DNA from: Fulvivirga imtechensis AK7
GTDB taxonomy: Bacteria; Bacteroidota; Bacteroidia; Cytophagales; Cyclobacteriaceae
DNA length: 64,000 nt
Assembly (NCBI RefSeq): GCF_000331535.1
Contig: NZ_AMZN01000025.1
Location: 1 to 64,000 of the forward strand
Reading direction: 5' to 3'
The notes under the pieces were generated by a model that was not told where the DNA came from, made no database searches, and was given only the letters and a program-made list of their open reading frames with translations. Of the stretch, positions 1-64,000 are shown piece after piece. The position numbers and the translations under genes were made by a program. Numbering within the stretch: the first letter of the stretch is position 1; the number at the start of each line of letters is the position of its first letter.

Positions 1-3000
1 AGAAGTTGCTCACGCTCTTCAAAGGATAAAATATCAATCTCTGATACGCGTTGATTGTAATTTTCAATTTGTTCAATTACGGTAGCCAAGTGGTCTTTCA
101 TTCCCTCTATTGTCTCAGCACTAAACCTATTGGCATTGTAGTCGAAATTTATATTAATATTATCACCTGGCATTACAATAAGAGACAAATCATAACTTGT
201 TTGCTCAAACACTTCTAAGTCGACAACTCTACCTGTTCCCTTCTCCAGATCCATTCCTTCTATTTCATCAGTAACCGGGTAGTTTTCAAAAACCAAAATG
301 TGATCCACTAGAGCTGCTCCCCATCCACTGACCGCCTGTATGGTAGATAACGGCAAATAATGATACATCTCACCCTCTGTTGCATTCCTTTGTACTTTTT
401 CCAATAAATCCTTGATCGTATCATCCTCATAACTGATTCTTACAGGTATGGTATTGATAAACAGTCCTACCATATTCTCAATGCCATCCAGTTCTGCAGG
501 TCGGCCTGATACAACCGAGCCAAACACAACATCATTGGTGTTGTTATACTTGGCTAATAAAATTCCCCAGGCACACTGTATGATAGAGTTTATAGTAACA
601 CCGTGAGTAGCTGAAATCTGTTTTAAAGAATTTGTCTCTATTTCATCCAGAATCAATGACAATGTATCTAGCCTGAAATTTTTAGATTTTGGCTTATTAT
701 AAGGAGGAGATACCAGATTGCTGTATCCGGCCAAATAATTTTTCCAGTAATTGACTGAAGCTTCTTTATCCCTTTTTTCTAACCAGTTAATGTATCTTGA
801 ATAAGGCTGCACGGCCGGTAGGGAAATTTTTCCTCTATCAAGAAAATTCTGATAAAGCAAGTTGAATTCATTTACTATTATACTCACACACCATCCGTCC
901 ATAAGTATATGATGAAAACTCCAGATAAACTCATAATCCTCATCTCCGGTCTGATACACCTTCACCCGCATCAATACATCCTTACTCAACCTGAATTTCG
1001 CAGACCTGTCGAGTTCACGATATTTTTGTACTACAGTCTTTCTATCACTTTCTAATACTTCTTCTCGTATATCCTGAAAGGAAAAATCTCCTTTTCTGTT
1101 ACTCAGCACTACCTGAATAGGACGGTCATATTCCTTGTGAAGAAATATTGTTCGAAGAATATCATAACGGCTCATAATTTCATTCAGGCTATGCTCAATG
1201 AAAGTGATGTTTATCTCTCCACAGAGGCGATAACTTAATTGATTAAAATAGTGTTCTGCCTGCTCGTCTAACAAAGCATGAAACAACAACCCTTCCTGCA
1301 TTGGCGACAAGGGATAAACATCTGTAATTTTAAACTGATCCTGCAAATTGTCTAACTGAGCCATACTAAGATCATTAAAGGTAAGGTCTGATGGTGTAAG
1401 CACCTTTCTGTCGTAGTTTGAACAAAAGTCGATCAAGGACTCAAGCGTGCCTTCGTAGGTTGTCATGAACCCATGTATCGTGGCTTCCTTATATTGGTTA
1501 TTACTATAAGATAGTTGCAGGTGCAACTGCCCTCCTGTTATCATACCTACTATATCCCAAACGTACACCCGTTCCTCTCTAACTGATACAGTATTTCCTG
1601 TCGCCTCTTCAGTCACCTTATAAATACGGTCTTCAGTATCACTATCAAACTGCCCCAGGTAGTTGAAGCTGATGATAGAACCTTCCGATGAAACTATGTC
1701 TGAACCCATGTATTGACCGATTAAGTAATCAATTCCATTATTTGGAATTTTCCTTAAACTCTCCTTAACCGTTTTAATTAGCGACAACAGTCCGTCCTCA
1801 GCGTGCTCTAATAGTACCGGATAGATACTGGTGAACCAACCAACTGTTCTACTCACATCTACTCCTTCTAAAATTTCTTCACGCCCATGCCCTTCCAGGT
1901 CAACACGTAATGCTCCTTGTCCGTAATGTTTCTGTACGCTCAACAAAAAAGCCGCAAGCAGGATATCATTGATTTGTGTGTTAAACGGTCTATTAACTTG
2001 ACTCAATAACTTATTAGTTAATGCTTTGTCAAGTATAAAACCTTTAATAGCAATATCACTTGTAGTATTGGTTCCTTCAGGATAATCTTTTGTTATAGCT
2101 ATCTGCGGTTTATCTAAAATTGTATTCCAATAGAAAACTGACTCACTATACCGGTCACTCTTCATGTAGTCTTGAAGTTTAGTTGCCCATAACAAAAAGG
2201 AATCAGTCTTTTGAGGAAGAGTGAGTTTCTCTCCACTCCTTATTTGTTTATACAATGTTTCAATGTCATCGAAAAGAATTCTCCAGGAAATACCATCAAC
2301 GACTAAATGATGTATCACGATCAGCAACCGGCTACCACTAACCAGATCAAACAGACCCAGCTTCATCAGCGGACCTTGTTCCAGGTTGATACTCGATTGC
2401 AACTCGTTGCATACCGTCATGAACTGTTCTTCAGTAAATTCTTCATTTGTCAAATCCCATTGCATAATTGACAATGGATAATTTAGGCCATGATTATACT
2501 GACCGACTGTACCTTCCGAGATCTTATAGGTTATCCTAAGCGCATCATGGTGAGATTGTATTTTAGTGAAGATTTCTCTCACATCTGCTTCGGTGACCTT
2601 TTCAGGAAAGCTTAGTAACACTGCCTGATTGAAGTGATGCCTTGCCTTTAAGGGTCTCTCGAAGAACCAATGCTGAATCCCTGTCAATGGCACAGAGCCG
2701 GTAACTGTCTCTTGCTTCTTACCTTCACCTACCTGAGCTTTTAGCACCAAGGATAGAGACTGTATGTTTCGACATGTAATGATGTCTTTGACAGTGAGTC
2801 TGTATCCTTCACCCTTCATTCTTGAGCATATTTGTATTGATCTGATGGAATCCCCTCCTATTGTAAAAAAATCATCTGTAATGCTCAGCTTCTCCTTACC
2901 TAATACTTTAGCCCAAACATCACAAAGTATTTGTTCCTCTTTAGTTCTTGGCTCCACATAATCTTCCTTGGTTGCTGCTTCCGGTTCGGGTAATGCTTTG

Positions 3001-6000
3001 TGATCCACTTTGCCATTTGATGTCAATGGCATATTTTCCAGCCTTAGGTATTGATTAGGCACCATGTATTCCGGTAGTTGCAGTGCCAGATGCTCTTTGA
3101 GATCTTCTGAGTCCACTGGTTCTTTGGCTACATAGTAGCCAACAAGGAAACTGTCTTCTCCACCTTCTTTAGTAACCACCACTGCGTCCTGCACTTTCTC
3201 ATGCATTGACAGTTGGCTCGCTATCTCTCCAAGTTCTATTCTGTAGCCTCGTATTTTTACCTGATCGTCCACTCTCCCCAAAAATTCTATGCTCCCATCA
3301 GAATGCCATCGAGCAAGATCACCCGTCTTATACATCAGTTCACCATTACTATACGGATTTTCGATCAAACTCATTCTTGTGAGTTCCTCTGAAAATATAT
3401 AGCCTTTTGTAACTTGTGAACCTGCAATATATATTTCACCTGCCACTCCTTGTGGGCAAACCTGCAACTCGCTATCCAATATATAGATCCTGGTGTTTGG
3501 TGCTGGCTTACCTATTAACACACTGCTTCTTTTATTATCTTCCTTGCGATTAAACTTATGTAAAATACAGCCAATAGTAGCCTCAGTAGGTCCATATTCG
3601 TTATATATTTCCAGTGACTTACTTCCTCTATCCTGTATGGTCACCGCCAAATCAGTACTTAACTGCTCACCTCCCACTACAAAACGTTTGACATGAGTCA
3701 GATCCAAATCCATTTCCTTTATCATTCTTAAATGGGCTGGTGTAAGCTTTACTACATCAACACTCCTGTTGGAAATTACGCGCCTTATAAGTGCACTCTG
3801 TTCCTCTGCTTTGTATACATGCAAATGGTTACCACTCACCAATGGTAAGAACATGGAGGTTATAGTAAGATCAAATGAGATGGAACTAAACAGGGCCATT
3901 TGGCATTTCTCATTTCTAATATATGTATCCCTGGCCCAACTGAGGTAGTTAAACAAAGAACCATGAGTGATCATAACACCTTTCGGATGTCCGGTGGAAC
4001 CTGAAGTATATAATACATAGGCCAGATCATCAGGTGTGACCTTCGGCAAATCTATTTTCTGCTCAATGGAATTCCATGTTAAAGCCTCTAGATCCAGGAT
4101 ATTTTCAGGAGGAAGATGCTCTGAAATATCTGTAACAGCTTTTAGTAGTTCTGATGTAGTAATAAGTGCCTTTAACCCACTGCTTTTTACCATATAATTA
4201 ATACGAGCCGAGGGGTAACTCTTATCTATTGGCACAAAAGCAGCTCCTGCTTTAAATACGCCTAAAACGGAAACCAATAGCAACTCAGAAGGTTCCAGTA
4301 ACACCCCCACAAGGTGATCAGAATTTATACCCATGGTCTTTAGTTGTACAGCCACTTGGGTGCATTTTTCATCCAGTTCCTGATAACTTAATGCTTTCGG
4401 AAAAAAGGAGACGGCTGTCTTATTTGTATTTATAGAAACCTGCTCAGTGAAGAGATCAATGATTGTTTTGTCTGAAGAATAGTCAAATGTAGTAGTATTA
4501 AATTCATAAAGCAGCTCATGATGCTGTTCCCTTGATAAGATCTTAATTTGAGAAATTTGCTGATCAGGATCTTCTATTATAACCTTCACAATACGCTGAA
4601 AATAAGATACAAATTTATCAATTGTACGCTCAGTAAATAAATCTGTGGCATACTCAAAATCGAGGTACAGCATCCCATTTAGCTCTCCCACGGTTAGTTC
4701 AATATCAAACTTGGAAACATCACGAGTGTAATCGTATGGCTGAAGCTTCAGTCCGGGAATAACCAGTTCTTCCTGTTCGAAATTTTGAAACGTAAGTGCT
4801 ACATCAAAAAGTGGATTGCGGCTGGTGTCTCTTGGCAGGCTCAATTCTTCTATAAGTGCTTCATAAGGAAAGGATTGATTCTCCAAACAAGCCAACGTCT
4901 TCTTTTTTACTTCAGATAGAAACATTCTAAAAGTTTTGTTGCCTTTAGGAAAGTTTCGAATGGCTAAAGTATTTACAAACATGCCCATAATGTTTTCAAG
5001 ATCAGCATGATCTCTCCCTGCAACGCCAGTGCCAACAGTCACATCGCTTTGATTGCTAAGTTTAGCAAGAAATACATTTAGGATCGAAAGCATTGTCATA
5101 AATAAAGTGGCTCCCTCTGCTTCACCAAGTGCCTTTATTTTCCTGGTATCTTCCTCCCCGATCAAAAAAGATTTGTTGCTGCCTTTATAAGATTTCGTGA
5201 CAGGACGGGGATAGTCTGTAGGGAGTTCCAGAGCCGTTGCATATTCGGCAAATTCTTGTTTCCAAAAATCTCTTTGTCTGCCAAAATACTCCTGCTGTAG
5301 TAAGACCCATTCGGAAAAGTCTTTATAGTGCAGTTGAAGCGGTGGCAACTGTACATTACTATAGTAATCCATAAAATCACGAATGAGTACCCCTTGCGAA
5401 ACACCATCCGTCACAATGTGATGCATATCCACCATTAGCAAATGATTTTCATCGGATAACCTAATCAGACCTGTGCGTAGCAATGGAGTTTGGCTAAGAT
5501 CAAATGGTCTAATGAATTCTTGAATGATAGCCTCTGCTTTTTCTTCCAATGCCTCAAAGTACGCGATCTCAAAATGAACATTTTTTTCAACTGTTTGTAC
5601 AGGCTGCCCGTCTATCATATGAAAAGATGTGCGTAAAATTTCGTGACGATCTATGAGCTTTTGGAAAGCACCGATCAACTTATCTTTATCTAGTTTTCCT
5701 TCCAGCCTAAGTACCTGATGTACATTATAAGCCCGTGAAGTATTATCCAATTCATAGAGAAAATAGAGTCGCTTCTGTGAAGGAGACAAGATATAGTGGT
5801 CTTTTTCCAAAGCAGGTTCAATCGGATCTTTTGATACTGATTCAAGCTCGTGTGATTGTGAAATGAACGCTGCCAGACTTCTTATAGTTGGTTGGTCAAA
5901 GAAATCGGAAAGAGATAGACTTATATTCATCTCTCTACTTATACGGGCATTTAATGTCAGCGCCTTAAGTGAATCCCCACCTATTTCGAAGAAATCATCA

Positions 6001-9000
6001 TCTAATCCAAAGTCTGTCTTTCCAAAGAAATTCATCCATGTTTTTAACAGCTTTCTCTCTGTATCTGAAAGTTCCTGATCTTCTAACTCATCAACCTGTA
6101 CATCTCCTAACGTCCGCCCCCCTTCACTCTGTGTTATCTTGCTGACCCAACCATCTAATCTCGTTTGAAGATCTTTAGTGGATACCACCAACTGAGGCAG
6201 GGCCTTTAACGAAATGAGACGTTCAACTACTGCGGGAAGCTCGTGCTCGTTGATCATTTCGCTCCACTCCTCTTCAAAATTTATACCATCAAAGTTTATA
6301 GAAATCCAATTCTTTAGTAATCCATGTCCTCTTAATATGCTGGTAAAAAAATCCATGAAGACACTAGCAGAAGCATACCCACCAAATCCAAGTCCTCCAA
6401 GAATAGCAGCCAGTGATGATGTTAGGAGGCAAAAGTCCAATTCCTTGTCTTTCAATACTTCATGCAATACAAACAATCCATCTACCTTAGAGTGAAATTG
6501 CGTTTCAAAATCAGCTTTTTCCAACTTGTCAAGTGAGTTTATCGAAGGGCCACTAGTAACACCGGCTGCATGAAAAACACCATTTAATTTACCAAACTTC
6601 ACTCCCACTTCTCCTATAACCTCGGAAAAGCGATCTGCACAGGAAAGATCGCATTCAAAATACACCACTTCACCCCCTTCACTTTCAATTGAGCTAATCT
6701 TTCTTATTTTTTCTTTAATCCGTTCTGAAATTGTATTGCTTTTTAACAAATCTGGCCAATCAGGTCTCCGCGGCAGACGCTCTCTTCCCAGTAATACTAA
6801 CTTTGCCTGATGGTTTCTTGCCAAGTATTTAGACATGGTATAACCAAATCCGCCTAATCCGCCTGTAATAAGGTAAATACCCTGTTTCCTGAATACCTGA
6901 TTAGAAATTTTGTTTTCCACAGATAGCATGTCATAGTGCCGGGTCCATCGGCACCCACTTCTATAGGAAACTATTTTCCCCGGCACAGGATAATTGACCT
7001 CCGTAAATATTTCCTGCTTAAACGAAGCATTCGTTAGCTCTGATATAGAAATGTCTATCTGCCCGGTAGTGATTGTCGGATACTCCTGCCCTATTACTTT
7101 TAGCAACCCAATGATCGCAGAGTTAGGAATTGATGAGATTTCTCCCGGACAAGTAATGTTATACATCCCTGCCGTCAGTACTACAATCTCCTTCAGATCA
7201 CTTCTGAATTGCTGTGCTAACTGAAAGGTGTGCATAAGACCAAAAAAATTCAAATCCCTGGGTCTCAATTTCTCAAGCGGGCTTGCTGTTTCCTCAGTAA
7301 CACTCAAGCAATATACAATCCTATTTGGCAAAAGGTTAATAGTTGCTAAATGATCAAACAACTGAGCAAATGATTCCTTGTTTTCAGGGTCAACTTCATA
7401 AAAATCACCGGCCGTCTGACGATATTTTTTACCGGCCCTTATACTTATCACTTTCTCTCCACGCTGTCGGTAATTTTCAATAATTGATTCCCCAGCTCCG
7501 AATTTATCTTCAAAAACTATTGTACACCATCCAGCTTCCAAACCATTCTCCCAGGGAATGACTGATGAGAGCTTCCATGTAGGTGTATAGTACCAATTAT
7601 CGATAGGATTGCGTACCAAAGATTTATCAGTGATCATCCCTTCAATCATACGTTCAGGATCTACGTCTGCAGCATAAACAGACCGATCAAAAGTATAGGT
7701 TGGAAGCGACTTGACATGACGCGTTTCATGTTGGTAAAAGCTTTCCCAATCCAGTATAACGCCATGTGACCACAGTTTACCCAGTCCAGTCAAAATACCC
7801 TGCAAACTGTTGTTTCTCTTCGATTGACCATTGATATTAATTACTACATGTCCTTCTTTTCTTAGGTTACTGGCCCCTACAAAAGATCCTAGAGCCCTTC
7901 CGGGACCAATCTCTACAAACAATACTTCTTCTTGCCTCATGATCTCACTTATACCATCTGAGAATCTTACGGTTTGGCGAAGGTGATCGACCCAATACTT
8001 TGGATTGCAAATTTGTTTATCTGATGCCTTTTTTCCGGTAAGATTGGATATAAAGGGTATTTCCTGGGGCTTTAGCTCTACCTGCTTTACTACCTGCTCA
8101 AAATTATCAAGAATATCATCCATCATGTGCGAGTGAAAGGCATGGGAGGTCTGAAGTTCCTTGCTAACGAAGCCCTCCCGTTCTATAGTTTCCTTAAATC
8201 TTTCCACGGCTGTAAAAGGACCGGAAATCACGCAGGACGAATGACTATTGACCGCAGCCAGCGACACCTGAGGGTGTTTTTCCAGGTAGAGGGCCAGTTT
8301 GTCTTCGTGAATCATAACACTTAACATGTTACCCTTTGACATCTGTTGCATTAGTTCCCCTCTCTTCACTACTAATTTCAGGGCATCTTCCAAGGAAAAT
8401 ACTCCTCCCAGACATGCTGCTACATATTCACCTATACTGTGCCCAATCATAATATCCGGTCTGACTCCCCAACTCATTAACAGACGGGCCAGTGAGTATT
8501 CGACTATAAACAGTATGGGTTGAGTATATTCAGTGTCATGAATCCGATTTTCTGACGCAGAAAAAAGCACTGATTGAAATTTTTTGGATGAAAACATCTG
8601 AACAATACTGAAACACTTGTCGACCTCCTCTCTAAAGGTAGGTTCACAGGCATATAGCTCTGCGTACATATTGTTGCTTTGAGCTCCTTGTCCAGGAAAC
8701 ATAAAGGCAATTGTATTTTTACCTTTTGATCCAACTTTGAAAGCTTTTTTCTCATCAAAAACTGAAAGTAATCTTATGGCTTCATCCCTGTTATCACAAA
8801 CGAAAATCGCTTTTTTGTCAAATGTGGACCTGCATGCATTTAAGCTATAAGCCACATCAGCCAGCTTTTCTTCAGGATGTTCTTCCAGGTGTTTTTGCAA
8901 CTTTTTTATATTACCTCTTAAGGAGGTAATTGTTTTAGCTGATAGGGTTAATAGCTGGTAAGGTCTGCCTTCTGAGGAAGGCTTTCTGTCTGGAGCCTCC

Positions 9001-10298
9001 TCTAGAATAACATGGACATTAGTACCTCCTATGCCCAAAGAACTTACACCAGCCCTTAAAGGATAAGATGATGATCTCCATGATCTCAACTGAGAATTGA
9101 TAAAGAAAGGAGAGTTTTCAAGTTCAATATTGGGGTTTGGTTTTTCATAATGCAGTGTAGCCGGTAATTGACGGTTTTTTAAAGCCATTACAACCTTAAT
9201 TAGCCCTACCACACCGGATGCAGCATCCAAATGTCCAACATTTGATTTTACCGAACCCAAAGCGCAGTATTGGTTATTTTTGCTACCGGAAAGTCGGAAA
9301 GCGTGACTTAGGGCCTCAATCTCTATAGGATCGCCAAGTTTAGTACCGGTACCATGTGCTTCAACATAACTAATGGAGTCTGGTTCTATTTTGGCATTTC
9401 GAATGGCTTTAGAAATAACTTCTACCTGGCCGCTAACACTTGGAGCCGTATAACCCACTTTTTTATTTCCGTCATTGTTAATAGCAGATCCTTTGATAAC
9501 AGCGTAAATATTATCCTGATCTTTCAGAGCATCTCTGAGACGCTTCAACACTACTACTCCGGCTCCCTCACCAAATATAGTACCCGAGGCTTTATGATCG
9601 AAAGGACAACACTTACCATCAGCAGATTGTATATGACCGTCCTCATGTAAATAGCCCTTCTTAGAAAAATTATTAACCGTAACACCACCGGCCAAAGCTA
9701 TCTTGCACTCACCAAGTAATATACTATTGCATGCTTGATGGATGGCAGCCAAAGAAGAAGAGCAGGCTGTCTGCAGAAACATAACCGGCCCTCCAAGATT
9801 CAGCTTGTAGGATATTAGCGAACTAAGAAATGTAATCCCGCTTAACTGTTGCGCAGACAGATCGTCTATGGCCTGATCCTCAGCACCCTTTAGTAGGGCA
9901 TATAGTTTCCAGGGGAGTCTGGGTGACCCACTGGCAAAAAGGCCTATCTTCTCGTTTTTACTGTTATTTGAATAACCACTGTCCTCCAGGGCTTCCCAAC
10001 AGCATTCGTGAAATAATCTAATCTGTGGGTCCATCACCTCTGCTTCAGCAGGCCTGTAGTCGAAGAAAGAAGAGTCGAAATACTTCTTATTCTTCAGGTA
10101 AGATCCAAACTTTACGTAGTGTGGGTTTTTGATCATCCTTTCACTCTCCCCTGCTTCGAGTAATTCTGCATCACTAAATTCTGCAATAGAGTTTTTACCA
10201 TCTATCAAGTTATTCCAAAACTGCTGAACATTGTCCGCCTCTGGGAATCTGCCTGATAAGCCGATAACAGCTATTTCCAACCCTGTGTAGTTATCCAT
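1..10298 (-). CDS. Hybrid PKS-NRPS KS-AT-KR-ACP-C-A-PCP-E-C, 3' end cut by window
   Basis: The frame is open from an ATG at 10298 to the left edge, giving about 3432 residues with no stop; the frame was read directly and ends in ILSFEEREQL, a typical end of a condensation domain. Domains: KS 1-430 (TACSSSLAAIH, Cys near 178), AT 530-820 (GHSIG near 620, HAFHS near 720, malonyl type), KR from about 1140, ACP near 1440 (GGDSLKAL), C 1500-1930 (HHIVTDG), A 1950-2440 (YTSGSTGHPKG, NEYGPTE), PCP near 2480 (GGDSIRS), epimerase 2535-2950 (HHLVVDG, FNYLGQF), and a second C from 3000 (YPLSPMQEGLLFH, HHILMDG) of the kind that follows an epimerase. The A code reads DLTKVGEIGK, one residue from remembered Asp and two from Asn; Glu at position 322 favours Asn. 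The subunit should extend the upstream Thr with malonate, then add D-Asn or D-Asp. The KR has Ser1312 where the catalytic Asn is expected. No thioesterase is reached. Confidence 0.95.
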   Translation of the reverse strand, partial: MDNYTGLEIAVIGLSGRFPEADNVQQFWNNLIDGKNSIAEFSDAELLEAGESERMIKNPHYVKFGSYLKNKKYFDSSFFDYRPAEAEVMDPQIRLFHECCWEALEDSGYSNNSKNEKIGLFASGSPRLPWKLYALLKGAEDQAIDDLSAQQLSGITFLSSLISYKLNLGGPVMFLQTACSSSLAAIHQACNSILLGECKIALAGGVTVNNFSKKGYLHEDGHIQSADGKCCPFDHKASGTIFGEGAGVVVLKRLRDALKDQDNIYAVIKGSAINNDGNKKVGYTAPSVSGQVEVISKAIRNAKIEPDSISYVEAHGTGTKLGDPIEIEALSHAFRLSGSKNNQYCALGSVKSNVGHLDAASGVVGLIKVVMALKNRQLPATLHYEKPNPNIELENSPFFINSQLRSWRSSSYPLRAGVSSLGIGGTNVHVILEEAPDRKPSSEGRPYQLLTLSAKTITSLRGNIKKLQKHLEEHPEEKLADVAYSLNACRSTFDKKAIFVCDNRDEAIRLLSVFDEKKAFKVGSKGKNTIAFMFPGQGAQSNNMYAELYACEPTFREEVDKCFSIVQMFSSKKFQSVLFSASENRIHDTEYTQPILFIVEYSLARLLMSWGVRPDIMIGHSIGEYVAACLGGVFSLEDALKLVVKRGELMQQMSKGNMLSVMIHEDKLALYLEKHPQVSLAAVNSHSSCVISGPFTAVERFKETIEREGFVSKELQTSHAFHSHMMDDILDNFEQVVKQVELKPQEIPFISNLTGKKASDKQICNPKYWVDHLRQTVRFSDGISEIMRQEEVLFVEIGPGRALGSFVGASNLRKEGHVVININGQSKRNNSLQGILTGLGKLWSHGVILDWESFYQHETRHVKSLPTYTFDRSVYAADVDPERMIEGMITDKSLVRNPIDNWYYTPTWKLSSVIPWENGLEAGWCTIVFEDKFGAGESIIENYRQRGEKVISIRAGKKYRQTAGDFYEVDPENKESFAQLFDHLATINLLPNRIVYCLSVTEETASPLEKLRPRDLNFFGLMHTFQLAQQFRSDLKEIVVLTAGMYNITCPGEISSIPNSAIIGLLKVIGQEYPTITTGQIDISISELTNASFKQEIFTEVNYPVPGKIVSYRSGCRWTRHYDMLSVENKISNQVFRKQGIYLITGGLGGFGYTMSKYLARNHQAKLVLLGRERLPRRPDWPDLLKSNTISERIKEKIRKISSIESEGGEVVYFECDLSCADRFSEVIGEVGVKFGKLNGVFHAAGVTSGPSINSLDKLEKADFETQFHSKVDGLFVLHEVLKDKELDFCLLTSSLAAILGGLGFGGYASASVFMDFFTSILRGHGLLKNWISINFDGINFEEEWSEMINEHELPAVVERLISLKALPQLVVSTKDLQTRLDGWVSKITQSEGGRTLGDVQVDELEDQELSDTERKLLKTWMNFFGKTDFGLDDDFFEIGGDSLKALTLNARISREMNISLSLSDFFDQPTIRSLAAFISQSHELESVSKDPIEPALEKDHYILSPSQKRLYFLYELDNTSRAYNVHQVLRLEGKLDKDKLIGAFQKLIDRHEILRTSFHMIDGQPVQTVEKNVHFEIAYFEALEEKAEAIIQEFIRPFDLSQTPLLRTGLIRLSDENHLLMVDMHHIVTDGVSQGVLIRDFMDYYSNVQLPPLQLHYKDFSEWVLLQQEYFGRQRDFWKQEFAEYATALELPTDYPRPVTKSYKGSNKSFLIGEEDTRKIKALGEAEGATLFMTMLSILNVFLAKLSNQSDVTVGTGVAGRDHADLENIMGMFVNTLAIRNFPKGNKTFRMFLSEVKKKTLACLENQSFPYEALIEELSLPRDTSRNPLFDVALTFQNFEQEELVIPGLKLQPYDYTRDVSKFDIELTVGELNGMLYLDFEYATDLFTERTIDKFVSYFQRIVKVIIEDPDQQISQIKILSREQHHELLYEFNTTTFDYSSDKTIIDLFTEQVSINTNKTAVSFFPKALSYQELDEKCTQVAVQLKTMGINSDHLVGVLLEPSELLLVSVLGVFKAGAAFVPIDKSYPSARINYMVKSSGLKALITTSELLKAVTDISEHLPPENILDLEALTWNSIEQKIDLPKVTPDDLAYVLYTSGSTGHPKGVMITHGSLFNYLSWARDTYIRNEKCQMALFSSISFDLTITSMFLPLVSGNHLHVYKAEEQSALIRRVISNRSVDVVKLTPAHLRMIKEMDLDLTHVKRFVVGGEQLSTDLAVTIQDRGSKSLEIYNEYGPTEATIGCILHKFNRKEDNKRSSVLIGKPAPNTRIYILDSELQVCPQGVAGEIYIAGSQVTKGYIFSEELTRMSLIENPYSNGELMYKTGDLARWHSDGSIEFLGRVDDQVKIRGYRIELGEIASQLSMHEKVQDAVVVTKEGGEDSFLVGYYVAKEPVDSEDLKEHLALQLPEYMVPNQYLRLENMPLTSNGKVDHKALPEPEAATKEDYVEPRTKEEQILCDVWAKVLGKEKLSITDDFFTIGGDSIRSIQICSRMKGEGYRLTVKDIITCRNIQSLSLVLKAQVGEGKKQETVTGSVPLTGIQHWFFERPLKARHHFNQAVLLSFPEKVTEADVREIFTKIQSHHDALRITYKISEGTVGQYNHGLNYPLSIMQWDLTNEEFTEEQFMTVCNELQSSINLEQGPLMKLGLFDLVSGSRLLIVIHHLVVDGISWRILFDDIETLYKQIRSGEKLTLPQKTDSFLLWATKLQDYMKSDRYSESVFYWNTILDKPQIAITKDYPEGTNTTSDIAIKGFILDKALTNKLLSQVNRPFNTQINDILLAAFLLSVQKHYGQGALRVDLEGHGREEILEGVDVSRTVGWFTSIYPVLLEHAEDGLLSLIKTVKESLRKIPNNGIDYLIGQYMGSDIVSSEGSIISFNYLGQFDSDTEDRIYKVTEEATGNTVSVREERVYVWDIVGMITGGQLHLQLSYSNNQYKEATIHGFMTTYEGTLESLIDFCSNYDRKVLTPSDLTFNDLSMAQLDNLQDQFKITDVYPLSPMQEGLLFHALLDEQAEHYFNQLSYRLCGEINITFIEHSLNEIMSRYDILRTIFLHKEYDRPIQVVLSNRKGDFSFQDIREEVLESDRKTVVQKYRELDRSAKFRLSKDVLMRVKVYQTGDEDYEFIWSFHHILMDGWCVSIIVNEFNLLYQNFLDRGKISLPAVQPYSRYINWLEKRDKEASVNYWKNYLAGYSNLVSPPYNKPKSKNFRLDTLSLILDEIETNSLKQISATHGVTINSIIQCAWGILLAKYNNTNDVVFGSVVSGRPAELDGIENMVGLFINTIPVRISYEDDTIKDLLEKVQRNATEGEMYHYLPLSTIQAVSGWGAALVDHILVFENYPVTDEIEGMDLEKGTGRVVDLEVFEQTSYDLSLIVMPGDNININFDYNANRFSAETIEGMKDHLATVIEQIENYNQRVSEIDILSFEEREQL
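1420..2705 (-). other. Epimerization domain inside the last hybrid subunit
   Basis: This is the only epimerase seen in the window. It starts with PLTGIQHWFFE, carries the active-site motif HHLVVDGISWRIL and ends after SFNYLGQF, all characteristic of E rather than C domains. It directly follows the PCP of the Asn/Asp-type A domain and is followed by a C domain that should be selective for a D-configured donor. It therefore predicts one D residue at this position. Confidence 0.9.
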
Positions 10299-10337
10299 GT
10301 CTTTTAATTTATTGCTTTACCTCAAGTTTTTCTCTGG

Positions 10338-13300
10338 TTATCGCATTTTTAGTAACTCCAGGGTTTCATCCCTTATATCGGCTTCCTCTTTTGTACGGGT
10401 CTCCATGGCCTTTGTATTCTGCAAAGTGCCATCAAGCAGTTGTGCCAGAGATGATATAGTAGGGTTGTTAAAAATACCAACAATGGAAAATTTGATATGA
10501 AAATTCTTCTTCAGCTTATTAGCCATGTATATCACTTTGAGTGAATCTCCACCGAGATCGAAAAAATTGCGGTTGATGCCTATTTGTTCCTTGTCCACTT
10601 TCAATACTTCACTCCAAATCTCTACCAGAGCTTTTTCTGTTCCATTGGATGGTGCTATATATTCTCCCAAATTAATCTCAGGGTCAGGCAGTGCATTCCG
10701 ATCCACTTTTCCATTGGATGTAAGCGGCATTTTCTTCAGATGAACATAGAAAGTGGGAAGCATGTACTTAGGCAGACTTTTTGACAAATGACTCTTGATA
10801 TCCGTAATTGAAAGCTCTTCCTCTGAGACATAATAACCTATCAAATATTGGTCTTCTTCTCTTTCACTAGCCAGTACTACTGCATCTTTGATCGCTTCAT
10901 GCGTGGTAAGCTGACTCTCAATCTCACCTAGTTCTATCCTGAAACCACGGATCTTTACCTGGTGGTCTATCCTGCCCAGGTATTCAATGCTGTTATCAGG
11001 CAGCCAGCGTGCCAAATCTCCGGTTCTATAAAGTCGCCCGCCTGTCTTATAAGGATTGGTTATAAATTTTTCTGAGGTCAACTCCGGCTTGTTCAAGTAG
11101 CCTCTGGCTACTCCAGCTCCTGCTACATACAGTTCTCCTTTAACACCATATGGCTGAACACGGAGGAAATCATCTAACACAAGAACAGCCAATGTAGGCA
11201 ACGGTCTGCCTATAGATTTACTATTATTGATTATGTCACTATCTGTAAGTTCCTTATGAGTCACATGTACTGTCGTTTCAGTAATGCCGTACATATTTAC
11301 AAGAGTTACTTCCGGGTGTCTTTCCCGCCACGCTCTTAGTTGAATTGGCTGTAATGCCTGTCCACCGAAAATGACGTATCGCAACGCCAAGGAGTTTTTT
11401 GGATGATGCTGCTCCTCTTCCAAAAGCTGATAAAAGGCCAATGGTGTTTGGTTTAACACGGTTACTCCCTCTGTTTGTAGCACATGAAGAAAAGCAGATG
11501 GATTTTTGGTTATATCTTCAGGAATAACTACTGCTTTACCCCCGTAAAGCAGGGCACCATAAAGTTCCCAAACTGCAAAATCAAAACTGTAAGAGTGAAA
11601 TAAGGTCCAAACGTCTTTCGCAGTAAAATCAAAAGGAGTTTGTTCGTTGAATAGTAAACGAACAACATTTTCATGTTCTATCAGCGCCCCTTTAGGTTTG
11701 CCAGTGCTTCCCGATGTGTAAATGATATAGGCCAAGTTGTTAGACATGATCTTCCGACCTGGATTACTACTCTGTCTACTATAGCTTTCCGTGTCGTTTA
11801 GGGAAACTACACTTGTATTTGTTACCCGCTCCATTATCTCTTTTAAAGCCAGGGATTCCATATTGCTTAGGACTAACTTAGCACCACTATCCTGGAGCAT
11901 ATACTTAATTCTTTCATGCGGATAGCCAGGATCAATAGGTAAATAACAGCCCCCCGCCTTCAGTATTGCTAACATGGCTACCACCATCTCCGTACCCCGT
12001 TCTACGAGCAAAGCCACCGGTTCCTCCTGCTGAACACCTTGTGTTATCAGGTAATGGGCTAACTGATTTACCCGAGTATTCAAACCCCGATAACTCAATG
12101 ATTGACCTCTAAAGACTAATGCCTCATTTTCAGGTGTTTTCTCCACCTGTTCTTCAAACAGACTTACAATCGTCTCTCCTTTTGGATAATCAATCTCGGT
12201 CTCATCGAAACTCATTAACAACTGTTGGCGCTCATCGGCAGATATAATATCAATCTCAAATAGCTTCTTATTGACATCTGAAACTACTTCCACCACTATT
12301 TTGTTGAAATAAGCAATAAACGAATCGATAGTATTGCCTTTAAATAAGTCAGTGCAATATTCAAAATCAAAATGCAATTGATCATCGTATTCAGAAGCTG
12401 TAAGAGTGAGGTCAAACTTGGACATGTTTTGTCCATTATCATAAGGTGTGATTTTAAGTCCCGGTATTATTAGCTCCTCCTGCTCATAATTAGCAAAATT
12501 AAACATAACATCGAATAAGGGGTTTCGACTCGTTTGCCGGGGGCCATGGATCTCGCCAACCAGTTTTTCGTAAGGATATGCCTGGTTTGCAAAGCACTTC
12601 AATGTCTTTGCTTTCACCTTTGAAAGAAAGTCGAGGAAGCTCAGATCTCCCTTTGGATGGTTACGCATCGCAAGGGTATTTACAAACATACCTATTACAC
12701 CTTCCAAATCCCGATGATACCTTCCTGCTATAGAAGTCCCAATGGTAATATCCTCCTGCCCGCTTAATTTATTTAAAAGTATGTAATAGAAAGATAATAC
12801 CACCATAAATATGCTAGTATCAGTTTGATCTGCCAATTTTTTTATGGCTTTGCTTTCACTCTTACCCAATGAAAAATATTTACTATTTCCATTATAGCTT
12901 TTAATTGCCGGCCTGGGAAAGTCTATAGGCAGATCCAGCGCGATTGCCTCCTCCTCAAATTCCTTTCTCCAGAACTTCCTTTGCCCCTCTAATAACTCTC
13001 TCTGCTCAATATCCTGCTGCCAATTTGCGTAGTCTTTGTATTGTAAACGTAATGGCGAGAGCTCTTCCCCTTGATATAAGGACATAAAATCTCTGATCAA
13101 AACTCCATGAGATATACCATCCGTAATAATGTGATGCATATCTATCATTAATAGATGCTCCTGATCCGCAAATTTGATCAAACCTACTCTGAATAAGGGT
13201 GCTTCACTCAAATCGAAAGGACGAACAAACTCATGAATTACTCTATCGGCATTATGCTCTTTGGCTACAGTGTAGTGAGCAATTGAAAATGAAAGCTCTT

Positions 13301-15359
13301 CATTAATTTTTTGAACGGCTTCCTCATCAATTATTTCTATGGACATTCGCAAGCTTTCATGCCGGGATATTAATTTCTCTAATGCCAGTTCCAATTTTTG
13401 GATATGAAGTTCTCCCTCAAGCTTTACCACCTGGGTAATGTTATAGGCCACAGAAGTATTGTCGAATTCACTCAAAAAGAATAATCGCCTTTGTGAGGAA
13501 GAAAGAGGATAATGAGAATTGGGATCTGCTTTTTTTATATCACTTAAAATGAACGGATTTTCATCAGTCGGGGCTTCAGGTTGTATATTAACACTATCTG
13601 ACGCTCGAAGCTTCTTCTCTATCAGTCTTGCCTGCTTTTGAATGGTCAAATTCATAAAAAGCTCTGCTAACGCCACACGTATGCCGAATTCTGTAAACAT
13701 ACGGGGTATTAATCGCATCATGCTTAAGGAGTTTCCACCTGCGTGATGAAATTTTTTGTCTGTAGAAATAATATCTGCATTCAATATTTCTTTCCAAATG
13801 CCATGTATCTTTTTTTCAAACTCATCGGCAGGCTGTATTATATGTTCAGTCTTTTTGCTTTGAAGCAATTTCATATAGTCAATTTTCCCATTGCTCAATA
13901 GGGGAAATTTATCAACTATAGTGATGCTGGATGGAATCATATAAACCGGCAGGTGATCTTTTAAGTGCTGTTCTATCTTCTCGCCAACGTCAGCATGAGC
14001 CGCACCATTTTTTACAACAACGAATGATATAAGTAAGTCAGCTTTTTCATCATATCCGACCACTGCATTTTTTACCCATTTAGATTTTACAAGAGTACGT
14101 TCTATTTCGTCCAATTCTATCCGTATACCCCGGACTTTTACCATTCGGTCCTCCCTTCCCAAGAGATCTATACTACCATCAGGCAAGACACGAGCCCTGT
14201 CTCCGGTTTTGAAAGCTATTTTCTCGTTGGATGTTCCCTGGTTTAGCTTTATGAATTTTTCTGCAGTAAGCTGAGGTTTATTGAGATAACCTTTGGATAA
14301 ATAGTTGGAGATCACGTACAGATCACCTGTGATAAGATGGCGGCAGGGCTCATTTTTTTTATCCAGTACGACCATTTCTGTGTCTGCAATAGGCTTACCA
14401 ATAGAAATCTTAGCTTTCGATACATCGTAAGGTTGAATTGGATAATAAGAACTGATCATAGTTGCTTCAGTAGCACCATATAGATTGACCAATTGTACCC
14501 TGTCCTCAAAAGCTTCATACCACCGTCTCAATTCAGAAGGCACGATCTTTTCACCTGACATGAGCACATACTTCAAATCCATAAAATTCCTTTCCGACAA
14601 ACCTTCTTCATTGAAAATCCGAAATACACTTGGTACACAATGGATAAAGTCAATCCGCTCTGAATCTATCCACTCCCGCAGCTTGTTTGAGGTAAAGAAA
14701 TCATCCATTTTTGGGGGAACACAGATAGTTCCACCACTCATTAATGGCACAAAAACGTCTCTGAGAAACGCATCAAAATAAGGTGATATAAATTGACTAA
14801 AGCGATATCCACACGGAATCTTGAATGTATCTATTTCCCACTGTATGAAGTGCCATAAACTGCTATTTTTTCCTATTATACCCTTGGGCTCCCCTGTCGA
14901 CCCTGATGTAAAGTAGATATAGAGATCGTCATCCTCGTGATAATCTATACCCTGTCTAACCTCACCTTGGTTTTCTTCTTTTAAAATATTCGCGAGCGAA
15001 GTGGTGAAAACAGCGTTGGGTATATTTACGGTTAGCCTTACTTCTGACGTTAGAATCGCATCCAACTTGGCATCACTTACAATATGAGAAAAGCGCTGCC
15101 GCGGTAGAGAAATATCCAATGGCACAAATACACATCTTGCCCTGACCACGCCAACCATGCACACTATCAAATCAATTATGTCCTTAGTGCAGATGCCAAT
15201 TTTAGATTGAGCGGGTAATCCATACTTCAATAAATATGCAGTAATTTTATCTGCCCGCTCAAGAAGTTCTAAATAAGAAATCGATAGGTCATTTTCTTCA
15301 ATGGCAACACGGTCTTTAAAATTACCTAATGTTTTCCCTAAATTTTGTTGTGTAAACAT
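10338..15359 (-). CDS. NRPS subunit A-PCP-C-A-PCP
   Basis: This 1673-residue synthetase starts directly with an A domain and has no C domain in front; the matching C domain is the last domain of the NRPS gene at 18396-27740, so one module is split across two proteins. Domains: A1 10-500 (YFTSGSTGEPKG near 152, NLYGATE near 293, NGKID), PCP1 with GGNSLSMM near 543, C 615-1050 (HHIITDG near 743), A2 1060-1540 (YTSGSTGKPKG near 1215, NMYGITE near 1357), PCP2 with GGDSLKV near 1605. The A2 code DFWNIGMVHK matches the remembered Thr signature at all ten positions. The A1 code DARHLSLMIK fits nothing I know. There is no thioesterase or epimerase. The downstream KS in the next gene, 39 bases away, would accept the chain and extend Thr with malonate. 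ATG start at 15359 with A-rich upstream sequence. Confidence 0.95.
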   Translation of the reverse strand: MFTQQNLGKTLGNFKDRVAIEENDLSISYLELLERADKITAYLLKYGLPAQSKIGICTKDIIDLIVCMVGVVRARCVFVPLDISLPRQRFSHIVSDAKLDAILTSEVRLTVNIPNAVFTTSLANILKEENQGEVRQGIDYHEDDDLYIYFTSGSTGEPKGIIGKNSSLWHFIQWEIDTFKIPCGYRFSQFISPYFDAFLRDVFVPLMSGGTICVPPKMDDFFTSNKLREWIDSERIDFIHCVPSVFRIFNEEGLSERNFMDLKYVLMSGEKIVPSELRRWYEAFEDRVQLVNLYGATEATMISSYYPIQPYDVSKAKISIGKPIADTEMVVLDKKNEPCRHLITGDLYVISNYLSKGYLNKPQLTAEKFIKLNQGTSNEKIAFKTGDRARVLPDGSIDLLGREDRMVKVRGIRIELDEIERTLVKSKWVKNAVVGYDEKADLLISFVVVKNGAAHADVGEKIEQHLKDHLPVYMIPSSITIVDKFPLLSNGKIDYMKLLQSKKTEHIIQPADEFEKKIHGIWKEILNADIISTDKKFHHAGGNSLSMMRLIPRMFTEFGIRVALAELFMNLTIQKQARLIEKKLRASDSVNIQPEAPTDENPFILSDIKKADPNSHYPLSSSQRRLFFLSEFDNTSVAYNITQVVKLEGELHIQKLELALEKLISRHESLRMSIEIIDEEAVQKINEELSFSIAHYTVAKEHNADRVIHEFVRPFDLSEAPLFRVGLIKFADQEHLLMIDMHHIITDGISHGVLIRDFMSLYQGEELSPLRLQYKDYANWQQDIEQRELLEGQRKFWRKEFEEEAIALDLPIDFPRPAIKSYNGNSKYFSLGKSESKAIKKLADQTDTSIFMVVLSFYYILLNKLSGQEDITIGTSIAGRYHRDLEGVIGMFVNTLAMRNHPKGDLSFLDFLSKVKAKTLKCFANQAYPYEKLVGEIHGPRQTSRNPLFDVMFNFANYEQEELIIPGLKITPYDNGQNMSKFDLTLTASEYDDQLHFDFEYCTDLFKGNTIDSFIAYFNKIVVEVVSDVNKKLFEIDIISADERQQLLMSFDETEIDYPKGETIVSLFEEQVEKTPENEALVFRGQSLSYRGLNTRVNQLAHYLITQGVQQEEPVALLVERGTEMVVAMLAILKAGGCYLPIDPGYPHERIKYMLQDSGAKLVLSNMESLALKEIMERVTNTSVVSLNDTESYSRQSSNPGRKIMSNNLAYIIYTSGSTGKPKGALIEHENVVRLLFNEQTPFDFTAKDVWTLFHSYSFDFAVWELYGALLYGGKAVVIPEDITKNPSAFLHVLQTEGVTVLNQTPLAFYQLLEEEQHHPKNSLALRYVIFGGQALQPIQLRAWRERHPEVTLVNMYGITETTVHVTHKELTDSDIINNSKSIGRPLPTLAVLVLDDFLRVQPYGVKGELYVAGAGVARGYLNKPELTSEKFITNPYKTGGRLYRTGDLARWLPDNSIEYLGRIDHQVKIRGFRIELGEIESQLTTHEAIKDAVVLASEREEDQYLIGYYVSEEELSITDIKSHLSKSLPKYMLPTFYVHLKKMPLTSNGKVDRNALPDPEINLGEYIAPSNGTEKALVEIWSEVLKVDKEQIGINRNFFDLGGDSLKVIYMANKLKKNFHIKFSIVGIFNNPTISSLAQLLDGTLQNTKAMETRTKEEADIRDETLELLKMR

Positions 15360-15395
15360 TTGTTGGTTGGTTCAGTATTAAGATACTTAACTTTA

Positions 15396-17279
15396 TTACG
15401 ATAATGCCGGGACCTTCTTTTCAAAAAACTGTTCTAAAAATATTCCAAAGGTTATAACGATGATCAGGAGATCAGTTTCGAACGGAACATTTAGGAAAAA
15501 TCCATCCTGGCTATATTGCTTTTTAAGTCGTTCTATAAGATTTGGGTCAAAAAAACCCTGCCTTTTAATGGTTTCGTAAGAAAGAATATCGTTAATATAT
15601 TCAATATTACGTTGTAATAAATATGGGCTTCCAGGAGCCACGAATCCGAACTTCTCCCTTTCCAGTATCTCTCTTGGCACACTCTTCTCAGCGAGTTTCC
15701 GAAGAATGTACTTCTCCGTGAAATTGTTCAGCTTAAACTTTGAAGGAATTGTGGTAGAAAATTCTACCAGATCTTTATCCAAAAAAGGATACCGTACCTC
15801 TACAGAGTTAGCCATGGCCATACGATCCCCGTGATCCGATATCAGATGATCTACCAACCGAAGTTTGTAATCCATGTAGGATCTTTTATGTAAAGTATCC
15901 CTTTGCAGGAGCTTTTCCTTCTTTATTATAGGATATTCCATACAATTAATATCTTCAAAAAAAGCCCTTAGCTGGTTAGAATACAGACTTTTTTTCAACG
16001 CTGTCAAATCCTGAAGGTTACTTTCATAAAAAAAATCACCATCACCCCACACGTGACGTCTAAGATTGTATTCTTCCTGCGATAGATTATTACTATCAGA
16101 TAATCCCTCCTCCCTCATTTTGTCAAAACGATACCCAACATATCCGGCAAAAAACTCATCCGCTCCCTCACCTGATAGAATCACTTTTAACTGATTATCT
16201 CTCACTGCCTGAGAGAGGTGAAGCGAAGCGGTATTGTAGGTTTCCTTTATTGGGCACTCACAGTGATAAACGGCATCATGTAATCGTTCACTAATGTCAC
16301 TATAGTAAAAAGTCTTCTGGTAGAGGCTGGCATGAGACTTTTCTGCTGCTAAATTTTGATATTTAGCTTCAGAAATTTGGGAATCCGGGAAGTCAATAGA
16401 GAACGCTCTTCTGATACCTTTACCTAAAAATTGGTCCACTTTCATAGCTATCATCGAGCTATCCAGTCCTCCGCTAAGGTAAAAACCTGTGGGGACGTCC
16501 GCTCTAAGACGCAGCTTAACTGCATTCTCAAAATGGTATCCAAGCTCCTCCACATATTCAGCTTCACTCTTAATCTTCACATCATGGTTATGCTGTTCGT
16601 AAGGAAGATCCCAATATTCCATGTCTGTAATTTTCGCCTGGTCATCTACAAGTAAAAAATGACCATTTTCCAAGCTATGAATATTTCGAAACATAGTCCT
16701 GGGGCTTATCAGTCCCGGAAAAGAAATTATTTGGTCAAGTCCTACTAAATCCACCTCGGCAGCAACCAAAGGATGCTCTAATATAGCCTTAATCTCCGAC
16801 CCAAAAATAAAAGTATTTTTTACGAAAGTGTAAAAGAACGGTATTATACCCATTTGATCTCTGGCGCAAAACAGAACATTTCTCTTTTTGTCATAAAGAG
16901 CAAAAGCAAATTGTCCATTAAGATCATTTAAGAAATCTGTACCTTTTTCTTCGTACAAATGAATGATTACTTCTACGTCAGAATCTGTGGTAAATAGATG
17001 ACCTCTTGACTTCAGGTTCTGTTTCAGTTCAATGTAATTAAAGATTTCCCCGTTGCAAATAAGCACAATGTCCTTACTCTCATTGTAGATAGGTTGCATG
17101 CCATTCTCTAAACCAATGATACTCAACCGTGTGAACCCAAAAGCAACATTATCAAACATCAATGTATTTTGAGCATCCGGCCCCCGATGAATAAGTTTAC
17201 TATTCATTTTTTTCAGAACTAGATGATCTTCAAAGGACATTCTATTGCCGTATTTCACGAATCCACATATACCGCACAT
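15396..17279 (-). CDS. asnB: Asparagine synthetase-like glutamine amidotransferase
   Basis: The 627-residue protein has the two-domain plan of class B asparagine synthetases. It starts MCGICGF, so Cys2 would be the nucleophile that releases ammonia from glutamine in the N-terminal domain (to about 220). The C-terminal synthetase domain has the pyrophosphate-binding SGGLDSS near residue 273. These enzymes make an amide from a carboxylate, ATP and glutamine. The length fits the family. It lies in the operon between the oxygenase gene (91 bases upstream) and an NRPS gene (36 bases downstream), so a cluster role is likely. It could supply Asn for the Asn/Asp-type A domain of the last subunit, or amidate the product. 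A housekeeping enzyme carried in the operon cannot be excluded. ATG at 17279. Confidence 0.9.
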   Translation of the reverse strand: MCGICGFVKYGNRMSFEDHLVLKKMNSKLIHRGPDAQNTLMFDNVAFGFTRLSIIGLENGMQPIYNESKDIVLICNGEIFNYIELKQNLKSRGHLFTTDSDVEVIIHLYEEKGTDFLNDLNGQFAFALYDKKRNVLFCARDQMGIIPFFYTFVKNTFIFGSEIKAILEHPLVAAEVDLVGLDQIISFPGLISPRTMFRNIHSLENGHFLLVDDQAKITDMEYWDLPYEQHNHDVKIKSEAEYVEELGYHFENAVKLRLRADVPTGFYLSGGLDSSMIAMKVDQFLGKGIRRAFSIDFPDSQISEAKYQNLAAEKSHASLYQKTFYYSDISERLHDAVYHCECPIKETYNTASLHLSQAVRDNQLKVILSGEGADEFFAGYVGYRFDKMREEGLSDSNNLSQEEYNLRRHVWGDGDFFYESNLQDLTALKKSLYSNQLRAFFEDINCMEYPIIKKEKLLQRDTLHKRSYMDYKLRLVDHLISDHGDRMAMANSVEVRYPFLDKDLVEFSTTIPSKFKLNNFTEKYILRKLAEKSVPREILEREKFGFVAPGSPYLLQRNIEYINDILSYETIKRQGFFDPNLIERLKKQYSQDGFFLNVPFETDLLIIVITFGIFLEQFFEKKVPALS

Positions 17280-17334
17280 AATTTGATGGGTTTAAATTGA
17301 AATAGAGACGCTTTCTCTGGACCTTATTTTAGAA

Positions 17335-17359
17335 TCTAAAGTTCATTTTGATCTTTAGA
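17335..17359 (-). other. Short hairpin between oxygenase and amidotransferase genes
   Basis: TCTAAAG at 17335-17341 is matched by CTTTAGA at 17353-17359, with a further TCA/TGA pairing inside, in the 91-base gap between genes 8 and 9. No U-run follows on the transcript, so it does not look like a standard terminator. It could be an mRNA-processing or attenuation element, or chance. No convincing Bacteroidota-type promoter was seen in this gap. Confidence 0.3.
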
Positions 17360-17370
17360 CCTTTGTTCAT

Positions 17371-18357
17371 TTATATTTGAAATTCGCAAGGTTGCGCCAT
17401 AGCTGTAAGAATGGTTCTTTCCCCTTCGAATGGGTTTCTGCCATGAGAAAACATCATGTTATCCAAAAGTAAGAAATCATCTTGTTCCCATTTAAAAACA
17501 ATTGAATTCTTTTCATAAAAATTTCGGAACTCTTGCACCACAGCATCTTCAATGTTGCTGCCATCACCATAGTACGTTACGAATGGTAGGTCTTCCTCAT
17601 TAAAATAATCTAACACCTCTGGATCATAGTGGGCTTTAAAGCCAAAATACAAGTGGTTAAACCACATCTCTTCACCAGTAATTGGGTGATTCTGGACAGC
17701 CGGCAGAACCCAACGCACTCGCAAATGTTCATCACTAAGCCAATCATATTCAAATCCATTTTTTTCCAGATACTGATCAACGGCCTCGCGGTCATCCGTT
17801 TGATAGATGGTTCTCCAATCAAGGCCGACTCCTGGAATGCTATTTCGCAAATACTGAATTTTCTTTTCCCGAAACTTCTGAACGGTTTCTTCTTTTAGGT
17901 TTGTCAGTATCTTTCTCTCATCTGCAATAGGTGTTTCTCCATTAACTGCCGGAGGTATTAGGCAGTAAAAGGCAATGATCCTATTGAAAGCAAGTGAATA
18001 AGAATTTTCCGTATGCATATGGATGACTTGATCTTTAGGATGGCTAGTAGATGTATATACATTATTGTAAACTTGCTCTCGAGGAGATGTGCGGTTCTTA
18101 TATTCCATAGGCTCCCCAAACAAACCCGAAAAAGCTTCATTAAATCCTTCAGCCCCTCCAATATCAAACCCTCGTAAAAGTACTGCACCTTGAGTTAGCA
18201 GGAGTTGATTTATTTGATCTTTGTGGTCTTTTATCCACTCACTACCTATTTTCCCGCTTCTGGGTTTTACCAAAAATGGTTGCTTTTTTGAAGGCATAAA
18301 GATCTCTACCTCTGTGCCCAAATTTACCATACTTTCATGATTGATGAATGTTTCCAT
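17371..18357 (-). CDS. TauD/SyrP-like Fe(II)/2-oxoglutarate-dependent oxygenase
   Basis: The 328-residue protein is a soluble non-heme iron oxygenase of the TauD/TfdA fold, closest in character to SyrP-type hydroxylases that act on carrier-bound amino acids. The iron-binding triad is visible as HTE (HMHTENSY, near residue 112) and a distal His in FSHGRNPF (near 305), followed by an Arg (ERTILTAM) expected to hold 2-oxoglutarate. Length is normal for the family. It sits between the NRPS gene that ends in a C domain (38 bases upstream) and the amidotransferase gene, so hydroxylation of an NRPS building block is the natural reading. SyrP acts on Asp, so the downstream Asn/Asp module or the split module with the unassigned A domain are candidate targets. 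The substrate is inferred. ATG at 18357. Confidence 0.88.
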   Translation of the reverse strand: METFINHESMVNLGTEVEIFMPSKKQPFLVKPRSGKIGSEWIKDHKDQINQLLLTQGAVLLRGFDIGGAEGFNEAFSGLFGEPMEYKNRTSPREQVYNNVYTSTSHPKDQVIHMHTENSYSLAFNRIIAFYCLIPPAVNGETPIADERKILTNLKEETVQKFREKKIQYLRNSIPGVGLDWRTIYQTDDREAVDQYLEKNGFEYDWLSDEHLRVRWVLPAVQNHPITGEEMWFNHLYFGFKAHYDPEVLDYFNEEDLPFVTYYGDGSNIEDAVVQEFRNFYEKNSIVFKWEQDDFLLLDNMMFSHGRNPFEGERTILTAMAQPCEFQI

Positions 18358-18395
18358 TAGATATACTTTTAAAAGTCAATACTTTGTTTAATTGA

Positions 18396-21300
18396 TTAAA
18401 GGCCTATTAAATCCTTTCCAGCCGGTTCAATATCTATCTTCTCAATTTCAATACTTCTATTTTCTAAAACAGCGCTCACAATGCTCTTGTATGAATCTTT
18501 AAAAATACCTACAGTATCTTCATTATATAATGCTGTATTGTAAATAAATGACACATGAAACTGGTTATTTTGTTCTTCAAAAACCTCAACCTGGAACTCA
18601 TACTCACCAGTGGTTCTCTCTAGCAAGTTCACACTTTTAAATTGCAGGCTCTCAAGCTCACTATCACTATCTAAGGCATTGGAGAAAGCAAAGTGTACGT
18701 CTACAAGTTGGTTCGTATCAGTACTGAGCATCGAAACCATCTGATCGTACGGATAATCCTGATGTTCCAAAGCTTCCAATACGCATTCTTTAACTGCTTT
18801 TAAAAACTCTATGAAATCTTGATTGCTATCTATTTGCATTCTCAATGGTAGGATGTTAATAAAAGTCCCAACGATTTCTTGTAAATCTTTTGATGACCTC
18901 CCTTGTGCATCAGAACCCACGATAATATCTTCATCGCCCGTCACCTTGTGGAGCATGATATAATATACAGCCAGAAAGAACATAAAATCCGATACCCCAG
19001 CCTTTTCGATAAAAATCTTCACTTTGTTATACTGATCATTCTCAAGTTGAAATACGGTAGTGTTCCATATAGATTCCTGCACATTTTCCCGTTCCTGTAG
19101 GATGGGTAAATTCAGCCTATTTAAATTACCTGAGAGTTTTCTAGTCCAAAAATCCTTATGTACCTGCCGACCATCCGTTTGTTCTCTTACCCACACGGCA
19201 AAATCTTTGTATTCATACTCCAATTCATCCAAAACATTTTCATAATACAAGTCTTTTAAGTCCTTTATCAATATATTGATGGATGTACCATCGCAAATGA
19301 TATGATGAATATCGAGAAACAGAAAGGTTTTATCCAACCCACAAACTATTGCTCCACGAATAAGCGGACACATGGATAAATCAAATGGTTTGATAAATTT
19401 GCGAAATGCGATCGCCAATTCCTTTGGACTACTACATGTAATGGATTCCAATGCAAAATCTGCTGTAGGAATTATTTTTTGCACAACACCTTCATCTGAT
19501 AATTCAAAATAGGTTCTAAGTGCTGAGTGTCTGTTAATTAAAGCAATAAAAGCTTTTTCAAGTCGCGCTATATCGATATTCTCACCGAGCTCAAGAGCTT
19601 CATTAATATTGCGCGCCAGGCTATCCTGATTCAGCATATAAGTGTAATACATTCTTTCTTGAGCGGGAGAAGTCGGGTAGAATTCTCTGATCCCTATTTT
19701 TTGTAAAGGTGTTCCATGCTCTGGCTCTGCTTCCTCTATCAACCTGGCTATCGCAACAACCGTATTCTTTTCAAAGATTTTCTTAAGTTCCAATCTTACC
19801 GAAAAAGTCTTCTGTATCTTATTGATCAGTTGAAGTACCCGAATCGATTGACCACCGAGGTCAAAGAAGCTGGCATTTGTACTTATAGCTTCCTCAGACA
19901 CCTTAAGTATTTCCGACCAAATGGTCACAAGCTTTTTCTCAATCTCAGTACCTGCTCCCACATAATCTTCACCGGCGCTAACTTCAGGGTCCGGAAGTTT
20001 CATTTTATTGATTTTCCCGTTGGGTAATAGAGGCAGGTTTTCCAGATATACAAAATGAGCAGGCACCATGTAGTCGGGCAGGTGAGACGATAAATGATCC
20101 TTCAACTCATTAGTATCTAATTCTTTTGCAGCAAGATAATACCCCACCAGGTAAGGGTCCTCGCCCAAAGATTTTGCTATTACAATGGCTTCGTTTACAT
20201 CCTCATGGCTTAATAACTGACTTTCTACCTCCCCAAGTTCTACACGGTTTCCTCGAATTTTTACCTGATTATCTATTCTTCCCATAAACTCTATGTTACC
20301 ATCTGGCAGCCACCTGGCTAAGTCACCGGTACAGTACAATCTCTCTCCTTCACCATAAGGGTTGGCGATAAATTTTTGACTGGTAAGTTCCCGGCTGTTA
20401 AAATATCCAAAAGCCAATGCTTTCCCTGCTACACATAGTTCACCAGCAACACCCACGGGTTGCAATTTTCTATTTCGGTCCAAGATCAGGATTTTGGTAT
20501 TGGCTATGGGTTTACCGATAGGGATTTTTCTTGCCTCATGTTGAATTTCTCCTATAACCTGTTCTTGCTTGTCATCGGGTGTGCCTAATAAGTTGTCCTC
20601 TCCGTAAATTTCTTTGACTATTGCAAGTTGATCTTTTAATACGCATTCCAAATCCTGGTGAGTGGTTAACGGATTTGAGAGTACAGCTCTAAATACAACC
20701 AATTCGCTATTGTTTTTCGCGACTTTTGTTTTAGAGATAAATGTTTTTCCCCTTAGAAATTGTGCCTCCTGTACTCTGGCATTGATCGCATTGATTACAT
20801 CATTTTCACCTTCAGAAAAATTAATTTTGTGACGATATTTCTTAGGTAAATATCGATAGTTGACGATATTAATGTGATTTGAAATAAACTCAAAGCAGTC
20901 TGTCACTTTGATCAGTTCCGAAAGTTTCTGTGCCAAATCAATACCCCGCTCCAACAATAGTCCGTACCCTTTTTTACCCAAAATTTTTAAAGAAGCGTGT
21001 AAACAAAGCGACAAGCCAGGCTTTGAACCTTCCAGTGTAACACGGCCAAAGTCATATGAATCAGCTCTGGCTTGATAGTTCGCCTCAGTGGAATTGTGAT
21101 TGAGTTGATGGGGATCTTTAAATAAACAGATACTTATACCCTGCGGCAGGAAAAGTTGCTTATGACCACAGAATGTGATAGAATCAGCGTGTTCAATGCC
21201 ATCTATCAGACGATAGTACTTTTCCGAAAATTTTAGCAATCCTCCCCAAGCCGCATCCACATGAAAATGAATGTTATTTTTCCGGGCTATCTCTGCCATT

Positions 21301-24300
21301 GCTTTTAAAGGGTCAATAGTTCCGGTCTCCGTGGCACCGGCTATACCTACCAAGCCCACAATCAGCAGGTTCTGTTCTTTACATATGTCTATTTTTTTCT
21401 GAAGATCATCCAGCCTCAATCTACCGCCAGTGTCGCTTTCCACATACAAAATATTCTTTCTACCGAAACCAAGAAATGATGCGGTTTTGCTAAAGGAATA
21501 ATGCATCAATCTAGACCCCAATATCACCATATCTTCATATCCCTTTGATTTGAGTAGGTGATAGATACTTTTATCAGTAGCGTTATCATTTTGATCATAA
21601 AGGAGCTTATTTCTAGCACTCAATATAGCAGACATATTAGCAATGCTGCCCCCACTGGTAATAATGCCAAGGTTGGCGTTTAGCTGCTGGACATACTCGA
21701 GATAAAAATCGTCGGGAAAGTCGTAAAAAATACGATGAAGAATTGCAATGGCCTCTCGCTCCAAAAAGGTAAAGGATTTTGATGTTTCGATCTTCACCAG
21801 ATTTTGATTAAGCTGAGAAACCAACTTACTAATGTCATGTACATAGTCTGGTAATACTGATGTCATATGCCCTATAAACCTTGGGGATGCGGTATTTACA
21901 GAGTAGGGCAGTACATTTGTTTTGAAAGATGCAAAGTATTCCTCTATACTAGTAGGATATTCTGAAACTCTGGTATTTCTGAAATTTCTGGCTACCTCTT
22001 CTAACTTTACATCCGGCAGCGTAATATTATTATCTTCTGACTTATACCCGATACGATGATTTGTAAATAAATTATTAGTCAAATAGCTATACTTTTTAAA
22101 ATATTTCAAGACATCCTCCACATGATACCTTTCCACATTGTAATATGTGGCATCCGCGCTTACCTCTGTTGAACCATAAATATTTACAAGTGTAGCACCG
22201 CTAAACTCTCGGTAAAAGCGTTTGGCCAACTCAAAAGGCAGATACTCTCCGCTACAAAAAACATACTTCAATGAATGACTGGTAAGCTCTTCCTCGCTTT
22301 TTAAGTCAAGTAAGGCCTTAAGGTAGGTCGGCACCAGTGTAATCCTGGTGATTTGTTCCTTAACTATTAAAGAATACGTTTTCTCTACGTCCAGGATCTC
22401 GGTATCATCAAAGATCCTTAAGGTAATACCTGACAATAAGGGAGAAAACACTTCCACCACATGGTCTACAAAACTAATACTAGTCTTAAAACAAAAGACT
22501 TCATTATCAGAAGCTGGATATTGGTTCCAGCCCCAGTATAGTCTGTTTAGTAGCCCCTCGTGAGATCCTCTTACACCCTTTGGCACCCCTGTAGACCCTG
22601 ATGTGTACATCATGTAGATATTCTTAATCAGACAACCCTTGGGGTTAGTTGTATCCAAATGCTCAATTTTCTCTTTTAATATATTATAGTCGTATACAGT
22701 ACAATTTGCATTAAGCGATTTTTTGGACAGAATATTTTCCTTTGACAAAAGTACTTTTGCCTCACTGTCCCTTAAAATATGATTGATCCTCTCATTTGGA
22801 TAGGCTATATCCAATGGCAAATAAGTAGCTCCACTCTTTACAACAGCGAGAATATTGATAATATAATCTATTGATCGCTGCATCATAACACCCACTACGT
22901 CACCATTACCAATCCTGCTTTGTAAAAGATGGTGTGCAAGCTGATTGGTCTTTGAATTTAGATCAGAATAACTAATAGACTCTTCCGCATCATATATAGC
23001 GATTTTTTGGGGTGTATTGGCCACCTGTAGCTCGAACAGGTCGACAATGCTGTGATTCCATGGAAAATCTACAGATGTATTGTTGAATGTGTGAAGCAGG
23101 TCATACCGCTCTTGCTCAGATATCATGTCTATTTCTGACAACTTCACATCATTATTATTTGCTACTACGGCCACTATTTGATGGAAATATGTTATAAACC
23201 GCTCAATAGTTTTACGCTCAAATAAATCAGTAGAATAGTTGAAACTTAAGTGTAATTCTTCTTCAACTTCTCCCGCTATGAGTGTGAGATCAAACATGGC
23301 GGTATGATGCACTTCCTTGTATGGCTTGAGCTTCAGTCCTGGAATAGTTAACTCGTCCTGGTCGAAGTTTTGGAATATAAACATCACATCAAATAATGGG
23401 TTCCTGCTCGTATCTCTTACAATATTTAGTTCTTCAACAAGTTGCTCATATGCAAATGACTGGTGGTCAAAGTAAGCTAAAGTACTATTTTTGACTTCTG
23501 TTAGGAAATCCTTGTAGCTCATCTCATCTCTTGGATAATTTCTCAGTACCAGGGTATTCACGAACATACCCACTATATGTTCCAGATCAACATGGTCTCT
23601 GCCAGCCACAGGTGTACCTACGGTAATATCCCGCTGGTTACTAAGTTTACTTAGCAAGATATTGAAAATGGAAAGTGTTGTCATGAACAAAGTCGCTCCT
23701 ACCTTGTCAGCTATGGCCTTCATCTGGTTAGTTTCTTCCATACTAAGAGTAAAAGACACATGATTTCCTTCAAAACTTGGTGCCCTGGGCCTGGCGAAGT
23801 CTGTAGGCAGGTTCAGCACGCTTACCGCTTCAGAAAATTCCTTCATCCAGAACTCTCTATCATTTTTCAATTTATCTTGTTTCTCATTTTCTTGCTGCCA
23901 TTCTACAAAATCTTTGTATTGTAGTTCAACCTTGGGCAGTTTCTCCCCGTTGTACAAGGCCATAAAGTCGTTGATCAGTATACTTTGCGACACCCCATCG
24001 GTAATGATATGGTGCATGTCGACTATCATAAGATGCGACCCTTTAGATTGTTTGACCAAACCAACCCTTATAAGAGGTGGTTTACTCAGATCAAAAGGTC
24101 TGACAAAAGATTTTATTATGGTGTCTAGATCATCATTCAGAGGCTCATGATATTCTATGAAAAAAGAAAACCCGTCTACTACCTGCTGCACCACCTTTTC
24201 ATTTAATGCTAAAATAGCTGTGCGTAAACTTTCATGCCGCTTTATTAGCTTCTTAAAAGTTTCTTCTACCCTAGCCCTATTCACTTCGCCTTCAAGTGCC

Positions 24301-27300
24301 AGCACTTGGGGCATATTGTAAGCCAGTGAGTTCTTATCGAACTCATATAAAAAATAAAGTCGCTCCTGTACTGAAGAAAGATCATAAAAAGCCTTTTCAG
24401 AAGCTTTTTTGATTGGTTTATATTCTGATTCCCGGGACTGTTGTATGGCTCTGGCTAAGCTGGAGATTGTCTGATACTCTATCAACTGTGCCAGTGTAAA
24501 TTCAGCGCTAAATCCCTGTTTAATTTTGTTGGCCAGAAAAACCAGTCGCAACGAATGCCCTCCCAATTCGAAGAACCTGCTATTTACGCTAATGGTATCC
24601 TTATCCAGTTTCAATACCTCCGACCATATTTGCACTAGTTTTTCTTCAATGTCATTGGATGGAGCGACATATCTACCCTCCTGATTGACATCAATGGTCG
24701 GCAGCGCCTTTTTATCAACCTTGCCATTTACCGTTAGTGGCATTTTTTCCAGGTGAACAAAATATGAGGGTATCATATATTCCGGTAAAATTTCGGCCAT
24801 GTGTTGCCTGAGTTCGGAAATATCAAGTACTACATCGGACACATAGTATCCAACTATAAACTTTTCTTCCGCTAGCTCTTCAAATAGCACAACCGCGTTT
24901 TTTACCAAATGATGAGCGTTAAGCTGCCTTTCGATTTCTGCCACCTCCACACGGTATCCTCTGATCTTTACCTGATGGTCTATGCGTCCTTTGTACTCAA
25001 TATTACCATCAGGTAGCCACTTGGCCAGATCTCCTGTACGGTAAACACGCCGCTCACCCTTAACCCAATCTTCCGGAAATTTGTCAGAAGTTAAGTCAGC
25101 GTCACCCATGTATCTCTGTGCCAAGCCATCCCCTGCAATACAGAGTTCGCCGGTAACCCCGACAGGAACTAAGTTACCATATGCATCGGTAATGTAAATA
25201 CGCTCATTAGGCAGTGGCTTACCAATAGGTATAGTGGTATAATCATTCAATTTTTCAGGATCCACCTTATAGCCAGTTGAATCTACACATGTCTCTGTAG
25301 GCCCGTAGAAGTTATACAGTTGTACTTTAGCATTGTTATTTTTTTCATAAAATTCACTAACCAATTCCTTAGGTAAAAATTCTCCGGCTAGTATCCAACT
25401 ACCCAGAGTTCTCAGGGAATTGTTAGTAGTCAAAGCGCTGGTCAGCAAACGCAAATGGGTAGGAGTACCATCAGAGACATCAATTTTATTTCTGTTGTAA
25501 AAATCTATAAGCCTGTTACCATCTTTACGATCCAAGTCATCACTAATGTAAAGGCTGTGTCCTTGTAATAAAGCCCCTGAAATCTGTTGCATGGAAGCAT
25601 CAAAGGCATAAGAAGCAAGTAGGGCTACGCGCAGCGGCCTGTGAGAATGATTTTTATATACGTTTTGCTCCAGGCCCTTCACCAAATTGATCACACTTCT
25701 ATGCCCAATCATGACTCCTTTCGGCAAGCCTGTGGAACCGGAAGTAAATATGCAGTAAGCCAAATCCGTAGCTTTTATATTTACCCCTACATTTTCTCTT
25801 TCTCCTGCATACAAATCTTCTGAACATATATCTTTCACCGGCAGATACGCCGAATGTTGTTCCATATAGCACTGATTGGAAAGAAGCAGTGTGGCTCTGC
25901 TTTGATCAAGCATGTACTGTACCCGTTGTTCGGGCAGATTGGGATCGATAGGCAAATAACCTGCTCCGGCTTTTAAAGTTCCTATTATGCCCACCATCAT
26001 CTCCAAAGATCGATCCAGCAGTAATCCCACCACACTGCCTGGCACAACACCATACGAAAGCAGATACCGTGCAAGCTGATTGGATCTTTCATTCAATTCT
26101 TTATATGTCATCTGCCGCTCATTATGGATAACGGCAAGACAATCCGGCTGACTCTTTACTTGTTCTTCAAAAAGATCAACAATAGTTTTTTTTCGGGGGT
26201 ATTCCAGCTCAGTAGCATTAAAATCGTTCAAAATTCTGCTACGTTCAGCGTCCGGTAATATGTCTATTTGTGATATCCTCTTGTTAGTATCGGTAATAAT
26301 TTCATGGATAATGCCCTTAAAATAAGTCACGAATCGTTCAATAGTATTTTCTTTAAATAACGCAGTGGAATAATTAAAGGCAAGGTGTAATTTTCCATGT
26401 AACTCCCCTGCCGTAAGGGTTAAATCAAATTTTGTAAAATCGTGGCCATAGTTAAGGGATTTTAGCGAAACCTGAGGGATGAAAAATGCTTCATCAACAT
26501 TTGGATTTTCATACATGAACATTACATCAAATAATGGATGACGGCTGCTATTTCGTCCGATCCTAAGCTCTTTGATTAATTCTTCAAAGGAATATGCCTG
26601 ATTTTCAAAGTATGAAAGTGTCCTTCTCTTCACGTCCTCCAAAAAATCGTTAAAACTAAGATCACCCTTCGGGTAATTGCGAAGGGCGAGCGCATTAATG
26701 AACACACCCATAACGCCTTCTGTGTCTGCGTGATTTCTCCCGGTCACTTGAGTGCCCACAGTTATATCTTCCTGGCTGCTCAGCTTACTCAGCAGCACAT
26801 TGAAGAGGGAGAGTACTGTCATGAACATTGTGGCTCCAGCCTTCTCGCTTATTTGCCTTATTCTCTTAGTTTCCTCTTTTCCAATTGTAAAGGTTGTTGT
26901 ACTCCCTTTGTAACTCTTTACTTGTGGACGCGGATAATCTGTTGGAAGATCCAACAGACTTACCTCCTCTGAAAACTGCTCCTTCCAAAACTTCTGCTGG
27001 CTGGCTAACCGCGCCTGCTGGTCGGCACTTTGCTGCCATTCCGCATAGTCCTTATATTGAATTGGCAATGGTGAAAGTTGCTCATCATTGTACAAAGACA
27101 TGAAATCTTTGATCATTATAGTTTGGGATATACCATCAGTAATGATGTGATGCATATCTATCATTAGTATATGCGACCTTTCTGATAATTTTATCAGACC
27201 GACACGTATTAGAGGCCCCTCACTTAAGTTGAAGGGTCTGATAAATGCTTGAATCAAAGGAACTATATCCGATTGGTTTGTTTCGATGTATTCGATAAAG

Positions 27301-27740
27301 AAATTAACATTATCTAATACCTGCTGAAATTGTTCATTTTCTACGGTTATTATCCTCGTTCGCAGGCTTTCATGACGATCTATGAGTTTTATAAATGTCT
27401 CTTCTACCTTTTCTTTGTTCACTTCCCCTTCCAACTCCACCACTTCCGGAATGTTGTAGGCAAGTGATGATTTATCCAACTCATACTGATAATACATTCT
27501 TCGCTGTGCGGAGGATAGTGTATAATAGCTTTTTTCAAGCGCCTTATCAATAGCAAATGAGCCATTCAACAGGACCTTTCTTTCATGGATATAAGCTATC
27601 AATGCCTCCTTGTTTGCTTTAACCTCTTCTATAATGTCGTTACTTGCAATACCCTTGGGCACTTCAAGTTTCAGGTTATTATCATCATCTATCCTGATGC
27701 TTACCTTGTTCTCTTTCAACCTGGCTAGTAGTTTTTCCAT
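18396..27740 (-). CDS. NRPS docking-C-A-PCP-C-A(with internal PLP decarboxylase)-PCP-C
   Basis: This 3114-residue synthetase opens with a TubC-like docking domain (1-55). It continues C1 70-500 (HHIITDG near 200), A1 510-1030 (FTSGSTGLPKG near 668, NFYGPTE near 813), PCP1 (GGHSLRL near 1058), C2 1117-1560 (HHIITDG near 1245), A2 1570-2590, PCP2 (GGQSIRV near 2631) and a final C3 2690-3110 (HHIICDG near 2820). A1 code DAQDIAFVDK is Gln/Glu-like. A2 is interrupted: motifs up to NIYGSTE (about 1856) and from IPIGKP (about 2405) are normal, but residues 1870-2404 form a PanP-type decarboxylase. The A2 code VDVTFSIADK resembles beta-alanine signatures, lacking the usual Asp235 and having Asp236. 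The terminal C3 has no A domain after it; the A domain starts the gene at 15359, two genes on. The frame is continuous throughout, so the fusion is not a frameshift product. Confidence 0.96.
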   Translation of the reverse strand: MEKLLARLKENKVSIRIDDDNNLKLEVPKGIASNDIIEEVKANKEALIAYIHERKVLLNGSFAIDKALEKSYYTLSSAQRRMYYQYELDKSSLAYNIPEVVELEGEVNKEKVEETFIKLIDRHESLRTRIITVENEQFQQVLDNVNFFIEYIETNQSDIVPLIQAFIRPFNLSEGPLIRVGLIKLSERSHILMIDMHHIITDGISQTIMIKDFMSLYNDEQLSPLPIQYKDYAEWQQSADQQARLASQQKFWKEQFSEEVSLLDLPTDYPRPQVKSYKGSTTTFTIGKEETKRIRQISEKAGATMFMTVLSLFNVLLSKLSSQEDITVGTQVTGRNHADTEGVMGVFINALALRNYPKGDLSFNDFLEDVKRRTLSYFENQAYSFEELIKELRIGRNSSRHPLFDVMFMYENPNVDEAFFIPQVSLKSLNYGHDFTKFDLTLTAGELHGKLHLAFNYSTALFKENTIERFVTYFKGIIHEIITDTNKRISQIDILPDAERSRILNDFNATELEYPRKKTIVDLFEEQVKSQPDCLAVIHNERQMTYKELNERSNQLARYLLSYGVVPGSVVGLLLDRSLEMMVGIIGTLKAGAGYLPIDPNLPEQRVQYMLDQSRATLLLSNQCYMEQHSAYLPVKDICSEDLYAGERENVGVNIKATDLAYCIFTSGSTGLPKGVMIGHRSVINLVKGLEQNVYKNHSHRPLRVALLASYAFDASMQQISGALLQGHSLYISDDLDRKDGNRLIDFYNRNKIDVSDGTPTHLRLLTSALTTNNSLRTLGSWILAGEFLPKELVSEFYEKNNNAKVQLYNFYGPTETCVDSTGYKVDPEKLNDYTTIPIGKPLPNERIYITDAYGNLVPVGVTGELCIAGDGLAQRYMGDADLTSDKFPEDWVKGERRVYRTGDLAKWLPDGNIEYKGRIDHQVKIRGYRVEVAEIERQLNAHHLVKNAVVLFEELAEEKFIVGYYVSDVVLDISELRQHMAEILPEYMIPSYFVHLEKMPLTVNGKVDKKALPTIDVNQEGRYVAPSNDIEEKLVQIWSEVLKLDKDTISVNSRFFELGGHSLRLVFLANKIKQGFSAEFTLAQLIEYQTISSLARAIQQSRESEYKPIKKASEKAFYDLSSVQERLYFLYEFDKNSLAYNMPQVLALEGEVNRARVEETFKKLIKRHESLRTAILALNEKVVQQVVDGFSFFIEYHEPLNDDLDTIIKSFVRPFDLSKPPLIRVGLVKQSKGSHLMIVDMHHIITDGVSQSILINDFMALYNGEKLPKVELQYKDFVEWQQENEKQDKLKNDREFWMKEFSEAVSVLNLPTDFARPRAPSFEGNHVSFTLSMEETNQMKAIADKVGATLFMTTLSIFNILLSKLSNQRDITVGTPVAGRDHVDLEHIVGMFVNTLVLRNYPRDEMSYKDFLTEVKNSTLAYFDHQSFAYEQLVEELNIVRDTSRNPLFDVMFIFQNFDQDELTIPGLKLKPYKEVHHTAMFDLTLIAGEVEEELHLSFNYSTDLFERKTIERFITYFHQIVAVVANNNDVKLSEIDMISEQERYDLLHTFNNTSVDFPWNHSIVDLFELQVANTPQKIAIYDAEESISYSDLNSKTNQLAHHLLQSRIGNGDVVGVMMQRSIDYIINILAVVKSGATYLPLDIAYPNERINHILRDSEAKVLLSKENILSKKSLNANCTVYDYNILKEKIEHLDTTNPKGCLIKNIYMMYTSGSTGVPKGVRGSHEGLLNRLYWGWNQYPASDNEVFCFKTSISFVDHVVEVFSPLLSGITLRIFDDTEILDVEKTYSLIVKEQITRITLVPTYLKALLDLKSEEELTSHSLKYVFCSGEYLPFELAKRFYREFSGATLVNIYGSTEVSADATYYNVERYHVEDVLKYFKKYSYLTNNLFTNHRIGYKSEDNNITLPDVKLEEVARNFRNTRVSEYPTSIEEYFASFKTNVLPYSVNTASPRFIGHMTSVLPDYVHDISKLVSQLNQNLVKIETSKSFTFLEREAIAILHRIFYDFPDDFYLEYVQQLNANLGIITSGGSIANMSAILSARNKLLYDQNDNATDKSIYHLLKSKGYEDMVILGSRLMHYSFSKTASFLGFGRKNILYVESDTGGRLRLDDLQKKIDICKEQNLLIVGLVGIAGATETGTIDPLKAMAEIARKNNIHFHVDAAWGGLLKFSEKYYRLIDGIEHADSITFCGHKQLFLPQGISICLFKDPHQLNHNSTEANYQARADSYDFGRVTLEGSKPGLSLCLHASLKILGKKGYGLLLERGIDLAQKLSELIKVTDCFEFISNHINIVNYRYLPKKYRHKINFSEGENDVINAINARVQEAQFLRGKTFISKTKVAKNNSELVVFRAVLSNPLTTHQDLECVLKDQLAIVKEIYGEDNLLGTPDDKQEQVIGEIQHEARKIPIGKPIANTKILILDRNRKLQPVGVAGELCVAGKALAFGYFNSRELTSQKFIANPYGEGERLYCTGDLARWLPDGNIEFMGRIDNQVKIRGNRVELGEVESQLLSHEDVNEAIVIAKSLGEDPYLVGYYLAAKELDTNELKDHLSSHLPDYMVPAHFVYLENLPLLPNGKINKMKLPDPEVSAGEDYVGAGTEIEKKLVTIWSEILKVSEEAISTNASFFDLGGQSIRVLQLINKIQKTFSVRLELKKIFEKNTVVAIARLIEEAEPEHGTPLQKIGIREFYPTSPAQERMYYTYMLNQDSLARNINEALELGENIDIARLEKAFIALINRHSALRTYFELSDEGVVQKIIPTADFALESITCSSPKELAIAFRKFIKPFDLSMCPLIRGAIVCGLDKTFLFLDIHHIICDGTSINILIKDLKDLYYENVLDELEYEYKDFAVWVREQTDGRQVHKDFWTRKLSGNLNRLNLPILQERENVQESIWNTTVFQLENDQYNKVKIFIEKAGVSDFMFFLAVYYIMLHKVTGDEDIIVGSDAQGRSSKDLQEIVGTFINILPLRMQIDSNQDFIEFLKAVKECVLEALEHQDYPYDQMVSMLSTDTNQLVDVHFAFSNALDSDSELESLQFKSVNLLERTTGEYEFQVEVFEEQNNQFHVSFIYNTALYNEDTVGIFKDSYKSIVSAVLENRSIEIEKIDIEPAGKDLIGL
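20529..22133 (-). other. PanP-type PLP-dependent decarboxylase domain inserted in an adenylation domain
   Basis: About 535 residues (1870-2404 of the NRPS) match no A-domain sequence. They read as a group II PLP-dependent decarboxylase, most like PanP, the PLP-dependent aspartate 1-decarboxylase that makes beta-alanine. Visible motifs: PYSVNTASPRFIGHMTS, NQNLVKIETSKSFT, MHYSFSKTASFLG (His expected to stack on PLP), TGTIDPL, HVDAAWGG with Asp2162 expected to pair with the PLP ring nitrogen, and CGHKQLFLPQG with Lys2194 as the Schiff-base lysine. The length is about that of a free-standing PanP, so the whole enzyme appears present. It is bounded by A5 (NIYGSTE...YYNV) and A6 (IPIGKPIANTKILILD). 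Seen: position, motifs, open frame. Inferred: aspartate as substrate. Confidence 0.92.
27575..27740 (-). other. TubC-like N-terminal docking domain
   Basis: The first 55 residues of the NRPS (MEKLLARLKENKVSIRI at the start, then a LEVPKG turn and a helix ending AYIHER) have the size and pattern of TubC-type docking domains that precede C domains and bind the tail of the upstream subunit. The upstream hybrid subunit ends in a polar tail after its PCP that could be the partner. No other subunit start visible in the window carries this domain. Confidence 0.75.
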
Positions 27741-27760
27741 TTTTTATAACGTCAATAGTT

Positions 27761-27786
27761 CCATTCTGAGAATATCCGCAGAATGG
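27761..27786 (-). other. Intergenic stem-loop upstream of the NRPS gene
   Basis: CCATTCTG at 27761-27768 and CAGAATGG at 27779-27786 form a perfect 8-base stem with a 10-base loop in the 85-base gap before the NRPS start codon. The transcript continues AACTATTGACG rather than into a U-run, so an intrinsic terminator is unlikely. Its place 20 bases before an ATG allows a role in translation control or mRNA processing; none is shown. Confidence 0.45.
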
Positions 27787-27825
27787 GAAATATATTTGAA
27801 TGGCTATGAAAACAGCTTTTTAGTA

Positions 27826-30800
27826 TTAAATTGTTATTCCAATTGTATCATCACTGGTCATTTCTGATTTAAACAACCAGCTATTGAGTTCTATAAATGC
27901 GGCTTGCATTTTAATGTCTTGCCTTGTGAATATATCTGTAAGTTTAAATTCCATCTCAAAGCGTTTTGATATCTTGTTTACCAGAGTAGTAGCTACTAAG
28001 GAATGGCCACCGAGTTCGAAAAAGTTGGCTGAAACACTAATAACCTCTTTTTCTATATTCAGCACTTCACTCCAAATCTCAACTAGTACCTTTTCTATGT
28101 CACTAGATGGGGCCACATAATCTTCTCCTGCGACAATTTCCGGGTCCGGTAATTTTTTACGGTCCACCTTTCCATTTTGGGTTAATGGCAACTCCTCCAT
28201 ATGAACAAAGTATGAAGGCAACATGTATTCGGGTAACTTACCCAGCAGGAAGTTTCGAAGTTCTTCCACAGAAATACTTATCTCTGATACGAAGTACGCT
28301 ACCATGTATTGCGCTCCTGTATGATATTTTGTGAGAACAACAGCCTCAGTGATTTCCTCTTTTTCGGTCAGACAATTCTCTATTTCTCCAAGTTCAATAC
28401 GGTGTCCGTTTATTTTTACCTGATGGTCCTTTCTTCCGAAAAATTCGATATTGCCATCAGGCAACCATCGGCCAACATCTCCAGTACGATACATTCTCAC
28501 CGCTTCACCAGGTGCAAACGGATCATCTAAAAAGACCTCCGCTGTTTTTCCCGGCTGATTAAGATAACCGCGCCCTACACCTATTCCGGACACCACTATC
28601 TCTCCTTTTACGCCAACAGGACAAAGCTTCATGTATTCATCTATAATATATATGTGTAAATTGGGCAGTACCCTTCCTATGGGTACTGTAGTTGTCTGTG
28701 GCACCTCTTCTATTATACAATGTGTAATATCATCTGAAGCCTCAGTAGGTCCATAAGCGTTGACCATTTTGATGTGAGGATACAACTTTAACCACCTTTC
28801 TACCTGTTTCTTCTGTAATGTTTCTCCCGTTACTAGCAAATAAGATAAATGGGTAAACAGGTTACCTGCCTCAAGCTCTTCAAGATGCCCCAGCAGAACC
28901 GATAGATAAGACGGAACAACTTCAAGTATTGTGATCTGATCCTCATGTAATTGGTGTAAGAATTTCTCTGGCTCTAATATTCTCTCCCTTGAGTAGATTA
29001 TGGTTTTACCCCCCACTATCAGTGCAGATAGAAATTGCCATATAGATATATCAAAGGTCTCCGAAGCATTTTGCGATACAATACTATCTGCAGACAAACG
29101 CAAATCGTCCCTCTTCGCCAGCAGATGGTTGAGCATTCCTCTATGTTCGATCATCACTCCTTTGGGTACGCCAGTTGAGCCGGATGTGTATAGGATATAA
29201 GCCAAATTTGCCGGCTGTACGCCAACTAATGGATTCTTTGAAATGTTTTGTTGCCACTCTTCCCTGCTAGTGACGGATACCGTAAATTGATCTAGTTGGA
29301 CTGAATTTCCTTGCCCATCCCACTTATCCATGCATATTATCTGAAGGCCCGGTACTACTCTGCTTAGTGTTGCTAACACTTCTTTATTTAAAATGGAGGA
29401 AGTAGTCATTAAAAACTTTGGGCGGGCATCTTCTAATACCTGTTCAATGCGAGCAACTGGGTACTCTACTGATAAAGGTATATAAGTTCCTCCAGATTTA
29501 AATATTCCTAATATACCTGCCAACATATCTACTGAGCGTTCACAAAGAACAACTACCGGCATCTCCACCGTCAGACCTTTTGACAACAAGGTATTAGCCA
29601 GTTTATTTGCTTGCTCATTTAGTTCCAAATAGCTGAGCTCCTTATCGTGATCAAAAGCCGCTATAGAGGAAGAATATTGTCGTACCTGCTCTTCAAATAG
29701 CTCTATAAAAGTCTTATCCAAAGGGTAACTAACATCTGTATTGTTAAAATCATCAAAGATCTGCTTGCGCTCCTCTGCTGATAAAATGTCAATTGCAGAC
29801 AGAGGTCTATCCGGGGCTGAGGTCACTTCGATAACAATACGATGAAAATAACCGAAAAACTGTTCAATCCTTTCTCGCTCAAATAAATCCGTGGAGTATT
29901 CAAAATAAAGTTGTAGTTCGTTGTCAGACTCCACAACAGATAATTCCAGGTCTACTTTAGCCGAATAATGGCTAAAGTCATAAGGTTGCAATCTAAGACC
30001 TGGAATGACCAATGCATCCTGCGTAAAATTCTGATAAGTAAACATTACATCGAAAAGTGGATTTCTTCCGGTATCTCTCGATATGCTCAGTTCTTCTATC
30101 AATTCTTCGTATTGGAAAGATTGGTGACTGAAACAGGCCAGTGTTTTTTGCTTCACTTCTAGCAGGAATGTCATAAAATCCCGTTCCAGATCTACTTTAT
30201 TTCGTATAGCCAATGTATTGACGAAGACACCCATTATCTCTTCCAAATCGGCATGATCCCGCCCGGCTACAGGAGTACCTACCGTAATATCATTCTGACC
30301 GCTGAGCTTACTCAGAAGAATATTAAAAACTGAAAAGACGGTCATAAACATTGTGGCTCCGACTTCATCCCCCATTTTTCTGAGGTTTTCAGTTTCTTCC
30401 TTATTTAAGGTGAAGAGTACATTATGACCTTTATCACTCTTAACCAGAGGTCTTGAATGATCGGCCGGAAGATCCAGTATACTCACCTCTTCGGCAAACT
30501 CCTTTTTCCAAAACTCGCGTTGTCCGGCCAATAAAGCCCGCTGCTCAGCACTCTGCTGCCACTCAGCGTAGTCTTTATACTGAAGTCTCAAGGCTGAAAG
30601 TTTCTCTTTTTTATACAACGCCATGAAATCTTTAATCAAGATTCCCTGCGACACTCCATCGCTAATGATGTGGTGTAGGTCTATCATCAAAAGATGTACA
30701 TCAGTTGATAGCTTAATTAAGCCTCCACGAATGAATGGCGGCTTGCTTAAATTAAACGGTTTAATAAATCTTTTTATGATAGATGTAAAACCTGACGCTT

Positions 30801-33800
30801 CAGACTCATAATACTCCAGCGAAAAGGGCGCCTCATCCATCACCTGCTGAAAGGGTGCGTCATCTACTGTAACAATGGAGGTGCGTAAGCTTTCATGTCG
30901 AGCTATGAGCTTCTTAAATGTATCTTCTACTTTCTCCCGATCCACATGTCCTTCCAACTTCACTACCTGTGGTATGTTATAGGCCAATGAGTCTCTGTCT
31001 AGCTCATAAAGGATGTATAACCGGCGTTGAGCGGAGGATAAAGTGTAATAGTTTTTTTCCGGAGCCTTTTTTATGTCTGAATGACCTGTAATATCCGCAC
31101 CTTCAATAAAGGCACTCAAATTCCTTAAAACTGCTTGTTCAAAAAATTCTACTAAAGAGACATCAACATGAAACTCCTTGCTGATTAGCGCTATCATGGT
31201 CAATGCCTTTAGAGAATCTCCACCAATTTCAAAGAAGTCGTCATCCAAGTCAATATTCGGTCTGCCAAAAAACTTTTGCCATAATTTTTTTAAACGACTC
31301 TCGATTACTGAATGTCCTTTCTCAGGTATAAACTTTTCAAGTTGCTCAATATCACTTGAAGCTTCCTCTTCTTCTAACTTTTCATAAAAACTGCTTTTAT
31401 TAATCCATTGATCAAGTCTAGTTTGGAGTTCCCTTGTTGATACAACCAATTGATGTAATTCCTTCTTCGATAAAACATAATTAATAACATCTGGTAATTC
31501 ATCTATATTTACAGCATCATTTATCTCATGGTCGAAACTCAAACTATCAAAATTTACACAGATCCAATTTTTTAGTAAATCATCTTGTTTATGAGATTGC
31601 ACAAAATAATCCATAAACGTATTTGCAGAAGCATAGGCACCAAACCTTAGCCCGCCGAGTACTGAAGCCAAGGATGAAGTCAAAAGACAAAAATCGAGCG
31701 CCTGATTACTAAGAGCTTTCTGCAGTGTCATCAATCCTTCTACCTTAGAGGAGAACTGAATTTCGAAATCTTCCTTGTCCAAATCGTCAAGTGCACTAAT
31801 CGAATGACCGTTTGTCACCCCTGCTGCATGGAAAACTCCATTAAGTTTTCCATATTTTTTTTCAGAAATTTCCAACACTTTAGAAAATTCTTCACTGGAA
31901 GAGATATCGCAAGACAAATAAAGCACCTCTCCTCCCTGATCTTCAATGGATAATATCTTTTTTATTTTCTCCTTCGTACCTTCCGGGGAAGCTCTGTCGT
32001 TCAGGTAAGCATTCCATACTTCTTTCTCAGGTAATGCCTCCCTACCAATCAAGATAAGCTTTGCCGAAAAACCTTTACTGAGATACTTTGATATGGTATA
32101 CCCAAACTTTCCTAACCCACCAGTAATGAGGTAAACGCCTTGATCTCTGAAGTTTTCAGGAGAATTATTTGGCTTCACTTTTACTGATTCATATACTTGA
32201 GTCCATCTGCAAGAAGCCCTGTATGACACCACTTTGCCGGAGTTGCTGTGTAATATTTCAGAATAGAGTTTAGACAACAATGATTGGTCATCCTTAAATT
32301 CACTCAATGAAATATCAATGTGACCTGTAGATATTTCCGGGTTTTCCTGACCAATAACTTTTAATAACCCAAGAAAGGGCGATTTAGACGGTGCCGAGGG
32401 ATCTTGTTGTCCTAATACGTTGTGTATGCCGTTGGTGAGTACTGTAACTTCTTTCAATGTTCCGGAACGTTGTAATGCCTTAGTTACATTTAATAGGCTA
32501 TAGAGCGTAATGTATTCCAATCGCGATGTAGCCTGCAACATTCGTTTGTCATTGTCATCCTGAATACCCCAGCTATGCAATATTTGGTCCGGTAGTCGAT
32601 TGGAGCGGGACAGACTTTTGAATAATTTTTTATAATCCCCTGTAGTTTCCGGATTAATGACATAAACATCAGGCTTTACCTGGTCAAATTCATCTCCTAT
32701 TTGTACCTGGATCACCTGCCCACCCGCTTGCTTCAATTTCGATATAAAGCCATCGCTAACTCCACAGTTATCTGAAAATACCAATATACGTACTTCTGGT
32801 TCTAAGCCAGAGCTTGCTGGTATTTCTTTCGAAATTTTCCAGGTGGGAGTATAGAACCAATTGGTTATGTCATTCCTTATCAAGGATCTATCTGAGACCA
32901 TTTCTGAGACCATCTTGGCTGCATCCACATTCACCGGATACATGATCTTATCAAATGAATAAGTGGGAAGCGAGACTTTTCTGCGATCTTGCCCGGTATA
33001 AAATCTCTGCCAGTCAGGCCGTTTCCCATTTAGCCATAGTTTTCCCAACCCCGAGAGTATAGTGGAAGTGTCATTTTTTGTTTCGTTGGCATGTCTTATA
33101 AGATTAATAATTTTATGCCCGTCCCCAAAGCTTTCATTAGCTCTTACAAAGGAGCCCAATGTCTTTCCAGGACCGGCCTCCACAAATAAGACATGCTTAT
33201 CAAGCATGACCTCTTCTATACCTTTGGAAAACTTTACGGTATAACGAAGATGGTCCAACCAATATTTGGGATCAGATAACTGACTGTCTGCCGCTCTTTT
33301 CCCAGTAAGATTTGATATAAAAGGTAACTGCTGGGGGTATATTCTGGTTTTCTTGATAGTGTCTTCAAAATCGGCTAACATTCCATCCATCATATGGGAG
33401 TGAAATGCGTGAGATGTATGGATTTCTTTACTCAAAAAACCTGCCTTTTCGATTTTCGATTTGAAGCTGTTAATAGACTCCCTGGACCCTGACACGACAC
33501 AAGATGAGGAACTGTTAACCGCCGCCAGCGAGATAGATTTGTGCTTTTTCAAAAAAGGCGCTATTTCTGCTTCTGAAATAGAGACACTTAGCATACTACC
33601 TGTGGACATTTGCTGCATTAACTCTCCCCGCTTTACAACTAAACTCAGAGTGTCTTCAAGTGTAAAAACTCCACTCAAACAAGCCGCTACATACTCACCT
33701 ATACTGTGCCCTATCATTATATCAGGTTTTATCCCCCAATGCATCAGCAAGCGAGCTATCCCATATTCTATTACAAAGAGAATGGGTTGAGCATATTCTG

Positions 33801-35556
33801 TCTCATTTATCAAACCTTTATCTTTCGAGAAAAGAATTTTTTTTAGGTCCTTTCCCGATTTTCGTTTAACTATATCAAAACATGTATCTATCTCAGACCG
33901 GAAGGCTTCCTCACTATTGTATAAATCCGCACACATATTTATATATTGAGATCCTTGACCCGGAAACATAAATACTACTTCTGACTTGGTATTATCCTCC
34001 AATGGCTTTAGCGATTCATCAATATTTATGGATGAAAGCTGTTTAATAGCGTCTTCATGGTCTTTACAGACGATGGTTTTCCTATAGGCAAATGAACCTC
34101 TGCCGACTTTTAAGGTATAAGCTATATCCGCCAGATTTTTGTCTTTGTTCCTATCTAAAAAATTTTTTAGATTTTCGATATTGCGTCTAAGTGCATTGAG
34201 AGTTTTTGCAGATACGCTCAATAATTGATGTGATCTACCAGAAGGTGAAGAAGTCTCTGGAGGTGCTTCTTCTAATATTACATGGGCATTTGTCCCTCCC
34301 TGACCAAAGGAGCTTACTCCGGCTCTTAATGGATATTTGTCACTCTTCCATTCTGCTAGTTCCGTGTTCACATAGAATGGTGATTCAAAAAAGTTTATCT
34401 CCGGGTTGGGACTTTTGTAATTTAAACTAGGAGGTATCTGCCTGTGTTTAATGGCCAACACAGTTTTTATAAACCCTGCAACACCTGCAGCAGCATCTAA
34501 ATGTCCAATATTTGTTTTTACAGAACCCAGTGCACAATATTTCTTCTTACTCTTGCCAAATGCAAAATTCAACGCTTCTACCTCTATTGGATCACCTAAA
34601 GCAGTACCTGTTCCATGAGCTTCTAAATAACTTATGCTTTCCGGCTCTACCTTTGCCATTTTTCTGGCTTTTATGATAGCGCGAGACTGCCCGGAAACAC
34701 TTGGAGCAGCAAAGGACATTTTTTCAGCTCCGTCATTATTGACACTACTCCCCTTTACTATGGCATAAATATGATCTTTGTCTTTTATTGCCTCCGTCAG
34801 CTTCTTCAAAACAACCACACCAGCGCCTTCTCCTCCGATGGTTCCACTGGCATCTTTGTCAAATGTACGACAGTGACCGTCTTTTGAATTAATCATTCCT
34901 TCCTGGTAAAGATATCCTTTTTTCGAATGGGCGGTAACACTCACCCCACCGGCAACAGCAATTTTACACTCTTGCAATAAAAGGCTCATACAGGCCTTTT
35001 GAATAGCCACCAAAGATGTTGAGCAGGTGGTATCTATATAAATTGATGGGCCGCGCAAATTCAATGAGTATGCTACCCGGGCACACAAGTAATTAATGCT
35101 CATTAATTGATTTACCGTGAACCCATCGACCAGGTCCGCGTTACTGGAGATCATAACATAGTTCATCCAATTTAAATTAGATGATCCTCCGGCAAATAGT
35201 CCAATATTTTCATCGTATTCCTGAACATTACAACCCGCATCTTCCAGAGCGTTCCAGACACACTCATGAAAAATTCGCATCTGGGGGTCCATTAATTTGG
35301 CTTCATCCGGACGATAGTTGAAAAAGGCTGAATCAAAAAATTCCTTATCTTTTAAGTAGCTATTGGCCTTAACATACAGTGGATGATTAATCAAACCTTT
35401 ATCCTCGCCATTAGCAATTAATTCCTCATCACTAAAAAACTCAATGGATTCTATTCCTTCTTTCAGGTTTTTCCAAAAAACATCTATGTCGTTTGACCCT
35501 GAAAAACGGCCTGACATTCCAATAACTGCTATTTCAAGCCCGTTATATTCTTTCAT
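27826..35556 (-). CDS. Hybrid PKS-NRPS KS-AT-KR-ACP-C-A-PCP (Dab-type A)
   Basis: The 2576-residue subunit has KS 1-430 (TTCSTSLVAIQ near 174; both active His motifs EAHGTGT and NIGHLDAA present), AT 530-820 (GHSIG near 617, HAFHS near 718), KR from about 1145 (TGGLGKFG, Tyr and Asn in YASAN near 1305), ACP near 1445 (GGDSLKAL), C 1500-1930 (HHIISDG near 1629), A 1950-2450 (YTSGSTGVPKG near 2125, NAYGPTE) and PCP near 2517 (GGHSLVA). The A code DIWELTADDK equals the remembered 2,4-diaminobutyrate (Dab) signature. The module should extend Ser from the upstream subunit with malonate, reduce the ketone, and couple Dab. The KR lid has NFDS where NWD is usual. A gap of 10 bases separates it from the upstream gene. 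ATG at 35556. Confidence 0.96.
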   Translation of the reverse strand: MKEYNGLEIAVIGMSGRFSGSNDIDVFWKNLKEGIESIEFFSDEELIANGEDKGLINHPLYVKANSYLKDKEFFDSAFFNYRPDEAKLMDPQMRIFHECVWNALEDAGCNVQEYDENIGLFAGGSSNLNWMNYVMISSNADLVDGFTVNQLMSINYLCARVAYSLNLRGPSIYIDTTCSTSLVAIQKACMSLLLQECKIAVAGGVSVTAHSKKGYLYQEGMINSKDGHCRTFDKDASGTIGGEGAGVVVLKKLTEAIKDKDHIYAIVKGSSVNNDGAEKMSFAAPSVSGQSRAIIKARKMAKVEPESISYLEAHGTGTALGDPIEVEALNFAFGKSKKKYCALGSVKTNIGHLDAAAGVAGFIKTVLAIKHRQIPPSLNYKSPNPEINFFESPFYVNTELAEWKSDKYPLRAGVSSFGQGGTNAHVILEEAPPETSSPSGRSHQLLSVSAKTLNALRRNIENLKNFLDRNKDKNLADIAYTLKVGRGSFAYRKTIVCKDHEDAIKQLSSINIDESLKPLEDNTKSEVVFMFPGQGSQYINMCADLYNSEEAFRSEIDTCFDIVKRKSGKDLKKILFSKDKGLINETEYAQPILFVIEYGIARLLMHWGIKPDIMIGHSIGEYVAACLSGVFTLEDTLSLVVKRGELMQQMSTGSMLSVSISEAEIAPFLKKHKSISLAAVNSSSSCVVSGSRESINSFKSKIEKAGFLSKEIHTSHAFHSHMMDGMLADFEDTIKKTRIYPQQLPFISNLTGKRAADSQLSDPKYWLDHLRYTVKFSKGIEEVMLDKHVLFVEAGPGKTLGSFVRANESFGDGHKIINLIRHANETKNDTSTILSGLGKLWLNGKRPDWQRFYTGQDRRKVSLPTYSFDKIMYPVNVDAAKMVSEMVSDRSLIRNDITNWFYTPTWKISKEIPASSGLEPEVRILVFSDNCGVSDGFISKLKQAGGQVIQVQIGDEFDQVKPDVYVINPETTGDYKKLFKSLSRSNRLPDQILHSWGIQDDNDKRMLQATSRLEYITLYSLLNVTKALQRSGTLKEVTVLTNGIHNVLGQQDPSAPSKSPFLGLLKVIGQENPEISTGHIDISLSEFKDDQSLLSKLYSEILHSNSGKVVSYRASCRWTQVYESVKVKPNNSPENFRDQGVYLITGGLGKFGYTISKYLSKGFSAKLILIGREALPEKEVWNAYLNDRASPEGTKEKIKKILSIEDQGGEVLYLSCDISSSEEFSKVLEISEKKYGKLNGVFHAAGVTNGHSISALDDLDKEDFEIQFSSKVEGLMTLQKALSNQALDFCLLTSSLASVLGGLRFGAYASANTFMDYFVQSHKQDDLLKNWICVNFDSLSFDHEINDAVNIDELPDVINYVLSKKELHQLVVSTRELQTRLDQWINKSSFYEKLEEEEASSDIEQLEKFIPEKGHSVIESRLKKLWQKFFGRPNIDLDDDFFEIGGDSLKALTMIALISKEFHVDVSLVEFFEQAVLRNLSAFIEGADITGHSDIKKAPEKNYYTLSSAQRRLYILYELDRDSLAYNIPQVVKLEGHVDREKVEDTFKKLIARHESLRTSIVTVDDAPFQQVMDEAPFSLEYYESEASGFTSIIKRFIKPFNLSKPPFIRGGLIKLSTDVHLLMIDLHHIISDGVSQGILIKDFMALYKKEKLSALRLQYKDYAEWQQSAEQRALLAGQREFWKKEFAEEVSILDLPADHSRPLVKSDKGHNVLFTLNKEETENLRKMGDEVGATMFMTVFSVFNILLSKLSGQNDITVGTPVAGRDHADLEEIMGVFVNTLAIRNKVDLERDFMTFLLEVKQKTLACFSHQSFQYEELIEELSISRDTGRNPLFDVMFTYQNFTQDALVIPGLRLQPYDFSHYSAKVDLELSVVESDNELQLYFEYSTDLFERERIEQFFGYFHRIVIEVTSAPDRPLSAIDILSAEERKQIFDDFNNTDVSYPLDKTFIELFEEQVRQYSSSIAAFDHDKELSYLELNEQANKLANTLLSKGLTVEMPVVVLCERSVDMLAGILGIFKSGGTYIPLSVEYPVARIEQVLEDARPKFLMTTSSILNKEVLATLSRVVPGLQIICMDKWDGQGNSVQLDQFTVSVTSREEWQQNISKNPLVGVQPANLAYILYTSGSTGVPKGVMIEHRGMLNHLLAKRDDLRLSADSIVSQNASETFDISIWQFLSALIVGGKTIIYSRERILEPEKFLHQLHEDQITILEVVPSYLSVLLGHLEELEAGNLFTHLSYLLVTGETLQKKQVERWLKLYPHIKMVNAYGPTEASDDITHCIIEEVPQTTTVPIGRVLPNLHIYIIDEYMKLCPVGVKGEIVVSGIGVGRGYLNQPGKTAEVFLDDPFAPGEAVRMYRTGDVGRWLPDGNIEFFGRKDHQVKINGHRIELGEIENCLTEKEEITEAVVLTKYHTGAQYMVAYFVSEISISVEELRNFLLGKLPEYMLPSYFVHMEELPLTQNGKVDRKKLPDPEIVAGEDYVAPSSDIEKVLVEIWSEVLNIEKEVISVSANFFELGGHSLVATTLVNKISKRFEMEFKLTDIFTRQDIKMQAAFIELNSWLFKSEMTSDDTIGITI

Positions 35557-35566
35557 ATTTCTTTAC

Positions 35567-38500
35567 TTAAAAATAGTTCTTGATTAGATGGTCCATTCCT
35601 GTTATCTCCTGATCCATTTTCTTCTCAACCTCTTGATTGATTAATTCTCCATTAACAATAAATTCTGTCAATGATGAGATAGTAGTATAATTGAACAAGT
35701 CAGGCACTGAAATTTTAATATCCGCCTTCCTTTTCAGCAAGGATTTCAAATGTAAAATCTTAATAGAATTTCCACCCAGTTCAAAAAAACTCTTGTTCAC
35801 ACTTATCACTCCTTTTTCAATAGATAGCACTTCACTCCAGATTTCTGCAAGCTTCTCTTCTGTTTCATTGCAAGGTGCCACATAATCTTCACCTACCTTT
35901 ATTTCCGGATTCGGTAAGGCTTTGCGGTCTACCTTACCGTTAGTTGTAAGAGGCATCCTATCTAATTGAACATAATAGACAGGAATCATATACTCTGGCA
36001 ATGTTTGAGATAGATGATTTCTAAGATCTGATGATGGAATTTCTTTTCGCGCAACATAGTATCCCACGAGGAACTTATTATCCTCTCTTTCCCTAACCAG
36101 CACCACCGCCTCTTTGATACCTTGGTGAGCGACAAGCTGACTCTCTATTTCTCCCAATTCTATCCTTAGCCCACGGATCTTTACCTGGTAGTCCTTCCTG
36201 CCTATATATTCGATGTTGCCATCCGGAAGCCAGCACGCCAGATCACCAGTCTTGTAAAGGCGTTCGCCTGGCTCAAATGGGTTTGGAACAAACCTTTCAG
36301 CAGTCAGTTGATCGGCATGAATATACCCTCGCGCAAGTCCAGATCCCGAGATACATAATTCCCCACGCACTCCTATTGCACACAGTCTACCATCCTTGTC
36401 GAGTATGTACAGCTTGGTATTGTCGATCGGCTTGCCAATGGGAATCGAAGCTGGTATCTCGTTGAATCCACAATTATAATACGAAACATCTACTGTGGCT
36501 TCTGTAGGACCGTATAGATTGATCAACTGGGTAGCATATCTCTTGTATAGTGTCCTTCCAAAGAATTTTACCTGAGTTGATCCTAATGCCTCTCCACTAC
36601 AAAACACATGGCTCAAACTGCTTAATGAGGCCTCTTCTTCTCCATCCAGTTCCTGTAAAAATAATGTTAACATTGAGGGCACAAAATGTACTACTGAAAC
36701 CTTGTACTTATCTATGGCCTCTATTACTTTGCTGGGATCTTTCTCTTCTTCAGGAGCCAATACACTCACACTCGCACCTACCATAGACCACCAAAACAGC
36801 TCCCATATAGATACATCAAAGCTTAAAGGTGTCTTTTGTAGTAGTACATCGTTTGACCCGATAGGGTATGCCTTTTGCATCCATAGCAGGCGGTTCACCA
36901 CCGAATGATGTTCGATCATCACTCCCTTAGGTGTGCCTGTAGAGCCTGAGGTATAAATCACATAAGCCAAATCATCACCCTTCGGCTTATTCACTAACTC
37001 AGCAGGCGGTTGACCATCAATCATTTCGCTCGCCTCATCAAGATCTATCAATTGTGCTGATGTTTCTACTCCTATGGTACCCAAATGGTGACCACGACTA
37101 ATTAAAGCTTTCAAGTCTGCATCCGAAATAATACCGTTAACTCTTGCTGAAGGATGGCTGGGAGAAAGTGGTACATAAGCTGCGCCAGACTTCAAGATAC
37201 CAAAAATACTGGGCATTAAGTCTGCATCCCTTTCCAACAGAAGACCTACTCTATCACCTACCTGAACTCCTATCTCTTGTTGAAGATAAATCGCTATCCG
37301 GTCTGACTTTTCCATCAACTCCCTGTATGTCAATGAATCTTCCTTATACCATACAGCAATATTGTCTGGCGTACGATGCACCTGGTCTTCAAATAGGTCG
37401 ATGATCGTATGCTCTCGAGGATAATCCGTCTCCGTCTCATTGAAAGTGACCAACAATTGATGCTGTTCATCAGATGATAGAATGTCAATCTCAGACAGTT
37501 TCCTATCAAAATCCACGGTTACCACTTCCACTATTCTTTGAAAATAAGCTACAAAACGTGCTATTGTTTCATGCTTAAATAATTCCGTAGAATACTCAAA
37601 ATTAAGGTGTAGTTTTTCATCAACCTCAGCTACCCATAATTCTATATCAAACTTCGATACATTTCTTGTTTCTTCATATGGTCTTAATGTAATGCCTGGG
37701 ATCGCCAGCTCTTCATAATCAAAATTTTGAAAAGTAAGGCCTACATCAAACAATGGATTTCTACTGGTATCTCGGCGTACCTTTAATTCATCAATCAATA
37801 TTTCGTAAGGGTAAAACTGATTATCCAGACAAGCAAACGTCTTTTGTTTTACCTGTGATAAAAAATCCCTGAAGCTCAATTCAGATTTGGGGAAATTTCG
37901 CAATGCCAGAGTATTTACAAACATTCCGATAATACCCTCCAGATCAGGGTGATACCTTCCCGCAACGCTTGTACCAACGACAATATCCTCCTGATTGCTT
38001 AACTTACTCAAGAGTACATTGAGAACGGACAATATCATCATAAACATAGTAGCCCCCGATTCTTCACCCAATTTTCTCAACTTACGAGTAGTGTCCTGAT
38101 CCAATACAAATGACAGGTGATCCCCGTGATAACCTTTCATCTGAGGCCGGGGAAAATCAGTTGGAAGATTGAGTACACTCACCTCATCTGAAAACTCGTG
38201 TTTCCAAAAATCCCTCTGATCAGAAATCTGTACCTGTTGTTCATCACTGAGCTGCCATTCGGAATAGTCCTTATACTGAAGCTGTAGCTCAGGAAGCTCT
38301 TCCTCATTGTAGAGAGCCATAAAATCTTTTATTAAAATAGCCTGAGATACACCATCAGCAACAATGTGGTGCTTGTCGACCATAAGCAGATACTTTTCTT
38401 GGGTAAGCATAACAAGCCTTACCCGCAGTAGAGGCGCTTTGCTTAAATCAAAAGGCCTGACAAAACTCCTCTGTAGTTCGTCCACATCTTCGCTATTTGC

Positions 38501-41500
38501 TTGTATTACCTCTACGTCAAAGTCAGCATCATGCTCTATCTTCTGCATAGTGCAGCCATATACATCATGAAAAGCGGTTCGCAAACTTTCATGTCGATTG
38601 ATTAGCTTATTGAAGGCATTTGACAGACGCTCCACATCAAGCTTACCTTCCAGCAACACAGTCTGCGGCATGTTGTAGGCCAGGGACGTTTTATCTAATT
38701 CATATAGAAAATATAGTCGCTGTTGCGCTGGAGACAACTCATAGTGATCTTTTTCCCGGGCTGGTGTAATGAACTGCGACCTTGCTGAAGAACCTCTATC
38801 GTATACCTCAGCGATATAGTCACACAATTCTCTAACTGAAGACCTTTCAATAAAATGGGACAGCGGTATTTCCAGATGTAATTCTCTATTGATTCTGGAG
38901 ACTAGTGTTAAGGCTTTAAGAGAATCTCCTCCCGATTCAAAGAAATCATCATTTAAACCAATGTCAGCTCTACCAAAGAAATCATGCCAAACTTTAATGA
39001 CTTTACTTTCCAGGTTTCCACTATCTTCTTCAGTAATAACGTCAGCGTCCAATCCTGGCACTTCATGATTACTTTCAAATTCATTATAAACTGTGGGATC
39101 TGTATTAGATATGTAGATTGTGTGTAGATCACTTTCTGTACACTTTAGTAATAGTTTATACCCCTCTTCCGGTGATATACTATTTTCAAGATATGTCTGC
39201 CCATTTTTTATTATTTCTGCTGCGGCCATACCCACTGTACGCCATTGATTCCAACCTATGCAAATTACCCGAGAACCACCAAATGCATAACTCTCCGTAA
39301 AAGATTCCATAAATAAATTGGCTGCAACATACCCAACCTGCCCCACCGGAGCTATCTGGGATGATAGAGAAGAGCAAAAAACCAAAAATTCTGGCTCCCT
39401 ATGCTTAAATACTTCACATAAAGCTATTGTGCCATAAATTTTAGGAGAGAAAACTTTCTCATTGTTTTCTTTCTCCCGTTTCTGAATGAATCCGGCATAA
39501 TCCCCCAGACCTGCGGCATGTATTATTCCATTAATTTTTCCAAGCTCGGACTCTAAATCGTCTACAACCTTGCGTAGGCCGTCAACGTCCGAAACATCCA
39601 TACTTATATATGTTACATTGCTCCCGTTCTCTTCTATTTTAAGAAGCTCAGAAATAATTGTATAAAGTGTATCTTTTTGATCATGGTTATTCAACCACCA
39701 GCTCCATCTATCTTTTGCAGGTAGGTCTTTTCGGCCCAATAAGATCAAATTAACTCCTTTTATATTCTCTGATATATGACGGGAAAGGGTTAGCCCGATT
39801 CCTCCAAGTCCGCCGGTAATCAGATAGTTGCCTCCGGATACGAATGGGATATCAGAATTTTCTCTGGCTACCTTTGCAGGCTTAATGGTCTGCACGAATT
39901 TTGTGCCTCGTCTCAATGCGACTATCTGGTGCTCACACTTTGAAAATACCTCCCTAATTACAACCGGGACTACTGACGTATCCTGTTCATTATCTGTGTA
40001 GGTAATATCAATATTCCGACAACTTATATTTTCGTATTCTTTCGGTATGACTTTTACCGCTGCTAGTATAGGCGACTTTTCAGGAGAAACTATATCGCCA
40101 TGAAGAACATGGTGTAAATTACTTGTAATAGATACAATTTGTATTGCCTTTGTAATGTATGCTTTGCCCAGCCCCTTGGCAATATTTAATAGTGCATAAT
40201 ACCCTTCGTCAAGTTCATTTTTAGCCCTTTCAATTGTTAGGGCTTTATCACTTTTATTTACTCCCCAGGCAAAAACTATGCGCATAGGCTCAACGACTGA
40301 TTTCAACTCCTTGAACAATCTGACATAGCCATCATGATCTAAGGGATCCAGATGGTAGAGTCTGGCATTTTCATTACCAAATGATACTCCTTTCTTTACA
40401 AAAACAAAATCCTCTTCCAGCTCGCCAAATTTTTCCCTGAATAGCTCCGCCAGGGAGCTATCTTCAATAAAAAGCACATTGAATTTTTTCTTTTCAGTAA
40501 GACCTTCTTGGGGCTGTATTTCCCAGCGAGGTGTATAAAACCAGTCGCCAATATCTTTTCTCACACCAGATCTTTCTGAAAACATTTCTCTGATCATTTG
40601 ATTAGCATCAACATCTACAGGATATGCAATCCTATCAAAAGAATAAGAAGGAAGTGATACTTTATGTCGAGCTTCTTCTGAATAATACCCGGACCAATTG
40701 GGTTCTAATCCATTCATCCAGAGTTTACCAAGCCCTTTTAAAAGTTGATATAATGTATCGACTCCTTCCTTCGATTTTCCTAGGAGGTTCACTGTTTTAT
40801 GTCCCACGCCCCTATGTTCATTACTTCCCACAAATGAGCTCAATGCATTCCCTGGACCAACTTCAAGAAAAACTACATTTGCATTTTCATTTATTACATG
40901 TGCTATTCCTTCGGAAAACCTGATTGTTTGACGAAGTTGATCCACCCAATAGTTGTGATTCAAAATTTCCTTGCCTGCTATTTTCCCAGTAACATTCGAT
41001 ACAAAAGGTACACCGGGAGAGCTGATTTTTACCTTACCGACACATTGCTTAAAATCCGTCAAAACAGAATCCATCATATGCGAGTGGAATGCATGAGATG
41101 TGAGCACCTCTTTGCATTTGAATCCCTCATGCTCAATATTCGCTTTGAATGTATTAATTGCAGACGTAGGTCCCGAAACTACGCATGATGAAAAGCTATT
41201 GACAGCAGCCAGTGATACTTCCTTATGTCTACTAAGATAAGGGTTAAGTTCTTGCTCGGTAATTAGTATACTAAGCATGGCGCCTTTTGGTGCTCTTTGC
41301 ATCAGTTCACCTCGCTTAATTACCAGGAATAAAGCATCCTCCAACGAGAAAACGCCACTCAAACATGCGGCAACATATTCGCCAATACTGTGTCCGATCA
41401 TTATGTCAGGACTAATACCCCAACTCATCAGCAGACGAGCCAGCGCATATTCTACTATAAACAATGCAGGCTGTGTAAACTCGGTTTCATTTATCATCCC

Positions 41501-43240
41501 TTTTTCATCCAAAAAAAGAACAGACTGGATATCCTTGCCTGACTGGGACTGAATAATTCGGAAACACTTTTCTACCTCTTCTTTAAATACCCGTTCATAC
41601 TGAAATAGGTCAGTACACATTTTCACATACTGCATACCTTGCCCAGGAAACATGAAGACGTTACTTATCCTTTCTTCGCTTGGGGAAGTAGTAGGCTGAT
41701 TACTTTCCTCTTCAAAATCAAGCTGCTCGATCATTTCATCACGGGTTCGGCATACCAACACTTTTTTGTATTTAAAGGAAGCTCGGCACGTGTTCAACGT
41801 ATATGCAATATCAGCAGTATTGATATTTTTGTTATCTACCAGATACTCCTTAAGCCTGCCCGTGTTACTTTTTAGTGCAGTAGCAGTTTTAGCTGATATG
41901 GTTAGCAACTGATATGGGCGACTTAGCGATGAGGTTTTTTTGGCAGGGGCTTCTTCCAGTATTATGTGAGCATTGGTACCTCCAATTCCAAATGAACTTA
42001 CTCCAGCTCTTAACGGATACTTATCATTTTCCCAGTTTCTAAGTTTTGTGTTTACGTAAAATGGTGAGTTGTTAAAATCAATTTTCGGATTGGGTTTCTC
42101 AAAGTGCAAACTAGCCGGGATTTGTTTGTACTTCAGAGCAAGTACCGTTTTAATAAAACCTGCTACTCCAGCGGCCGCGTCTAAATGACCAATATTTGAT
42201 TTTACTGAGCCCAAAGCACAATAAGGAACAGTGCTCTTGCCAAATGCCAGATTAAGAGCTTCTACTTCAATAGGATCTCCCAGCACCGTACCAGTGCCAT
42301 GAGCTTCTATATAGCCAATACTTTCTTTCTCCACTTTAGCCATTTTTTGGGCTTTTAATATAGCTTCACATTGCCCTTCTATACTTGGCGCTGTATAACC
42401 TACTTTGTTATAGCCATCGTTATTTATACCTGCTCCTTTAATAACGGCATGGATATTATCGCCATCACGAAGAGCATCTTTTAATCTCTTTAGCACTACA
42501 ACGCCCACACCTTCCCCGCCAACAGTACCAGTGGCATTTGCGTCAAATGTGCGGCAATGTCCATCCCTGGAAAAAATCATTCCCTCCTGGTACAGATGCC
42601 CTTTTTTAGAATAATTGTTTATAGTAACTCCCCCGGCAATGGCCATACTACACTCCTGTAAAAGTAAACTTACAGTAGCCCGCTGAATAGCTACCAGCGA
42701 AGTGGAGCATGCAGTGTTTATATAAATAGAGGGGCCCCTGAGGTTAAATAAGTATGAGGTACTGGTACATAAAAACTGTATGTCGCTAAGTAAATTAACT
42801 GTAAAGTCATCCAGCAATTTGCGTTGATTGGCTATCAAAGCATAATTCATCCAGTTAATATTGGACGTACCCCCGGCAAACAATCCTATCTTAGCATCAT
42901 AGTCATACACATTGTAACCAGCATCTTCCATCGCCTGCCAGAGACACTGTTGAAAGACCCTAATCTGGGGTTCCATCAGACTCGCTTCGTCTGGTAGCTT
43001 ATCGAAGAAGACTGAATCATAATATTCTTTGTCCTGTAAGTAAGCATTTGCTCTTACGTACCTCGGGTCATCAAGCAGGCTCTTATCTACCCCTTCGGCT
43101 AATAATTCCTCTTCATTGAAAAAGCTGATCGACTCAACACCGTCTCTTACATTTTTCCAAAACTCATATATATTATTAGCTCCCGGAAAGCGTCCCGCCA
43201 TGCCAATAACAGCGACTTCCATACCGTTATAGTTACTCAT
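35567..43240 (-). CDS. Hybrid PKS-NRPS KS-AT-KR-ACP-C-A-PCP (Ser-type A)
   Basis: The 2557-residue subunit has KS 1-430 (TACSTSLVAIQ near 177), AT 530-820 (FPGQGMQ, GHSIG near 617, HAFHS, malonyl type), KR from about 1140 (TGGLGGIG; Tyr and Asn in YVAAN), ACP near 1438 (SGGDSLKAL), C 1500-1930 (HHIVADG near 1625), A 1950-2430 (YTSGSTGTPKG near 2100, NLYGPTE), PCP near 2487 (GGNSIKI). The A code DVWHFSLVDK matches the remembered serine signature (EntF type) at all ten positions. The KS accepts an aminoacyl chain from the upstream subunit, so the first half makes a beta-hydroxy-gamma-amino (statine-like) unit before Ser is added. The KR lacks an LDD motif, which weakly suggests A-type stereochemistry. 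ATG at 43240, 16 bases after the upstream stop. Confidence 0.96.
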   Translation of the reverse strand: MSNYNGMEVAVIGMAGRFPGANNIYEFWKNVRDGVESISFFNEEELLAEGVDKSLLDDPRYVRANAYLQDKEYYDSVFFDKLPDEASLMEPQIRVFQQCLWQAMEDAGYNVYDYDAKIGLFAGGTSNINWMNYALIANQRKLLDDFTVNLLSDIQFLCTSTSYLFNLRGPSIYINTACSTSLVAIQRATVSLLLQECSMAIAGGVTINNYSKKGHLYQEGMIFSRDGHCRTFDANATGTVGGEGVGVVVLKRLKDALRDGDNIHAVIKGAGINNDGYNKVGYTAPSIEGQCEAILKAQKMAKVEKESIGYIEAHGTGTVLGDPIEVEALNLAFGKSTVPYCALGSVKSNIGHLDAAAGVAGFIKTVLALKYKQIPASLHFEKPNPKIDFNNSPFYVNTKLRNWENDKYPLRAGVSSFGIGGTNAHIILEEAPAKKTSSLSRPYQLLTISAKTATALKSNTGRLKEYLVDNKNINTADIAYTLNTCRASFKYKKVLVCRTRDEMIEQLDFEEESNQPTTSPSEERISNVFMFPGQGMQYVKMCTDLFQYERVFKEEVEKCFRIIQSQSGKDIQSVLFLDEKGMINETEFTQPALFIVEYALARLLMSWGISPDIMIGHSIGEYVAACLSGVFSLEDALFLVIKRGELMQRAPKGAMLSILITEQELNPYLSRHKEVSLAAVNSFSSCVVSGPTSAINTFKANIEHEGFKCKEVLTSHAFHSHMMDSVLTDFKQCVGKVKISSPGVPFVSNVTGKIAGKEILNHNYWVDQLRQTIRFSEGIAHVINENANVVFLEVGPGNALSSFVGSNEHRGVGHKTVNLLGKSKEGVDTLYQLLKGLGKLWMNGLEPNWSGYYSEEARHKVSLPSYSFDRIAYPVDVDANQMIREMFSERSGVRKDIGDWFYTPRWEIQPQEGLTEKKKFNVLFIEDSSLAELFREKFGELEEDFVFVKKGVSFGNENARLYHLDPLDHDGYVRLFKELKSVVEPMRIVFAWGVNKSDKALTIERAKNELDEGYYALLNIAKGLGKAYITKAIQIVSITSNLHHVLHGDIVSPEKSPILAAVKVIPKEYENISCRNIDITYTDNEQDTSVVPVVIREVFSKCEHQIVALRRGTKFVQTIKPAKVARENSDIPFVSGGNYLITGGLGGIGLTLSRHISENIKGVNLILLGRKDLPAKDRWSWWLNNHDQKDTLYTIISELLKIEENGSNVTYISMDVSDVDGLRKVVDDLESELGKINGIIHAAGLGDYAGFIQKREKENNEKVFSPKIYGTIALCEVFKHREPEFLVFCSSLSSQIAPVGQVGYVAANLFMESFTESYAFGGSRVICIGWNQWRTVGMAAAEIIKNGQTYLENSISPEEGYKLLLKCTESDLHTIYISNTDPTVYNEFESNHEVPGLDADVITEEDSGNLESKVIKVWHDFFGRADIGLNDDFFESGGDSLKALTLVSRINRELHLEIPLSHFIERSSVRELCDYIAEVYDRGSSARSQFITPAREKDHYELSPAQQRLYFLYELDKTSLAYNMPQTVLLEGKLDVERLSNAFNKLINRHESLRTAFHDVYGCTMQKIEHDADFDVEVIQANSEDVDELQRSFVRPFDLSKAPLLRVRLVMLTQEKYLLMVDKHHIVADGVSQAILIKDFMALYNEEELPELQLQYKDYSEWQLSDEQQVQISDQRDFWKHEFSDEVSVLNLPTDFPRPQMKGYHGDHLSFVLDQDTTRKLRKLGEESGATMFMMILSVLNVLLSKLSNQEDIVVGTSVAGRYHPDLEGIIGMFVNTLALRNFPKSELSFRDFLSQVKQKTFACLDNQFYPYEILIDELKVRRDTSRNPLFDVGLTFQNFDYEELAIPGITLRPYEETRNVSKFDIELWVAEVDEKLHLNFEYSTELFKHETIARFVAYFQRIVEVVTVDFDRKLSEIDILSSDEQHQLLVTFNETETDYPREHTIIDLFEDQVHRTPDNIAVWYKEDSLTYRELMEKSDRIAIYLQQEIGVQVGDRVGLLLERDADLMPSIFGILKSGAAYVPLSPSHPSARVNGIISDADLKALISRGHHLGTIGVETSAQLIDLDEASEMIDGQPPAELVNKPKGDDLAYVIYTSGSTGTPKGVMIEHHSVVNRLLWMQKAYPIGSNDVLLQKTPLSFDVSIWELFWWSMVGASVSVLAPEEEKDPSKVIEAIDKYKVSVVHFVPSMLTLFLQELDGEEEASLSSLSHVFCSGEALGSTQVKFFGRTLYKRYATQLINLYGPTEATVDVSYYNCGFNEIPASIPIGKPIDNTKLYILDKDGRLCAIGVRGELCISGSGLARGYIHADQLTAERFVPNPFEPGERLYKTGDLACWLPDGNIEYIGRKDYQVKIRGLRIELGEIESQLVAHQGIKEAVVLVREREDNKFLVGYYVARKEIPSSDLRNHLSQTLPEYMIPVYYVQLDRMPLTTNGKVDRKALPNPEIKVGEDYVAPCNETEEKLAEIWSEVLSIEKGVISVNKSFFELGGNSIKILHLKSLLKRKADIKISVPDLFNYTTISSLTEFIVNGELINQEVEKKMDQEITGMDHLIKNYF

Positions 43241-43256
43241 AAGATCAAATGATTAT

Positions 43257-46200
43257 CTAATCCAGATTCCTGATCAAACCTTCCATTTCAGAGACTTCAG
43301 AATCCAGTTCGCTAAAGAGCTCTTGTTTTTTACCATTACGCTTATTAATGTGCTTTACCAAGGATGAAATGGATGTATATCTGAACAGCTCCATTACAGT
43401 GATGTCCAGATCGGTTTGTTTATCTATTTGTGATTTTAATTGTATTATTTTTCTTGAATTTCCTCCCAATTCGAAAAAATTCTTATTTACACTGATAATT
43501 TCCCTGTTCAACCCTAAAACTTCACCCCAGGCATCCACTAAGATGCTCTCTATTTCACTTGATGGTGGCGAGTAATCATCTTCAGTTGTGAACTCAGGGA
43601 CAGGCAAGCACCCACGATCAATCTTCCCGTTAGCATTCAGTGGCCATTGATCCACACGTACATAAAAAGTGGGCAGCATATAATCTGGTAGTAATTCAGA
43701 CAAGTAATGACGCAATGTTTGAGGTGTTGATTCCTCATTTTTGGATATATAGTAGGCAGTCAGGTACACTTCGTCATTGCTTTTTGTTACCATAACCAAG
43801 GCATCTTCCACTTCGGAATTTGCCATCATAAGGTTTTCTATTTCTCCCAGTTCTATCCTGTACCCTCTGATCTTTACCTGATCGTCTTTTCTCCCAAGGA
43901 ACTCAATATTTCCATCGGGCAGACGTCTTGCCAAATCGCCTGTTTTATAGATCCTACTTCCTTCCCTGTATGGGTTTTCAATAAATTTTTGCCTTGTCAG
44001 CACATCATTATTCAGGTAGCGACTGGCTAATCCCACCCCCGAAATACATAGTTCCCCTGTAACACCTATTGGCTGCAAATTGTGGGCCTCATCCATAATA
44101 TAGATCTGCTTGTTGGCAATCGGCTTACCTATAATGTATTGCGTTTGTCCACTGCCTGGCGCTACCTCTGCGTAAGTAGAGACAATAGAATCCTCAGTAG
44201 GCCCGTACAGATTGTATATCTTAAATGGCATTTTCTTTTTAGGAAAGTATGTAAGCCTGTCCCCTCCAATGGCCATACCACCAAGCAAACAGTGTGACCC
44301 ATGCCATTCCTGCCTTAGCAAATACTCGGCAATAGCGGGCACCTGAAATGTGACTTCTATGGCATTGGCAAGTAACCAGTTATACATAGCCGCAGGATCC
44401 AACCTTACCTCGGAAGGTGCGATGTACAATGTAGCACCATGTAAAATGCACGGCCATACTTCCAGGGCAGCCGCATCAAAACTGACATTAGCTACCTGAC
44501 TCATTTTTGTGTTTGCTTTTACCTCAAACAGTTCTTTATAAAAGATAGCCGTATTCAATACACCAGAATGTGGAATTTCCACTCCTTTGGGCAAGCCAGT
44601 AGAACCCGAAGTATAAATGATATACAAAGTATCCTCATTGGCATTTTTCCTATCCGGGTTGTCATAGACCGTTTTAGGATTGTCCCAGGAGTTAATTTCC
44701 AAAAGCTCCGTTGTGAGCTCAGTTGAAGTTTTTTCTCCTAAATTGTCTGAATCCGTAATTAGAAGCCGGGCATCACTGTCAGCCAAAATATGTCGAAGTC
44801 TCTCAGGAGGAGAGTCTATCGATAGCGGGACATAGATTCCCCCGCATTTCAAAATACCAAGAATAGATGCTACCCAGTCGATGGAAGGTGGTAGTAATAA
44901 AGCGATCTTCTGATTGACCCCATTGATCTTTTCAGCAATCTTTTTCGCAATCCAGTTAGCCCTGTTATTTAATTCTTTATAAGTAATCTCCTGCTCACCT
45001 TGCACCAGCGCCAAATTGCTGGGATAGAGGTGGACCTGTTCCTCAAATACTTCTATAAGAGATCTATCAATAGCATAACTGGCAGCAGTCTTGTTAAACT
45101 CATTCGCCAACTGGTGGTACTCATCTGCCGATAGTATAGTGATACTATTAAGTTTCTTATTGGCATCAAGTACAACTTCACTCACAATATTTTTGAAATA
45201 GGCAACAAATCTTTCAATTGTTTGCTGCTCAAAAAGATCTGTGGAGTATTCAAATTGGATATTTAACTGATTATCTGCCTCTATTGCGATAAGCGTAAGA
45301 TCAAATTTTGAAATATGATTAACGTTGCCCTCAGGAGTAAGTTTAAGACCTGGGATACTTAGCTCTTCCAGTCCAAAATTTTGAAATACAAGCATTACAT
45401 CAGTTAGGGGATTTCGACCGGTATCTCTTGGAATGTTCAAATCTTCCACCAAGTCCTCATATGAATAGGATTGATTATCAAAGCAGGACAATGTTCTCCT
45501 CTTCACTTCTGCTAAAAATTCTTTGAAGCTCAGTTCTCCTTTAGGGAAATTTCGTAAGGCAAGGGTATTAACAAACATGCCTAATACATCCTCGAGATCA
45601 GTATGGTTTCTACCAGCTACTCCTGTACCAATAGTAATATCTACCTGGTTGCTGAGTTTACTCAGGAATACATTGAATACAGCCAGCAGCGTCATGAACA
45701 TTGTGGCCCCGAGTTGTTCTCCTACGGCTTTTAATTTTTTTGTTTCAGCTTCTTCGATTGTAAATGAAATGCTACTTCCCGCATAGCTCTTTACCTGAGG
45801 TCTTGCAAAATCTGTTGGTAGGTCCAACACACTTGCTTCTTCGGCAAACTCCTTTTTCCAGAAATCCCGCTGATCCGCCAAAAGTTTTAGTTGTGTAGCT
45901 GACTGCTGCCATTCCGAATAATCTCTATACTGAAGGCCCAGCTCAGGAAGGTCCTCTTCATCGTACAGCGCCATGAAATCTCGTATTAATATGCCCTGGG
46001 ACACGCCATCGGTGATTATGTGATGGACATCAATCAACAACAAATGTTCCTTTCTCGACTGGTGTATAAGACCAACACGCAACAATGGTGGAGCACTTAA
46101 ATCAAAGGGCCGGACAAAGTTCTTGATGATTTCATCCAAACCTGCCTTGGCATTAATTTCCTCAATATCAAATGATACATTTTTTATGATTTTTTGTACC

Positions 46201-49200
46201 GGCCTACCATCTGTTTGCTGAAACGATGTTCGCAACATTTCGTGGCGTGCTATCAATTTCCTAAAAGCGGCAGAAAGCCGTTCTTTTTTCAAGTCGCCCC
46301 GGAGACTGATGAGTTGAGGTAAATTGTAGGCTAGTGACCTTTCGTCTAGTTTATTCAGAAAATAAATTCTTCTTTGTGAAGAAGATAGTTCATAAAATTC
46401 CTTTTCCACGGCACGCTCAATAGCGTCATAACCAATAGGGGCTTCTTCGCTGACTTCTGAGCTGTGATCGACAAGATTCTTAATAGTCGGTTTTTTGAAA
46501 AAATCGGAGATAGTTAGATCCATATTGAACCTTTTATTCAATCGCCCGATAAGAGTAAGTGCTTTCAATGAATCTCCCCCGAGCTCAAAGAAATTATCAT
46601 TCAGGCCAACCTTTGCATACCCTAATACTACTTCCCAAATTTTACAGAAATCACTTTCCAAAGGCGTGGCCGGTGACACATAAGGCACCGACAAATCAGG
46701 CCGAACACGCAATGAGTTGGAAAAGATTTTTTCATCCTGGGGATGCCCATCGACATTCTGAGCCTCAATGATGTTTCTTATCTGTGCGGGATCATTCCTG
46801 GATATGATCACCTGAGGAGCATACTCATTCAACAGTCTGTCAAATATTTTTCTTCCTTCCTCATCTGTAATACCATCCTTTAAGAATTGCAGATGTGCCC
46901 TGCTATTTTCCTGCTCTTCTTTGGTAACCGCACCTATTTCATCCTCTGTCAACTTGAAAATGTCCCAATTTACCGCTATGGTTCGAATGCTACTTATCGA
47001 TTTAAGGTAGGCTGCGAAGCCATCAAGGAAAAGGTTAGCTCCAGAATAAGTAGTGAAATGCTTAAGAGGAACAATAGCACTCAATGAGGAGTGAAACATA
47101 AAAAAGTCCAGTTTCTTGCTTTTAATGCTATTGTACAGTGAGATGGTCCCATGTACCTTGGGTTGAAGAATGGCATTCATTGAATCGTAAGTAGCCGTGT
47201 CTAAGGGAGTATAATGATAAAAGCCAGCCCCGTGAATTACGCCATTTATTGGACCAAGTTCCTTCTCTATTCTTTTGACACAGCTTCGCATGTTTACCTC
47301 GTCTGCCAGGTCTACCTGATATACATTAACTTCAGCCCCTGATGCCTCCAGTTCTACCAGCTTAATGACCTTATTGTGTATATCCCTACATTTTTCTGGT
47401 AGCACCTTGGCCTCACCCATACCCAATTCTACCGGGTATATCTCTTGTGAAAGCAGCAGATCCAGTGAACAATCCCTCCAATTTTTCCAGCTTTCTTTTC
47501 CTGGAAAAACAGATCGTGTCAGCAAAGCAAGTTTTATGTTATTATGTTTTCGAAGATATTCTGAAAATTTGAACCCAAAAATCCCCAAACCACCGGTTAT
47601 CATATAAACACCCTTGTCCCTGACCTGTATACTTTTTATATTCCGGGTACGGGGAGGTCGTTGTATAAGTATCTGCTCCCACCGAATATTATTTCTATAA
47701 GCAATTATATTTTTTTTATTATCAGCAAAAACCTCTTTTACTATTTGTCCCGTGATTCGATCCAAATGAGCGATATTATCAGCAGTAAACTCCAAATCCA
47801 CTAGCTTACATAATATATTGGGGTATTCAGCAGGTATGACTTTAAAAGTACTTATAGCTAATGAGTGGAAAGGATTTATTTGTTCATTTCCTGTGATTTC
47901 ATACGCACTGTTAGTCAAAGTCAAAAGCTTAAGTTCCTTCTCTGCTGAGACCCTGGAATGAGCTCTTACTAAATGAATATTGCTATAAAAGCATTGAAAT
48001 ACTCTACCGTTTATATCTAGATCAGTAGTCACCTCGAAAGGATTGCTATCTAGCGACAGACCATTAACTACTATGTCAAAGTGTTTACCTCGATCATGCT
48101 CGTTCTTGAACACTTTAATAAAGTGGTCTTCGTTGGTGATGTCTATAGTATATTCACCTTTTTCTTGAGAATACTTATCTGACTTGTATACTACAACTAC
48201 TTCGTGGCCTGCCTGGCTAAGCCTGCGGATAAAACAGTCCTCAAACTGTTCATTATCCAATAGTACAAGCCACTTAGCCTGTATGGTATTGATATCTTCC
48301 ACCAGTTCTATTGACGACTTTTGCCAGGATATCTCATAGAACCAATCGTCCACATTTTTGGAATAAGTTTTACCATGCCGGGGGGATGAATACGTGCCGT
48401 TCAAATTAATGTCAATTTTATTGGCATTAGCTTTAGGCCAGTATCTTTCCCTTTGAAAGGGGTAAAGTGGTAGCTTGATTTTGGAGGGAGTATGGTCTCC
48501 ATATAACTCACTGAAATCAACCGCAACACCGCTTTTCCATACTTCCCCGAGTACCTCCAGGAATTTCTGTTGATCATTAATTACTTCCTTAGGTTTGCGC
48601 ACCGTATCTATTACCACATGGTCCGGACTGTACTGATTATGTTTTTTTACAAAGGTGGACAGTACACTGCCAGGTCCTATTTCAATAAAAATGTTAAAGG
48701 ATTTGTTGATCAATGTAGTTATACCCGACTCGAAGTTCACACATTGCCTTAGGTGCTTACCATAATACTCAGGATCCATAGCTTGGGCCGCTGTAATCCA
48801 GACTCCTGTAAGATTAGATATATAGGGAATTGCAGGAGCGCTCAATTTGGCTTTCCTTACCTCACCTACAAACTCTTCTACCATAGGAGTCACAAGATCT
48901 GAATGAAATGCATGTGAGGTCCTTAATCTTGAAAAGTGAATCTTATTTTGTTCGAGTTCTATACATAAATCATCTATGTCTTCAGTTTTCCCAGAGAGGG
49001 TGACCAATTCAGAACTATTGAGACAGGCCACTGATATCTCCTCTCTTAGAAATGGCTTAATGGCATCGGGGCTTACCATTACACTTATCATGCTTCCGCG
49101 TTCCATTGACTGCATTAGCCTTCCTCTTACTTCTACCAATTTAAGGGCATTTTCCAGGTCAAACACTCCTGAAATAGTTGCGGCTACGTATTCCCCTATG

Positions 49201-51050
49201 CTGTGACCAATAAGGGCTGTTGGTTTTATCCCAAATGATATGAAGAGCTTTGCAAGGGCATACTCCACTGCAAATATGGCTAACTGGGTATAATATGTTT
49301 CATCGATAGATTCTTCACCCTCACCTGAATCAAATATCAGCTTGTAAATATCTATATTAAAGGATTTTACAACTGCGTTGCATCGGTCAAACTCAGCTTT
49401 GAATACTCTGTAGGATCCATATAGATTCCGGCACATCCCACGATACTGTGCCCCCTGTCCGGGAAACATAAATACTGTATGTGGAATGGTTTTTAAACGG
49501 GATATTTCTCCGTAGCTATGGTTCAATTTTTTAACCAGATCACTTCTTGAATCAAAATGAATGCCCATTCTATACTCAAGGAATTTACGAGTGGTTTGGG
49601 CAGAGAAGGCAAGATCTTTTAAATCGATCTTCTCATTTGCTGCCAGGCGTAGGTATCTAGAAATCAGTTCTTCAAGAGCGTTTTGAGACCGAGCAGACAA
49701 TAAAAGTACATTTTTCTGATCCATTCCGGTGCTAGTGTGTTTGGTATTGGGGATATATTCTTCCAATATCAGATGAGCATTTGTGCCTCCAATACCGAAA
49801 GAGCTAACCGCCGCTCTTCTGGCCCTATGCTGCGTATCCCATTCCTTCAGCTCACTCACAACATAGAATGGGCTGCTTTCAAAGTCGATCTTTGAACTGG
49901 GACTTTCATAGTTAATGCTCGGTGGGATCTGTTTGTTCTCCAGAGCCAGCACCGTCTTAATAAAGCTGGCTACTCCAGCTGCCGCCACCAAATGTCCTAT
50001 GTTTGATTTTACCGAACCAATTCCACAAAACTGTCTTTTGCTGGTATCAAAACATCGTTTAAGCGCTTCTATCTCTATGGGATCCCCCAAAGAAGTCCCC
50101 GTGCCGTGAGCCTCGACATATTCAATGGTCTCGGGGTTAACCTCAGCAAACTGCTGTGCCATCTTTATAACATTGGCCTGACCAACAACACTGGGGGATG
50201 TATAGGTGGTTTTAATTTTTCCATCATTATTTATCGCTGATCCCTTGATAATCGCATGTATATGATCACCGTCTCGGACAGCCGTTTGTAGTCTCTTTAA
50301 GGCTACCACACCTACCCCATCGCCCCATATAGTACCATTTGCTTTTTGATCAAAAGGCCTACAGCGACCATCAGGGCTTATTATAAAGCCCTCCATATAC
50401 TCAAATCCAGTTTTTGGAGGTAGTACAAAGGATACACCTCCTGCTAATGCCATGTCGCACTCTCCTGATATAAGCGCATTGCCTGCCAAATGTATAGCCA
50501 CTAATGACGTGGAGCATAGGGTATTCAAGGTAAAGCTTGGCCCCGTCAATCCAAGATTGTATGATATTCTGGTGGTAAGCATATCTTTGCTACTAATCAA
50601 ATCTGTAGCAAAGTCCATTCTACCACCCGATGAACGTAATATATCCTGCCACTGTCTGCTACTGAAGCCTCCAGCATAAAGGCCTATTTGCCCTCGATAC
50701 TTCTCGGGATAATAACCCGCACTCTCCAATGCATGCCATACGCACTCATGAAAAACACGTATCTGTGGATCCATCTTCATTGCTTCTTCTGCTGTATACC
50801 CAAAAAAATGAGCATCGAACATATCAGTATCTTCCATGTATCCCTTCGCCTTGACGTAATTTGGGTCTTTCAAAGATTCCTCTTCTACATCATGCTCTCT
50901 CAATTCATCGTCACTAAAAAATCTGATGCTCTCCTTGCCCTCTATTAGGTTCTCCCAAAATTCATCCAGATTTTTAGCTCCGGGAAATCTTCCCGACATA
51001 CCTACCACAGCTATTTCGAATCCAGTTTCGTCTTGTATTATTTTCTCCAT
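43257..51050 (-). CDS. Hybrid PKS-NRPS KS-AT-KR-ACP-C-A-PCP (A specificity unassigned)
   Basis: The 2597-residue subunit has KS 1-430 (TLCSTSLVAIH near 178), AT 530-820 (FPGQGAQYRGM, GHSIG near 617, HAFHS near 713), KR from about 1150 (TGGLGIFG; YSGAN near 1330), ACP near 1493 (GGDSLKAL), C 1555-1990 (HHIITDG near 1677), A 2000-2480 (YTSGSTGLPKG near 2150, NLYGPTE) and PCP near 2527 (GGNSRKI). It is the point where the pure PKS part hands over to amino acid addition: its ketide is reduced, then joined by the C domain to the first amino acid. The A code DALFAGLIVK fits no signature I can recall; Phe278 and the small residues at 299 and 301 suggest a hydrophobic side chain at best. ATG at 51050, 41 bases after the upstream stop. 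Confidence 0.96.
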   Translation of the reverse strand: MEKIIQDETGFEIAVVGMSGRFPGAKNLDEFWENLIEGKESIRFFSDDELREHDVEEESLKDPNYVKAKGYMEDTDMFDAHFFGYTAEEAMKMDPQIRVFHECVWHALESAGYYPEKYRGQIGLYAGGFSSRQWQDILRSSGGRMDFATDLISSKDMLTTRISYNLGLTGPSFTLNTLCSTSLVAIHLAGNALISGECDMALAGGVSFVLPPKTGFEYMEGFIISPDGRCRPFDQKANGTIWGDGVGVVALKRLQTAVRDGDHIHAIIKGSAINNDGKIKTTYTSPSVVGQANVIKMAQQFAEVNPETIEYVEAHGTGTSLGDPIEIEALKRCFDTSKRQFCGIGSVKSNIGHLVAAAGVASFIKTVLALENKQIPPSINYESPSSKIDFESSPFYVVSELKEWDTQHRARRAAVSSFGIGGTNAHLILEEYIPNTKHTSTGMDQKNVLLLSARSQNALEELISRYLRLAANEKIDLKDLAFSAQTTRKFLEYRMGIHFDSRSDLVKKLNHSYGEISRLKTIPHTVFMFPGQGAQYRGMCRNLYGSYRVFKAEFDRCNAVVKSFNIDIYKLIFDSGEGEESIDETYYTQLAIFAVEYALAKLFISFGIKPTALIGHSIGEYVAATISGVFDLENALKLVEVRGRLMQSMERGSMISVMVSPDAIKPFLREEISVACLNSSELVTLSGKTEDIDDLCIELEQNKIHFSRLRTSHAFHSDLVTPMVEEFVGEVRKAKLSAPAIPYISNLTGVWITAAQAMDPEYYGKHLRQCVNFESGITTLINKSFNIFIEIGPGSVLSTFVKKHNQYSPDHVVIDTVRKPKEVINDQQKFLEVLGEVWKSGVAVDFSELYGDHTPSKIKLPLYPFQRERYWPKANANKIDINLNGTYSSPRHGKTYSKNVDDWFYEISWQKSSIELVEDINTIQAKWLVLLDNEQFEDCFIRRLSQAGHEVVVVYKSDKYSQEKGEYTIDITNEDHFIKVFKNEHDRGKHFDIVVNGLSLDSNPFEVTTDLDINGRVFQCFYSNIHLVRAHSRVSAEKELKLLTLTNSAYEITGNEQINPFHSLAISTFKVIPAEYPNILCKLVDLEFTADNIAHLDRITGQIVKEVFADNKKNIIAYRNNIRWEQILIQRPPRTRNIKSIQVRDKGVYMITGGLGIFGFKFSEYLRKHNNIKLALLTRSVFPGKESWKNWRDCSLDLLLSQEIYPVELGMGEAKVLPEKCRDIHNKVIKLVELEASGAEVNVYQVDLADEVNMRSCVKRIEKELGPINGVIHGAGFYHYTPLDTATYDSMNAILQPKVHGTISLYNSIKSKKLDFFMFHSSLSAIVPLKHFTTYSGANLFLDGFAAYLKSISSIRTIAVNWDIFKLTEDEIGAVTKEEQENSRAHLQFLKDGITDEEGRKIFDRLLNEYAPQVIISRNDPAQIRNIIEAQNVDGHPQDEKIFSNSLRVRPDLSVPYVSPATPLESDFCKIWEVVLGYAKVGLNDNFFELGGDSLKALTLIGRLNKRFNMDLTISDFFKKPTIKNLVDHSSEVSEEAPIGYDAIERAVEKEFYELSSSQRRIYFLNKLDERSLAYNLPQLISLRGDLKKERLSAAFRKLIARHEMLRTSFQQTDGRPVQKIIKNVSFDIEEINAKAGLDEIIKNFVRPFDLSAPPLLRVGLIHQSRKEHLLLIDVHHIITDGVSQGILIRDFMALYDEEDLPELGLQYRDYSEWQQSATQLKLLADQRDFWKKEFAEEASVLDLPTDFARPQVKSYAGSSISFTIEEAETKKLKAVGEQLGATMFMTLLAVFNVFLSKLSNQVDITIGTGVAGRNHTDLEDVLGMFVNTLALRNFPKGELSFKEFLAEVKRRTLSCFDNQSYSYEDLVEDLNIPRDTGRNPLTDVMLVFQNFGLEELSIPGLKLTPEGNVNHISKFDLTLIAIEADNQLNIQFEYSTDLFEQQTIERFVAYFKNIVSEVVLDANKKLNSITILSADEYHQLANEFNKTAASYAIDRSLIEVFEEQVHLYPSNLALVQGEQEITYKELNNRANWIAKKIAEKINGVNQKIALLLPPSIDWVASILGILKCGGIYVPLSIDSPPERLRHILADSDARLLITDSDNLGEKTSTELTTELLEINSWDNPKTVYDNPDRKNANEDTLYIIYTSGSTGLPKGVEIPHSGVLNTAIFYKELFEVKANTKMSQVANVSFDAAALEVWPCILHGATLYIAPSEVRLDPAAMYNWLLANAIEVTFQVPAIAEYLLRQEWHGSHCLLGGMAIGGDRLTYFPKKKMPFKIYNLYGPTEDSIVSTYAEVAPGSGQTQYIIGKPIANKQIYIMDEAHNLQPIGVTGELCISGVGLASRYLNNDVLTRQKFIENPYREGSRIYKTGDLARRLPDGNIEFLGRKDDQVKIRGYRIELGEIENLMMANSEVEDALVMVTKSNDEVYLTAYYISKNEESTPQTLRHYLSELLPDYMLPTFYVRVDQWPLNANGKIDRGCLPVPEFTTEDDYSPPSSEIESILVDAWGEVLGLNREIISVNKNFFELGGNSRKIIQLKSQIDKQTDLDITVMELFRYTSISSLVKHINKRNGKKQELFSELDSEVSEMEGLIRNLD

Positions 51051-51091
51051 TTCGCAAGAATTATAACTTTATTTGATTAGCAGGCGCTATT

Positions 51092-54000
51092 TTAGTCACT
51101 GGTTAAGAGTCGCCTTTGCAATAACTTTCGACCCTCATTAACCTGATCAGTACGATCAATTATTTCTTCTTTCTTTTCATCTTCCCCTAGTTCCTGAGCA
51201 ATGAAATTGGCCAGCGCTTTTATATTGGGATTTTCAAAGATCACTGCTACAGGAAGTTCAATTTGGAACCCTTCCTCTATTCCAATCTTTATCTCAGCCA
51301 CATCCAGAGAGGAAATACCTAGCTCGAAGAAGTTGTCATTAACCCCTACCTTGTCTATTCTTAAGTAATTTTGAAAAAATTCACATAATTTTTCCTGTCT
51401 GTCATTTATGGGTGCTTCGTATAATTCAGACAGCTCAGGCCTACCTGTAAATGGCTGGTCATTATCGGATTTATTGGACTTAAAGTAAGAATATGCATCC
51501 GTATCCTCACCACTTTCTAGAATAGCTCTCAAATCGTTGTTAGAAACTACAACTTGTGAGTAATCAGAGCTACCTGTAAGTAAGTAGTTGGAAAGAATCG
51601 TATCAAATATTTTAGTGCCTTCTTCACTTTTAATTCCTTCTTCGAGAAGCGCATCCTTACTATCTTCCCTCTTTTGGTCATACAGCTTTCCTATTCCTCC
51701 ACCCCCTTTAACCGTATCGCTATACACTTTTTTCAAAATGTACTCCTCAATGGAAATGATAAGTTCTCCAAATTCATCAACAAGGTTGACATTGAATGAG
51801 ATAGTTTCTTTCAGTCCCTGCAGATTACCATTCTGCTTTACATAGCTGTACAATTTTTGTGGTATCGCCTTATACACCTTCATGTTTTTAAAAGAGAAAG
51901 GTAAATATTCGTTCTGTCCGATCTTCCATGCTGCGAAATAGTTAAAAGCAATATCGAGCATTGCCGGGTGATAATTATAATCTGTAAAGTCATCGCTATA
52001 CTCGTCAGGCATCTCTATCGCAGCTACTCCCTCCTCCTCGCCCAGGTGGATCGATTTTAGACAGGTCCATCTCTTTCCCAATTCCAGGAAAGAGGTATCT
52101 TTATTCAATTCGTTTTTAGCATTATCAATAGTTTGTGCATTACAGCGTTGAAGTATCTGAGCTATATTAACCGTATCACGTTTCTCAAGCCCTAAGGCCT
52201 CTAAAGTACCTTTAGCACAAAGCCCGTCTTTCTCTGAGTTATATTTTTGCCTAATAGAAAAATGATAGACGCCCGATTCTTCCTTAAGAACTGTGTACAG
52301 TGACTTCTCTGTATTTTCATCAACCACGAATGGTGTATATAAATTTAAGTTGTGTATTTTAAATTGTTTAGTTGCAAATTCATTAGAGGCAATAAAACCC
52401 AACATCTCCACATAAGTAGCACCTGGTAATACCGGTTGATTTAATATTCTGTGTTCGTCTATCATCCAGTGAAGCTGGGGGCTAAGATGAGACAGATACA
52501 CTCTCTTTTGCTCCATATTGGCCTGCCCTACAAAAAGAGGATGCTCCAATAAATCTCCAGGTTCAACCCTGATATCATCCTCTCTGTTGAGCTCCTTCAT
52601 GGCTTTGGTTGCCATCCCTACTTCCTGCCAGATATCCCAGTTAAAACAAATGACATTCCTTTTGCCCTGAGCATTTTTATAGTGTGTATATGCATCAAGA
52701 AATGAGTTAGAGGCTGTGTAACTCATCTGGCCAAACGTGCCGGTGATACTACTAATTGACGAACAAAGTACCATAAAATCGAGATTATTGTTACCTTGTT
52801 GCAATAATTCATCTAGTATAAGTGTACCAAAAACCTTTGAATTCATGGTATCGTAAATAAGGTTTGGTTCCAGTGTTGGAATAATGTTTCCCCCCGCTAC
52901 ACCTGCACAATGTAAAACACCATTGACAGGACCAAACTTTGCCTGTACCTGGTTTACACAAGACTCCATGCTACTTTTGTCAGCCACGTCAGCTTTTACC
53001 AACATCACCTCAGCGCCATTACTTTCTATTTCCTGAATTCTTCTGATTCTATCGGCAATGTTGCCTCCCGATTTCACTAGTTTATCCCATTTGTTTCTGT
53101 CAGGAAATTCACTTCTGCCAGTAAGCGCAAGTTTTACTTTGGCTGTTTTGGATAAATAAGTTGCAAGTTCCACTCCTATACCTCCCAATCCTCCAGTGAC
53201 CAAGTAAACTCCATTATCCTTTATGATATTTTGAAGTTCAAGCTCATATTTAAAGGGCATACTCTCGAAGGTTCTGGTAAAAAGCTTGTCGTTTCTTAAT
53301 GCCAATATTTTATCGTTGCTGTTATGGGTAATCATTGCATTTATAGCATCATTAGCCAAAACCGGTCTTTCCAGATGCTTTAAGTCCAGATCCAATCCCC
53401 ACAGGTCGATGTTTTTATACTCTAACGGCACCGTGGTGATGGCACCCAGTACAGTGGCATTAAGTGGGTTCAGTATATCTTTGTAGCTTATATGGTGAAT
53501 ATTATTGGTGAAGATTTTAATATTTACTTTGTTTTTTGGGAAAATAGCACTAATCGTCTGCACAATAAATAGGATACTTATCAGTCCTTTAGCCTGAAAT
53601 TCTCTGGACTTACTCGAATGAATATCTAATTCACTATCAAAATTCAATGACCAAAAGTGCAGAATATTGATCTCCTTATCATTGATACCTGCCTTCAACT
53701 CGTTGAAAAGTTGCTTATAGTCATGTTTGTTTTCATGGTTAATCACATATCCGTTCTTGAGGCGTTTATACTCATCACCATTGTTTACAATTAGGGCGTA
53801 TTTAGATAGTTCTTTGGTTTGCGTTAAGATATGCTGTGAAACAAGATCGCCATCCTCAGCAAAAACTATCCAAGACTTACTATTGGTATCAAGTGTTTGC
53901 GGTTCTAATGCTGTCTCTACCCAAGTAGGTCTGTATAATCTCCTGTTATAGAGCATCTCGGAATCCTTGTATTTTACCGTTCCATCTGCCGCTCCCTGAG

Positions 54001-56653
54001 CTATTTGATAAACATTTCCTTTCACCCAATGCTTTTTCCGCTCAAAGGGATATACGGGCACAGATACCTTTCTACGCGCACTATTGTCGAAAACTTTGTT
54101 CCAGTTTACAGCTAATCCTTTTTGCCAGATTTTTCCAAGAACGTTGTAGAAAACTTCTGTATCAGATACTTTTTCCTGGGGATGCCTAATGGTATTGTAA
54201 ATTGCATAGTTTCTGGATTCGGATGAAAATCGTTTCACGAATGAAGAAAGCACATTTCCCGGACCTACTTCAATGAAAATGGAATTTCCCTTATCAGGAA
54301 GGTTTTCGATATTATCTTTAAACAGGACAGTATTTCGAAGATGTGCTGACCAATAAGATGGCTTTTTAATTTCCTCACCTTGTATGGGTTTCCCTGTCAG
54401 GTTAGACATATAGCCTATCTGTGGCTCATTAATATCTACCTCCTTGAACATTTGTTCGAATTTATCAATAGCAGGATCCATCATATGAGAATGGAAAGCG
54501 TGAGATGTATGAAGTTTTCTACCCTCAACACCTTGCCGTTTCAGTGTTGTATCCAGTTCGTCTATGGCTTTATCTTCACCTGAAACAACAGTAATTCCAG
54601 TAGAGTTAATTGCCGCTATACTGATATCCCGAGATAGTATTGGTTTTAAATCCTCCGGCTCCATCATTATGGCCATCATACTGCCCTTTGGTAAAGACTG
54701 TATGAGTTCTCCACGTTTGATGACGAGCTTCATCGCATCTTGCAGGCTTAGTACTCCACTAATACAAGCCGCAGTATATTCTCCTATGCTATGCCCGATC
54801 ATGTAGTCAGGTTTTATTCCAGCTTCCATGAGTACCCTGGCCAGTGCAAATTCAAATGAAAATATCAATGGTTGTACATTTTTAGTTTCATTGATTGTGC
54901 TTCCTTCTTCACGCAAATCACCAAAAACTATTTCTCGTAGGTCTTCATTTGTTATTTGCGCGTAAATTTCGAAGCACTGATCCAATGCTCTTCGGAATGG
55001 TTTGCATTGCTCATACAGCCCTCTGCCCATATTGACATATTGGGCACCTTGTCCCGGAAATAAAAAAATTGTCCTGATGTCCTCAGTCTTCTTAGCTGAA
55101 GATGGCGTTGCAACCTTCAATTTTTTCAATACCTCGTCCTCAGAATTACCAAGAATAACATGTCTATAACTAAGATCCCTTCTACCTGTTTGAAGGGTAT
55201 AAGCTATATCAGACAAACTACCTGGGTATCCTTCCAAATATCTTTGAAGATTTGCCTTCAATGCGTTAAAGGAATATTCACTTTTTGCGGAAAATGGAAT
55301 GAGGTACAGTCCATCATTGTTAACCTCTACCTGATCTTGAGAAATGTATTCTTCTAACAGTACGTGAGCATTTGTACCCCCTACACCATAGCTACTTACT
55401 CCCGCCCTTCTGGGATAGCTCTGGTTCTCTTCCCAATCAACCAACTGTGTATTCACTACAAATGGGGTTTCTTCGAATTTTATTTTTGGATTCGGCTTAT
55501 TATAATTAACACTGGGAGGTATTTGTTTATTTTTTATAGCCAGAGTGGCTTTAATGACGTTACCGATACCTGCCGCATTATCCATATGTCCAACGTTTGG
55601 CTTTAATGACCCTATGCGGCAATACCCTCTTTTATTAGTATTAAAAGCTCGTGTAAGCGCCTCTATTTCTATCGGATCTCCTATAGCTGTGCCCGTGCCA
55701 TGTGTTTCTATGTAGGTAATTGTTTCAGGGTTCACACCCGCTTTTTCATAAGCATGTGTTATAACCTTCTTTTGGCCGCTAACGCTTGGAGCAGTAAAAC
55801 CAGCTTTTTCAAGTCCATCATTGTTTACTGCCGACCCTTTTACTATGGCGTAAATATTATCACCATCTGCAATTGCCTTCCTGGCATTCTTAACAACTAC
55901 CAACCCTGCTCCATCGCTAAAAACCGTACCATTTGCATTTTCATCAAAAGCGCGACAGACCCCATCTTTGGAATGAATAGATCCTTCCTGATAAATATAT
56001 CCAGCTTTATTGGGCAGGTTAATGCTCGCCCCTCCTGCTATAGCCATATCACACTCTCCATTGATGATCCCCTGACATGCCAAATGAAAGGCTACCAATG
56101 AAGTAGAACATTGGGTTTCAACTGTAAAGCTAGGTCCAGTGAGGTTTAGTTTATACGAAATTCTCGTACTGACATGATCCTTTTCACTATATATCGCAAC
56201 AGAAAGTGTTTCATTGTTAGTAATTTTTCCGCTAGCTATCATTTTTAGCTGCCAATACAGATTGTTAGTAACACCAGTATATACTCCTATATTTCCATTG
56301 TATTTTTCAGGCACATATCCGGCATCTTCCAAAGCATGCCAGGAAAGCTCGGTTAATAACCTTATCTGAGGGTCCAAGATTTCAGCTTCTCTGCCAGTAT
56401 AATCAAAGAATTCTCCATCAAAATATTCTATATCGCTAAGTGTACCTTTTGCTCTAATATAATTAGGATGCTGAAGGTCTTGTTTGTTGACTTCGTTTTC
56501 GATAAGGTCTTCATCAGAAAAGCGCTTAATCGAAATAACTCCCTGCTTCAGGTTATCCCAAAATTGATCCAGATTATCAGCACCGGGAAATTTTCCTGCC
56601 ATGCCGATAATGGCAATGTCTGTATCCTTAATATTTTGCTTAGTGGTTTCCAA
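51092..56653 (-). CDS. PKS subunit KS-AT-KR-ACP with a dehydratase inserted in the KR tail
   Basis: The 1853-residue subunit has KS 1-435 (TQCSTSLVAFH near 181), AT 530-830 (GHSIG near 621, HAFHS near 719, malonyl type), KR core from about 1150 (TGGLGGIG; Tyr and Asn in YTASN near 1314), DH about 1368-1650 and ACP near 1778 (LGISSLDV). The DH lies after, not before, the KR, with likely catalytic His1401 (EHRILNQPVLPG) and Asp1567 (HPAMLDIAFNY). The module should give a carbon-carbon double bond. The start codon is TTG at 56651-56653: upstream in frame there is a TAG stop and no ATG or GTG, while the first ATG downstream lies inside the conserved KS start (IIGMAGKFP). A-rich sequence AAAAAGAATTAAAAC precedes it. 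No enoylreductase is present. Confidence 0.94.
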   Translation of the reverse strand: METTKQNIKDTDIAIIGMAGKFPGADNLDQFWDNLKQGVISIKRFSDEDLIENEVNKQDLQHPNYIRAKGTLSDIEYFDGEFFDYTGREAEILDPQIRLLTELSWHALEDAGYVPEKYNGNIGVYTGVTNNLYWQLKMIASGKITNNETLSVAIYSEKDHVSTRISYKLNLTGPSFTVETQCSTSLVAFHLACQGIINGECDMAIAGGASINLPNKAGYIYQEGSIHSKDGVCRAFDENANGTVFSDGAGLVVVKNARKAIADGDNIYAIVKGSAVNNDGLEKAGFTAPSVSGQKKVITHAYEKAGVNPETITYIETHGTGTAIGDPIEIEALTRAFNTNKRGYCRIGSLKPNVGHMDNAAGIGNVIKATLAIKNKQIPPSVNYNKPNPKIKFEETPFVVNTQLVDWEENQSYPRRAGVSSYGVGGTNAHVLLEEYISQDQVEVNNDGLYLIPFSAKSEYSFNALKANLQRYLEGYPGSLSDIAYTLQTGRRDLSYRHVILGNSEDEVLKKLKVATPSSAKKTEDIRTIFLFPGQGAQYVNMGRGLYEQCKPFRRALDQCFEIYAQITNEDLREIVFGDLREEGSTINETKNVQPLIFSFEFALARVLMEAGIKPDYMIGHSIGEYTAACISGVLSLQDAMKLVIKRGELIQSLPKGSMMAIMMEPEDLKPILSRDISIAAINSTGITVVSGEDKAIDELDTTLKRQGVEGRKLHTSHAFHSHMMDPAIDKFEQMFKEVDINEPQIGYMSNLTGKPIQGEEIKKPSYWSAHLRNTVLFKDNIENLPDKGNSIFIEVGPGNVLSSFVKRFSSESRNYAIYNTIRHPQEKVSDTEVFYNVLGKIWQKGLAVNWNKVFDNSARRKVSVPVYPFERKKHWVKGNVYQIAQGAADGTVKYKDSEMLYNRRLYRPTWVETALEPQTLDTNSKSWIVFAEDGDLVSQHILTQTKELSKYALIVNNGDEYKRLKNGYVINHENKHDYKQLFNELKAGINDKEINILHFWSLNFDSELDIHSSKSREFQAKGLISILFIVQTISAIFPKNKVNIKIFTNNIHHISYKDILNPLNATVLGAITTVPLEYKNIDLWGLDLDLKHLERPVLANDAINAMITHNSNDKILALRNDKLFTRTFESMPFKYELELQNIIKDNGVYLVTGGLGGIGVELATYLSKTAKVKLALTGRSEFPDRNKWDKLVKSGGNIADRIRRIQEIESNGAEVMLVKADVADKSSMESCVNQVQAKFGPVNGVLHCAGVAGGNIIPTLEPNLIYDTMNSKVFGTLILDELLQQGNNNLDFMVLCSSISSITGTFGQMSYTASNSFLDAYTHYKNAQGKRNVICFNWDIWQEVGMATKAMKELNREDDIRVEPGDLLEHPLFVGQANMEQKRVYLSHLSPQLHWMIDEHRILNQPVLPGATYVEMLGFIASNEFATKQFKIHNLNLYTPFVVDENTEKSLYTVLKEESGVYHFSIRQKYNSEKDGLCAKGTLEALGLEKRDTVNIAQILQRCNAQTIDNAKNELNKDTSFLELGKRWTCLKSIHLGEEEGVAAIEMPDEYSDDFTDYNYHPAMLDIAFNYFAAWKIGQNEYLPFSFKNMKVYKAIPQKLYSYVKQNGNLQGLKETISFNVNLVDEFGELIISIEEYILKKVYSDTVKGGGGIGKLYDQKREDSKDALLEEGIKSEEGTKIFDTILSNYLLTGSSDYSQVVVSNNDLRAILESGEDTDAYSYFKSNKSDNDQPFTGRPELSELYEAPINDRQEKLCEFFQNYLRIDKVGVNDNFFELGISSLDVAEIKIGIEEGFQIELPVAVIFENPNIKALANFIAQELGEDEKKEEIIDRTDQVNEGRKLLQRRLLTSD
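51700..52550 (-). other. Dehydratase domain embedded in a ketoreductase
   Basis: About 280 residues with a double-hotdog DH pattern: HPLF at the start, His1401 in HRILNQPVLP (the usual Gly of HxxxGxxxxP is Asn1405) and Asp1567 in YHPAMLDIAFNY (the usual DxxxQ/H ends in Asn). The catalytic pair His/Asp is kept. On its left is the KR core ending FNWDIWQEVGMATK, and on its right is the KR tail EEGTKIFDTILSN...VVVSNNDL, which in sister subunits follows the core directly. The DH therefore splits the KR tail. Confidence 0.8.
56651..56653 (-). other. TTG start codon of the KR/DH PKS subunit
   Basis: The transcript reads AAAACT TTG GAA ACC ACT AAG. An in-frame TAG lies a few codons upstream and no ATG or GTG intervenes, so TTG is the most economical start (ATT three codons earlier is the less likely alternative). 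All other complete genes here start with ATG. Confidence 0.7.
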
Positions 56654-56731
56654 AGTTTTAATTCTTTTTGATGATGTTAAAAACTAATTAGAGGTGATAC
56701 CCAAAACATGAAATCGTTTTGAAATATGAAA

Positions 56732-59674
56732 TCATAAATCCACATTTTGTGGTGTTAACTCATTTTGTATTCCAAAAAGGTAAGCTGCATATGATTTGAT
56801 TGTTGGATGTTCAAACATGATTGTGATTTCCAATTCAACACCGATGTGCATTTTAATAAGCCGGTTTGCGTTAATCGCATCCAGTGATGTAATCCCTGAT
56901 TCAAATAGATTTTTTTCAGGATTTATATCAGTTTCATTTATCACTTGCCCCCAAATTTTACACAACTGTTCTTCTATTTCTCTTTTAGTGAAATTTCCTC
57001 TTATGGCATCCTTTCTATCGTCACTGTCAGTGTAAAAGCTGTTAATGGCACTTACACCCAGATGCTCCTTTTCTACCCAAAGGAATTTTCTATCAAATTG
57101 ATAGGTTGGGATAGATGTTCTTTTACCCTTGTTGCAATGCTCCAACTGGTTAAATTGAACAGCAAGTCCTTTTTTCCAGAGTTCTGTCAGCACTTCATTC
57201 AGTTTGGACAGGTCAGAAACACGATCATGTTTATTTCTGATAACACTAATAGCCATCTGACTTGACAGTTTTAGCTTATTCCTGTTGATCCAGGAGCTGA
57301 TAACCATAGATGGGCTCAATTCTAAGAATACTGTATTTTCATATTTTAGGAGTTCGTTGATCCCAAGATCAAACCGGATGGGATTCAACATTAAATCCAT
57401 CCAGTACCCTATATTCTTTACCGCTAGAGCATCTACTTTTTCCCCGGTAATACATGAAATGTATGGAATCTCAGGCTCGTTAATACAGATAGTGCTAAAC
57501 AGTTCGGCAAAACCATCAATCTCAATCTTTGACGCATTAAATACCTGTGTATTTGGCACTGCCACACTACGTATTTTCATTGCATCAAGCTCCTCTTTAA
57601 ACTCCTGAATATTACTCTGATCACCTGACACTATCGTACTGAATTCAGAATTACAAGCAGCTACGGAGAGTCCATTGCCATTAAGATATGGAGTAATCCC
57701 GGCTAAATTACTTTGAATACTCAATAGTGCTGGAGCAAAGTGGGCACTATTAACCTTTTTACGTTCTAGAAGAATCTTGTATGCATCTTTCAGTGATATC
57801 ACACCACTTAAGGTAGCAGCAACATATTCTCCTACACCATGTCCGATCATAAAAAAAGGTTGTTGCCCCAATCGCATAAATAACTTTGCCAAAGCATACT
57901 CAAAACAAAAAAGAATGATCTCCTTGTTTTCCTCAAAATATTGCTGATTTTCCAGTTGTGGCGATTTATACATCTGCTGGATTATATCTAGCTCTAAAAT
58001 TGATTGCAACTCTTGGAAAATTTCTCTGAAAGATTTCACCCCAAGATATAGATCCAATCCCATATTTGGATATTCAGCACCTATACCTCCGAAAGCGAAT
58101 ATTACCTTTTGCCTGGCCTTTACCTGTGAAAAATTTTTCTTTTCTATTAATTGCGTAAGCTTCTTCTCCAAATCTTCTTTGCCAGAAAAACAGATAGCTA
58201 CTCTTTTATCAAACCACGCTCTTCCAAAGTTTTGTGTGTAAGCCAGATCAGCCAGGCTACAGCTACTTTCAGTGAGAAAAGTCTTAACTTTTGCCAGGTA
58301 CTTTTCTAATGATTTATCTGTTTTAGCAGAAAAAAGCATAAGTTGCTTATCTTCTTCATCGGTAGTTGACACCTCAGGTAAAGGTGCCTCCTCCAGAATA
58401 ACGTGGGCATTAGTACCTCCAATACCAAACGAATTGACCCCAGCTCTTAGCACACTTTCAACCTTCCATGTTCTCAGACCATTGTTTATTGAAAAGCAAG
58501 TATTTGTAATATCTATTTTATCATTCAGTTCGCTAAAATGCAGGGTTTCCGGTATCTGTTTATGCTTCAGCGCCATTATTACCTTTAGCAGGCTTGCCAC
58601 TCCGGCAGCGACATCCAAATGGCCGATGTTGCTTTTGACTGACCCAAGGTGAATAGATTGATTTTTGTTAAAGACAGTTTTTAGCGCCTCAATCTCAATA
58701 GGATCTCCTATTGGAGTACCTGTTCCGTGAGTTTCTATATAACTTATGCTTTCAGGCGAAATTTTAGAGACTTTATATGCTTGTTTTATCACATCAGCTT
58801 GGCCAGTTGCACTTGGAGCGGTAAAGCCCACTTTTGAGTTTCCATCATTATTGATGGCAGATCCTAATATAACCGCATGAATATTATCTCCATCCTCAAT
58901 TGCATGTGACAATCGTTTGAGCAAAACCACACCTCCACCATCGCTAAACACTGTTCCATTGGCCTTATTATCAAAAGGTCGACAATGACCATCCGGGGAA
59001 TTGATCATACCGTTTTCGTACATATACCCTGATTTGGTAGGCAGGGTTACCGTCACACCCCCGGCTAACGCCATATCGCATTCTCGTGTGAGGAGCGCCC
59101 TACAAGCCATATGGATTGCGACCAAAGAAGTAGAACAGGCTGTATTAATCGTCACACTCGGTCCATTTAAATTTAGCTGGTAAGATGCCCTTGTACACAA
59201 GTAGTCTTTATCGTTAAGTAGGGCAGCACTAAAATGATCCAAATCAGAGGATGTCCCCATACTGGTGAGTAACTGCCACATCAAGCTGGAGGAGGCCCCG
59301 GCATAGATACCGATACTCCCCTGACATTTTTGGATATTATAACCAGCATCTTCAAAAGCCTCCCAAATACACTCCTGAAATACTCTGCTCTGAGGAGACA
59401 ATTGTGATGCTTCCTTTTTATTGTAACCAAAGAATTGGGGATCAAAATACTGGATATTCTTAAGATACCCTTTCGCCCTCACATAATTTCTTTTTGAGTA
59501 TAGTTTTTCTGGCACATTGAGAGCCAACTCTTCTTCTGTAAAACGAGCTATGGTTTCCTTACCCTGAAGAAGGTTCTGCCAGTATTCTGTAATATCTTCA
59601 GCTCCGGGAAATCTTCCCGCCATGCCTATAATGGCTATTTCCAGACCTGTTCTTGAAGAATTTGAATTTTTCAT
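56732..59674 (-). CDS. PKS subunit KS-AT(inactive)-ACP
   Basis: The 980-residue subunit is the smallest module here, with no reductive domain. KS 1-435 looks active (TACSTSLVAIH near 181, IETHGTGT, NIGHLDVAAG). The AT region, about 520-820, keeps the fold but has lost its chemistry: GHSxG is GHGVG with Gly613 for the catalytic Ser, the HAFHS-equivalent is QVFNA with Asn713 for the catalytic His, and FPGQGxQ is FGGIGAE, losing the oxyanion Gln. ACP near 930 (SGITSLDA) keeps its Ser. The frame is intact, so this is a maintained protein with a dead AT. The module may be loaded by another AT in trans, be skipped, or pass the chain on without extension. ATG at 59674, 11 bases after the upstream stop, with a 78-base gap downstream. 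Confidence 0.94.
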   Translation of the reverse strand: MKNSNSSRTGLEIAIIGMAGRFPGAEDITEYWQNLLQGKETIARFTEEELALNVPEKLYSKRNYVRAKGYLKNIQYFDPQFFGYNKKEASQLSPQSRVFQECIWEAFEDAGYNIQKCQGSIGIYAGASSSLMWQLLTSMGTSSDLDHFSAALLNDKDYLCTRASYQLNLNGPSVTINTACSTSLVAIHMACRALLTRECDMALAGGVTVTLPTKSGYMYENGMINSPDGHCRPFDNKANGTVFSDGGGVVLLKRLSHAIEDGDNIHAVILGSAINNDGNSKVGFTAPSATGQADVIKQAYKVSKISPESISYIETHGTGTPIGDPIEIEALKTVFNKNQSIHLGSVKSNIGHLDVAAGVASLLKVIMALKHKQIPETLHFSELNDKIDITNTCFSINNGLRTWKVESVLRAGVNSFGIGGTNAHVILEEAPLPEVSTTDEEDKQLMLFSAKTDKSLEKYLAKVKTFLTESSCSLADLAYTQNFGRAWFDKRVAICFSGKEDLEKKLTQLIEKKNFSQVKARQKVIFAFGGIGAEYPNMGLDLYLGVKSFREIFQELQSILELDIIQQMYKSPQLENQQYFEENKEIILFCFEYALAKLFMRLGQQPFFMIGHGVGEYVAATLSGVISLKDAYKILLERKKVNSAHFAPALLSIQSNLAGITPYLNGNGLSVAACNSEFSTIVSGDQSNIQEFKEELDAMKIRSVAVPNTQVFNASKIEIDGFAELFSTICINEPEIPYISCITGEKVDALAVKNIGYWMDLMLNPIRFDLGINELLKYENTVFLELSPSMVISSWINRNKLKLSSQMAISVIRNKHDRVSDLSKLNEVLTELWKKGLAVQFNQLEHCNKGKRTSIPTYQFDRKFLWVEKEHLGVSAINSFYTDSDDRKDAIRGNFTKREIEEQLCKIWGQVINETDINPEKNLFESGITSLDAINANRLIKMHIGVELEITIMFEHPTIKSYAAYLFGIQNELTPQNVDL
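57210..58110 (-). other. Degenerate acyltransferase domain lacking Ser, His and Gln
   Basis: Codons were read from the DNA: Gly613 is GGT at 57836-57838 (one base from Ser AGT), and Asn713 is AAT at 57536-57538. They are 100 residues apart, the usual Ser-to-His distance in ATs, so the alignment is secure. The three substitutions together make malonyl loading by this domain very unlikely, while the surrounding KS and ACP remain intact. Confidence 0.88.
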
Positions 59675-59685
59675 TTTTTTGAATT

Positions 59686-62600
59686 CTATTTGAAAAGGCT
59701 CAATGAATTTTGAAAGTCTTCATTATCGGGTATAACTTCACTTTCTTTCCTTTCCTCATTTTCCTCATGCCCTAGATTACGAGACAAAGTATCCACTGTT
59801 GGATACGTGAATAAGGTAGTGACACTAACACTTTTGTTAAGCTTTACACCTAACCGGTAACTTAGCTGTACCAAGTCTAATGAGGACAACCCCAATTCAA
59901 AAAAATTGTCATAAATACCAATATCATCATATTTTAAATACTTACGCAGTTCTTCAATAATGGTCTCCTCCACAATAGTTCTTGGAGGCTGATACTCAGT
60001 ATTGATCTCTGGTTTCTTGTAGTATCGATTGTCTGACGATGAATGTTCCAAAAGCCTCTCCAGCAATAGATCTTTATTGTTTTCGAGTATATAGTTCATA
60101 AAGTCCACTTCCTTCCTCACATCTTTCCTGCTAATGATTACGCGATGAATATCCAGGTTAAGTACCTTTTCGATCACCCGTAATCCCTCTTGTGGTGATA
60201 ACCCATCATCAATTCTGTCCTGCAATTCTTTCCCTAATCCAATACCATGCTTCACCTCTAATGAGTCTATTGTCATACCTATTTCGTACCAGTCATTCCA
60301 GTTGATGGTCTTTATGTTAAATCTCTCTCTGAGTTCATTATCTGCAGCCAGTGTGTCAAGGTATTCGTTGGCCGCGTTGTAAGCTGACTGCCCATATTTG
60401 TAGGCATAAAGAGTGTTTCCATTAGAAGAGAATAACAAAGTAAAATCCGGTGTCAACTTATATTCGGCCATTACCTGTACCAGACACTGCGTTCCCTCTA
60501 CTTTAGGCTCCATTACTTCCCTGTAAGAATTAAAGCTTCTCCGCTGTACCACCCCTCCGTAATCTATCACTCCCGCAGTGTGAAAAATGCCATTGACCCC
60601 ACCTCTTTCAGAAATTACCTGACCAAATATTTCTTTTATCGCCCGCTTGTCAGAGATATTCGCACTATAGGAAGTTATTGTACCAGAACTTTTTTTACTG
60701 ATTTCTACCAATTCTTTGATCCTCCTGTGATATTTTGAGGCAATGTTATCACCAAATTGATCAGTAGCCCAATCAAAAGAACTTAAGAACTCGGAGCGCC
60801 CTATAATCACCACATGCGCACCATAATTCTCCAAAAGATGCCGTGCTATCGAACTTGCCATACCTCCTACACCTCCTGTAATAACATACGTGCCCCCTTG
60901 TTTTAATTTTTGGGAGTTATGAGGTGGCTCAATTTTCCGATATACCGGAGTCCACCGTAGACCGTTTCTGTAGGCAACTACACCATTTACAGGGGTTGCG
61001 GAAACCTCTGCTTTGAACTGATCTTGATGGTCAGTGAAGTTTTTATCAAAATCGATGTTCACACATCTCATTTCCTTCTGCTCTATTTCAACCACTTTAA
61101 GTACTCCGACCAGCGATGAAGAAATCTGATTAACTGTACGTTCGTTAAGGACATTATACTGACCATGAGTGATCACATAGAGATTTTTCTTATCATACCC
61201 TTCCAGGGAAGCAAGGGATTGTACCAGCAAAATAAAAGATTCCAGTTCGGAATATAAAGCGGTATCTGCTTGGTCTGTTGTGTACTTACTGCAGCTAAAA
61301 ATAATTTTCAGTTCCTTCGCACCCGTACCTTCTACTTTTTTCAGTGCCTTTTGATAATCACCCTTTCTTTTAGAGTCGACAGATACTTTTAGTTGACCTT
61401 CTTTATAAAATTCTGTCATCTCTACTATGATCAAAAGTCCATTCCCTTGTCTCAGGGTTGTAATAAGCTTTTTGTCTTTTTTTATGTCGAAGCTAAATAT
61501 CACGCATGGCTTGATACCGTCAGAATTCTCAGTTTTGGCAAGTATGGACTGTTCCCATAATGGAGCATAGTACTGTATTTCCTCTTCCTGCTCACTAGTT
61601 TTAAATATTCCACTCTCGGAAATATTTTCAAAATTGATCCGATGAACAGGGATTTTATTTTTCTCAAATGGATAAGTAGGTAATGACACTTTTGTTATCA
61701 ACTGCCTGGACAAGCATACATTCCAGTGAATTTCGCTTCCTGTTTCCCATAATACACCCAGCTTTTGAAGCAGATAGTCAAAGTCATTAACATTTTCATT
61801 CGGATGTCGGATAAAGCCAAGAGTATTAATATTAGTGTGACCAGCTTTAGCAAATATCTGTAATGTCAGACCCGGGCCTATCTCAAGAAACAGCGTGGCT
61901 CCTTCATCAACAGCAGAGTTTATACACTCTTTAAAAAGAACTGTATTTACAATTTGACTACTCCAATAGGAAGGACGAGAAATATCATCAAAGCCTATTG
62001 CCCTCCCTGTGACGTTGGAAACATAGCAAAGTTCAGGTTCATTAATTTCTACTTCGGCAAATACTTCTTCAAACGCTTCCATTATGGGTAGCATCATGGA
62101 AGAATGGAAAGCGTGGGAAGTTTTCAACTCCGTATAGCTATGCTGGTTCTCCTCCAGCTTCTGTTTAAATTTCTCTATAGCAGAAAACGACCCGGAAATT
62201 ACTAAATGATTGTCAGAATTTTCCGCTGCCAAAGACAGATCTGTAGTAAGCATTGATAGTAGTTTGCCTTTCTCCATCTTCAGGGAAAGCATAGCACCCC
62301 CTTCAACGGAGTTCATCAGTTGAGCGCGTTTAGAAACTATTTTCAATGTATCTTCAAGGCTAAATATACCTGCAATACATGCTGCTGCATATTCCCCTAC
62401 ACTGTGTCCAATAACAATATCTGGCTTCAGACCACACCTTATAAGGAGTTGTGCCAAACAATACTCTACAGCCACCAGTATTGGTTGAGTATATAGCGTA
62501 TTGTTTATTAAAAAATTATCGACATCGTTATCATTAAAAACTATGGATTTGACATCTTCATCATAAAATCTATTTAAAATACTGAAACAGTTTTCCAAGT

Positions 62601-64000
62601 CAGTTCGATAGTACTCATTTGACAGGTACAACTGCCGCGTCATGTTGACATACTGGCTTCCCTGACCAGAAAACATAAAAGCCACCTTACCACCAGATTT
62701 CTCAGCTATACCATATGTTACATTTTGATCCAGTTTGTCCGCGAGAGTCTCTAAAGAATCAGCCTGTATAGCTAGTCTATATTTAAAATGACATCTACCA
62801 ACCCTCATGGTATGGGCTATATTATTGAAATCCTCAGAACGTACGGGTCCTGTTTTAAGGTAAGTAGCAAAATTGTTTTTCAACTCATCCAACTGGCTCT
62901 TGTAACGGGCAGTTAATAAAAAAATATCACCCGTAATAGCCTTCTTCTTACTAGATAAAGGGGCTTCTTCCAGCACCACATGTAAGTTGGTACCTCCCAT
63001 TCCAAAGGAACTAACTGCAGCTCTTCTCCTCAACCCATCACTTTCCCATGGCAAGGGCTCACTATTTATAAAAAAGGGACTGTTTTCAAGATCAAACTTT
63101 GAATTTGCAGTTTTAAAATGAAGGGTTGGAGGAATTTGTTTATTTTTTAATACAAGCACAGTTTTTATTAAACCCGCTATACCGGCTGCCGTATCTAAAT
63201 GGCCAATATTTGTTTTCACAGCTCCTATAGCGCAATAGTTTCTCTTTTGCGTATTAAAAGCTATTTTTAACGCATCTATTTCTACAGGATCACCTACCTG
63301 TGTACCTGTTCCGTGTGCTTCTACATAGCCGATGCTCTCTGCATCGATCTCGGCCATTTGATAAGCATTTTTTATCACTTCTATTTGGCCCTTGCGTGAA
63401 GGTGCCGTATATCCCAGCTTGTTAGCTCCATCGTTATTCATAGAAGACGCGAGGATAACGGCATCTATTCTGTCACCATCCTTTATGGCATCGTCCAGTC
63501 GTTTGAGCACTACCAGGCCTGCGCCATTTCCCGTAACTGTACCATTGGCCTCTGCATCAAATGCCCTGCAGTGTCCATCCGGAGAATTAATAAATCCTTC
63601 CTTATACACATATCCTTCCTCATCATGATATGTAATTGAAACACCACCAGCTATTGCTATGTCACATTTACCGGTAAGTAATCCTTGTGTGGCCACATCT
63701 ACAGCCGACAGAGATGTGGAACAAGCGGTGTCAATGGTAAAGCTCGGTCCTCTGAGGTTGAGTTTGTGCGAAATCCTGGTACTAATGAAATCCTTGTCAG
63801 AGTACAGGAGGTTGGACCAAAGGTCATGATTGCCATTACCGTTTCTGAGAAATGGATTCATGTATGAGGTGGGATTTGTTGATGCCCCTACATAATTACC
63901 AATGAGACCATTATACTCAAAAGGATTATAGCCGGCATCTTCTAGCGCCTCCCAGGTACATTCGTGTAGTATCCGAATCTGTGGGTCCATGAATTCAGCT
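59686..64000 (-). CDS. PKS subunit KS-AT-KR-ACP, 5' end beyond window
   Basis: The frame is open through base 64000 (...AEF before MDPQIRILHEC), and that Met lies inside a KS, so the start is upstream of the window. About 1437 residues are visible: KS remainder (TACSTSLSAVD near base 63715, VEAHGTGT, NIGHLDTAAG), AT (FSGQGSQ, GHSVG near 62400, HAFHS near 62110, malonyl type), KR (TGGVGGMA near 60870; Tyr and Asn in YNAAN near 60390) and ACP (LGLSSLDL near 59880). The KR glycine motif ends GGMA rather than the common GGIG, but the Ser, Tyr, Asn and Lys positions look intact. The module should add a malonate unit and reduce it to a beta-hydroxyl. Whether further domains or a loading module precede the KS cannot be seen. 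Confidence 0.93.
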   Translation of the reverse strand, partial: AEFMDPQIRILHECTWEALEDAGYNPFEYNGLIGNYVGASTNPTSYMNPFLRNGNGNHDLWSNLLYSDKDFISTRISHKLNLRGPSFTIDTACSTSLSAVDVATQGLLTGKCDIAIAGGVSITYHDEEGYVYKEGFINSPDGHCRAFDAEANGTVTGNGAGLVVLKRLDDAIKDGDRIDAVILASSMNNDGANKLGYTAPSRKGQIEVIKNAYQMAEIDAESIGYVEAHGTGTQVGDPVEIDALKIAFNTQKRNYCAIGAVKTNIGHLDTAAGIAGLIKTVLVLKNKQIPPTLHFKTANSKFDLENSPFFINSEPLPWESDGLRRRAAVSSFGMGGTNLHVVLEEAPLSSKKKAITGDIFLLTARYKSQLDELKNNFATYLKTGPVRSEDFNNIAHTMRVGRCHFKYRLAIQADSLETLADKLDQNVTYGIAEKSGGKVAFMFSGQGSQYVNMTRQLYLSNEYYRTDLENCFSILNRFYDEDVKSIVFNDNDVDNFLINNTLYTQPILVAVEYCLAQLLIRCGLKPDIVIGHSVGEYAAACIAGIFSLEDTLKIVSKRAQLMNSVEGGAMLSLKMEKGKLLSMLTTDLSLAAENSDNHLVISGSFSAIEKFKQKLEENQHSYTELKTSHAFHSSMMLPIMEAFEEVFAEVEINEPELCYVSNVTGRAIGFDDISRPSYWSSQIVNTVLFKECINSAVDEGATLFLEIGPGLTLQIFAKAGHTNINTLGFIRHPNENVNDFDYLLQKLGVLWETGSEIHWNVCLSRQLITKVSLPTYPFEKNKIPVHRINFENISESGIFKTSEQEEEIQYYAPLWEQSILAKTENSDGIKPCVIFSFDIKKDKKLITTLRQGNGLLIIVEMTEFYKEGQLKVSVDSKRKGDYQKALKKVEGTGAKELKIIFSCSKYTTDQADTALYSELESFILLVQSLASLEGYDKKNLYVITHGQYNVLNERTVNQISSSLVGVLKVVEIEQKEMRCVNIDFDKNFTDHQDQFKAEVSATPVNGVVAYRNGLRWTPVYRKIEPPHNSQKLKQGGTYVITGGVGGMASSIARHLLENYGAHVVIIGRSEFLSSFDWATDQFGDNIASKYHRRIKELVEISKKSSGTITSYSANISDKRAIKEIFGQVISERGGVNGIFHTAGVIDYGGVVQRRSFNSYREVMEPKVEGTQCLVQVMAEYKLTPDFTLLFSSNGNTLYAYKYGQSAYNAANEYLDTLAADNELRERFNIKTINWNDWYEIGMTIDSLEVKHGIGLGKELQDRIDDGLSPQEGLRVIEKVLNLDIHRVIISRKDVRKEVDFMNYILENNKDLLLERLLEHSSSDNRYYKKPEINTEYQPPRTIVEETIIEELRKYLKYDDIGIYDNFFELGLSSLDLVQLSYRLGVKLNKSVSVTTLFTYPTVDTLSRNLGHEENEERKESEVIPDNEDFQNSLSLFK

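Follow-up and report, generated by a model that had tools for sequence, protein, structure and literature searches.

The window analysed here is a stretch of 64,000 nucleotides of Fulvivirga imtechensis AK7 (contig NZ_AMZN01000025.1, positions 1 to 64,000). Its minus strand carries an NRPS gene that forms a cluster with genes for a dioxygenase and an amidotransferase (Table 1). According to Pfam profiles, the NRPS is laid out as a TubC_N-like docking domain followed by C-A-T, C-(A with decarboxylase insert)-T and C; the TubC_N match (25.7 bits) is slightly below its cut-off of 26, and the AMP-binding matches fall into three stretches spanning both adenylation (A) domains. Homologues of the TauD-family dioxygenase (30-38% identity) are also found near the interrupted NRPS at three of the related loci described below (L146, L147 and L028).

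Table 1. Features of the NRPS gene with the interrupted A domain and of neighbouring genes in the window
Feature	Position	Strand	Remark
NRPS ORF, 3114 aa	18396..27740	minus	uninterrupted over 3114 codons
Interrupted A domain, N-terminal part, residues 1563-1869	22134..23054	minus	motifs through A5
Specificity region SFVDHVVEVF in N-terminal part of interrupted A domain	22446-22475	minus	signature by alignment
Embedded PLP decarboxylase, residues 1870-2404	20529..22133	minus	
PF00282 core match, residues 1922-2292	20865..21977	minus	Pfam profile
His2080 of insert	21501..21503	minus	aligned with GAD65
Asp2162 of insert	21255..21257	minus	in HVDAAWGG
Lys2194 of insert	21159..21161	minus	
Arg2351 of insert	20688..20690	minus	in VFRAVLSNP; aligned with an Arg of GAD65
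Interrupted A domain, C-terminal part, residues 2405-2590	19971..20528	minus	A6 to A10; Asp2473 and Lys2576 present
Carrier (T) domain after interrupted A domain	19746..19940	minus	approximate limits, set around GGQS at residue 2629
TauD-family dioxygenase	17371..18357	minus	next gene downstream of NRPS ORF
Asparagine-synthase-like amidotransferase	15396..17279	minus	same cluster as NRPS ORF

The second A domain of the NRPS contains a full-length group II PLP decarboxylase between core motifs A5 (NIYGSTE, starting at residue 1853) and A6 (IPIGKP, residue 2406), with the decarboxylase motifs HVDAAWGG and CGHKQLFLPQG starting at residues 2160 and 2191. The gap between A5 and A6 amounts to 537 residues, compared with 9-11 residues in nine of ten aligned uninterrupted A domains and 19 residues in the tenth (L028:3274-4773). 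The catalytic motifs of the A domain are kept, Lys1721, Glu1859, Asp2473 and Lys2576 all being in place. In an AlphaFold model, a complete A domain surrounds the insert and a decarboxylase fold lies in between. In the two best rows of the structure comparison, 400-468 residues of the A domain superpose at 1.4-1.6 angstrom, and the flanks (residues 5-309 and 837-1026 of a query of 1028) align with LgrA (6mfy) over its first A domain. The best 50 rows obtained with VIA-align were adenylating-enzyme chains alone, and the decarboxylase part is assigned on the basis of Foldseek and sequence. As modelled, this is an interrupted A domain, the two parts of which form a single A fold around an auxiliary domain. 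No sign of a foreign base composition was seen in the insert, whose GC content is 0.382 as against 0.396 for the whole NRPS ORF.

An earlier note, made from the sequence alone, had claimed a complete PLP decarboxylase between A5 and A6 in a frame open on both sides, and had expected an A-domain fold with the decarboxylase emerging at that point. The PF00282 match (157.6 bits, above the cut-off of 27; E 4.9e-46), which identifies the insert as a group II PLP decarboxylase, the located motifs, the unbroken ORF and the predicted structure all agree with these claims, and the residue numbers given there proved correct to within a few residues when the motif positions were re-read. The label "PanP-type" held in part. 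TIGR03799 (PanP, PLP-dependent aspartate 1-decarboxylase) is indeed the nearest curated NCBIfam family, matching at profile positions 42-522 of 522 with 474.6 bits, while the next family reaches 129.7 bits; however, the score is below the curated PanP cut-off of 606.1 bits. None of the four embedded copies scanned reached this equivalog cut-off, the others scoring 502.8-523.5. Five of seven stand-alone relatives scanned scored 607-956, and the remaining two, L150 and L034, scored 519 and 495, respectively. Lys2194, Asp2162, His2080 and Arg2351, which we take to be the Schiff-base lysine, the partner of PLP N1, the PLP-stacking position and the substrate-carboxylate arginine, are invariant in all 12 inserts and all 18 stand-alone sequences aligned. 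The dN/dS of the insert is low in three close pairs (0.08, 0.15 and 0.15).

A search for further A5-A6 insertions, as proposed in the earlier note, retrieved 11 more loci (12 with the window), one of them in the strain record Chryseosolibacter histidini PWU4, with the insertion at the identical site, the same junctions and the key residues kept. The A domain is whole in nine of the 12 loci and incomplete in L031 (contig end), L032 (the ORF stops inside the C-terminal part) and L149 (it stops soon after the insert). The ORFs of L028 and L029 stop just past the A domain and lack a T domain after it, which makes loading in cis impossible in these two. Among 295 genomes of the window's class, no A5-A6 insertion was found except the window's own; likewise, none was found except that of G200 among 42 genomes of its order, and in 52 genomes of the phylum of G199 there were seven matches to the insert, embedded in G199 alone. 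Plasmid records matching the insert numbered 404, all at less than 60% identity.

A single specificity signature, [VI]D...S.ADK (final K assumed), was obtained by alignment for all 12 host A domains, and we take it to be of the beta-alanine type, assuming VDWVISLADK as the beta-alanine code; no beta-alanine code strings were found in print in the open-access literature. The window's signature, VDVTFSIAD(K), again with the final K assumed, groups with VDWVVSLADK-type domains. In the A-domain tree, a branch with an SH-aLRT of 100 separates the 33 domains of this signature type from the rest, and the 12 interrupted domains together with one uninterrupted domain form a group within them (SH-aLRT 91). 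An A domain with this signature is also present at 13 of 73 loci with a stand-alone decarboxylase; it was not seen in the locus DNA compared for the other 60. At 11 of the 13, all cyanobacterial (L043, L045 and L055 among them), 18-169 bases separate the end of the NRPS frame from the stand-alone PanP frame that follows, and L055, the only one of the 11 that was scanned, exceeds the PanP cut-off. At several cyanobacterial loci, the A domain directly upstream of PanP carries another signature. In the 11 loci, a stand-alone PanP accompanies an uninterrupted module of this signature type; the two activities are probably those combined in the window, but they are encoded by neighbouring genes rather than in one polypeptide.

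We consider it probable that the interrupted A domain and its insert make up a beta-alanine module that supplies its own building block. In this reading, the embedded domain would use PLP to remove the alpha-carboxylate from free L-aspartate, and the beta-alanine would arise right beside the A domain, which would adenylate it and load the T domain that comes next. In its favour speak PanP as the nearest curated family, the invariant catalytic positions, the common signature of the host A domains and their place in the tree, the cyanobacterial loci with neighbouring NRPS and PanP frames, the A fold modelled around the insert, the low dN/dS, and a panD gene elsewhere in the window's genome. Against it stand the sub-threshold PanP scores, the 60 stand-alone loci without such an A domain, the differing signatures upstream of PanP at several cyanobacterial loci, the hosts lacking a T domain or a whole A domain, and the four host genomes in which panD was not found. 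As obligate dimers, group II decarboxylases also fit awkwardly into NRPSs, which are mostly monomeric. Since panD is present in the window's own genome, pantothenate need not depend on the embedded domain. The gene was found in eight of 14 genomes, whereas a search of 11 host genomes did not find it in four, all of them MAGs (G198-G201); here the insert might contribute to pantothenate as well, unless these MAGs are simply incomplete. The idea that L150 and L151 replace PanD was not supported, since panD was not found in G790 but is present in G810. Aspartate decarboxylation by DVU0867 has been examined through its expression in a panD deletion strain of E. coli K-12 (PMC10102598).

Because no insert scanned reached the PanP cut-off, the substrate could have shifted, and among solved structures the insert is closest in sequence to bacterial Pyridoxal_deC enzymes and to human GAD. 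The insert might then be an active decarboxylase for glutamate, cysteine sulfinate or 2,4-diaminobutyrate, with the A domain using the resulting amine. We regard this as unlikely, because no other curated family comes near and because in the tree the host A domains cluster with A domains that adjoin a stand-alone PanP gene. By analogy with other interrupted A domains, in which methyltransferases act on the loaded amino acid, the decarboxylation might also occur on-line: the A domain would load aspartate via its beta-carboxylate, and the insert would convert the carrier-bound beta-aspartyl thioester to the beta-alanyl thioester. The T domain after the window's interrupted A domain would suit this route, and for the interrupted A domains of thiocoraline PMC8949500 describes methylation as probably taking place on the T-attached amino acid. 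However, two of the 12 hosts are without a T domain in cis, and uninterrupted A domains adjoining a stand-alone PanP gene carry the same signature. PanP, moreover, acts on free aspartate, and on-line decarboxylation is quite unlikely. PLP fold-I decarboxylases dimerise, so a catalytically dead insert could merely hold two NRPS chains together; the catalytic positions kept in every insert and the low dN/dS in three pairs make this very improbable. An assembly or binning artefact, such as the misassembly at the junctions envisaged in the earlier note, has a negligible chance of explaining the insertion, for although the window comes from a 225-contig draft, several relatives are MAGs, and one of L031 and L032 (inserts 84.7% identical, yet filed under different phyla) may be misbinned, the same junctions recur at the 11 further loci, and all 12, the C. 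histidini strain record included, agree in site, signature and frame.

In the decarboxylase tree, the embedded copies group apart from PanP, together with four stand-alone proteins. Judged by sequence, they are a sister group of PanP outside the curated family. The AU test rejected a strictly monophyletic group of only the 12 embedded copies (p 1.7e-6), with L150 and L151 nested among those from cyanobacteria; monophyly of the 12 together with L150 and L151 was not rejected (p 0.118). The tree, in which L009 and L034 are long branches of unsure placement, requires three changes between embedded and stand-alone. These may represent one gain and two losses; repeated insertion is compatible with them as well. 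The decarboxylase probably entered a beta-alanine-type A domain on a single occasion, after which the fused unit was passed among distantly related bacteria. More tentatively, and with considerable doubt, we suggest that a make-and-load unit arose when a PanP-like enzyme was inserted, once and long ago, into a beta-alanine A domain. Dimerisation being obligatory for the decarboxylase, the synthetase too would be forced to act as a dimer, and beta-alanine would be handed over locally. This unit would have reached several phyla and been undone twice: C. histidini would have lost the insert from its second beta-alanine-type module, and in the cyanobacterial L150 and L151 the decarboxylase would have escaped to become a free enzyme.

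The earlier note had seen here a new class of interrupted A domain, a claim that does not stand, since the survey of Milano et al. (2013) already reported a PLP decarboxylase inside an A domain of JamL (jamaicamide) and called its function unclarified (PMC3870968). JamL, the jamaicamide synthase of Lyngbya majuscula (Q6E7J8), and the window's NRPS both carry Pyridoxal_deC inside an NRPS A domain. In PMC3870968, JamL has the Pfam layout A-PLP4-A within a PKS/NRPS line. At the level of this layout, its insert would lie inside PF00501, like that of the window; unlike the window's NRPS, JamL is a KS-AT-...-C-A-CP protein. The JamL sequence was not recognised in the 386 Cyanobacteriota genomes, the 388 genomes of one order (three candidates per genome scored in both sets), or the 27 or 4 further genomes searched. 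PanP (TIGR03799) shares the catalytic positions in the aligned stand-alone relatives; the window copy differs from it in its lower score, its separate grouping and its embedding in an A domain. Other interrupted A domains likewise hold an auxiliary enzyme, placed in PMC8949500 generally between a8 and a9 and exceptionally between a2 and a3. Those enzymes modify the substrate, whereas the insert in the window, at A5-A6, would make it. The uninterrupted A domain of the kasumigamide synthetase MakasB activates beta-alanine in vitro, according to PMC5061366; this synthetase was rejected as a further interrupted case, its C-A-T construct of 118.6 kDa being too small for such an insert. New here, as judged against the open-access literature, are the insertion site, the spread of the arrangement over several phyla, the apparently single origin, the likely function and the possible re-excision.

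Supply of beta-alanine in place would bear on the function of the embedded decarboxylase of JamL, left open in 2013. The signature described here can serve genome mining for beta-alanine modules, and the A5-A6 loop, which in nature accommodates a domain of ~530 residues, is useful for engineering. The fused enzymes and their counterparts encoded by neighbouring genes form a natural cis/trans pair, which bears on local supply and on the architecture of an NRPS with an obligate dimer inside.

The minus-strand PKS/NRPS cluster on the 99.8-kb contig is large, and the window holds one part of it. ORF 18396-27740 (-) encodes 3114 stop-free residues. In it Pfam recognizes two A domains, covered by three AMP-binding stretches, together with three condensation stretches, two carrier domains and a single Pyridoxal_deC domain. 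As the earlier note had proposed, the decarboxylase lies between core motifs A5 and A6, and the frame runs through it without a stop. The spacing between aligned points at the insertion site is 537 residues in this A domain, compared with 9-11 in nine of ten uninterrupted A domains and 19 in the tenth, L028:3274-4773 of Chryseosolibacter histidini. The arrangement is real and its anatomy well supported.

Features of the interrupted NRPS and its surroundings
Feature	Position	Strand	Remark
Pyridoxal_deC	residues 1922-2292 of ORF 18396-27740	(-)	Pfam match, within second A domain
Motif A5, NIYGSTE	starts residue 1853	(-)	motif reading
Motif A6, IPIGKP	starts residue 2406	(-)	motif reading
TauD-family dioxygenase	17371-18357	(-)	directly downstream of interrupted NRPS
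L130:11364-16897 gene group	contig about 71.4-76.9 kb, beyond the window		profile scans

The description of the insert as PanP-type holds in that TIGR03799 (PanP) is its closest curated family (474.6 bits, 481 of 522 profile positions; the runner-up, diaminobutyrate decarboxylase, reaches 129.7 bits), but the score lies below the family cut-off of 606.1 bits. Three other embedded copies scored 503-524 bits. Seven stand-alone relatives were scanned as well: 519 bits for L150 and 495 for L034, 607-628 for three proteins (two cyanobacterial, one of Ruminiclostridium) and 940-956 for two from gammaproteobacteria. The class-typical lysine, aspartate, histidine and arginine positions, whose roles we take to be those of this enzyme class, are unchanged in all 12 inserts and in all 18 stand-alone rows aligned; GAD65 was aligned for the assignment of these roles.

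Among the matches listed from a family search of 196 genomes, two cases are embedded: that of the window and that of G160 (its locus L008 is the same C. histidini contig stretch as L028). With these two inserts as queries, a pattern-based contig scan of 84,980 species yielded 203 relatives, and the best 80 of them comprised 73 stand-alone and 7 embedded proteins, the latter from a Cytophagales MAG, C. histidini and MAGs labelled Fibrobacter, SAR324, Parabeggiatoa, Cloacimonetes and Thiomargarita. One cyanobacterial order (388 genomes) added four embedded copies, three with a whole A domain; in the fourth, L149, the ORF stops shortly past the insert. No embedded case was found at E 1e-50 in an earlier sample of 386 cyanobacterial genomes, and no additional one in further sets of 295, 42, 52, 27 and 4 genomes. 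The A domain is whole in nine of the 12 distinct cases; L031 is truncated by the contig end, the L032 ORF stops within the C-terminal part, and L149 is broken. Taxon labels of single MAG contigs are unsafe: L031 and L032 are assigned to different phyla, yet their inserts share 84.7% identity.

Two ORFs, L028:8240-12193 and L029:7646-12235, stop directly past the interrupted A domain and lack a T domain. At cyanobacterial L149:6548-13903, the NRPS and following PKS genes are spread over several overlapping frames, which looks like a decaying cluster or poor assembly. The 196-genome search also pointed to open frames 652-832 aa long with Pyridoxal_deC-like matches (G027:C20, G059:C104, G133:C100 and G098:C9), perhaps other fusions.

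The specificity positions of the window's A domain read VDVTFSIAD in the alignment (the tenth, Lys, was assumed), and the pattern [VI]D...S.AD is common to all 12 interrupted A domains. We take VDWVISLADK to be a beta-alanine code; no paper with such code strings was found in the open-access literature. A tree of N-terminal parts was built from 74 rows (12 interrupted, 21 uninterrupted of the same signature kind and 41 others), with rows under 230 residues left out, a single row kept per signature for those of the others that are not from the window, and an arbitrary root. All 33 domains of this signature kind fell on one side of a single branch (100). Of these, one uninterrupted C. histidini domain grouped with the 12 interrupted domains (91), next to 20 uninterrupted cyanobacterial domains (99). 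In C. histidini, a second, uninterrupted A domain of like signature (VDATFSIADK; L028:3274-4773) lies in the frame immediately upstream; its longer stretch at the insertion point possibly reflects loss of an insert.

In a decarboxylase tree of 34 rows (12 embedded, 22 chosen stand-alone), the embedded copies and four stand-alone proteins form one group (100/98); a broader quick tree with 66 rows is in agreement. Two of these four, L150 and L151, cluster with the cyanobacterial embedded copies (100/99) and are possibly an escaped decarboxylase domain; the adjoining gene is presumably gpsA, and their short contigs gave no NRPS match. The simplest account is a single insertion followed by escape, favoured because the interrupted A domains group together. 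Insertion may instead have been repeated, as the long branches of L009 and L034 and the weak branching order at the base of the decarboxylase tree would allow. Three close pairs, one containing broken L149, give insert dN/dS values of 0.08-0.15.

The same pair also occurs as separate genes. An NRPS A domain of any kind is present in 39 of the 73 stand-alone loci and one with a [VI]D...S.AD-type signature in 13 (40 and 13 in a larger set of 104 loci that includes those whose flanks are limited to 1.5 kb). For 11 of these 13 stand-alone loci, the frame of the NRPS carrying the signature A domain ends 18-169 bases upstream of the PanP open frame, frames being measured stop to stop. The link is not universal, since in several other stand-alone loci the closest A domain upstream of PanP has another signature.

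Homologues of the TauD-family dioxygenase lie near the interrupted NRPS in L146, L147 and L028, and the enzyme might hydroxylate the beta-alanine unit. The gene group beyond the window contains an SbnA-like gene (381.8 bits, above cut-off), an SbnB-like gene (294.4 bits, below the cut-off of 326.9), an ornithine-carbamoyltransferase-like gene (273 bits, below cut-off), another TauD homologue, sharing 33% identity with the first, and a weakly matching beta-lactamase/PBP4B-like gene. The group suggests a 2,3-diaminopropionate building block in the same product, perhaps in ureido form.

The embedded decarboxylase most likely supplies beta-alanine to its own module: the insert would turn free L-aspartate into beta-alanine beside the A domain, which would activate it for the T domain. 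Seven of 11 host genomes searched carry panD, which was not found in the other four (G198-G201, all MAGs). The window's genome also has panD, and the insert is therefore probably reserved for this cluster's product. PLP fold-I decarboxylases are expected to be dimers; two NRPS chains may therefore be paired.

The module of JamL, a jamaicamide synthase protein, takes beta-alanine. Excerpts of Milano et al. 2013 (PMC3870968) describe two Pyridoxal_deC domains in assembly lines, the one in JamL 'embedded within the adenylation domain' with its function unclarified, and a new class of interrupted A domain can accordingly no longer be claimed. The word decarboxylase is absent from the accessible part of a paper on interrupted A domains (PMC8949500), and the kasumigamide beta-alanine A domain, unlike the window's, appears from its size to be uninterrupted (PMC5061366, in extract). 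An E. coli panD mutant is complemented by a PLP decarboxylase that shares a distant relationship with PanP (PMC10102598). The window protein is a further member of a kind noted once before in print, now with a clear and testable candidate function.
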